35,035 bases of DNA, taken from Lachnospiraceae bacterium (GTDB taxonomy: Bacteria > Bacillota > Clostridia > Lachnospirales > Lachnospiraceae). Below are positions 1 through 35,035 of this stretch, one piece after another. The stretch is from contig JAGBEV010000058.1 in NCBI GenBank assembly GCA_017936785.1, positions 1-35,035 of the forward strand. Reading direction: 5' to 3'. The translations under genes were made by a program, and so were the position numbers. Under the pieces are notes generated by a model, which saw only the letters and a list, made by a program, of their open reading frames with translations, did not search any database and was not told the origin of the DNA. The stretch's first letter is position 1. Every line of letters begins with the position of its first letter.

Positions 1-600
1 GGGCCTCGGGTCGCTCCGCCAGCTTGACGCCATGCTTGCTTTCAGCTTTTCAATCTGTTCCGGCGACAGCAGCGCACAGCCATCCAGCTTGCCATGCTTG
101 CGGTAATAGGCGTTGACTTCCTTCATAATGAGCTGGGAGCGTTCCAGCCCGTCCAGCTTCTTCTGGAGCTTTTCGATCGCTGCCGGGTCATCGGCGCTGA
201 TCCCGCCCATGCCGGTGCTGCGTATCTTATCCAGCAGCCCTTGAATATACCGCCATTCCTCCATGTTGCTGTCCCGGGCCCGGTTCTGTTTTTCCTTCTT
301 TCCCACCGGGAAATTGGCAGGTCCGGCGATCATCACAGAGGGAACCCTTGCGTCAATGGCAAAGCCCTGGTTCATGTTTTCGGCCAGCTTGCGGGCGTAG
401 GTGTCTAACAGATGGTCGATCTTCTCATGGTACATGGGGTCCACCCGGGATTTCTGCTTTTCCGCTATGGCGGCGGCCTTGTCCACCATTGCCCGGTATT
501 CCGCCGTTGCGCTCCCTTCCTTGTAGTCGGAAAAGCTGTTCATTTCTTTTGCCCGGCGGGCGGCTCCTTCATTGATAGGGTAATAGTTGATGGTATGCAC
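1..600 (-). CDS. Conserved integrative-element protein, 3' part cut by window edge
   Basis: An open frame of 200 codons runs off the left edge without a stop. The translation begins VHTINYYPINEGAARRAKEM and is hydrophilic, rich in Lys/Glu/Ala with predicted helices (for example EKLQKKLDGLERSQLIMKEV). I recall this N-terminal pattern from large proteins of Clostridiales conjugative elements that are usually annotated as hypothetical, so I assign no function. The start is uncertain. GTG at 600 fits the remembered family N-terminus, but the AAAGGAG sequence abuts it with no spacer. An in-frame ATG at 621 lies in the loop of the hairpin at 611-633 and would add seven residues. The gene follows ardA on the same strand with 35 bp between stop and GTG, so it probably belongs to the same transcript. 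Its GC-rich codon use matches the rest of 1-4600 and differs from the chromosome to the right. Confidence 0.75.
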   Translation of the reverse strand, partial: MHTINYYPINEGAARRAKEMNSFSDYKEGSATAEYRAMVDKAAAIAEKQKSRVDPMYHEKIDHLLDTYARKLAENMNQGFAIDARVPSVMIAGPANFPVGKKEKQNRARDSNMEEWRYIQGLLDKIRSTGMGGISADDPAAIEKLQKKLDGLERSQLIMKEVNAYYRKHGKLDGCALLSPEQIEKLKASMASSWRSDPRP

Positions 601-610
601 CTCCTTTATG

Positions 611-633
611 CTTCGGGCCATGCTGGCCCGAAG
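611..633 (-). repeat. Perfect hairpin just after ardA stop (copy 1 of an element repeat)
   Basis: Two 10-bp arms (611-620 and 624-633) are perfectly complementary around a 3-nt loop. The hairpin starts 2 nt after the ardA stop codon. A near-identical copy follows the parB stop at 3064-3082. No T-run follows, so it is not a classic terminator; an intercistronic stability or translation-control hairpin is more likely. The loop carries an ATG in frame with the next gene. Confidence 0.7.
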
Positions 634-635
634 TC

Positions 636-1349
636 CTACCGTTCTTCATGGGAAGGCCCCGCCTTGTCCTTTTTCGGAGCGGGTGGGGCTTCTTGAAACT
701 GTTTGAGTGTAGCGAGAATGGAGTGGACAGGCTCGGCCTTTTCAGGATAGGCAAATATCCGGTGTTCCGGCGGGATGTCCTGCGGCCCGTGGTAATACTC
801 CTTGAAGCCCTCCGGGACTGCCGACACATACCCACCGGGAGCGAATACGCCGCCCTCGTTGATACGCACATCCCGCCCGTATGCCTCATAATCGAAGTAG
901 TTCTGAATGTGCTCCGGTATGTCGATAGTCCCAAGCTCGTCGGCGTAAAGACGACCCAGCCCTTCATCATCGGAAATATCCGGGTAAAAGCGGTAAAGGT
1001 CAAGGTTCTGCGTCAGGTTTATCAAATCCTTCACGCTCCTTGTGTGGTTTCCCAAGACAAGAGCGGCTTCAAAGGTTTCCAGTCCACCCTTATCCCGTAC
1101 TTCCAGCAGGGCGTGGCCCAGCTCGTTCAGCTCGTCGATGTTCTCACATTCGTAGAGATGATCGTAGAGCCCCAGCACATCACTGTCAAAGCTGGTAAAG
1201 AACACTTCGCTGTACCGTTTCCCGTCTATCCCGATTTTGGCAAGGGCGGCCTGCAACTCCTGTGTCGTCATGGGGAAATGTACCGTTGTCCCTACCTCGA
1301 TCCCCATCAAGGGGTACAGGGCTGTATTGGTTATATAGGCTTCAAACAT
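636..1349 (-). CDS. ardA: ArdA-family antirestriction protein
   Basis: The 237-residue acidic protein begins MFEAYITNTALYPLMGIEVG and has the ArdA look: an N-terminal 'F-AYI-N' strand, many Asp/Glu residues, and an 'NYFDYEAYGRDV' segment near residue 170-185. ArdA proteins of conjugative elements mimic B-form DNA and bind type I restriction-modification enzymes, protecting incoming DNA during transfer. The start at 1349 is set by GGAGG 8 nt upstream, which lies inside the 3' end of the methyltransferase gene; a longer frame back to 1436 would overlap that gene without a ribosome binding site. The C-terminus (about residues 205-237) is a Pro/Lys/Glu-rich tail that is probably disordered. Together with the adjacent methyltransferase it forms an anti-restriction pair. 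The family call is from sequence pattern and context. Confidence 0.88.
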   Translation of the reverse strand: MFEAYITNTALYPLMGIEVGTTVHFPMTTQELQAALAKIGIDGKRYSEVFFTSFDSDVLGLYDHLYECENIDELNELGHALLEVRDKGGLETFEAALVLGNHTRSVKDLINLTQNLDLYRFYPDISDDEGLGRLYADELGTIDIPEHIQNYFDYEAYGRDVRINEGGVFAPGGYVSAVPEGFKEYYHGPQDIPPEHRIFAYPEKAEPVHSILATLKQFQEAPPAPKKDKAGPSHEER

Positions 1350-1353
1350 GGGC

Positions 1354-2439
1354 TTATTCCTCCTTTCCGGCCCTGCCAGCCAGCACCTCATAGATCCCGG
1401 CCATAATGTAATCGGCGCAAGGGAGGGCAATCGCATTTCCCAGCGCCTTGTAGCGTTGCAGAGGCCGGATCTCCATGCCGTCCGCCCCGTACTTTGTCCA
1501 GCCCTCCGGCAGCCCCATCAGCCGTTCGCTTTCCGTTTCCGTCAGAAAACGGATGCAGCCGCCCTCCGGGTCGCCCTCATACCAGAAGGCAAAGGGCGTT
1601 ACATCACTGGCTAAAAGAGTGGGAAAAGGGTCAGTTGGTAATCCGAAGCTGTTTCGGAAGGCCGTTTCTTCCTGCCTTTTTGCCGCTCCCCGCATACGGA
1701 AGCACTGAAAGGGGTGGATGACTGGTATCTGCCGCCCTGTTTCAAAAGAAGCTGTTCGATCTCCTTCGGCGGCGGCCCACCCGCCCTCTCCGCAAGGCGG
1801 AGGAAGTGGGAGCATTGGACGGGGCTTAAATAGTATGTCTGCGGCACGTCTGCCTCCAAAATCCGCCACGACGAAAATCCGCTGCCTTCGTGCCAGCCTT
1901 CGGGAGCCTGCCCAATACTGGGCGTCCATGAGCCGCCAGCACACATCAGGCGTTCCCCCTCGCACCATTCCGGCGTTTCCCCATCTTCCCGAAGGAGGCA
2001 TTGGAATTTCGGTGTCCGAGAAGGCGGATAGGACGGCTCTAAAGTCCATCCGGTCATTTGTAGAAAACGCTCCCATGACGTTTTCCCAAACAGCGATAGC
2101 TGGATATAGGTTATCAGTAGCATCCCTCATTTCCTGTATGATACGAAACGCCTGATAGAACAGGCTTGATTTTGCCCCGGCAAGGCCGGAGCGGTTGCCG
2201 ATCAGAGAAAGGTTCTGACAGGGAGAGCCGAAGGTTATCACATGGACCGGCGGGATTTTCCCGCCGTCCACCTTCGTAATATCCCCCAAATGCACCATGT
2301 CGGGAAAGTGCCTTTTGGTTATGGAGATGGGCGCTTTTTCAATCTCACTGGCCCATACCGGACGGATACCGCACCGGGAAGCAGCCAGAGGGAACACGCC
2401 GATCCCGTCGAAAAGGCTTCCCAGCTTAATGTCCGGCAT
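1354..2439 (-). CDS. DNA (cytosine-5)-methyltransferase of a mobile element
   Basis: The 361-residue protein shows the C5-methyltransferase motifs in order: SAM-binding SLFDGIG (residues 8-14), catalytic GSPCQNLS with Cys74, WENV (118-121), RQRIFVVAD (185-193), and the C-terminal ALGNAIALPCADYI block. It transfers a methyl group from S-adenosylmethionine to cytosine in DNA; no partner restriction nuclease gene is visible here, so it is best read as an orphan enzyme that protects element DNA. Between motif VIII and the C-terminal motifs the sequence is low in conservation and Pro/Gly/Glu-rich ('LPLPPPCGEGGWAAAEG'). The same DNA there encodes the overlapping ORF at 1611-2123. The gene overlaps the upstream DUF4406-like gene by 14 bp, and the downstream ardA ribosome binding site lies at its 3' end, so the three are translationally linked. 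An extra three residues sit in the 'QYW...RRQRIF' block relative to the usual spacing. Confidence 0.95.
   Translation of the reverse strand: MPDIKLGSLFDGIGVFPLAASRCGIRPVWASEIEKAPISITKRHFPDMVHLGDITKVDGGKIPPVHVITFGSPCQNLSLIGNRSGLAGAKSSLFYQAFRIIQEMRDATDNLYPAIAVWENVMGAFSTNDRMDFRAVLSAFSDTEIPMPPSGRWGNAGMVRGGTPDVCWRLMDAQYWAGSRRLARRQRIFVVADFGGRRAADILFKPRPMLPLPPPCGEGGWAAAEGDRTASFETGRQIPVIHPFQCFRMRGAAKRQEETAFRNSFGLPTDPFPTLLASDVTPFAFWYEGDPEGGCIRFLTETESERLMGLPEGWTKYGADGMEIRPLQRYKALGNAIALPCADYIMAGIYEVLAGRAGKEE
1611..2123 (-). CDS. Putative overlapping gene inside the methyltransferase gene
   Basis: A 170-codon ORF lies wholly inside the methyltransferase gene on the same strand in a shifted frame. It starts at ATG 2123 with AGGA 8 nt upstream and reads QLSLFGKTSWERFLQMTGW near the N-terminus. 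Later blocks are GGSWTPSIGQAP, EADVPQTYYLSP and FLRLAERAGGPPPKEIEQLL. From memory, phage and plasmid hypothetical proteins with 'SLFGKTSPE', 'NIGESP' and 'YLSPKACQGILRRAERRGKELPP' blocks are common. The first two arise when the motifs VWENVPG and QYWGVPQ are read one base on. The 'LSP..C...LR.AER.G...P' helix falls where the methyltransferase frame is poorly conserved, which suggests selection on this frame. Function unknown. The alternative is a passive by-product of the methyltransferase code. Confidence 0.5.
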   Translation of the reverse strand: MLLITYIQLSLFGKTSWERFLQMTGWTLEPSYPPSRTPKFQCLLREDGETPEWCEGERLMCAGGSWTPSIGQAPEGWHEGSGFSSWRILEADVPQTYYLSPVQCSHFLRLAERAGGPPPKEIEQLLLKQGGRYQSSTPFSASVCGERQKGRKKRPSETASDYQLTLFPLF

Positions 2440-2782
2440 GGCCCGGGGTGCCGTGACCCTTCACGGCAAGCACCCCTTCCAGTGTGGTCGCCGCAATGCC
2501 CAGCCGCCCGGCAACCGCAATATCATTTTTTACATCCTCGTCCACAGCGCTGCCGCAGACAATCAGGGTGTGGGAGCGCCGCAGCATATCCCGGCGCATA
2601 TCAATCCCGGCCTTGTGTTCCTCGGGAACGCTGTCATTCAAAAACAGCGGCAGATACAAGAGCGGGCAGATCGGGGAAAAGCCCGCCTCATAAGCAAGAC
2701 GGCAGTAGTGGGCCGCCAGCTCCATATCAACATCCGGCTCGCCGCTCCATGCGGCGGTCAGGTATGCTAAAGGTCGTTTCAT
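2426..2782 (-). CDS. DUF4406-like (nucleoside deoxyribosyltransferase-like fold) element protein
   Basis: The 118-residue protein begins MKRPLAYLTAAWSG and continues with 'YCRLAYEAGFSPICPLLYLPLF' split motifs, then 'IDMRRDMLRRSHTLIVCG' and 'DVKNDIAVAGRLGI'. This order (YLTAAW at the first strand, an R..DM..L..C/S..L.VCG strand-loop, then a final helix) matches DUF4406-like proteins of integrative elements, which are distantly related to nucleoside 2-deoxyribosyltransferases; enzymatic activity is not established. The start at 2782 has GGAGG 8 nt upstream; an in-frame ATG at 2797 has no ribosome binding site. Its stop overlaps the methyltransferase start by 14 bp, which implies coupled translation. 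Upstream lies a 309-bp structured intergenic stretch after parB. Confidence 0.75.
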   Translation of the reverse strand: MKRPLAYLTAAWSGEPDVDMELAAHYCRLAYEAGFSPICPLLYLPLFLNDSVPEEHKAGIDMRRDMLRRSHTLIVCGSAVDEDVKNDIAVAGRLGIAATTLEGVLAVKGHGTPGHAGH

Positions 2783-2839
2783 TGGTTGAGCCTCCATTTC
2801 TGTTTTGGTTTAGGGAAAAGCAAGAGTTCGCCCAACCCC

Positions 2840-3084
2840 TCCGCCCCTTCCCCCGGGAAGGGGAACGGCTCTGGAGAATTTATATCCCCGTCGCTTGACC
2901 GGGAAAAAGCATAACCGGGAGAAATCCGTCAAGGGTGCCTCTGGCACCGCCTGCGGCGGCGCTGCCCTTGACTGATTTTCCCGGCTATGCTACGGAATAA
3001 CTGGCGACGGGGAATAATTTATATCTCCAGAGCTTCGGGGCGCGGGGCAGAGCCCCGCAATCCTCGGGCCATGCTGACCCGAAG
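2840..3084 (-). other. Highly structured intergenic region with a 166-bp imperfect palindrome
   Basis: The gap between parB and the DUF4406-like gene contains no ORF of note but is dense in inverted repeats. The main one spans 2868-3033. Its outer arms are a perfect 10 bp (2868-2877 with 3024-3033), followed by matching blocks (CCCCGTCG at 2886-2893 with CGACGGGG at 3005-3012; AGCATAACCGGGA at 2908-2920 with TCCCGGCTATGCT at 2979-2991, one mismatch; TCAAGGG at 2929-2935 with CCCTTGA at 2965-2971). A GC-rich core (GGTGCC/GGCACC at 2935-2949) tops it. It is flanked by a 7-bp hairpin (3042-3058) and a CCCTTCCC/GGGAAGGG-like hairpin near 2845-2863. Read on the minus strand this would be a long branched leader. 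It could be a structured RNA, a replication or transfer site, or a small inactive insertion; the sequence alone does not decide. Confidence 0.6.
3064..3082 (-). repeat. Hairpin after parB stop (copy 2 of the 611-633 repeat)
   Basis: This copy shares CGGGCCATGCTG and CCCGAAG with the hairpin after ardA and sits 9 nt past the parB stop. The single base change in one arm leaves a G-U pair on the minus-strand RNA but would give an A-C mismatch on the plus-strand RNA, so the fold is kept in the direction of gene transcription. The ATG in the loop opens a 17-codon ORF. Confidence 0.6.
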
Positions 3085-3091
3085 TTTGGGC

Positions 3092-4465
3092 TTACTTTTC
3101 CTGTTCGGTTTTCTTCTCCGGCTTTTCATGTTCCTTCTGCTGACCCTTCCAGTCGTCCAGCAGCTTGATGATCTGGTCCTTCATTTCCCTCGGCGTAGTT
3201 TCCTTGCCGAAATACTTGCTCAGTTCCGCACCTGTCAAAATCACTTTGTCTACCTCCTTTTTGTCCTCCATCATAATGCCGTCGATCACATCCCCGTTGA
3301 GCAGCTTCTTTTCGTCCAGCTCACGCATACGCTTTGCCTGCGCCTGTGAAGGCGAGGACTGCTGGCTGTCAATGGCGACGGCGATATAGTTCTGGTTCTT
3401 CTTGCCGATATAGGAAAGCTCCACCGCCGTAGTAAAGCCCAGCTTTTTTTCATCCATCAGCTTCATCAGGTCGGGAACCAGCTCATTGAGCCGGATATAC
3501 CGCTGCACCTGCTTGACCGCCATCTTATTGCGCTCGGCTACAATTTCGTTGGAGCGTTTTCCTGCGTCCTTCGGGTCAATCTGGCCCGAAGTGCGGGAGC
3601 CCTGGTGCTTGATGGCCTCAAGCTGCATTTTCAAGGCTTTGGCCCGCTCACTGGGGAGGATTTCTTCACGCTGGTTGAGATTGTCCTCGACCATCTGCGT
3701 GATGGCTTCATCGTCCGTCAGATTGCGAACAATACAGGGCATATCCGCATATCCGGCAAGCTCGCTGGCCTTCTGGCGGCGGTGGCCGGACACGATCTCA
3801 TAGCCGCCATCCTCACGGGGACGGACGATAGCGGGCTGGGTCACGCCCTTGTCCTTGACGCTGGACACCATAGCCCGCATTTCTTCATCATCCCGAACCT
3901 CAAAGGGATGGTTCTTGAAGGCGTGAAGCTCGTTCAGCTTGATATAGACGATCTGTTCCTTGCCCCGGCGTGGTGCATCCTTCGGTTTTTCGGGTTCCTT
4001 CGGAGCGGGAGCGGCCTGTACCGTTGGCGCCGTTTTTTTCTCCGGTTCCTTTTTGACCACATTTTCCGGTTTCTGTGCGGGAGCTTCGGGCTTCGGGGTT
4101 GCGGCCTTGTCCTTATCTGCTTTCGGGGGACGGCCCCGGCGCTTCGGCTGTTCCGGCTCTTTGGGTTTTTCCTCCGCTTTCTTCGGAGCCTCCGGCTGCT
4201 TTTCCGGTTTTTCCGTTTTTGCCGGGGCAGGCTTTTCCCCGCTGGGAGCTGCCGCCCGTTCCTCGACCTTCTTTTCCTTCATAATTTCAGCGAAGTTATA
4301 GACGGAAACCTGCGGGTTCTTTACCTCCGGTTCCGTCTTTTTTTCCGGCTCCGGAGAAACGGAAACCTTCTCCGGCTCTTTTGGGGGAGCGGGAGGCGTT
4401 TCCTTGCCCGGCCCGCTATCCGTTACCGGCTGTTCCGGCGTTTTTGTGGTTTTATCATCTGCCAT
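3092..4465 (-). CDS. ParB/Spo0J-family protein with long disordered N-terminus
   Basis: The 457-residue protein has three parts. Residues 1 to about 165 are a Pro/Lys/Glu-rich, low-complexity tail that includes an AT-hook-like RRGRPPK near residue 110. Residues about 170-290 form a ParB N-terminal domain: 'IVYIKLNELHAFKNHPFEV', 'GGYEIVSGHRRQKASELAG' with the GHRR box near 227-230, and 'QMVEDNLNQREEILPSERA'. In characterised ParB proteins the equivalent box binds CTP. A helix-turn-helix and helical C-terminus follow ('AVKQVQRYIRLNELV'). Such proteins in integrative elements serve partition or regulation. The start at 4465 has AGGAGG 9 nt upstream; an ATG at 4471 is only 3 nt from it. No parA is visible, so its partner, if any, lies outside the window. 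It is the first element gene from the junction. Confidence 0.9.
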   Translation of the reverse strand: MADDKTTKTPEQPVTDSGPGKETPPAPPKEPEKVSVSPEPEKKTEPEVKNPQVSVYNFAEIMKEKKVEERAAAPSGEKPAPAKTEKPEKQPEAPKKAEEKPKEPEQPKRRGRPPKADKDKAATPKPEAPAQKPENVVKKEPEKKTAPTVQAAPAPKEPEKPKDAPRRGKEQIVYIKLNELHAFKNHPFEVRDDEEMRAMVSSVKDKGVTQPAIVRPREDGGYEIVSGHRRQKASELAGYADMPCIVRNLTDDEAITQMVEDNLNQREEILPSERAKALKMQLEAIKHQGSRTSGQIDPKDAGKRSNEIVAERNKMAVKQVQRYIRLNELVPDLMKLMDEKKLGFTTAVELSYIGKKNQNYIAVAIDSQQSSPSQAQAKRMRELDEKKLLNGDVIDGIMMEDKKEVDKVILTGAELSKYFGKETTPREMKDQIIKLLDDWKGQQKEHEKPEKKTEQEK

Positions 4466-4555
4466 AAGCATTTACCTCCTGTTTTTTGGCATGAAAAAAG
4501 AGGCTCAACTTTTCAGTCAAGCCCCCGTGGGAAGTTCCTCCTTTCTCCGCCATGA

Positions 4556-4600
4556 TACAAAAATACCGCCCGTAGTCTCGTTTGGGCGGTACTTTGTGTA
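4556..4600 (-). terminator. Terminator-like hairpin upstream of parB
   Basis: TACCGCCC (4564-4571) pairs with GGGCGGTA (4584-4591), extended with mismatches to 4556 and 4600. On the minus strand the stem is followed by TTTTTG. It sits between the candidate promoter at 4628-4656 and parB, so it could attenuate parB or block host read-through. It is close to the element-chromosome junction. Confidence 0.5.
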
Positions 4601-4601
4601 A

Positions 4602-5048
4602 GATTGGCAGTCCATTATTAAGTTTTTTATTATGTTCCCTTTGTACACCGTTGCAAATCTTTCCCATTATATAAACAATATGATGATGTTATTGCTGGCA
4701 GGTCCCATGCTGGAGGAAAAATACGGCAGCAGGCTGCTTTTGGAAATGATCCTGATTACGGCTTTTGTAACGGGAATCGTCAATGTCATGCTTTTTCCCA
4801 CAGGGCTCTTAGGGGCAAGCGGCATTGTATTTATGATGATCATTTTGTCCTCTGTTACCAGTGTAAAAGAAGGAAAGATTCCTTTGACGCTGATCGTGGT
4901 CGTTATCCTGTATCTGGGGGAACAGATCGCAGCAGGAATTTTGTCAGCGGACAATATTTCCCAGCTGACGCATATTGTTGGTGGAGTCTGCGGCGGTATT
5001 TTCGGTTTGCTGCTGCAGAATAAAAGAAATGGCAGTTTTGATCAGTAA
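4602..5048 (+). pseudogene. Rhomboid-family membrane protease, 5'-truncated
   Basis: The open frame from 4602 (first ATG 4632) encodes the C-terminal part of a rhomboid intramembrane serine protease. 'SHYINNMMMLLLAGPMLEEK' covers the first helix after loop 1, GASG holds the catalytic serine (residue 63 from ATG 4632), and LTHIVGG holds the catalytic histidine (residue 113). Rhomboids normally have at least six membrane helices; the first helix and most of loop 1 are missing here, and a stop codon (4599-4601) closes the frame upstream. The break coincides with the change from GC-rich element DNA to AT-richer chromosome. I infer the gene was cut by the element or by a deletion next to it. No ribosome binding site precedes ATG 4632. 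The intact catalytic residues leave open a reduced product, but loss of function is more likely. Confidence 0.75.
4628..4656 (-). promoter_or_regulatory. Candidate promoter reading toward parB
   Basis: On the minus strand TTGCAA (4651-4656) is followed after 17 bp by ATAATA (4628-4633). It lies within the first bases of the rhomboid remnant, so part of the parB promoter would be host DNA. No other evidence. Confidence 0.3.
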
Positions 5049-5060
5049 GGAGTAAGTATC

Positions 5061-5546
5061 ATGGCAAAGCAGAAAGAAGTTAAGACAAATGCCATGCGCA
5101 TTTTGGACAGATTAAAGATTACATATACCCACCAGTCTTATGAGTGTGACGAATTTGTAGACGGAATAGAGACGGCAGATCATTTGGGACTTCCCCATGA
5201 ACTGGTTTATAAAACCCTGGTAACACTTGGAAACAGTAAACAGTATTTTGTTTTTGTCATTCCCATTGAGGCAGAGCTGGATATGAAAAAAGCGGCAAAA
5301 GCAGTAGGAGAAAAATCGGTTTCCATGATTCATGTAAAGGAGATTACCGCTGTTACCGGTTATGTCCGGGGCGGATGTACGGCGGTAGGCATGAAAAAGC
5401 AGTATCGGACCGTGATCAGTGATACAGCAAAGGAATTGGAACAGATCTATGTCAGCGGCGGAAAAATCGGCTGTCAGATCATGCTTGCGCCGGATGATCT
5501 GTGCAGGGCATGTGGAGGAGAATATGGGAACATTATTGTGGGATAG
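5061..5546 (+). CDS. ybaK: YbaK/EbsC-type aminoacyl-tRNA deacylase
   Basis: The 161-residue protein matches the YbaK family along its length. It has 'HQSYECDEFVDGIETADHLGL' split across strands near residues 24-45, 'VYKTLVTLGNSKQYFVFVIP', 'KAVGEKSVSMI' with the Lys-rich loop, 'GYVRGGCTAVGMKK' (the GG..P-like loop in variant form) and 'IYVSGGKIGCQIMLAP'. YbaK proteins hydrolyse mischarged Cys-tRNA(Pro) in the cytoplasm. The start at 5061 is preceded by AAGGAG at good spacing. It lies 12 bp after the rhomboid remnant on the same strand, so it may have been the second gene of that operon and could have lost its promoter or now depend on one in the remnant. A terminator-like hairpin follows at 5600. 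Confidence 0.9.
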   Translation: MAKQKEVKTNAMRILDRLKITYTHQSYECDEFVDGIETADHLGLPHELVYKTLVTLGNSKQYFVFVIPIEAELDMKKAAKAVGEKSVSMIHVKEITAVTGYVRGGCTAVGMKKQYRTVISDTAKELEQIYVSGGKIGCQIMLAPDDLCRACGGEYGNIIVG

Positions 5547-5599
5547 CGTGTTTATGAACCAATAAGGTCAAAATAAGGTAATGTTTTTATTATTGGCGG

Positions 5600-5627
5600 A
5601 AGCTTTCGAAAAAATTGAAAGTTTTTT
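5600..5627 (+). terminator. Intrinsic terminator after ybaK
   Basis: AAGCTTTC (5600-5607) pairs with GAAAGTTT (5617-5624; one G-U pair), and a run of six T follows the G/A part of the right arm (5622-5627). Confidence 0.6.
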
Positions 5628-5692
5628 GTCTAAAACAAAAATCTTACTGCGAACTATGGATAGATGAAGTTATATATTCCTTATTTTGCTAC

Positions 5693-5722
5693 TTGTAGGT
5701 TGCAAAAAAATGTGCATATAAT
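5693..5722 (+). promoter_or_regulatory. Candidate promoter of the MBOAT operon
   Basis: TTGTAG (5693-5698) and a perfect TATAAT (5717-5722) are separated by 18 bp, about 30 bp upstream of the MBOAT start. Confidence 0.5.
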
Positions 5723-5754
5723 GATATAAAGAACGAAAGATAGAGTGTGGTTTT

Positions 5755-7137
5755 GTGGTATTCAGCAGTATAGAATTTTTATTGGGATTTCTCCCGATTT
5801 TTTTGATTATATATTATCTGACTCCTGTAAAGTACAAAAATATTACTTTATTTTTAGGGAGTTTATTTTTTTATGCCTATGGAGAACCCAGGTATGTTCT
5901 GCTTTTACTGGTATCCATGGTGATCAACTTCCTGTGGGGGCAAATGCTGGCTCCGGATCAGGGACGGAAAGAAATATATAGAAAAGCAGCCTTTGCAGGA
6001 ATTTTGGCGGTCAATGTGGGAGTGCTTGCCACATTTAAATGGGCGCCGGAGAGCTGGGGACTTCCCCTGGGAGTGAGCTTTTATACCTTTCAGGTGATTT
6101 CTTATCTGGCAGATGTTTATAAGGGTGAGATTGCGCCGGAGTGTTCCTTTTTAAAGCTGGGAACCTATATTTGTATGTTTCCCCAGCTGGTAGCAGGTCC
6201 CATTGTAAATTACAGTGAGGTGTCAAAGGAATTGAGGCATCCCGGGATTACTCCGGAAGGTATAGATGCAGGTATGAAGACCTTTGTGTGGGGACTGGTA
6301 ATGAAGGTACTCATTGCAGACAGATTAGCTGTTTTGTGGCACGAGATTTCTACCATAGGCTATATCAGTATTTCAACTCCTTTGGCATGGATGGGTGCCA
6401 TATCCTATTCCATGCAGATTTATTTTGATTTTTACGGCTATTCCTTAATGGCGATCGGCTTAGGCAAGATGCTGGGCTATACCCTTCCTGTCAATTTTAA
6501 ATTGCCTTATATGGCGAAAAGCATCCGGGAATTTTACCGCAGGTGGCATATGACGCTGGGAAGATGGTTTACCAAATATGTATATATACCTTTAGGAGGC
6601 AGCAAAAAAGGTCTGCCCAGAACTCTTTGCAATCTGCTGATCGTATGGGTACTGACTTCTTTGTGGCATGGAGGCAGTTTGAATTTCCTGATCTGGGGGA
6701 TGGCATTGTGTTTCTTTATTATCATGGAGAAGGTTATTGAATTTATACTTCAGAAGAAGAATATGAAAAAAGCTGCTGTGCAGGAGCCTCCTCTGGTCAC
6801 TGGGGTATTAAGGCATTTATATGTATTGGCTGTGATTCCCGTTACCTGGATGTGTTTTGCCATCAACAGGGTAGAGGAATTGGGAGTATACATTGGCAGG
6901 ATGTTTGGTCTTGTAGGCGGCATCAATGTAAATGAAGGCGTTTTTGGTGATAAATGTGCCAGGTATGGGCTGCTTATGCTCATAGCAGCGTTTTTGTGCA
7001 CCCCGGCTGGAGAGAAGTTGTTTGAGAAGTGGAAGGACCGGCTGCCGGGAATGATCCTGCTGGCAGGATTGTTCTGGCTGTGTGTGTGGTACATAATCAC
7101 TATGGGCGACAATCCTTTTATGTATTTTAGGTTTTAG
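5755..7137 (+). CDS. MBOAT-family membrane O-acyltransferase (AlgI/DltB-like)
   Basis: The 460-residue polytopic protein matches the AlgI/DltB branch of membrane-bound O-acyltransferases. Landmarks are 'FFYAYGEPRYVLLLL' near residue 38, 'PLGVSFYTFQVISYLADVY' near 105-123, 'MFPQLVAGPIVNYSEV' near 142-157, 'FREFYRRWHMTLGRWF'-type block (here SIREFYRRWHMTLGRW, about 253-268) and 'LTSLWHGGSLNFLIWG' near 304-319 with the conserved catalytic His. In such systems the MBOAT protein passes an acyl group across the membrane to an extracytoplasmic SGNH partner, which modifies a polysaccharide or wall polymer. The next gene encodes an SGNH protein 17 bp downstream. The start is GTG 5755 with only a weak ribosome binding site. 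The acceptor polymer cannot be told from the sequence; no dltA or dltC is present, so D-alanylation is unlikely. Confidence 0.92.
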   Translation: MVFSSIEFLLGFLPIFLIIYYLTPVKYKNITLFLGSLFFYAYGEPRYVLLLLVSMVINFLWGQMLAPDQGRKEIYRKAAFAGILAVNVGVLATFKWAPESWGLPLGVSFYTFQVISYLADVYKGEIAPECSFLKLGTYICMFPQLVAGPIVNYSEVSKELRHPGITPEGIDAGMKTFVWGLVMKVLIADRLAVLWHEISTIGYISISTPLAWMGAISYSMQIYFDFYGYSLMAIGLGKMLGYTLPVNFKLPYMAKSIREFYRRWHMTLGRWFTKYVYIPLGGSKKGLPRTLCNLLIVWVLTSLWHGGSLNFLIWGMALCFFIIMEKVIEFILQKKNMKKAAVQEPPLVTGVLRHLYVLAVIPVTWMCFAINRVEELGVYIGRMFGLVGGINVNEGVFGDKCARYGLLMLIAAFLCTPAGEKLFEKWKDRLPGMILLAGLFWLCVWYIITMGDNPFMYFRF

Positions 7138-7154
7138 AGAGGCAATGATGATAA

Positions 7155-8042
7155 GTGGAAAAATTCAGATATTATAGATTTATCTGTTTATTGGTTTTCG
7201 GAGGCATTTTATTCTTTGGTTATGAAGGAGTGGCAGATCAGTTTCAGGAACAGATGCAGGAGGCATGGAGGGAACCTATAGAGGAAGTGATCTCGGATAA
7301 TCATGTTTCAGAGTATGAGATTTCCGTTAATGAGGAACAGGAAAGCGTCTCGGAAAACGGTATGGAAAATGAAGAAAATGAGGATGTCAGCGGAAATATA
7401 TTAAACGGAACGGATGAAACAGAAGGACAGCCTCAGTGGTCCTATATCACTGTGGATGAAAGCTATTTTGATGATGCAGTATTTATCGGAGATTCCCGGA
7501 CCGTGGGACTTTATGATTATGCGGGATTAGATAATGCTGCTTTTTATGCATCCTCCGGGCTTACTGTATATAAACTTTTTGAAGATCCGGATGGAAAGTA
7601 TAAAGATGGAAACTGGCCGGAGAATATAGGAACCGCTCTGGAAAACAGACAGTTTGGCAAGGTCTATCTGATGATCGGCATCAATGAAATGGGCACGGGA
7701 GATGTGGATTATTTTATGAAGCATTATGAAGCCGCCGTTGCGCGCATCAGGGAGCTCCAACCTCATGCGGTCATTTATCTGGAAGGTATTTTACGGGTAA
7801 CCACGGAGCGATCCCAACAGGGAGATTATATCAATAATCAGGGCATTGATGAGAGAAATGAGCGGATTGCCCAATTAGCGGATGATCAGACCATATTTTA
7901 TCTGGATGTCAACAGTGTGGTATGCGATGAAACAGGAGGTCTGAATCCGGAATATACCTTTGACGGGGTGCATCTGTATGCCCAGTATATCCATATATGG
8001 AAAGAGTATTTGATGGAACATGCGGTTTCTGTAGGAAATTAA
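7155..8042 (+). CDS. Membrane-anchored SGNH/GDSL hydrolase-like O-acetyltransferase partner
   Basis: The 295-residue protein starts with a single membrane helix (about residues 8-24), so the rest is probably outside the cell. A very acidic, Asn/Glu-rich linker (about 35-95) follows. The catalytic domain has block I FIGDSRTVGL (Ser114), block III GINEMG (Asn177) and block V FDGVH (Asp270, His273), the SGNH catalytic set. With the MBOAT gene immediately upstream it forms a two-gene O-acylation module like AlgI/AlgX or PatA/PatB; that role is inferred. The start is GTG at 7155 with AGAGG 11-13 nt upstream; nearby ATG codons (7145, 7148) are out of frame. The gene is likely cotranscribed with the MBOAT gene. 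Confidence 0.85.
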   Translation: MEKFRYYRFICLLVFGGILFFGYEGVADQFQEQMQEAWREPIEEVISDNHVSEYEISVNEEQESVSENGMENEENEDVSGNILNGTDETEGQPQWSYITVDESYFDDAVFIGDSRTVGLYDYAGLDNAAFYASSGLTVYKLFEDPDGKYKDGNWPENIGTALENRQFGKVYLMIGINEMGTGDVDYFMKHYEAAVARIRELQPHAVIYLEGILRVTTERSQQGDYINNQGIDERNERIAQLADDQTIFYLDVNSVVCDETGGLNPEYTFDGVHLYAQYIHIWKEYLMEHAVSVGN

Positions 8043-8131
8043 GAGTCATATAAAAGATGTGATAATGATAAAAGAGGAAAGGTATAAAAGCTGAATTATT
8101 TGCACATACTATTCTTCAAAACGGAGGTGGT

Positions 8132-8347
8132 ATGATGGACGGAATGAATCAGAGCATTGCTCCCGCTATTATGAACAGTGCGGTTGAAGTGGGAATACAG
8201 GATAATGTGAGCAAACAGACTGAGGAAGAACTGCGCATGAAGCAGCTTTCCACAAAGCTCATTGAAAAAGGCAGACAGGATGATGTACAAAGAGCCGTGT
8301 CCAATGAAGATTACAGACAGGCTCTTTATGATGAATTTGAACTTTAA
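8132..8347 (+). CDS. Small unknown protein
   Basis: The 71-residue protein (70 if the second ATG at 8135 is used, which is better spaced from GGAGG at 8123-8127) is helical, polar and has no signal or membrane segment. A central basic region 'RMKQLSTKLIEKGRQDDVQRA' split by polar residues precedes an acidic C-terminus. The strong ribosome binding site supports translation. It follows the SGNH gene by 89 bp and overlaps the convergent lipase gene by 4 bp at the 3' ends. I do not recognise the family. Confidence 0.7.
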   Translation: MMDGMNQSIAPAIMNSAVEVGIQDNVSKQTEEELRMKQLSTKLIEKGRQDDVQRAVSNEDYRQALYDEFEL

Positions 8348-9822
8348 AATCCTTTTTTCTTCAACTCAACTACAATTTCATAAAAGATATTGAGGACATC
8401 AAAGCCTTTGATGTCTTCCCTTTTCAGATCGATCATGTCACCGTGGGAAATCCCGCGGTGATATTTATTTTTCAGTACCCCTCTGAAATTGCCCCATTGT
8501 GCGCTGGAAATGTCCACCAATCCATCATTGTCGCTGCCTTTGCAGGTACACATTAATAAATAAGGAATGGACAATAAGGAATCGCTGAAACAGGATTTCA
8601 TAACAGAAGCAAAGCTCTGATAGTAAACGTTTGGATCGTCTTTGTTGTCTTCGTTAAACTGCAGGCAAAATTCCGGGTCCAGCTGTTTGCTGGAGGAATA
8701 ACAGTCAGGATGATCGTCGCCTGCCAGAACAAAAGGATGATTGATGCAGGAAGCGATGAAGCGATAAAGGGAATCAGGCAGCCTGTTCAATAAAGTAATC
8801 AGCTCTGAACCATAATGGGGAGTATTGATTGTTGTTAAGGAGGCAACCTTTTCTCCATAGCCCATGGATGAGATCAGGTAACGGCAGTCCAGACCGCCTT
8901 TGGAGTGGGCAATGATATTTACTTTATCACAGTTATTTTCGGCTAGAGCAGTATCAATGGTCCTGGCGATGGCAGCAGCATTTTCTTCAATGGTGCCCCA
9001 GGCTTTTTGATGACCATAATAGATTTTAGCTCCATGTTTCATAAGGACTACGGGAATTCTTCCCCAGTAATTGAAATAACGAAGATCACGGAATCCGATG
9101 CCATGGACCATGATCAGGGGATACCTGACAGCACAGCTTTCATCATCTACCTGAAATGCTTCTAAAGTTTTACGCTGCACGGCAACCAGATATTCGTCCT
9201 TTGCCGCCCGGCACATAATATGTGCAAGATAGAGCTGGACAAAGGGAACCCACATAAAAATCAAAATCATAAGGCGTTTGGTGATACCCAGATTGCGGGA
9301 GGTAAAAAATATCCTGAGACAGCCGTTTGCCAGAAAGAGCCAGACAAATATAATGGCATAGATCACTTCTGCGATCATAAGGGCAGTTTCAAAAGTAAAG
9401 CTGGCAGGACTCGTATTGTCATACAGCAGCAATATATCATATGGATTTTTTGGCAGAATAAAAAAGCAGATCATGTACCAGAGAGGCAGCAGGTACAAGC
9501 CTGTCAATCCCCCATGGATCAGAGCCCTTCCTCCATAGAGAATCCCGATACGCATATTGCCGCTTTCGTTTTTGCGAAGCCGGAAAATATGAAGCCGGAT
9601 TGTAGTATAAAGCTGAAAGCAAACAACAGAAGTAATAAAGAATCCGTTACTGATCCCGGAATTCTCAGGCGACCGGATACAGATAATATACACCAGCAAA
9701 GGAAGATGAGGTGCAAAAAATAAATAAGGAATCATCCACCTTTTTTTAGACAGATCATAAATACCTGCCAGATCCAATATTGGGATCAAAAATAAAAGTA
9801 TCGTCCAAAAGTAAATCCACAT
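8344..9822 (-). CDS. Lipase/esterase-like alpha/beta hydrolase with polytopic membrane N-terminus
   Basis: The 492-residue protein has two halves. Residues 1 to about 225 carry around six hydrophobic helices (near 3-21, 30-50, 58-75, 100-125, 145-168, 182-202). Residues about 232-492 form an alpha/beta hydrolase of the bacterial lipase type: oxyanion-hole VHGIGF (about 239-244), nucleophile elbow AHSKGG with Ser near 307, 'SLTTINTPHYGSEL', 'SDNDGLVDISSAQWG' with the candidate acid, and 'HRGISHGDMID' with the candidate His near the C-terminus. True lipases usually have GHSxGG; Ala replaces the first Gly, as in Burkholderia/Pseudomonas relatives the position varies. It probably acts on a lipid ester at the membrane; the side it faces is not clear. 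The ATG at 9822 has GGGG 9 nt upstream; a TTG 18 bp earlier has none. It is downstream of the C_GCAxxG_C_C gene by 77 bp. Confidence 0.82.
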   Translation of the reverse strand: MWIYFWTILLFLIPILDLAGIYDLSKKRWMIPYLFFAPHLPLLVYIICIRSPENSGISNGFFITSVVCFQLYTTIRLHIFRLRKNESGNMRIGILYGGRALIHGGLTGLYLLPLWYMICFFILPKNPYDILLLYDNTSPASFTFETALMIAEVIYAIIFVWLFLANGCLRIFFTSRNLGITKRLMILIFMWVPFVQLYLAHIMCRAAKDEYLVAVQRKTLEAFQVDDESCAVRYPLIMVHGIGFRDLRYFNYWGRIPVVLMKHGAKIYYGHQKAWGTIEENAAAIARTIDTALAENNCDKVNIIAHSKGGLDCRYLISSMGYGEKVASLTTINTPHYGSELITLLNRLPDSLYRFIASCINHPFVLAGDDHPDCYSSSKQLDPEFCLQFNEDNKDDPNVYYQSFASVMKSCFSDSLLSIPYLLMCTCKGSDNDGLVDISSAQWGNFRGVLKNKYHRGISHGDMIDLKREDIKGFDVLNIFYEIVVELKKKGF

Positions 9823-9899
9823 ATCGATTATCCCCTGCAAAATTAAGTCATTTATATATGAAACAGATCAGAAAGGAAAAAAGTTTCATATATTCTTTT

Positions 9900-10304
9900 T
9901 TAGAGTTTCAGCACATTTTCCACGATTTCAACTGCATCCATAATACAGTCAGGACAGGAACGGAGGACTTTTCCGGTTTCCACACCCTTTAATTCCTTGC
10001 ATATAGTGGAACTATTCTTTTCCTGAAACTGCTTTACAATTTCTCTGGAAAGTCTGTAGGTATCAGCTTTTGTCTTGGGATCATCCAGATTTCCGTCACT
10101 GTTTTTCAGTCCTGCCAGAATGACAGCGCCTGTCACTGCGCCACAGGTGCCCTCCATGCCGCCCATGCCAAGACCGCAGCCCTCACAGACCTTAAATAAT
10201 GTTTCCTTATCAACGCCCGCCTCATCGGCAAATGCCATTGCCACAGCCTGGGCACAGTTGTATTTTTTGTCATGATATGCAATTGCTAATTCTTTTTTTG
10301 TCAT
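9900..10304 (-). CDS. C_GCAxxG_C_C family protein
   Basis: The 134-residue protein shows the family signature: 'YNCAQAVAMAF' near residue 15, 'CEGCGLGMGGMEGTCGAVTGA' in segments near 40-60 (the GCAxxG-like core read as CGAVTG), and two late cysteines ('STICKELKG', 'RSCPDCIMDAVEIV'). These small redox-type or metal-binding proteins are widespread in anaerobes; their biochemical role is not settled. ATG 10304 has AAGGAG 8 nt upstream and is clearly the start. The frame stays open upstream to 10616, but that extension runs through a 234-bp structured repeat and is not protein-like. If the element at 10362-10595 is transcribed leftward it would be in the leader of this gene. Confidence 0.9.
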   Translation of the reverse strand: MTKKELAIAYHDKKYNCAQAVAMAFADEAGVDKETLFKVCEGCGLGMGGMEGTCGAVTGAVILAGLKNSDGNLDDPKTKADTYRLSREIVKQFQEKNSSTICKELKGVETGKVLRSCPDCIMDAVEIVENVLKL

Positions 10305-10361
10305 AGTTGTTTCTCCTTTTCGTATTTTTGAGTAATGTTTGTGTTGGGGGATGTTGTGGTG

Positions 10362-10595
10362 GAATTGGGTGGGGGTATGTTCTTTTTGGAAACCGGATAA
10401 GGAAAGGGGGTATTTTCTAACCAAATGGGAAGGTGTGTGGAGTGCGTCCGGGTCGGCTTCTAATGCGCCATCCGGGCGCAGAAGCCTAAAACGCCCATCC
10501 ATGGGCGTTTTTCCCTGGTTTTTTGGACCATTTGGTAAGAAAAGGCCCCCTTTCCTTAATACGGTTTCCAAAAAGAACATACCCCCACCCAATTC
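10362..10595 (-). ncRNA. Structured RNA candidate A (TwoAYGGAY-like), 234 bp
   Basis: The ends form a perfect 34-bp inverted repeat (10362-10395 with 10562-10595), followed inward by a second near-perfect helix (about 10397-10429 with 10527-10561). Read on the minus strand the core holds a 9-bp hairpin with loop ATGGAT (AAAACGCCC/GGGCGTTTT, 10489-10512), then AGG, a 7-bp stem (GGCTTCT/AGAAGCC, 10455-10486) enclosing GCGCC/GGCGC with loop CGGAT, then CCGACCCGG. Element B at 10780-11013 repeats this layout with different, still complementary, stem sequences. Two loops close to AYGGAY recall the TwoAYGGAY motif described from Clostridia and gut metagenomes; I could not check this. The strand is inferred from those loops. 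It lies 58 bp upstream of the C_GCAxxG_C_C start, so it could be a leader or a separate transcript. Confidence 0.7.
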
Positions 10596-10678
10596 ATCTA
10601 CTCTTTCTCCCCGCAACAGAAAGCATTATCTGGTGTTTAGTTTAAGATTTACTTTATTTTCCGTACCATCGCCCTAGC

Positions 10679-10761
10679 CTCAGCGCCTTCCCCGCCTCAA
10701 CAGGCGAAGCTGAAAACTATTCTCCGGCGGCGGGGAAGTATTTATCATCACTGCCCCTGAG
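10679..10761. other. Third hairpin, between structured RNA candidates A and B
   Basis: CTTCCCCGCC (10687-10696) pairs perfectly with GGCGGGGAAG (10729-10738), and CTCAG (10679-10683) with CTGAG (10757-10761). A small alternative stem CGCC/GGCG (10693-10706) competes with the main one. No T-run follows on either strand. No ORF or confident promoter is seen in 10596-10779. Confidence 0.5.
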
Positions 10762-10779
10762 AATAATTGTGGCGTGGTT

Positions 10780-11013
10780 GCTCAACCGTTAAAAAAGGTT
10801 TCTTTTTGAAAGTGTTGTTTTGAATCGTAGTTTTTCTTACAGAATGGTCCGATACCCAGGGGAATCCTGCCATGGATGGCAGGATTAGGTCCCACTGGAC
10901 AGGACGTCCATTGGGACCGACCCGGCAGAAGCCAAATCCCTGAATCCATTCTGTTAGAAAAACAAGATTCAAAACTCCGCTTTCCAAAAAGAAACCTTTT
11001 TTAACGGTTGAGC
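10780..11013 (+). ncRNA. Structured RNA candidate B (TwoAYGGAY-like), 234 bp
   Basis: The ends form a perfect 29-bp inverted repeat (10780-10808 with 10985-11013) of different sequence from element A. A second helix follows (about 10809-10847 with 10945-10984). On the plus strand the core has a 9-bp hairpin AATCCTGCC/GGCAGGATT with loop ATGGAT (10863-10886), then AGG, a 7-bp stem GGTCCCA/TGGGACC enclosing TGGAC/GTCCA with loop AGGAC (10887-10918), then CGACCCGG. Blocks shared with element A in the same orientation include TTCTTTTTG near the 5' end, TTTTCTTAC, AATGGTCC, ATGGAT, CGACCCGG, GTTAGAAAA and TTTCCAAAAAGAA. Stems change on both sides together while loops and junctions stay, which is the mark of a conserved RNA fold. 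It lies 33 bp past the buk stop, facing it. Confidence 0.7.
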
Positions 11014-11046
11014 CCACATTCAATCCCCTCTTCCGGGGAAAAAATC

Positions 11047-12114
11047 TTAATACTTCAACGCCTCTTCCTCACCGGTCAACACGCGGATTGCCCCCTGAGC
11101 CAGAGCCAGCAATTCATCCTCGCCGGGATAAACAGTAAAAGGAGCGATCCACTCACATTTTTCTTTTAATCCTGCAACAACACCCTTGTCATATGCAATA
11201 CCGCCGGTTACGATGATCTGGTCAACCTTGCCGTTTAATACACATGCCATGGAGCCCATATCTTTTGCTACCTGCTGGATAAATGCAGCACGCAGCTTAA
11301 TTGCGTCTTCCTTACCTTCGGAAGCCATCTTTTCAACGTCTCTCATATCGTTTGTGCCAAGATATGCGTTAAAGCCGCCGTTACCAACGATCTTTTTGTA
11401 TACTTCTTTCTCAGTATATTTGCCGGAGAAGCACATTTTGATCAATGCGCCGGAAGGAACTGCGCCTGCTCTTTCAGGAGAAAATGCACCGTCGCCGTCC
11501 AATGCGTTAAATACGTCAACAACCTTGCCCTGTCTGTGTGCGCCTACGGAAACGCCGCCGCCCATGTGGACAACTACAAGATTTAAGGAATCATAGGATT
11601 TACCGTTTTCTTTAGCATAGCGTTTTGCAACAGCCTTCTGGTTTAATGCGTGGAAAACGCTGGTACGGGGCAGTTCCGGCACGCCGGAGTATCTTGCGAT
11701 ATCTTCCAGCTCGTCAACAACAACCGGATCGACAATATAGGAAGGAACGCCGATGGAGTCGCCGATTTCTCTTGCCAGGATGCCGCCTAAGTTGGAAGCA
11801 TGCTGTCCCTGTTTTCCGATCTTTAAATCTTCCAATAAGTCATCGCTTACAGCGTAAGTGCCGCCGGGGATAGGCTTTAACATACCGCCGCGGCCTACCA
11901 CTACGTCTAAGGATTTGATATCAAAGTTTTTGGAATCCAGTAAGTTTAAGATAATGTCTTTACGGAAATCCTTCTGGTCTACGATAGAAGCGTAGCTTGC
12001 GATCTCTTCTGTGGAATGTCTTAAGGTTTCTTCAAATAATAAGGTCTCATCTTCAAATACACCGATCTTGGTGGAAGTGGAGCCGGGATTGATAATTAAA
12101 CTTTTTATGGACAT
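11047..12114 (-). CDS. buk: Butyrate kinase
   Basis: The 355-residue protein has the usual butyrate kinase length and the acetate/butyrate kinase fold: '[15 protein letters not shown]' phosphate-binding strand at residues 5-19, '[16 protein letters not shown]' (specific to butyrate kinases), '[14 protein letters not shown]' and '[13 protein letters not shown]'. It converts butyryl phosphate and ADP to butyrate and ATP, the last step of one butyrate pathway. ATG 12114 has AGGAGA 6 nt upstream; an ATG at 12120 is too close to that site. ptb lies 13 bp upstream on the same strand, giving the classical ptb-buk operon. After the stop comes structured RNA candidate B rather than a simple T-run terminator. 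Confidence 0.95.
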
Positions 12115-12127
12115 TTTCATTCTCCTT

Positions 12128-13048
12128 TTATTTATTTTTCATGAATTCGGAAACAACAGCGCCCAGAGCCAGAGAGTTTACTTTTACTTCTACTGAATCG
12201 GAACGGCTTGTTAAAATAACCGGAGCCTTCGTACCGGTAAGCATGTTGCCGTTTACCATCTTAGCAGTATGTACCATTGCTTTATAAACAAGATTTCCTG
12301 CATGGATATCAGGGAATAACAGTACATCAGCATCACCTACGATCTTACGGTCGGAAGCACCTGCTTTATGTGCGGCAGCTTCAGGACAGATAGCAAGATC
12401 CAAAGAAAGAGGACCGTCTACGATACAGCCTGTGATCTGACCTTCTTCATTCATCCTGGTAAGCTCTGCAGCTTCAACGGTAACGGGCATCTTGGGATTT
12501 ACTACTTCAACTGCCGCAAGAGGAGCAACCTTTGGATTGGGAATGCCGCATGCATGGCAGATTTCTACAGTGTTGTTAATAATGGAAACTTTATCCTCAA
12601 GTGTAGGATAAGGCATAAATGCAACGTCAGATAAGAATAATAAATGGTCGATACCTTCCACATCAAATACGCATACGTGGGATAAGGGTTTACCGGTACG
12701 AAGTCCGACTTCTTTATCCAATACGCTCTTCAAAAAGCCCTTGGTATCGATCATACCTTTCATGTACATATCAGCTTTGCCCTCATGTACCAGAGAAACG
12801 GCTTTTCTTGCAGCCTCAGTAATATCTTTTTCGTCGATGATCTCATAGCCGGATAAATCCATATGGATGGATGCGGCGATTTCCTTGATCTTGTCTTCAT
12901 CGCCTACTAAGATCGCATCTGCGATATTGCGTTCCTTTGCGACCTTAACAGCTTCCAGAACGGGAGCATCCTGTGCAACGGCAACGGAAACTTTTTTCAG
13001 CGGGCAGCCGTCCAATTTGGCGATTAACTCATCAAAACTCTTTGTCAT
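12128..13048 (-). CDS. ptb: Phosphate butyryltransferase
   Basis: The 306-residue protein belongs to the phosphate acetyl/butyryltransferase family: '[17 protein letters not shown]' at the N-terminus, '[20 protein letters not shown]', '[18 protein letters not shown]', '[15 protein letters not shown]' and '[17 protein letters not shown]'. It converts butyryl-CoA and phosphate to butyryl phosphate and CoA in the cytoplasm, feeding buk. Pairing with a GRGGM-type butyrate kinase supports butyryl rather than acetyl specificity. GAGG lies 11 nt upstream of ATG 13048. It is divergent from secA, and a good promoter sits at 13108-13136. Confidence 0.94.
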
Positions 13049-13107
13049 TTGATCCTACCTCTTTCCTATTAAATTCAGCGGTTTATAAGCACACCGCATT
13101 CGTTAAA

Positions 13108-13136
13108 ATAATATCACTATTCAGGGCAAAAAGCAA
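13108..13136 (-). promoter_or_regulatory. Promoter of ptb-buk
   Basis: On the minus strand TTGCTT (13131-13136) and TATTAT (13108-13113) are separated by 17 bp, with about 55 bp of leader before ptb. Confidence 0.6.
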
Positions 13137-13202
13137 CGCAAAGGAACGGGGGTTTTACACTTTGTTCATAAAAAATTTATGGAATGGTCACAGGGCTTTT
13201 TA

Positions 13203-13231
13203 TTGAATCCCATAATTAAATCTGTTACAAT
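13203..13231 (+). promoter_or_regulatory. Promoter of secA-prfB
   Basis: TTGAAT (13203-13208), 17-bp spacer, TACAAT (13226-13231), about 60 bp upstream of the secA start. Confidence 0.6.
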
Positions 13232-13291
13232 AGGCTTTAGGGTTTTAAAAGGGGGAATATTTTTATTCCCTGCAATATAGGAGCGACAGAG

Positions 13292-15853
13292 ATGAATGTT
13301 GTAGAAAAAGTATTTGGTACTCATAGTGAGAGGGAACTAAAAAGGATTTATCCCATAGTGGATAAGATCGAAGCTCTCAGAGATTCCATGATGGCATTGT
13401 CCGATGATGAATTAAAAAATAAGACAAAGGAATATAAGAACAGGCTTGCCGAAGGCGAAACGCTGGATGATCTGCTGCCGGAAGCATTTGCAACCGTAAG
13501 GGAAGCGGCAAGAAGAGTTCTTAACATGGAACATTACAGAGTACAGTTGATCGGCGGTATCATTCTCCACCAGGGACGTATTGCAGAGATGCGTACCGGT
13601 GAAGGTAAGACACTGGTATCCACCCTTCCGGCTTATTTAAATGCCCTGGAAGGCAAGGGTGTATGTGTCGTAACAGTCAATGATTATCTGGCAAAACGTG
13701 ACGCAGAATGGATGGGGCAGGTCCATGAGTTTTTAGGCTTAAAAGTGGGCGTGGTATTAAATGCCTTAAAGTCCGATGAGCGCCGGGAAGCATATGCCTG
13801 TGACATTACCTATGTGACAAATAATGAATTGGGATTTGATTACCTGCGTGACAACATGGTCATATATAAGGAACAACTGGTGCTGCGGGATCTGCATTAC
13901 GCCATCATCGATGAGGTGGACTCGGTTTTGATCGATGAGGCGCGTACTCCTTTAATCATCTCCGGTCAGAGCGGCAAATCCACCCGTATTTACGAAGCAT
14001 GCAATCTGCTGGCATTGCAGTTAAAACGTGGTAAAGATCTGGAAGAACAGTCCAAGATGGATGTGCTCATGGGTATTGAACAGGAAGAAACAGGAGATTT
14101 CATTGTCAATGAAAAGGATAAGACAGTAAACCTGACGGCAGAAGGTGTATCCAAGGTTGAACGTTTCTTCAATATCAAGAATCTGGCTGACCCGGAAAAT
14201 CTGGAAATCCAGCACAATACCATTTTAGCACTTCGTGCCCATAATCTGATGACAAGAGATCAGGACTATGTGGTAAAGGATGACCAGGTATTGATCGTGG
14301 ATGAATTTACAGGACGTATTATGCCGGGACGCCGTTATTCCGACGGTCTGCATCAGGCAATTGAAGCCAAAGAACATGTGAAAGTAAAACGTGAGAGTAA
14401 AACATTAGCCAACATTACGTTCCAGAACTTCTTTAATAAATTTGAAAAGAAAGCCGGTATGACCGGTACTGCTTTAACGGAAGAAAAGGAATTCCGTGAT
14501 ATCTATGGCATGGACGTTATTGAAATTCCTACCAACAGACCGGTAGCAAGGGTTGACTGGCAGGATGCGGTCTATAAGACCAGAAAAGAAAAATTGAAAG
14601 CCGTTGTTGATGAGGTAAATGTATCTTATAGAAAAGGACAGCCCGTATTGGTGGGTACCATCAATATCGATGCTTCCGAAGAATTGAGCAAGCTGCTCAG
14701 CAAAGAGGGTATTCCTCACAAGGTATTGAATGCCAAGTTCCATGAGCTGGAGGCAGAAATTGTTGCTGATGCCGGAATTCATGGACATGTAACTATCGCT
14801 ACCAACATGGCAGGTCGTGGTACGGATATTAAACTGGATGATGAAGCAAAGGCAGCAGGGGGTCTTAAGATCGTAGGTACGGAGCGTCATGAATCCCGTC
14901 GTATTGACAATCAGCTCCGCGGTCGTGCGGGACGTCAGGGAGATCCCGGTGAATCCAGATTTTTCATTTCCCTGGAAGATGATCTGATGCGTCTGTTCGG
15001 TTCCGAGAGAATGATCGATATGTTTAATGCCCTGGGTATTCCCGAAGGACAGCAGATTGAGCACAAGATGTTGACTAAGGCAATAGAAAATGCCCAGAAG
15101 AAAATAGAGAGCAATAACTATGGTATCCGTAAAAACCTTCTTGACTACGATCAGGTAATGAACGAGCAGAGGGAAATCATCTACGCAGAACGCCGCCGTG
15201 TACTGGACGGAGAGAGCATGCGTGACGTGATTTACAAGATGATCACGGATATTGTGGAGGATTCCGTCAATATGTGTATTTCTGATGATGCCCGCAGCGA
15301 TGACTGGGATCTGACAGAGCTTCATCAGGTATTGGGCAGCATCATTCCGGTTAAACCTTTAAATCATGGCATGGTAAAAGGAATGAAGAAAAACGAACTG
15401 CTTCATCAGTTAAAAGAAGAAGCGGTGAAGTTATATGAAAGCAAAGAGGCTGAATTCCCCAACCCCGAAGCAATCCGTGAAATTGAGCGCGTTATTCTCT
15501 TAAAGGTAATCGACCGTAAGTGGATGACCCATATCGATGATATGGACCAGCTCCGTCAGGGTGTAGGTCTTGCTGCATATGGTCAGAAAGATCCTATTGT
15601 AGAATACAAATTAAGCGCTTATGAAATGTTTGATGCCATGACGGATAATATCAAAGAAGACACTATCAGACTTCTCTTCAGCGTTCGTGTAGAACAAAAA
15701 GTAGAAAGAGAACAGGTTGCCGAAGTAACCGGCACCAACAAGGATGAAAGCGCAAAGGGTCCCATGAAACGTGAAAACGCTAAGATTTATCCCAATGCCC
15801 CCTGCCCTTGTGGAAGCGGCAAAAAATACAAAAACTGCTGCGGCAGAGCATAA
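13292..15853 (+). CDS. secA: SecA preprotein translocase ATPase
   Basis: The 853-residue protein is a full-length SecA. Visible parts are the Walker A block MRTGEGKT (residues 100-107), '[16 protein letters not shown]', the [19 protein letters not shown] Walker B/DEAD region, the preprotein-binding 'ARTPL' junction, '[12 protein letters not shown]', '[20 protein letters not shown]' motif VI, the helical scaffold, and a C-terminal zinc motif [13 protein letters not shown] that contacts SecB-like partners or lipids. It drives export through SecYEG using ATP. AGGAG lies 8 nt upstream of ATG 13292. prfB follows 42 bp downstream, a common arrangement in Firmicutes. Confidence 0.98.
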
Positions 15854-15895
15854 TTGAGACTCGCCAATAATTAAAAAATAAGGTGGTGACGCAAA

Positions 15896-17009
15896 GTGGT
15901 CGAATTAGATCAGATGAAACAGGAACTTATGACTTATGAGACACCATTAGCGGAAGTAAGGGATTCACTTTGACTTAGCTAATAAGTCAAAACGGATCGA
16001 AGAACTGGAAAGGCTGATGGAAACGCCGGACTTCTGGAATGATGCAGAAGAGGCACAAAGGCTTACAAAAGAATGCAAAGGGTTAAAGGATGATGTAGAA
16101 ACCTACGATACCTTAAAAACCCAGTATGAAGATATTGAAGTACTGATCGAAATGGGATATGAGGAAAATGATCCGGAAATGGTTCCCGAGATCAGACAGG
16201 AGCTGGACAGCTTTATAGAAGGGCTGGATAGTATCCGTATCAAGACTCTGCTTTCCGATGAATATGATGGCTACAACGCCATTTTGAAACTCAATGCCGG
16301 TGCAGGCGGAACAGAAAGCTGCGACTGGGCATCCATGCTGTACCGTATGTATACCCGGTGGGCGGAAAAGAAAGGCTTTCATGTGGAAGTGCTGGATTAT
16401 CTGGATGGAGATGAGGCAGGAATTAAATCCGTGACTTTTCAGGTAAATGGAGAAAATGCCTATGGATATCTGAAATCCGAAAAGGGGGTTCACCGTCTGG
16501 TGAGGATTTCTCCCTTTAATGCCCAGGGCAAAAGACAGACCTCCTTTGTATCTCTGGATGTTATGCCGGATATTGAAGAGGATGTGGATGTGGAGATCAA
16601 TGAAGACGATCTGAGGATCGATACCTATCGAAGCTCCGGTGCGGGCGGACAGCATATTAACAAAACCTCTTCAGCAATCCGTATTACCCATATTCCTACG
16701 GGAATCGTTGTACAGTGCCAGAATGAAAGAAGCCAGTTCCAGAATAAGGATAAGGCAATGCAGATGTTAAAGGCAAAGCTGTATATGCTCCAAAAGGAAG
16801 CTAATGCAGAAAAACTTTCCGATATCCGGGGAGAAGTGACGGAAATCGGCTGGGGCAATCAGATCCGTTCCTATGTTATGCAGCCATATACTATGGTCAA
16901 GGATCATCGTACCAATGCGGAAACGGGAAATGTGGATGCAGTTTTAGACGGCTCCCTTGATCTGTTTATCAATAGTTATCTGAAATGGAATGCTACAAAA
17001 GAAGCATAA
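15896..17009 (+). CDS. prfB: Peptide chain release factor 2 (with programmed +1 frameshift)
   Basis: Translation starts at GTG 15896 (AAGGTGGT upstream) and gives 25 codons ending CTT before an in-frame TGA at 15971-15973. A +1 shift on CTT-TGA-C then continues in the frame of 15972-17009, giving 370 residues in total, the usual RF2 length. The second frame holds 'LMETPDFWND', 'GGTESCDWASMLYRMY', the SPF codon-recognition tripeptide (RISPFNAQGKRQTSF) and GGQ (GAGGQHINKTSSA). RF2 reads UGA and UAA and releases the finished protein; low RF2 favours the shift, so the gene regulates itself. The join is 15896..15970 plus 15972..17009. Confidence 0.97.
15959..15974 (+). promoter_or_regulatory. RF2 programmed +1 frameshift site
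   Basis: A Shine-Dalgarno-like AGGGA (15959-15963) precedes CTT TGA C (15968-15974), the conserved shift site of prfB. Spacing to the CTT codon is 4 nt, close to the known optimum. Confidence 0.93.
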
Positions 17010-17028
17010 AGTTATGAAATGTCATGAA

Positions 17029-17082
17029 AAAACCGTGTAAGTATCTTGTGAAAATTATTTTCCGGGATATCTACACGGTTTT
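17029..17082. terminator. Bidirectional terminator between prfB and the DUF975 gene
   Basis: AAAACCGTGTA (17029-17039) and TACACGGTTTT (17072-17082) are perfectly complementary. T-rich sequence follows on both strands (TTTTGATTTTAT on plus, TTTTTTC on minus), so it can end both convergent transcripts. Confidence 0.8.
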
Positions 17083-17124
17083 GATTTTATAATCATTTTT
17101 AATGGCAATGATTGATGTCAGACC

Positions 17125-17889
17125 CTATGCTGTGGCATTTACTGAAGATTCCGGCTCTGCAACAGCCCCTTCACAGGAATTACTCTGTATAAGTTCCAGA
17201 TAGAATTCCGTCATGGTCATTCTCACATAAGGATAAATCCAGAACATTGCAAGTCCAAAGGATAAAAGCCCTAAAAGATACATTCCGATAAAGCTTAACT
17301 GGATATAAAAAAGCCTGCCACGATTGCCCTGCATTAACTGTTTGCTGCGGATCAGCAGCTGTTTTGGACGTACTTCAGGATGATCCACTATGAGGAAATA
17401 AACCAATGCATAATCAAGCTCCACTTTAATATACATAACTGCCATAAAGATAATAGAACAAAAAAGCAGCAATATGATCGGAATATTTGCCGGCTGCATG
17501 ATATATAAAACAAACATCAGGATAAAAGGAACTCCATAAGCAAGATATCTGACAAAAATAAGGAAATATGTGATGATGATCTCATCAGCCCTGCCCTTAA
17601 ATCCATACCACATTTCTGCCATGGGAAGACGTTCGCTGGTTCTTGCATACTGAAGACAGATGTGATTCTGTCCCACCATAAAAATTGTCATGATAACAGT
17701 CAGTATGAGAGATACGGCATTATCCATCAGTGAGCCGGAAACGGTGGCAGGGTTTACGGTATAGGAGATCAGCAAAGAAGGAATATTGATGATCATTCTT
17801 GCAAGCATATAGGCGATAATAGGAAGGGCATACCGACCTGCAAGATGTCCTCTTGCATTCGCCTTTAATTGTGAGGATGTAGCTTTCAT
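17125..17889 (-). CDS. DUF975 family membrane protein
   Basis: The 254-residue protein starts 'MKATSSQLKANARGHLAGRY', a typical DUF975 opening in which a short amphipathic stretch precedes about six membrane helices (near 21-42, 57-75, 105-128, 132-152, 158-165 and 196-218). The conserved 'GVPFILMFVLYIM' and 'FWIYPYVRMTMTEFYLEL' blocks are also present. Function is unknown; members are common in Firmicutes. A C-terminal Glu/Ser/Ala tail is likely cytoplasmic. It ends at the bidirectional terminator and follows the SprA-related gene by 20 bp, so 18810-17125 may be one transcript. Confidence 0.8.
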   Translation of the reverse strand: MKATSSQLKANARGHLAGRYALPIIAYMLARMIINIPSLLISYTVNPATVSGSLMDNAVSLILTVIMTIFMVGQNHICLQYARTSERLPMAEMWYGFKGRADEIIITYFLIFVRYLAYGVPFILMFVLYIMQPANIPIILLLFCSIIFMAVMYIKVELDYALVYFLIVDHPEVRPKQLLIRSKQLMQGNRGRLFYIQLSFIGMYLLGLLSFGLAMFWIYPYVRMTMTEFYLELIQSNSCEGAVAEPESSVNATA

Positions 17890-17909
17890 TCTATATAAGT
17901 CCTTTCCGA

Positions 17910-18416
17910 TCAGCAGGCAATATCCACATTCATGCCGCTGTATTTGTCAGCGTCCTGCTTCTTTAATTCCTGCTGATAAGGGTTTTCTTCATTATAATAT
18001 TTGATCTGTGTATTTGTAGTGCCTCCGGAAACATAGGAACGCCCGCATTCCGGACAAACGGAAGTATGGATGGAAACGCTGGCACGCAGTACTTTACCGT
18101 TATTCAAAGCGGCTTCTTTGTATGCGTTGGAAACATGTTCCTGTTCATGGCTGCGTACGGCAGCTCCGGCAGCGCTGGGTGAAATATGTGTAGCTGACTT
18201 AAAGGAAACCATTTCGTCGGAGCCATCCTGGTATTTTCTGTTCTTACAGGTCTCGCATTCCGCAGGGGAGGATTTGGCGCCGGGCTTCTTTTCTGTAGAT
18301 TCTCCGGGATTGACAATGATATGCTTTTCCGAATCACCATAGGCTGCAATACCTGCCAATGGGTTTGTATAATGATTGGTATAACCATAGGCAGAACCTT
18401 GAATCTGTAAATTCAT
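17910..18416 (-). CDS. SprA-related putative metalloprotease (HEQEH protein)
   Basis: The 168-residue protein carries 'VRSHEQEHVSNAYKEA' (about residues 88-103), a compact His-Glu-x-x-His zinc motif of the SprA-related family, and two Cys pairs: CETCKNRKYQDGSDE (about 54-68) and CPECGRSYVSGG (about 122-133). A Gly/Tyr/Asn-rich N-terminus has no signal sequence. Peptidase activity is inferred from the motif only; the Cys pairs may bind a second zinc. ATG 18416 has AGGAGG 8 nt upstream, whereas the longer frame from GTG 18425 overlaps that site. It lies 13 bp downstream of the small membrane protein gene and 20 bp upstream of the DUF975 gene. Confidence 0.82.
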   Translation of the reverse strand: MNLQIQGSAYGYTNHYTNPLAGIAAYGDSEKHIIVNPGESTEKKPGAKSSPAECETCKNRKYQDGSDEMVSFKSATHISPSAAGAAVRSHEQEHVSNAYKEAALNNGKVLRASVSIHTSVCPECGRSYVSGGTTNTQIKYYNEENPYQQELKKQDADKYSGMNVDIAC

Positions 18417-18429
18417 AGAGAACACCTCC

Positions 18430-18810
18430 TTATTGATACAATTGCGTGATCTGGTTTAAATCGTCTTCAAATGAAGTACCGGTCATTTGTTCATATTGAT
18501 CATAAAATTCCTGACGGGTTTGGGGATCACTCATGACGCTGTATACGGAAACAGTTGTTAAAAGCAGACTGAATGCCAGGGAGCAGGCAGCAACAAAAAC
18601 ACATGATTTTCCCATAATATGCATTTTCAATTCTTTTCCTTTGGACAAAACAGCAAAAAGAATTGCCAAAGCGCTAAAAAACATAGTTCCCAAGATAAAA
18701 CAACTGCTCATAAGAGACAAAATAGCACAAATTAAGGATGCCATCAAAAAACTGTTTCGGCTCAGCTGAGCCGGAGTAAAGGTTTGAGGCTGTCCGGTAT
18801 TAAAGTCCAT
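18430..18810 (-). CDS. Small two-helix membrane protein of unknown function
   Basis: The 126-residue protein has a Gln/Thr/Pro-rich N-terminus, two hydrophobic helices (about 20-55, possibly a long hairpin, and 68-92) and an acidic C-terminus ('DQYEQMTGTSFEDDLNQITQ' in part). The layout is like DUF4190-type proteins but I cannot assign it. GGAGG lies 8 nt upstream of ATG 18810. It is the first of three closely spaced minus-strand genes. Confidence 0.75.
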   Translation of the reverse strand: MDFNTGQPQTFTPAQLSRNSFLMASLICAILSLMSSCFILGTMFFSALAILFAVLSKGKELKMHIMGKSCVFVAACSLAFSLLLTTVSVYSVMSDPQTRQEFYDQYEQMTGTSFEDDLNQITQLYQ

Positions 18811-18854
18811 AATATAACCTCCATAGATAATATTATTTTATCATGATTTCAACA

Positions 18855-18883
18855 TTGAATAAACCCCCATTTTCTAATATAAT
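18855..18883 (+). promoter_or_regulatory. Promoter of the GH9 gene
   Basis: TTGAAT (18855-18860), 17-bp spacer, TATAAT (18878-18883). The leader of about 80 nt contains TGCACCCCA and TGGGG..TGTGCA half-sites (18900-18943) that could pair. Confidence 0.6.
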
Positions 18884-18969
18884 AAAAGAATAAATGTAAA
18901 TGCACCCCATGAAATTACGTAGACATTGGGGATTTGTGCAGGCATCAATAAACTACCATGGGAGGATTT

Positions 18970-21255
18970 ATGGGGATGATGAAAAGAAAAATTTTGGCAC
19001 TGCTTTTGTGTGTCAGCATGTGTGTTGGATTAACGGCATGTGGAAGCGGTCAGGAAAGCGTTGTAACAGAGGCTGAGCCGGAAGAAACGGAAGTGTCGGA
19101 GGAGGAACCGGCTGAGACAGGAGAGACAGAAGAGGAAGCACCTGAAGAGGTGGAGTCCCTGATGGGTTATAATATGATTGAAAATGGGGATTTTTCCAAC
19201 GGAACAGGCAAATGGAATACCTATTTTAACGGCGGCAATGCGGTGATCACAGTGGATGAGGAAGGCAGACTGAAGGTTCAGATCACTACATTGGGAACCA
19301 AAGATCACAGCGTTCAGCTGTACTATGACGGCTTTGCGCTGGAAACAGGCTGCGTTTATGAATTATCTTTTGATGCTGCTGCCACAGTGGAGAGGGATAT
19401 TGAATATAGAATTCAGATCAACGGCGGAGATTATCATGCGTACACCGGAGAGGGCATTACAGTGACTCCGGAAACACAGCATTATGATTTTACATTTACT
19501 ATGGAAGAGGGCAGCGACCCGGCACCAAGGCTTTGTTTCAATATGGGACTTTACGGTAATACGGATGAAAATATCGGAGCTCATGATGTGACCTTTGACA
19601 ATTTTGAACTGTATTGTATCGATGAAAGCAACCGTGCACTGCCGCAGGCTGCAATGGACACGCCGGATATTCAGATAAACCAGCTGGGCTACCGTCCTGA
19701 GGATGAGAAGATTGCAGTATTCAGAGGAGATGAGATCGACAGTGCATTTACCGTTGTGGATGCAAAAACAGGCGAGACAGTATTTGAGGGAACACTTGCA
19801 GACGCAGTGAGCAACAAGAATACCCGTGAAAACGAAAGCGCAGGGGATTTCAGTGAATTAAAAACACCGGGAACCTATAAGGTAGTAGGAGAAAAGTGCG
19901 GAGAATCCTATGAATTTACAATTGGTGAAGATGTTTATGATGACGCTTTTGACGCTGCAGTGAAGATGCTGTATATGCAGCGCTGTGGTATGGAGCTGAC
20001 AGAGGAGTATGCAGGAGATTTTGCACATCCTGCCTGCCATAGTGAAGGCGCAGTGGTACACGGAAGTACCAGCAGTGCACTTGTAGATGTGTCCGGAGGA
20101 TGGCATGATGCGGGAGATTATGGACGCTATGTAGTATCAGGAGCAAAAGCAGTAGCAGATGTGTTGCTTGCCTACGAAAGCTATCCGGAGGCATTTGGGG
20201 ATGATGCGGGAATTCCCGAAAGCGGCAACGGCACACCTGATATTTTGGATGAAGCAAAATACGAACTGGATTGGCTGTTAAAGATGCAGGATCAGGCAAC
20301 AGGCGGTGTTTACCACAAAGTAACCTGTGCAAACTTCCCGGAAACAGTCATGCCTGAAGAAGAAACGGACCAGTTGATCCTTTCTCCTATTTCCAACTGT
20401 GCAACCGGTGACTTCGCTGCAGTTATGGCAATGGCGGCAAGAGTTTACAAGGATATTGACAGTGACTACGCTGATACCTGTATGGCAGCAGCATTAAAAG
20501 CAGTGGAGTATCTGGAGAGCAGCGAAAGCGGAGACGGTTTTGTAAATCCGGAAGAGATCGTAACGGGAGAATATCCTGACAAAAAGGATACAGATGAAAG
20601 ATTCTGGGCATATGCGGAACTGTTTAAAACAACCAAAGAAGCCAAATATGAGGAAGCTCTGACAGAAATGCCCTTCCTTTCCATTCAAGGCGGACTTGGT
20701 TGGGAGAAGGTTGGATTTTACGGTGGTTACGCATATTTGACCAGTGAATACACTGATAAGGAATATGCGGCAACAGTAGTGGATAAGATCAATTATTCCA
20801 TTGATGGGATTATGGAAAGTGCAGGGGCAGATACCTATTCCTGCAGTATCAGTGAGACCTATCCATGGGGCAGTAATATGAGCATAGCCAATAACGGTAT
20901 GCTGCTTTTGATGATGGATGAGATCAATGGCAATGATGAGTATGAAAATCTTGCAAAATCACAATTGAATTATCTCTTTGGAAATAATGCAACATCCTAT
21001 TGTTTCCTGACAGGTTTCGGAAGCCTGTCTCCTGAACATACCCATCACAGACCTTCCCAGGTGCTGGATCAATCCATGCCGGGCATGCTGGCAGGCGGAG
21101 CGGACAGCAATCTGGAAGATCCTTATGCAAAGGCGACCATGAGCGGAACGGCTCCTGCAAAATGCTATGTGGATAATGCCCAGAGCTTTTCCTGTAATGA
21201 GGTTACTGTTTACTGGAATTCACCGCTTATTTATCTGATGGCGGCATTTAAATAA
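18970..21255 (+). CDS. Lipoprotein glycoside hydrolase family 9 (cellulase-like)
   Basis: The protein (761 residues from ATG 18970; ATG 18958 and 18976 are alternatives around GGAGG at 18961-18965) has these parts in order. First is a lipoprotein signal with lipobox LTAC (Cys about 24), then an acidic Glu/Thr linker (about 28-65), a CBM4/9-like beta-sandwich ('NMIENGDFSNGTGKW', about 68-215) and a CelD-type Ig domain ('IQINQLGYRPEDEKIAVF', about 233-320). Last is the GH9 (alpha/alpha)6 domain. Catalytic signatures are GGWHDAGDYGRYV (nucleophile/base Asp pair), 'SPEHTHHRPS' and 'SCNEVTVYWNSPL' with the acid Glu near the C-terminus. GH9 enzymes cleave beta-1,4-glucans or related glycans; lipid anchoring points to the cell surface. 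The precise substrate is not shown. Confidence 0.93.
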   Translation: MGMMKRKILALLLCVSMCVGLTACGSGQESVVTEAEPEETEVSEEEPAETGETEEEAPEEVESLMGYNMIENGDFSNGTGKWNTYFNGGNAVITVDEEGRLKVQITTLGTKDHSVQLYYDGFALETGCVYELSFDAAATVERDIEYRIQINGGDYHAYTGEGITVTPETQHYDFTFTMEEGSDPAPRLCFNMGLYGNTDENIGAHDVTFDNFELYCIDESNRALPQAAMDTPDIQINQLGYRPEDEKIAVFRGDEIDSAFTVVDAKTGETVFEGTLADAVSNKNTRENESAGDFSELKTPGTYKVVGEKCGESYEFTIGEDVYDDAFDAAVKMLYMQRCGMELTEEYAGDFAHPACHSEGAVVHGSTSSALVDVSGGWHDAGDYGRYVVSGAKAVADVLLAYESYPEAFGDDAGIPESGNGTPDILDEAKYELDWLLKMQDQATGGVYHKVTCANFPETVMPEEETDQLILSPISNCATGDFAAVMAMAARVYKDIDSDYADTCMAAALKAVEYLESSESGDGFVNPEEIVTGEYPDKKDTDERFWAYAELFKTTKEAKYEEALTEMPFLSIQGGLGWEKVGFYGGYAYLTSEYTDKEYAATVVDKINYSIDGIMESAGADTYSCSISETYPWGSNMSIANNGMLLLMMDEINGNDEYENLAKSQLNYLFGNNATSYCFLTGFGSLSPEHTHHRPSQVLDQSMPGMLAGGADSNLEDPYAKATMSGTAPAKCYVDNAQSFSCNEVTVYWNSPLIYLMAAFK

Positions 21256-21299
21256 AAGATAGAAACCATAATCAATATAATATGATAATCTGATGTGTT

Positions 21300-21356
21300 A
21301 AGGGTGAAAGAAAATTCAATTGAGAGGATCATGCAAACACGGCTTCTTTCACCCTT
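21300..21356 (+). other. 13-bp stem with 31-nt loop between GH9 gene and tex
   Basis: AAGGGTGAAAGAA (21300-21312) is perfectly complementary to TTCTTTCACCCTT (21344-21356). No T-run follows on the plus strand, so it is a poor intrinsic terminator. It may end the GH9 message or act in the tex leader. Confidence 0.5.
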
Positions 21357-21405
21357 TGAGTTTGCAATTTAAGAAGAAAAAGTTTTTTTCAACATGGTAT
21401 AAGTA

Positions 21406-23547
21406 ATGGATATTATAAAAGTATTAAGTGAAGAATTAAAAGTACAGAAGTGGCAGGTGGAAGCTGCTGTTAAATTGATCGATGAGGGAAATACCATTCC
21501 TTTTATTTCCCGATACAGAAAAGAGGCAACAGGAGCATTAAATGATGAAGTGCTCCGAAATCTTCATGAAAGACTGGTCTATTTAAGAGGTCTTGAGGAA
21601 AGAAAGGAAACGGTTCTTGCAAGCATTGAAGACCAGGGCAAGCTGACGGATGAATTAAAGGCAAAGATCGAAGCTGCACAGACTATGGTGGCAGTGGAAG
21701 ATCTGTACCGTCCTTATAAGCCCAAGAGAAAAACAAGGGCATCCATTGCCAAGGAAAAAGGTCTGGAGCCTCTTGCCAATATTATTTATCTGCAAATGAC
21801 CAAAAAGTCTTTGGAAGAAGAAGCAGAAGCCTATATTGATGAAGAAAAAGGTGTTACAACGGTAGAAGAGGCAATTGCAGGGGCAAAGGATATTCTGGCA
21901 GAAGCTGTTTCCGATGAAGCGGATTACCGTACCAGGATCAGGAAAATGACGGAAACGGACGGAACTGTGGTCAGCGAGGCAAAGGATGAAGAAACTGAAA
22001 GCGTTTATGAGATGTACTATCAGTTTGCGGAGTCGGTGAAAAAAATTGCCGGACACAGGATTCTGGCATTAAACAGGGGAGAAGCGGAAAAAGTTTTAAA
22101 TGTGAAAGTAGAAGCGCCCCGGGACAAAATCCTTGGGTATCTGGAAAAAGAAGTCATTAAAAATAATAACCCCGTTACAACTCCTGTATTAAAGGAAGTG
22201 GTAGAAGACAGTTATGACCGTCTGATCGCTCCTTCCATTGAAAGGGAGATCAGAAATGCACTGACAGAGAAAGCGGAGGAGGGTGCCATCAATGTTTTTG
22301 GCAAGAACTTAAAACAGCTTTTGATGCAGCCGCCAATTGCAGGAAAAGTTGTATTGGGCTGGGACCCGGCTTTCCGTACCGGATGTAAGCTGGCAGTGGT
22401 AGATGCTACGGGCAAAGTCCTTGCCACCAAAGTTATTTTCCCTACTGCGCCCCAAAATAAAGTAACCGAAGCAAAAGCGGAATTAAAGAAACTTGTTGAA
22501 AAGTATCATGTTTCCCTGATCTCCGTAGGAAACGGAACTGCGTCCAGGGAATCGGAACAGGTGATCGTTTCTTTTATAAAGGAAACAGGGCTGCCCATAT
22601 CCTATGTGATCGTCAATGAAGCGGGAGCTTCCGTATATTCTGCATCAAAACTTGCAACAGAGGAATTTCCCAATTTTGATGTGGGACAGAGAAGCGCAGC
22701 TTCCATTGCCAGAAGACTTCAGGACCCTCTGGCTGAATTGGTGAAGATCGATCCTAAATCCATCGGTGTGGGACAGTACCAGCATGATATGAACCAGAAG
22801 AAGCTGGATGAAGCCCTGACCGGAGTGGTAGAGGATTGTGTAAACAGCGTTGGTGTGGACTTAAATACTGCATCGGCTCCCCTTTTATCCTATATTTCAG
22901 GTATTTCCAAGGTCATTGCTAAAAACATTGTAGATTACAGAGAAGAAAATGGCGCATTTACGGAGAGAAAGCAACTGCTGAAAGTGGCAAAATTAGGACC
23001 TAAGGCATATGAGCAGTGCGCCGGATTCCTGCGCATCCGTGACGGCAAAAATCCTTTGGACGGAACCAGTGTCCATCCTGAATCTTACGAGGCGGCAGAA
23101 AAGCTGCTGGACAAAATGGGGCTGACTTTGCAGGATATCGGTCATGCGGACTTAAATCTGCCCAAAGCAGACAGTAAAGAATGGAAAGCTCTGGCGGCAG
23201 AACTTGGCATTGGTGAGATGACCTTAACAGATATTGCAAAAGAACTGGAAAAGCCTTCCAGAGATCCCCGTGAAGATATGCCTGCGCCCATTCTCAGAAG
23301 CGATGTTATGGAAATGGAAGATCTGAAGCCGGGCATGCGTTTAAAAGGAACTGTCCGCAATGTCATCGATTTCGGAATCTTTGTGGACATCGGCGTGCAT
23401 CAGGACGGGCTGGTGCATATTTCCAAGATCACAGACCGCTATATCAAGCATCCCTTAGAGGTTGTCAGCGTAGGTGATATTGTGGAAGTGGAAGTGCTGA
23501 ATGTAGACGTGGCGAAGAAGAGGATTCAGCTGACCATGAGGTTTTAA
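21406..23547 (+). CDS. tex: Tex-family S1 RNA-binding protein
   Basis: The 713-residue protein matches Tex (toxin expression/transcription accessory) in full. It has an N-terminal helix-turn-helix region ('NTIPFISRYRKEATGALND', about 29-47), 'VEDLYRPYKPKRKTRASIA', a YqgF/RNase H-like domain ('VLGWDPAFRTGCKLAVVD', about 317-334), a helix-hairpin-helix region ('YISGISKVIAKNIVDYREENG', in part), and a C-terminal S1 domain ('GMRLKGTVRNVIDFGIFVDI', about 643-662; 'HQDGLVHISKI'). Tex is a cytoplasmic RNA-binding protein linked to transcription. No clear ribosome binding site precedes ATG 21406, but a TATAAG sits just upstream (21395-21400), so the start or its mode of initiation is less sure than the family. 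Confidence 0.95.
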   Translation: MDIIKVLSEELKVQKWQVEAAVKLIDEGNTIPFISRYRKEATGALNDEVLRNLHERLVYLRGLEERKETVLASIEDQGKLTDELKAKIEAAQTMVAVEDLYRPYKPKRKTRASIAKEKGLEPLANIIYLQMTKKSLEEEAEAYIDEEKGVTTVEEAIAGAKDILAEAVSDEADYRTRIRKMTETDGTVVSEAKDEETESVYEMYYQFAESVKKIAGHRILALNRGEAEKVLNVKVEAPRDKILGYLEKEVIKNNNPVTTPVLKEVVEDSYDRLIAPSIEREIRNALTEKAEEGAINVFGKNLKQLLMQPPIAGKVVLGWDPAFRTGCKLAVVDATGKVLATKVIFPTAPQNKVTEAKAELKKLVEKYHVSLISVGNGTASRESEQVIVSFIKETGLPISYVIVNEAGASVYSASKLATEEFPNFDVGQRSAASIARRLQDPLAELVKIDPKSIGVGQYQHDMNQKKLDEALTGVVEDCVNSVGVDLNTASAPLLSYISGISKVIAKNIVDYREENGAFTERKQLLKVAKLGPKAYEQCAGFLRIRDGKNPLDGTSVHPESYEAAEKLLDKMGLTLQDIGHADLNLPKADSKEWKALAAELGIGEMTLTDIAKELEKPSRDPREDMPAPILRSDVMEMEDLKPGMRLKGTVRNVIDFGIFVDIGVHQDGLVHISKITDRYIKHPLEVVSVGDIVEVEVLNVDVAKKRIQLTMRF

Positions 23548-23555
23548 AAAAATAA

Positions 23556-23584
23556 GGGGGACGGATGCCGGGCATCCGTCCCCC
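23556..23584 (-). terminator. Terminator of ribU
   Basis: A 13-bp perfect stem (GGGGGACGGATGC with GCATCCGTCCCCC) with a 3-nt loop is followed on the minus strand by TTATTTTTTT. On the plus strand no T-run follows, so tex termination relies on the hairpin alone. Confidence 0.8.
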
Positions 23585-23602
23585 TCAATTTCCGGTCTTC
23601 GC

Positions 23603-24223
23603 CTAATGGGACCCTTTCAGGATCGGAGACAATCTTTTATAAATCAAAAATGTAATGATAACGCTCAAAATTCCCTTCAAAAATGTAAAAGGCATATTAA
23701 ATACGATCAAACACTCCAAAATGTTATCTACTCCCGAAAAGATCAACTGATAAGCTGCCAGGATCGCATCCTGGGGCATAAAATTATAATAAATAGGATA
23801 AACCAGAAAGTAATTGGAAAATACGCTGAATACTGCCATGACCAAAGCGCCTGCTATGGAGCCGATCAAAGCGCTTTTACGATTCTTTTTCCATTTATAA
23901 ACAAATCCTGCCACCAGTACAAAGGACGCTCCCAAAATAAAATTGCTCAGTTCGCCAACACCGCCCGTACTGGAAATAAAAAGATGCAGCAGGTTCTTAA
24001 TGAGGCAGATGATAACCCCTACTATAGGACCATAAGCAAAAGCACCGATTAATGCGGGAAGCTCTGACAGGTCCATCTTAATGAAGCTGGGCATAAATGG
24101 TACGCTGAAATCCATAAACATCAGCACAAAGGAAATCGCAGAAAGCATTCCTGTTGCAGTGATCTTGCGGATATCCATTTTCTTTGCCTGTGGTTTTGTT
24201 TGTGTCATTGTTGTTTCACTCAT
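23603..24223 (-). CDS. ribU: Riboflavin ECF transporter substrate-binding subunit RibU
   Basis: The 206-residue membrane protein has five to six helices and the RibU features: 'KITATGMLSAISFVLMF' with the Ala-rich ECF coupling helix, 'LPALIGAFAYGPIVGVIICLIKNLLH' in segments, and 'GVGELSNFILGASFVLVAGF'. RibU binds riboflavin and works with the EcfA/EcfA'/EcfT module, none of which is in this window. The FMN riboswitch directly upstream (24413-24537) supports a flavin substrate strongly. AGGAG precedes ATG 24223. The gene ends against tex with a shared hairpin. Confidence 0.93.
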   Translation of the reverse strand: MSETTMTQTKPQAKKMDIRKITATGMLSAISFVLMFMDFSVPFMPSFIKMDLSELPALIGAFAYGPIVGVIICLIKNLLHLFISSTGGVGELSNFILGASFVLVAGFVYKWKKNRKSALIGSIAGALVMAVFSVFSNYFLVYPIYYNFMPQDAILAAYQLIFSGVDNILECLIVFNMPFTFLKGILSVIITFLIYKRLSPILKGSH

Positions 24224-24313
24224 GTTAGTGATCTCCTTTCAATTTGGCGCAATGCGCAATTTGTAAGGACGATTCTTCGCAACCGGAAAAAATAGTTTTC
24301 CGGTCATTTGCAT

Positions 24314-24342
24314 AAAAAAATCCCGATGAACATCTCATCGGG
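24314..24342 (-). terminator. Riboswitch-controlled terminator ahead of ribU
   Basis: On the minus strand CCCGATGA/TCATCGGG (24322-24329 with 24335-24342) with a 5-nt loop is followed by seven T (24314-24320). Position after the FMN aptamer fits its expression platform. Confidence 0.85.
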
Positions 24343-24412
24343 GTGATAAAAAGCATATCTGCTCTTCATTCATGCAAAAAAGCCAAATCAATAAATATTG
24401 GATTTGCTTGAC

Positions 24413-24537
24413 TTTCTTCTCTCATCCAGACTTTACTGTCGGTTTTGGAATCTCACCAAATCAGCCATTTACATGGGTCGCGGACTAGCTTTCGCATCAC
24501 CGCCGGTAGGGAATTGCACCCAACCCCGAAGAATTGC
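24413..24537 (-). ncRNA. FMN riboswitch aptamer
   Basis: The minus strand carries the conserved FMN (RFN) blocks in order: TTCGGGG, GGGTGCAATTCCC, TACCGGCGGTGATGCGA, AGTCCGCGA, GATTTGGTGAGATTCC, AAACCGACAGT, AAGTCTGGATGAGAGAAG. FMN binding normally stops expression of flavin synthesis or uptake genes; the following terminator and ribU complete the unit. Confidence 0.96.
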
Positions 24538-24550
24538 CTTATTCGCATAC

Positions 24551-24579
24551 AGTTTAATAGGAAAAGCTCACTCTGTCAA
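24551..24579 (-). promoter_or_regulatory. Promoter of the FMN riboswitch-ribU transcript
   Basis: On the minus strand TTGACA (24574-24579), 17-bp spacer, TAAACT (24551-24556), 14 bp before the riboswitch. Confidence 0.7.
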
Positions 24580-24957
24580 CCTGTTTTTCTTTTTTATTTC
24601 ATGGAAATTTATACAACTGACATACGAAGAGATGATTTTTGCTTAAATTACAGGACTTTCCTGATAGTCGAGTGATAAACGCCAGGCTTTTTGTTGACTT
24701 TTTAAATTATGCTTTTTATGATGAAAATGCTTTTGGGGTAAAAATATGATGCAATAAGGAAGTGATACAGAATGATTTATATTAGCGTCTTCCCAAAACA
24801 ACATAAAGTTATATAATAAAAAAGATGCCTTCATGTAGAGCAAACTAGAAAGAAATCCATATTTGGAATATCATGTGACAAAAATGTAAACTGTTTTGAA
24901 ATATTGTAAGATAAATCGATGTAAAGAAAAAATGACCTGATTTATGATGATTATGTA
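24580..24957. other. Gene-free AT-rich spacer between ribU and efflux operon promoters
   Basis: This stretch of about 380 bp is AT-rich and holds only short frames without ribosome binding sites. I see no RNA gene or clear repeat in it. Confidence 0.6.
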
Positions 24958-24988
24958 TTGACAAAGGATACAATATACATTATTGTAT
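24958..24988 (+). promoter_or_regulatory. Promoter and overlapping operator of the ABC efflux operon
   Basis: TTGACA (24958-24963), 17-bp spacer, TATTGT (24981-24986). An 8-bp inverted repeat ATACAATA (24968-24975) / TATTGTAT (24981-24988) covers the spacer and -10 box, a typical repressor site. Further ATAC repeats follow to 25025 (AATACATC, AATACAAT, AATACAGT, GATACAAA). No regulator gene is nearby, so the binding protein is unknown. Confidence 0.65.
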
Positions 24989-25071
24989 TAGATGAGTAAT
25001 ACATCAATACAATAATACAGTGATACAAAAGGTCAAATATTCTTATAAAACAATTCATAAGGAGGAGTATT

Positions 25072-25764
25072 GTGAGTGTACTGATACAAATAAAAGATAT
25101 TTGCAAGATTTACAATCCCGGTGAAAATGAAGTGCGTGCTTTGGATCATGTGAGTCTGGCCGTAAATGAGGGAGAGTATGTTGCGATTATCGGACAGTCC
25201 GGTTCCGGCAAATCTACACTGATGAATATGCTGGGGTGTCTGGATGTACCTACCAGTGGTGAATATATTCTAAACGGACAGAATGTTTCCCATCTGACAG
25301 ACGATCAGCTTTCCGATATCCGCAATCAGGAAATCGGTTTTATTTTTCAGGGATTTAATCTGATTCCCAGCTTTACGGCAATAGAAAATGTAGAACTTCC
25401 GCTTTTATATAGAGGAGTGGGGAAAAAGGAACGACATGACCTGGCAGTAAAAGCTTTGACAAAAGTAGGACTTTCACAGCGAATGGAGCATAAGCCGGCG
25501 GAAATGTCAGGCGGGCAGCAGCAGCGAGTGGCAATTGCAAGAGCCATAGCACAGGCGCCACCGGTAATTCTGGCAGATGAACCTACGGGTAATCTGGATT
25601 CCGGCTCCAGCAAAGAAATCATTCAGATATTAAAAGAACTACATAAAGAAGGAAGAACAGTGATCCTGATCACCCATGATAATGAAATTGCAGAACAGGC
25701 GAAAAGAGTCATCAGGATAAAAGATGGAAAGATTGAGAGGGACTATGAAAATGAAGTTGAGTAA
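25072..25764 (+). CDS. ABC transporter ATPase, MacB/LolD type
   Basis: The 230-residue ATPase has Walker [10 protein letters not shown] (about 42-50), Q-loop '[22 protein letters not shown]' in part, signature MSGGQQQR, Walker [13 protein letters not shown] and H-loop ITHDNE. The '[17 protein letters not shown]' run is typical of the MacB/LolD class that powers FtsX-like permeases. GTG 25072 has AAGGAGGAG 7 nt upstream. The following two genes encode the membrane fusion protein (overlapping by 20 bp) and permease, so the three form one efflux operon. Substrate unknown; such systems export peptides, antibiotics or lipids. Confidence 0.95.
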
Positions 25765-27166
25765 AAAGCAAAAATGGTTAATTGCCGGCAGCGCTGTATT
25801 GATCGTCATAGTAGGAGTGGCAGGAGTGAGCAGTATGCTCAGCGGGCTTTCCAATTCGGCAAGACCGGTCAGTGTGGCAACAGTATCAGAGGGCAATCTG
25901 GTACAGGAACTGGATTATTCCGGTACAGTCATGTCAGAGGAGACGAAGGTCTATTTCGCACCGGTAGCAGGACAGATCGAGACAGTGGATGTGGCGCCGG
26001 GTGATGTGGTAAATGCAGGAGACAGTCTCCTGACCTATAATCTGGAGGATCTGGAGCGCCAGAGCGAAGAAGCGGAGTTACAGGCAAAGGCGGAAGGCTA
26101 TGGTATTGATGCAACTATGTCTACGATCAATAAAGCTCAGACTGACCATATAGAGGCTGTGAGAAATTATGATGAGGCTATGCAGTATGTTAATCATTAT
26201 TCCGCTTGTCTGGAAGAAGCCAACAGACAATATAATGAGGCTATGGCGGTTAAGACGGAATATGATACTTTAAAGGCAACAGTAGATCAATATAAGATTC
26301 AGCAGGCAGAGAATGAAACACCCAATCCGGAGCTGGCGAACCTGATCACACAGGGCGAGGTGAGATTAAATGAACTCTCAGCCCGGATGGCTCAATATGA
26401 TTTTGCGGCATTGGAGGGAGCTGTTGCTGTCTGCAGCAACGATCTGAATGAATATAAAGCGTTAGCACAACAGTATAAAGCAGAAAAGGTAGATGATCCT
26501 TCATTGGCAAGCCAGAAGGCACAGCAGTCCACATTGCGGGAGATCAATAATCTGACGAAAGAGCATGCTGCTGAGAATCTGGAAACAGCAAAAAACGGTA
26601 TGCACGCTGATTTTGCAGGTGTCGTAACAGAGGTGGATGCTGTGGCAGGACAGACTGCAGCGGAAGGCATGCAGATGTTTGTTTTACAAAGTACGGATAA
26701 TTTAAAGGTGTCTGTTAATGTGACCAAATATGATCTTGCCCAGATCGGTGTGGGACAGAAGGCGGTCATTACCATCAACGGACAGGTGTATGAAGGTACG
26801 GTAAGTAAAATAAACGGAATGGCTCAGGTCAATACAACAGGTGCCGCTACCGTTACAGCGGATATCCATATCGATAATCCGGATGACAATATCTATCTGG
26901 GTATCGAAGCAAAGGTAAAGGTGGAAAGTGCCAGCGAGGAAAACGTTCTCCTGGTTCCGGTGGCATGCGTTAATTATGATACCAAGGGTGCTTTCTGTTA
27001 TGTTGTAGAGGACGGAATACTTGTGCGCAGGGATGTGGAAGCAGGAATTTCTTCTGATACACAGATTCAGATCATAAGTGGTCTTAAAGCCGGTGATCAG
27101 GTCGTTTCAGAAGTAACAATGGATTTGGTTGAGGGAATGGAAGTAACCCCCATGCCGGAGGAATAG
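25745..27166 (+). CDS. Membrane fusion (MacA/HlyD-like) protein of the efflux operon
   Basis: The 473-residue protein (from ATG 25745; ATG 25751 is better spaced from GAGGG and also possible) has an N-terminal membrane helix (about 10-30), then a first biotinyl-lipoyl half ('VYFAPVAGQIETVDVAPGDV', about 72-91). A long coiled-coil hairpin follows (about 115-285, 'EEAELQAKAEGYG' onwards), then the second lipoyl half ('GMHADFAGVVTEVDAVAGQT') and beta-barrel domains to 'VVSEVTMDLVEGMEVTP'. In monoderm bacteria such proteins link to the permease on the outer face of the membrane. It overlaps the ATPase gene by 20 bp and precedes the permease by 9 bp. Confidence 0.92.
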   Translation: MKMKLSKKQKWLIAGSAVLIVIVGVAGVSSMLSGLSNSARPVSVATVSEGNLVQELDYSGTVMSEETKVYFAPVAGQIETVDVAPGDVVNAGDSLLTYNLEDLERQSEEAELQAKAEGYGIDATMSTINKAQTDHIEAVRNYDEAMQYVNHYSACLEEANRQYNEAMAVKTEYDTLKATVDQYKIQQAENETPNPELANLITQGEVRLNELSARMAQYDFAALEGAVAVCSNDLNEYKALAQQYKAEKVDDPSLASQKAQQSTLREINNLTKEHAAENLETAKNGMHADFAGVVTEVDAVAGQTAAEGMQMFVLQSTDNLKVSVNVTKYDLAQIGVGQKAVITINGQVYEGTVSKINGMAQVNTTGAATVTADIHIDNPDDNIYLGIEAKVKVESASEENVLLVPVACVNYDTKGAFCYVVEDGILVRRDVEAGISSDTQIQIISGLKAGDQVVSEVTMDLVEGMEVTPMPEE

Positions 27167-27175
27167 GAGCGTTTT

Positions 27176-28390
27176 ATGGGACAGCTTTTAGAATATATTA
27201 AAATGGCGCTGAAAAATATCCGCAGTAATAAGGGACGTTCCTTTCTGACTATGCTGGGTATCATTATCGGTATTTCTTCGGTCATTATGATCATTTCCAT
27301 CGGAAACGGTGTTTCGGGGTCTATCAGTGACCAGCTCAACAGTATAGCCGGAGGGCAGGTGGCAGTATATTCTAATTCCAATGAGGAATATGATGCAGTT
27401 ACCTTTGATGATGAGGATATCACGGCTATAGAAGAACAGATCGATCATGTAAAAGGTGCGACCTTTACAGACAGCTATTTTGGCACTGCATTAGGTCCAA
27501 AGGGGAACTTCTCGGCTTATGCCAATGCCGGTAACGAGGCGCTGAAGTATACGGCACAGGAAGCGATCGTAGAGGGAACCTATTTTACGGAGGCTGATGT
27601 GGAAAATGCAGCAAAGGTCTGTGTGCTGCGGGAAAGCGGAGCCATGTCTTTGTTTGGGACAACGGATGTGATCGGTAAGACCTTTGAGATCACAATGGGA
27701 AATAATACTGTGGAATTGCGGATCGTGGGTATCCGCGCTGATAACGCATCAGCCCTCTTAAATGCCATGAATTATTATGAGCAGGTAGAATTGGAGATGC
27801 CTATTACTACCTTTGGGCAGGCATTTTATGATAAGCCGGAGGAATATGGTGTTATCTATATCATCGGAGAACCGGAATACTCCAAGGAAATTGCGTCGGC
27901 AGCAATCAATTTAATGGAAATCCGCCATAAGGTAAAGGGACAGGGCGTTATCCTCATGGAAAGTTTTAGCGATCAGATGTCATCTATTACAAGCGTGATC
28001 AGTACCATTACCGTCTTTATCGTATTTGTTGCGGCAATTTCTTTGCTGGTAGGCGGCATCGGCGTTATGAATATCATGCTTGTATCCGTAACAGAACGGA
28101 CAAGGGAAATCGGTATCAGAAAGGCTTTGGGAGCAAGGACCCGATCAATTTTGCTGCAGTTCCTCTTTGAATCTGCCATCATAACCCTGTTGGGAGGCTT
28201 GATCGGAATTGCTTTAGGTGCCTTGCTGGCATTTATTATCTGTACACTTATGGGTTTCCAGGCGAAAGTGTCTCTGGTAACTGTACTGATCGCCAGCCTG
28301 TTTTCTTCAGCAGTGGGTATTTTCTTCGGAATCTATCCTGCAAGGCGGGCAGCAAAACTCAGTCCTATTGAAGCACTGAGACATGAGTAA
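27176..28390 (+). CDS. ABC permease, MacB/FtsX-like
   Basis: The 404-residue permease has the MacB plan: an N-terminal helix after 'EYIKMALKNIRSNKGRSFLTMLGIIIGI' (in segments, residues 6-33), a large extracellular domain (about 50-275) and three C-terminal helices with 'LLVGGIGVMNIMLVSVTERT' then 'REIGIRKALGARTRSIL', and 'FGIYPARRAAKLSPIEALRH' at the end. These are the signatures of the FtsX-like permease domain that moves substrate by mechanical coupling. GGAG lies 8 nt upstream. A strong terminator follows at 28412. Confidence 0.94.
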   Translation: MGQLLEYIKMALKNIRSNKGRSFLTMLGIIIGISSVIMIISIGNGVSGSISDQLNSIAGGQVAVYSNSNEEYDAVTFDDEDITAIEEQIDHVKGATFTDSYFGTALGPKGNFSAYANAGNEALKYTAQEAIVEGTYFTEADVENAAKVCVLRESGAMSLFGTTDVIGKTFEITMGNNTVELRIVGIRADNASALLNAMNYYEQVELEMPITTFGQAFYDKPEEYGVIYIIGEPEYSKEIASAAINLMEIRHKVKGQGVILMESFSDQMSSITSVISTITVFIVFVAAISLLVGGIGVMNIMLVSVTERTREIGIRKALGARTRSILLQFLFESAIITLLGGLIGIALGALLAFIICTLMGFQAKVSLVTVLIASLFSSAVGIFFGIYPARRAAKLSPIEALRHE

Positions 28391-28411
28391 ATAACATAAA
28401 AACAAGGTGGA

Positions 28412-28457
28412 GGCTGTCGCATTTATAAAATTCTATAAATGCGACAGCCCCTGTTTT
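28412..28457 (+). terminator. Terminator of the efflux operon
   Basis: A perfect 16-bp stem (28412-28427 with 28434-28449) with loop AAATTC is followed by CCTGTTTTA; A-rich sequence before the stem pairs with that tail. Confidence 0.85.
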
Positions 28458-28487
28458 ATGCTTCCTTTATTCCTCCTTTTATTTTTC

Positions 28488-28515
28488 TTGCGATTTTTAG
28501 TAAAATAAGTATAAT
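28488..28515 (+). promoter_or_regulatory. Promoter upstream of the YcxB-like gene and tsa cluster
   Basis: TTGCGA (28488-28493), 16-bp spacer, TATAAT (28510-28515), about 55 bp upstream of ATG 28570. Confidence 0.6.
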
Positions 28516-28569
28516 AATTATGTATGACTATGTCTTATGAGGAGAAATAACGAAGGGAAGACATAAACA

Positions 28570-29154
28570 ATGAGTGAAGAACAAAAGGAACTGCAGGAAT
28601 CTCCGGAGGAAACGGTTTTGACTGAGGAACAGACAGAAGAGGTAAAGGATGCGGGGGTTGAACCGGAAGGAGAACCCTTGTATGAAGTGGATATTCAGAT
28701 CAATACCTCTGCGCTGTATGATTACTTTCTCCGTCATGTATACACCTCCTTTTCAGGGATGCTTGGTACGGTTATCGGTATTTTCATGCTGATGCTTTAT
28801 TTTGTAAAAGAGAGCAGTGTAATCTATCTGATTTGCGGCATCGTGATCATTTTATATCTGCCATGGAGTCTTTATCTGACAGCTAAAAAGCAGGCATTAC
28901 AGGAAACCTTTAAGAATCCTCTTCATTATGCTTTTTATGAAAATGGAGTGCAGGTTTCCCAGGGGGATATCAAACAGATGCAGAAATGGGAAGATATGCT
29001 GAAAGCTGTTTCAACTACCAGGAGCATTATTATATATACAGGTAAAAATTCCGCATCTATTTTTCCCAGAAAGGATCTGGGCGGGGATGCCATGGGGTTG
29101 ATCCAGATTATTTCTACCCATATGGACCCTAAAAAGGTTAAGATCAAAGAGTGA
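28570..29154 (+). CDS. YcxB-like membrane protein
   Basis: The 194-residue protein has an acidic Glu-rich N-terminus (1-40), a 'VDIQINTSALYDYFLRHVY' strand-helix block (about 40-58), two membrane helices (about 63-80 and 84-103) and a C-terminal soluble domain with 'FYENGVQVSQGDIKQMQKWE' and 'IIIYTGKNSASIFPRKDLGG', the pattern of YcxB-like proteins. Function unknown. It is followed by tsaE, whose start overlaps or abuts its stop, so it probably shares the tsa transcript. Confidence 0.8.
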   Translation: MSEEQKELQESPEETVLTEEQTEEVKDAGVEPEGEPLYEVDIQINTSALYDYFLRHVYTSFSGMLGTVIGIFMLMLYFVKESSVIYLICGIVIILYLPWSLYLTAKKQALQETFKNPLHYAFYENGVQVSQGDIKQMQKWEDMLKAVSTTRSIIIYTGKNSASIFPRKDLGGDAMGLIQIISTHMDPKKVKIKE

Positions 29155-29162
29155 CATTGGCA

Positions 29163-29606
29163 ATGAATAAGACTGTAATTGAAACAAAAAGCGAAAAGGA
29201 AACATTTGAACTGGGATTTTCCATAGGAAAGGAAGCTGAGCCGGGAGAGGTTTATGCTTTATCAGGTGATCTGGGCGTGGGAAAAACAGTGTTTACCAAA
29301 GGTGTGGCTGCGGGACTGGAAGTAAAAGAACAGGTAAACAGTCCCACGTTTACCATTGTTCAGGTCTATGAAAGCGGCAGGCTGCCTTTTTATCATTTTG
29401 ATGTATATCGTATCGGTGATCCGGAGGAAATGGATGAGATCGGATATGAGGATTACTTTTACGGAGAAGGGCTCTGTCTGGTGGAATGGGCAGACCTTAT
29501 CGAAGAACTGATGCCGGAGAATACCAAATGGGTAACCATAGAAAAGGATTTGGAAAAGGGCTTTGATTATCGAAAGATCGTCATTTCCCGCAAATCATGT
29601 TTATGA
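29163..29606 (+). CDS. tsaE: tRNA t6A biosynthesis ATPase TsaE
   Basis: The 147-residue protein has Walker A GDLGVGKT (about residues 35-42), 'VNSPTFTIVQVYESG', 'FYHFDVYRIGDPEEMDEIGYEDY' in segments and 'LCLVEWADLIEELMP', all diagnostic of TsaE. With TsaB and TsaD it supports threonylcarbamoyl transfer to A37 of ANN-reading tRNAs. ATG 29163 is chosen over GTG 29151 since homologues start near this point; the ribosome binding site is weak, and translation may be coupled to the upstream gene ending at 29154. Confidence 0.95.
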   Translation: MNKTVIETKSEKETFELGFSIGKEAEPGEVYALSGDLGVGKTVFTKGVAAGLEVKEQVNSPTFTIVQVYESGRLPFYHFDVYRIGDPEEMDEIGYEDYFYGEGLCLVEWADLIEELMPENTKWVTIEKDLEKGFDYRKIVISRKSCL

Positions 29607-29624
29607 GAAAGAAAGTTGTTTATT

Positions 29625-30359
29625 ATGAAAATATTAGCGATTGACAGCTCGGGGCTGGTTGCCGGCATAGCTGTGGCTGAGGAAGACAGGCTGGTGGCGG
29701 AATACACCGTTGATTACAAGAAAACTCACTCCCAGACACTGCTTCCCATGCTGGATGAAGTGAAGAAGATGATAGAACTGGATCTATCTACCATAGATGC
29801 CATAGCGGTGGCAGCGGGACCGGGGTCTTTTACAGGACTTCGTATCGGTTCAGCCACAGCAAAGGGTATGGCAGGCGCTTTGGATAAGCCCATTATTGAA
29901 ATCCCTACCATTGACGGCATGGCATATAATTTATTTGGATTTGAAGGCGTGATCTGTCCCATCATGGATGCCAGAAGAAATCAGGTATATACGGGATTTT
30001 ATACCTTTGAAAGAAATGAAGAAGAGGAAAGCGGTTTTTCTTTTCGGATTATACGGGAACAATTTGCAGCGGATATCCGTGAAGTGACAGAGCAGCTGAA
30101 TGAACTGGGAAAGAATGTTATGTTTTTAGGAGACGGCGTTCCTGTATTTGCTCAGATCATAAAAGAAAACATGAGGGTGCCATTTGGGTTTGCCCCTGCT
30201 AACTGTAACCGCCAGCATGCCTCATCTGTGGCAGTGCTGGCACAGAAATATTATCTGGAAGGAAAAACTGTTAAAGCTTCCAGGCATAAGCCGGAATATC
30301 TGCGGATGTCTCAGGCAGAAAGAGAACGGATGGAGAAAGAAAATGCTGCAAATCGTTGA
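29625..30359 (+). CDS. tsaB: tRNA t6A biosynthesis protein TsaB
   Basis: The 244-residue protein shows the TsaB signature 'ILAIDSSGLVAGIAVAE', 'KKTHSQTLLPMLDEV' and 'VAAGPGSFTGLRIGSATAKG'. It is an ASKHA-fold partner that binds TsaD and TsaE to form the t6A transferase complex. ATG 29625 is preferred; the frame could also begin at TTG 29616. It lies 18 bp after tsaE and overlaps rimI by 17 bp. Confidence 0.95.
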   Translation: MKILAIDSSGLVAGIAVAEEDRLVAEYTVDYKKTHSQTLLPMLDEVKKMIELDLSTIDAIAVAAGPGSFTGLRIGSATAKGMAGALDKPIIEIPTIDGMAYNLFGFEGVICPIMDARRNQVYTGFYTFERNEEEESGFSFRIIREQFAADIREVTEQLNELGKNVMFLGDGVPVFAQIIKENMRVPFGFAPANCNRQHASSVAVLAQKYYLEGKTVKASRHKPEYLRMSQAERERMEKENAANR

Positions 30360-30777
30360 CCTGTGCCGGGAAGACCTGGATCAGGTCAGCAAAATCGAGG
30401 CGGAATGCTTCAGCATGCCCTGGTCAAGAAAATCCCTGGAAGAAGTATTGGATAATCCTCGGGCTTTTTATGTAACAGCCAAGGAGGAAGGCAATATCGT
30501 TGGATATTGCGGGGCATATGTGATCCTGGATGAAGGGGATATCAATCAGGTGGCAGTAGTTCCGGCATACAGGGGACAGGGTGTGGGCAGAAGGATGATG
30601 CAGGTGCTTCTAAAACGGCTTAAGCAGGCAGGAGCCAGGGCGGTGACCCTGGAAGTGAGAGTGAGCAATGAGCCCGCAATTGCCTTATATGAAGCCTTGG
30701 GCTTTCAGACAGAAGGAATCCGTAAATGCTTTTACGAAAAGCCTATGGAAGATGCTCTGATCATGTGGAAAAGATAG
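30343..30777 (+). CDS. rimI: Ribosomal protein S18 alanine N-acetyltransferase
   Basis: The 144-residue GNAT protein has 'IEAECFSMPWSRKSLEEVL', the acetyl-CoA loop 'VAVVPAYRGQGVGRRMM' (RGQGVG) and 'LEVRVSNEPAIALYEALGF', the RimI pattern. It acetylates the N-terminal Ala of ribosomal protein S18. ATG 30343 has GGAG 7 nt upstream, inside tsaB, so translation is coupled. tsaB-rimI adjacency is common in bacteria. Confidence 0.93.
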   Translation: MLQIVDLCREDLDQVSKIEAECFSMPWSRKSLEEVLDNPRAFYVTAKEEGNIVGYCGAYVILDEGDINQVAVVPAYRGQGVGRRMMQVLLKRLKQAGARAVTLEVRVSNEPAIALYEALGFQTEGIRKCFYEKPMEDALIMWKR

Positions 30778-30901
30778 ACAGCAGTTACAATAATTACCGC
30801 TAGGAATAAAACGACATGTTCTTATATAATAAAACTGATTAGCAAAAGCTAACTAATTTGCTGAAACTTTTTGAAAAAGCAGGAAAGGAACGTGGAGGGT
30901 T

Positions 30902-31141
30902 ATGAGAGAATACAAAAATGAAAAACTGCAGACGGTGATCTGCAACAAATGCGGTAAGGTATTAACTGTGGAAAATGGTATATTAAAAGAAGGCTGTTTC
31001 AGAGGAAAACAGACCTTTGATTATTTTTCTGACAAGGACGGGGAAATTCATGCTTTTGATCTGTGTGAATCGTGTTATGATGACTTTGTGAAGTCATTTC
31101 AGATTCCCGTCAGCCAGAAGGAGGAAACGGAGTTTTTGTAA
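30902..31141 (+). CDS. Small protein with paired CxxC motifs
   Basis: The 79-residue protein has CNKCGK (residues 14-19) and CESCYD (about 55-60), which suggests a single zinc site, plus 'ENGILKEGCFRG' and an acidic C-terminus. Similar proteins occur unnamed in Lachnospiraceae as I recall. GGAGG lies about 5 nt before ATG 30902. It abuts rnz (4 bp), so the two may be translated together. Function unknown. Confidence 0.8.
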   Translation: MREYKNEKLQTVICNKCGKVLTVENGILKEGCFRGKQTFDYFSDKDGEIHAFDLCESCYDDFVKSFQIPVSQKEETEFL

Positions 31142-31144
31142 ATT

Positions 31145-32056
31145 ATGTTAGATGTGTGTCTGTTGGGAACCGGAGGAATGATGCCTCTTCCTTATAGGTG
31201 GCTGACTTCCATGATGGCAAGATACAACGGAAAAAGTATATTGATCGATTGTGGGGAAGGGACTCAGATAGCCATGAAAGAAAAGGGCTGGAGTCCCAAG
31301 CCCATTGATATTATCTGTTTTACCCATTATCATGCGGATCATATCAGCGGACTTCCGGGAATGCTTCTTACTATGGGAAATGCAGAAAGAACGGAACCCC
31401 TTTTGCTGATCGGACCAAAAGGCTTGAACAGGGTCGTTGCTTCCCTGCGGGTTATTGCACCGGAGCTTCCCTTTGAAATTCAATGCAGGGAATTGACGGA
31501 ACCGGAAGAAAGCATTCAGTTTGACGGATTTCATATTGATGCTTTCAGGGTACAGCATAATGTGGTATGTTATGGATATAGCCTGGTAGTGGAAAGAAAA
31601 GGTAAATTTCAGGTGGAAAAGGCAAAGGAACAGGGGATTCCCATAAATTACTGGAACCGCCTTCAGCATGGAGAAACGGTGGAGACACCGGAGGGGATCT
31701 ATACCCCGGATATGGTCATGGGAGGTGCACGAAAGGGAATTAAGGTAACCTATTGCACGGATACAAGACCTACACCGGCAATTACAGCCCATGGTATGGA
31801 TGCGGATCTGCTGATCTTGGAAGGCATGTATGGAGAACCGGAGAAAAAGGCAAAGGCTAAGGAATATAAGCATATGACATTTTATGAGGCAGCTGATATT
31901 GCAGCACAGGCACAGCCTAAGGCTATGTGGCTGACTCATTACAGCCCGTCTTTGACAAGACCGGAGGAATATATGAAAGAAGTAAAGCGTATTTTTCCCA
32001 GAGCTTATGCAGCTAAGGACGGTCAGACCGTGGAACTGGATTTTGAGGAAGAGTAG
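31145..32056 (+). CDS. rnz: Ribonuclease Z (tRNA 3' processing)
   Basis: The 303-residue metallo-beta-lactamase protein has the zinc motif THYHADH (about residues 59-65) in 'ICFTHYHADHISGLPG', a later His in 'FRVQHNVVCYGYSL', 'YCTDTRPTPAI' with the bridging Asp, and 'WLTHYSPSL' with the last His. It cuts precursor tRNAs after the discriminator base, needed where the CCA end is not encoded; the two tRNA genes in this window lack encoded CCA. The catalytic groups appear complete. There is no clear ribosome binding site, so it may be coupled to the preceding small gene. Confidence 0.92.
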   Translation: MLDVCLLGTGGMMPLPYRWLTSMMARYNGKSILIDCGEGTQIAMKEKGWSPKPIDIICFTHYHADHISGLPGMLLTMGNAERTEPLLLIGPKGLNRVVASLRVIAPELPFEIQCRELTEPEESIQFDGFHIDAFRVQHNVVCYGYSLVVERKGKFQVEKAKEQGIPINYWNRLQHGETVETPEGIYTPDMVMGGARKGIKVTYCTDTRPTPAITAHGMDADLLILEGMYGEPEKKAKAKEYKHMTFYEAADIAAQAQPKAMWLTHYSPSLTRPEEYMKEVKRIFPRAYAAKDGQTVELDFEEE

Positions 32057-32077
32057 ACTGTTAAGAAAGGATCATCC

Positions 32078-32659
32078 ATGAATCGATTTAAAGGAACAAA
32101 AGGTATTATTCTGCTGTGTGTTCTTGTATGTCTGGTAATCGGATATTATTTTTATCTGTCCAACAAAGAGAAGCCGGAAGAGCCTGCAACAGTAGAAACG
32201 GAAGTTCTGACCATGAGCCAGAAAGCCCTGGCCCGTGATCTGGAGACCAATTATCCGCCTTCACCCAGAGAAGTGGTAAAATATTTCAGTGAGATTACCC
32301 AGTGTTTTTACAACGAAGAGCATGACGAAGAGGAACTGAAGGCTTTGGGGTTGAAAATGCGGGAAATCTATGATGACGAGCTGGTGGCAAACCAGACCGA
32401 AGAGGAATATCTGGACCTGCTGCAGAAGGATATCAATGAGTACAAAGCAAATAACAGGACCATTTCCAATTACTCGCCTTCTTCCAGTGTGGACGTAGAG
32501 ACCTTTAGTCAGGATGGATATGAATGGGCGAGACTGTATTGTGTCTATGAGATCAAGCAGGATTCTTTCCTGTATCAGACTACCCTGTGTTTTATGCTGC
32601 GTAAGGATGGGGATTCCCACTACAAGATCTATGGCTGGGAAAAAGTTGATAAACAATAA
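32078..32659 (+). CDS. Single-pass membrane protein of unknown function
   Basis: The 193-residue protein has one N-terminal membrane helix (about 9-27) and an extracytoplasmic domain with conserved-looking blocks '[20 protein letters not shown]' and '[20 protein letters not shown]'. It resembles the DUF6715 family as I remember it. GAAAGGA lies 8 nt upstream of the ATG. It sits between rnz and tsaD on the same strand. Confidence 0.75.
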
Positions 32660-32697
32660 GAATAATTTATATTTTAACTAGAACGGAAGTGCTGTCA

Positions 32698-33720
32698 GTG
32701 ACAGAAGATATTTTTATATTAGGAATAGAAAGCTCCTGCGATGAAACTGCGGCAGCGGTTATTAAAAACGGCAGGGAGGTTTTAAGCAATGTGATTTCCT
32801 CGCAGATCGACTTACATACGCTGTACGGAGGCGTTGTGCCGGAAATTGCATCCAGAAAACATATTGAAAAAATCAATCAGGTCGTTGACCAGGCTTTGGA
32901 AGAGGCAGGAAAAACCCTGGAGGATATAACGGCAATTGCGGTCACCTACGGTCCCGGACTGGTAGGTGCTCTTTTGGTAGGTGTTTCCTTTGCAAAATCC
33001 CTTGCCTTTGCCACCAATAAACCTCTGGTAGGCGTTCATCATATTGAAGGGCATATCAGCGCTAATTATATTGAACATAAAGACTTGGAACCGCCTTTTG
33101 GATGTCTGGTAGTATCCGGCGGACATACCCATTTAGTAGCCGTAAAGGATTATGGGGAATACGAGATCCTGGGCTGTACCAGGGATGATGCGGCGGGGGA
33201 AGCCTTTGATAAAGTTGCAAGAGCCATTGGCTTAGGTTATCCGGGAGGACCCAAAATCGATAAGATATCCAAAGAGGGAAATCCGGATGCCATTCATTTT
33301 CCAAGGGCAAAGGTGGAAAACAGCCAGTATGATTTCAGCTTCAGCGGTTTAAAGTCGGCGGTCTTGAACTATATCAATTCCTGTGAAATGAAAGGCGAAG
33401 AAGTGAACGTTGCAGATGTGGCGGCATCCTTCCAGAAAGCCGTAGTGGATGTACTGGTAGAGCACGGCATTCACGGGGCAAAAGAATATGGATTTCATAA
33501 ATTCGCAATAGCGGGAGGAGTGGCTTCTAATTCTACACTCAGAAGAGCCTTTGAAGAGGAATGCAAAAAGCAGAAGATAGAGTTTTGCTGTCCTTCCCCT
33601 ATATTTTGCACTGACAACGCAGCTATGATCGGAGTGGCTGGGTACTATGAATATATAAAAGGAACCAGAAGCGGCTGGGATTTAAATGCCATTCCCAATC
33701 TAAAACTGGGTGAAAGATAA
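32698..33720 (+). CDS. tsaD: tRNA t6A synthase catalytic subunit TsaD
   Basis: The 340-residue protein has the TsaD signature: '[16 protein letters not shown]' (about 6-21), '[15 protein letters not shown]', the metal-binding HHIEGH in '[14 protein letters not shown]' and '[10 protein letters not shown]', then '[20 protein letters not shown]' and '[15 protein letters not shown]'. It transfers the threonylcarbamoyl group from its adenylate to A37 of tRNA. The start is GTG 32698 with GGAAG 8 nt upstream; GTG 32689 is only 1 nt from that site. No ATG start is available in frame near the 5' end. Confidence 0.96.
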
Positions 33721-33737
33721 TTCGGGAGAGTGTGCAT

Positions 33738-34493
33738 ATGAAAACAACTGCCATTGTACTAGCAGCAGGGCAGGGAAAGAGAATGGGTTCTGACGTGGCA
33801 AAACAATATTTATTGCTTGACGGCAGACCTGTTCTTTATTATACCCTGAAAAATTTTGAGGAAAGTCCGGTAGATGATATTGTTCTTGTAACCGGAGAAG
33901 GTCAGGTAGAATATTGTAAAAAAGAGATCGTTGATGCTTACGGCTTTCGAAAGGTTAGAAAAATAGTAGTCGGTGGTAAGGAACGGTATCATTCAGTAGC
34001 CAAAGGGCTAAGTGCCATTGCAGAGCCTGAGGAAGCAGATTTATCCGGACATTATGAAGGAAATGCTGCCTGTGATTATGTGTTGATTCATGATGGGGCA
34101 AGACCTTTTGTGACACCGGAAATGATAGAACGGGGAATCAGGGTGGTACAGCAATATGACGCCTGTGTATTGGGAATGCCTGTAAAGGATACAATTAAGA
34201 TCAGCGATGAAGAGGGCTTTGCTGCCGATACTCCCAATAGAAGTCTGATATGGCAGATTCAGACGCCGCAGATTTTCGCCTTTGGGCTGATCAAAAAGGC
34301 ATATGATGAATTGATCCTGAAAGAGGAGGAATTGCACCGGAAAGGAATTGCCGTTACGGATGATGCCATGGTGGCGGAATTATTTTCGGAAAAACGGGTC
34401 AAACTGGTAGAAGGAAGCTATGAGAATATTAAACTTACTACCCCTGAGGATCTGGAGATTGCGGAAACTTTTTTGAAAAAACAACAATTTTAA
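33738..34493 (+). CDS. ispD: 2-C-methyl-D-erythritol 4-phosphate cytidylyltransferase
   Basis: The 251-residue protein has the IspD CTP-binding loop 'VLAAGQGKRMGSDVAKQYL' (about 7-25), 'VVGGKERYHSVAKGL', 'IHDGARPFV' and 'TDDAMVAE'. It joins CTP and methylerythritol 4-phosphate in the MEP isoprenoid pathway. ATG 33738 has GGGAG 9 nt upstream; GTG 33732 is closer to the site and less likely. It starts 17 bp after tsaD and ends the cluster. Confidence 0.96.
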   Translation: MKTTAIVLAAGQGKRMGSDVAKQYLLLDGRPVLYYTLKNFEESPVDDIVLVTGEGQVEYCKKEIVDAYGFRKVRKIVVGGKERYHSVAKGLSAIAEPEEADLSGHYEGNAACDYVLIHDGARPFVTPEMIERGIRVVQQYDACVLGMPVKDTIKISDEEGFAADTPNRSLIWQIQTPQIFAFGLIKKAYDELILKEEELHRKGIAVTDDAMVAELFSEKRVKLVEGSYENIKLTTPEDLEIAETFLKKQQF

Positions 34494-34578
34494 AATCTGT
34501 AAAAACTTCTTGTAAAATCCATGAAAAGATTTCTGGAAAAAAATTTGAAAATTTTAGTGAAAAAATTAGAAAAAGTTG

Positions 34579-34607
34579 TTGACACTAAAAAATAACTCTG
34601 CTAGAAT
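34579..34607 (+). promoter_or_regulatory. Strong promoter of the tRNA-Ser genes
   Basis: TTGACA (34579-34584), 17-bp spacer, TAGAAT (34602-34607), 41 bp upstream of the first tRNA. Confidence 0.8.
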
Positions 34608-34648
34608 AACACTTGCGTCGGCTGAGAGACACAGCCAAGATACGACAT

Positions 34649-34734
34649 GGAGAGGTATCGAAGTGGTCATAACGAGGCGGTCTTGAAAACCGTTTGTCCG
34701 TGAGGGCGCATGGGTTCGAATCCCATCCTCTCCG
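34649..34734 (+). tRNA. tRNA-Ser (anticodon UGA)
   Basis: A 7-bp acceptor stem GGAGAGG/CCTCTCC, anticodon loop CTTGAAA with anticodon TGA at 34684-34686, a long variable arm typical of serine tRNAs, and TTCGAAT in the T arm. Discriminator G; CCA is not encoded. Confidence 0.97.
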
Positions 34735-34799
34735 TTAAAGCATACAGCTTTAGTGACAATGGTAATAGCATATGTAGAAGTAAAATTTCAGCTATGTTT

Positions 34800-34888
34800 G
34801 GAGAAGTACCCAAGAGGCTGAAGGGGCTCCCCTGGAAAGGGAGTAGGTCGTTAATAGCGGCGCGAGGGTTCAAATCCCTCCTTCTCCG
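34800..34888 (+). tRNA. tRNA-Ser (anticodon GGA)
   Basis: Acceptor stem GGAGAAG/CTTCTCC, anticodon stem CTCCC/GGGAG with loop CTGGAAA (anticodon GGA at 34834-34836), long variable arm, and TTCAAAT in the T arm. Discriminator G; CCA is not encoded. It lies 65 bp after the first tRNA-Ser. Confidence 0.97.
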
Positions 34889-35035
34889 TTGGTAATTCTC
34901 AATGTTACCATTAAAAGAACCTTGACAAATAAACAGCAATGCAACCCTGAAAGATTCTAAGAGAAAATTTCAGAGAACGTGTTTAAAAGAACACAAACCA
35001 AGAACAGTAAAACGGTTAAAATTAGCCAAAGTTGA
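34889..35035 (+). other. Probable leader of an rRNA operon (16S gene beyond window)
   Basis: The text after the tRNA pair (ACCTTGACAAATAAACAG, AATTTCAGAGAACG, ACAGTAAAACGGTTAAAAT, TTAGCCAAAG) resembles what I remember immediately upstream of 16S rRNA genes in Lachnospiraceae. No rRNA sequence itself is reached. A TTGACA (34922-34927) has no clear -10 partner. Confidence 0.4.

Follow-up and report, generated by a model that had tools for sequence, protein, structure and literature searches.

Nearly wobble-free covariation in TwoAYGGAY hairpins, which are probably mobile palindromic DNA repeats with a constrained core

The window analysed here, the whole 35,035-nt stretch of DNA from a Lachnospiraceae bacterium, carries two hairpin elements between a gene for a C_GCAxxG_C_C family protein and a buk-type kinase gene whose stop codon lies about 34 bp from element 2. 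As shown in Table 1, the elements stand head to head beside buk, as a preliminary description of this DNA had stated, and the positions, the common length of 234 bp and the opposite orientation that it had given for them were all correct. The perfect outer arms that it had reported were also recovered: 34 bp in element 1, where gapless extension gave 34 bp with 0 mismatches, and 29 bp in element 2 (by eye), where the extension reached 32 bp with 1 mismatch. A repeat search paired 10362-10410 with 10547-10595 in element 1 (90% complementary over 49 nt) and 10780-10811 with 10982-11013 in element 2 (97% over 32 nt). Of the features described earlier, both elements contain the 9-bp hairpin, the 7-bp stem and CGACCCGG. 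The first apical loop, that of the 9-bp hairpin, is ATGGAT in both. Element 1 has CCGGAT as its second loop and element 2 has AGGAC, shorter by one base, so that neither is strictly AYGGAY; GGA is present in all four loops. Elsewhere the window contains an FMN riboswitch (24410-24537, minus strand, 114.3 bits) and, at its end, two tRNA genes (34649-34888). A rimP-leader match at 10455-10525, on the strand opposite element 1, scored 28.4 bits, below the cut-off of 47, and is probably due to chance.

Table 1. Positions in the window of the two TwoAYGGAY elements, their parts and the adjoining genes.
Feature	Position	Strand	Basis or remark
Element 1, whole hairpin	10362..10595	TwoAYGGAY sense on (-)	Rfam match, repeat search, arm extension
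Element 1 core	10395..10561	(-)	RF01731 match, 82.4 bits, E 8.6e-13 (Rfam)
Element 1 outer arm, 34 bp	10362..10395	(-)	pairs with 10562-10595 as a perfect inverted repeat; differs by eye from the arms of other copies in the same genome
Element 1 outer arm	10562..10595	(-)	partner of 10362-10395
Element 2, whole hairpin	10780..11013	TwoAYGGAY sense on (+)	Rfam match, repeat search, arm extension
Element 2 core	10815..10977	(+)	RF01731 match, 96.7 bits, E 4.9e-16 (Rfam)
Element 2 outer arm, 32 bp	10780..10811	(+)	1 mismatch to 10982-11013
Element 2 outer arm	10982..11013	(+)	by eye resembles the hairpin arm at the same place in genome G007, which is without the core
Spacer of the head-to-head pair, 184 bp	10596..10779		matched no other pair's spacer
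Possible further outer helix of element 1	10333..10351 with 10608..10628		alignment score 13, compared to 11 at the 95% level for mispaired flanks
buk-type kinase (Pfam Acetate_kinase)	11047..12120	(-)	named buk from the PTA_PTB neighbour at 12128-13048
C_GCAxxG_C_C family protein, downstream of element 1	9900..10304	(-)	start is the ATG at 10304, chosen by the analyst

Both elements matched the Rfam TwoAYGGAY model, RF01731, over its full length and above the gathering threshold (cut-off 43), and these scores, together with the arm lengths, bear out the earlier view of them as TwoAYGGAY copies with long closing helices. The earlier comparison had used two copies; a scan of the window's genome (G000; 3.41 Mb in 66 contigs) supplied 24 matches above the cut-off and 2 contig-end fragments. 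Eight of the nine genomes of the genus carry TwoAYGGAY, with 26, 16, 24, 29, 5, 0, 3, 4 and 31 matches in G000 to G008. In the family, at least 21 of 150 sampled genomes are carriers, a lower bound given that at most 17 candidates were scored per genome under strict filters. Ten of these carriers were searched fully, and the richest hold 50, 47, 40 and 32 matches. Kineothrix alysoides and Lachnospiraceae bacterium 28-4 are among the carriers that a pattern search turned up and Rfam confirmed. Twenty-three of the 26 matches in G000 were aligned, leaving out a 61-bit match at contig C31 and the two contig-end fragments. The core alignment held 197 of 200 selected copies from 11 genomes; the copies of G004 (5), G006 (3) and G007 (4) were left out from the genus, and other genera contributed 22 of 50 copies in G150, 24 of 32 in G129, 15 of 47 in G050, 9 of 40 in G045, 4 of 7 in G016 and 3 of 20 in G012.

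Carriage by phages or plasmids was rejected, since no matches were found there or in viral contigs: element 2 gave none against phage and plasmid records (blastn at E 0.01), and of two patterns run on viral contigs, one found 0 stretches and the other 8, none of which reached the RF01731 threshold. Units with a like tip layout in different surroundings were seen in Photobacterium spp. (loci L307, L320, L322, L324, L335, L337, L346, L354, L367, L370, L371 and L380). They consist of CCAGGG, a hairpin with CATGGATG, TTAGG, a second hairpin and CCCGG; the top RF01731 score in L380 and L322, 34.1 bits, is under the cut-off. Between copies, a double change from A-T to T-A can be seen by eye in stem 1. 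In G150, contigs C6, C7, C20, C92, C112 and others start or end in or beside a copy, and this draft assembly seems to break at the TwoAYGGAY palindromes.

The stems do covary, as had been described. In the 23 own copies, the covariation score was 0.658 compared to 0.144 ± 0.014 in shuffles and at most 0.143 in slid versions, and 98.0% of 805 pair cells were paired versus 71.1% when shuffled. RNAalifold found 35 pairs in these copies, 29 of them with two-sided changes. Of the 805 cells, 183 have changes on both sides and 1 has a change on one side only; 3 are G-U and 4 are A-C in the RNAalifold structure. G-U pairs are the usual route and residue of RNA covariation, and an RNA that changes via G-U intermediates should leave many of them. 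The core of the 197 copies from 11 genomes has 7032 Watson-Crick, 110 G-U, 111 A-C and 405 other cells; as a control, the acceptor and T arms of 24 distinct tRNA genes of the window's genome gave 265 Watson-Crick, 22 G-U and 1 A-C. The 121 genus copies by themselves have 47 G-U and 49 A-C in the core. The preliminary description had taken covariation as the mark of a selected RNA fold, and this inference lost its support because G-U is no commoner than A-C in the core, unlike the 22:1 of the tRNAs, and is nearly absent in the own copies.

The outer arms were counted in several ways. Isolated mismatches in the extended arms comprise 66 G-U, 49 A-C and 39 transversions, with 829 less certain cells set aside, and G000, G001 and G008 alone give 16, 20 and 5. 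Another arm count gave 51 G-U, 39 A-C and 52 other, and a raw arm count (37 G-U, 16 A-C) is inflated by copies of shared descent. Since an A-C on one strand is a G-U on the other, mixed orientations could make the two appear equal, and the copies were therefore split by the orientation of the flanking genes. Copies sense to both flanking genes (same/same) have 33 G-U and 31 A-C, and copies antisense to both (opp/opp) have 33 and 22; the mixed classes have 17 and 27 (same/opp) and 8 and 15 (opp/same). Insofar as gene orientation stands for transcription, there is no wobble tolerance on either strand.

Comparison of the sister species G002, G003 and G008 found 54 ortholog pairs, 49 of them with usable arms. 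Of the paired arm sites in these 49, 1312 are unchanged and 73 carry a change on one side; 33 have changed on both sides with pairing retained, 6 show other two-sided changes, and 14 contain a gap. Transversions account for 20 of the 33 compensated sites, and 7 of the 33 are held by one pair, 81% identical, that is probably not orthologous. The recent one-sided changes comprise 34 G-U, 10 A-C and 29 other, where the same change may count in two comparisons. In several places, a block of two or three bases has changed in the same way in both arms, a pattern that template switching in replication is reported to produce (Monttinen and Loytynoja, PMC8794818). Over 53 ortholog pairs, divergence was 1.5% in the inner helix, 1.9% in the hairpin stems, 1.3% in the tip bases, 4.5% in the 5′ linker and 10.2% in the 3′ linker. 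A second alignment gave, in the same order, 1.6, 1.9, 3.4, 4.7 and 9.2%, with 5.0% in the outer arms, 4.6% in the flank on the 3′ side and 17.2% in that on the 5′ side. The divergence of the tip thus depends on the alignment (1.3% versus 3.4%), and the outer arms evolve no more slowly than the 3′-side flank or the 5′ linker.

These data bear on the possibility that the copies are neutral relics, in which the arms of an old miniature transposon would stay complementary by template-switch mutation alone and would serve no present function. The multi-base and transversion changes compensated in both arms between sister species are of the kind that template switching would make, and decayed copies do exist, being present in the sister species. 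However, the core stems (1.5-1.9%) and the tips (1.3-3.4%) have diverged far less than the 3′ linker (9.2-10.2%), with a smaller contrast between the core stems and the 5′ linker (4.5-4.7%), and conversion alone should, by reasoning, not lower the rate. We therefore regard neutral relics as quite improbable. Template switching should likewise not slow evolution, yet the core is slow, and we read this as a core held in place by selection and an arm pairing driven by mutation.

By eye, the arms of G000 (26-73 bp without gaps) and those of G001 (53-129 bp with gaps) differ from copy to copy. At the G001 loci L104-L118, the inverted arms of 53 to 129 bp are near perfect and each is different, and some look by eye like gene-end sequence. 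Because the arms differ in every copy of G000 and G001, it was suspected that they derive from the target as inverted copies of the insertion site. As a general rule this was rejected, since groups of copies share arm sequence in G150, G050 and G129, which belong to three other genera; in single cases, arms may be target-derived. Arms conserved in sequence, as in a miniature transposon, which the preliminary description had named as counting against its reading, occur in G150, G050 and G129, while in G000 the arm pairs of the copies inspected all differ by eye.

Apparent insertion footprints were found in G129 and, in smaller number, in G050. In G129, from which 24 copies were fetched, exact 7-bp direct repeats flank 6 of the 10 copies with both end motifs (0.11 expected), and in G050, with 15 fetched, they flank 2 of 12 (0.00 expected); the repeats were counted at the best offset of a scan and the expectation was taken from mispaired flanks. 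In G000, G001 and G008, 7-bp flanking repeats were not in excess, and a looser scan of these three and of G045, G150 and G016 showed none in excess either. G129 also has core-less hairpins with the same ends as its TwoAYGGAY copies. A search of this genome for a transposase with matching ends found none: the 32 end matches include no facing pair 1-3 kb apart by our reading, and no DDE-type transposase was seen by eye among the long ORFs, up to 3 per locus, of 7 loci where ends are lone or short-spaced. Tyrosine-recombinase-like ORFs were seen by eye in G129 loci L253 and L254, near lone or short palindromic copies of the end motif. Among G002, G003 and G008, no clean empty site was seen in four aligned candidates and two further loci, all of which read as deletions, exchanges or different inserts.

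Where neighbouring copies lie less than 700 bp apart, 33 of 34 are head to head, and the exception is a tandem duplicate; the 34 cases include orthologs and represent about 21 independent loci by our count. That a pair forms one composite unit with a common spacer was rejected, since spacers match between orthologous loci only. At one locus shared by G008 and G003 (L056/L076), different left partners stand beside the same right element, as if exchanged or newly inserted, and the spacer ends in degenerate 16-bp tandem repeats (by eye). Of 79 single copies, 55 have their 3′ end closer to a gene than their 5′ end (p 0.0006), as do 32 of 35 paired ones, and the gene on the 3′ side shares the strand of the copy in 49 of 114 cases. 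A consensus scan found promoter-like sites upstream in the sense direction in 41 of 135 copies, compared to 44.3 in shuffled sequence, and hence no excess; the other counts were 60 upstream antisense, 43 downstream sense (shuffled 35.0) and 40 downstream antisense. The gene orientation, which is near random, the position of the 3′ end and the lack of promoter excess argue against a leader RNA. A cis-regulatory leader, although Rfam types RF01731 as Cis-reg, is thus most improbable, and Weinberg 2010 marks TwoAYGGAY 'n', probably not, for cis-regulatory (PMC2864571).

The position of the 3′ ends is also what a bidirectional terminator or insulator would lead one to expect, in which the palindrome would stop transcription from both sides at gene borders, so that both strands must fold and wobble would be unwelcome. 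At the locus itself, element 2 occupies the place after buk where, by eye, six of the seven other genomes of the genus inspected there (G001, G002, G003, G004, G006 and G008) have an apparent ordinary intrinsic terminator. The seventh, G007, has the same gene order with 222 bp between the matched parts of the two genes; it is without either core there and retains one hairpin, an arm of which resembles the 3′ arm of element 2. Its core may have been lost or may never have been present, one locus being compatible with both. On the other side, the GGA loops are strand-specific and yet are kept in each of the four gene orientations, and the copies read on one strand show no relaxation of the matching mismatch type (same/same and opp/opp counts above). 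A role as terminator or insulator accordingly appears distinctly unlikely to us.

Binding of TwoAYGGAY by CsrA has been proposed (PMC4333381), and the CsrA consensus is given as RUACARGGAUGU with GGA in a hairpin loop (PMC4347634). The transcript of each copy would then bind a CsrA dimer by its two tip loops, and the copies would act as a distributed sponge or as mobile CsrA sites. Of the 197 copies, 190 keep GGA in loop 1 and 192 keep it in loop 2 (192 and 197 over the whole hairpins); both tips are mostly C-A-n-GGA-n-G, near the CsrA consensus with GGA in the loop, while the surrounding stem varies. However, the consensus has ACA, and the tips show no conserved A in front of C-A; GGA is equally kept in copies antisense to both neighbours (61 and 64 of 64 for loops 1 and 2) and in copies sense to both (62 and 62 of 62). 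CsrA is encoded in 21 of the 21 carriers found, the window's own genome among them, versus 82 of 150 genomes overall, with a hypergeometric probability of 8e-7 if the genomes were independent, which they are not. Flagellin is also found in 82 of 150, in nearly the same genomes as CsrA and in all 21 carriers; the association is thus confounded, and flagellated life or ancestry could be its cause. In the genus, CsrA is present in 7 of 8 carriers, and G005 has neither copies nor CsrA, but G002 has 24 copies and no CsrA hit. The absence of wobble tolerance, overall or by gene orientation, and the lack of an upstream promoter excess also speak against a CsrA-binding RNA. We judge this explanation unlikely, and CsrA binding, at that same level of belief, is the main rival of the DNA-hairpin reading.

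A tyrosine recombinase linked to csrA was considered as a partner protein and rejected, as 14 of 150 genomes have it but only 5 of the 21 carriers do. Six loci (L411, L413, L414, L415, L416 and L417; in G050, G045, G016, G068, which has two, and G150) have a divergent paralog of CsrA and, next to it in opposed orientation, a tyrosine recombinase of about 190-210 aa. Four of the six are followed by a flagellin gene; in the remaining two, the contig stops shortly after csrA. These loci are possibly a flagellin switching cassette.

We consider it reasonably probable that TwoAYGGAY is a mobile palindromic DNA repeat, a DNA hairpin with a constrained core that is mobile at least in some relatives; its hosts are flagellated bacteria that, judging by the named carriers, appear to be Lachnospiraceae. 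This reading draws on the many copies, the shared arms, the end repeats, the flanking repeats in G129 and the few in G050, the core-less hairpins with the same ends, the G007 locus without either core, the decayed copies, the compensated transversions, the pairing with no excess of wobble and the slow core. In the functional form, one DNA strand would fold into a long hairpin whose branched tip bears the two GGA loops, and a putative protein would recognise this fold. New copies would insert into intergenic DNA, frequently next to a copy already there and in head-to-head orientation. In old copies, the outer arms would drift and their complementarity would be kept by template switching from arm to arm, while the core would additionally be held by selection. 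Several results count against a mobile DNA hairpin: no transposase was found in G129, there is no footprint excess in G000, G001, G008, G045, G150 and G016, the recent arm changes lean to G-U, and the arms evolve no more slowly than the 3′-side flank or the 5′ linker. In addition, the presence of CsrA in all carriers found and the CsrA-like loops are not predicted by a DNA-only view. Only tentatively, and as a claim that we hold possible but doubtful, do we suggest that TwoAYGGAY is not an RNA family and that it is instead a folded-DNA element with a branched tip and two GGA loops, whose dozens of copies are selected where they stand and whose single strand is read by a protein of the flagellated, CsrA-bearing hosts. 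The covariation would then be that of DNA, and the lack of wobble would make it recognisable as such.

Genome scans use covariation as a main proof of structured RNA. If a curated RNA family covaries very strongly and its G-U pairs are no commoner than A-C, this would show that such proof can come from DNA, and counting G-U against A-C by strand is a simple test that is applicable to all Rfam families of unknown function. If the link to CsrA is real instead, gut-type bacteria would carry mobile CsrA sites by the dozen. In the portions of the literature covered by a search that was not exhaustive, we met no account of TwoAYGGAY as a mobile element, nor of the wobble test, the insertion footprints, the head-to-head rule or the association with CsrA and flagella.

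Compared with known systems, the two elements are like the RF01731 TwoAYGGAY RNA in that both score well above threshold over the full model. They are unlike it in that RF01731 is listed as an RNA, while here there is no wobble tolerance and the copies behave like a dispersed repeat with mobility in some relatives. CsrA-sequestering RNAs of the CsrB/RsmZ type carry GGA in hairpin loops. TwoAYGGAY shares this feature and in most carriers has CsrA in its host, but differs by its dozens of dispersed copies, its lack of a promoter excess and its near-random orientation to neighbouring genes. REP/BIME sequences are extragenic palindromes of about 35 bp that occur in many copies and in inverted pairs. 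TwoAYGGAY likewise consists of many extragenic palindromes in inverted pairs, as the head-to-head neighbours show, but its hairpins exceed 200 bp. RAYT-type transposases (Y1_Tnp) were found in 5 of the 9 genus genomes including G000 and gave no hit in G003, G004, G005 and G008; TwoAYGGAY differs from REP/BIME in that G003 and G008 have no Y1 transposase hit despite 29 and 31 copies. Miniature inverted-repeat transposable elements are short, multi-copy and mostly intergenic. TwoAYGGAY differs from them by its long internal palindrome with a conserved branched tip, by the failure to find a parent transposase in G129 and by own-genome copies without an excess of flanking repeats, but it is like them in being short, multi-copy and mostly intergenic and, in G129, in having outer inverted repeats together with 7-bp flanking repeats.
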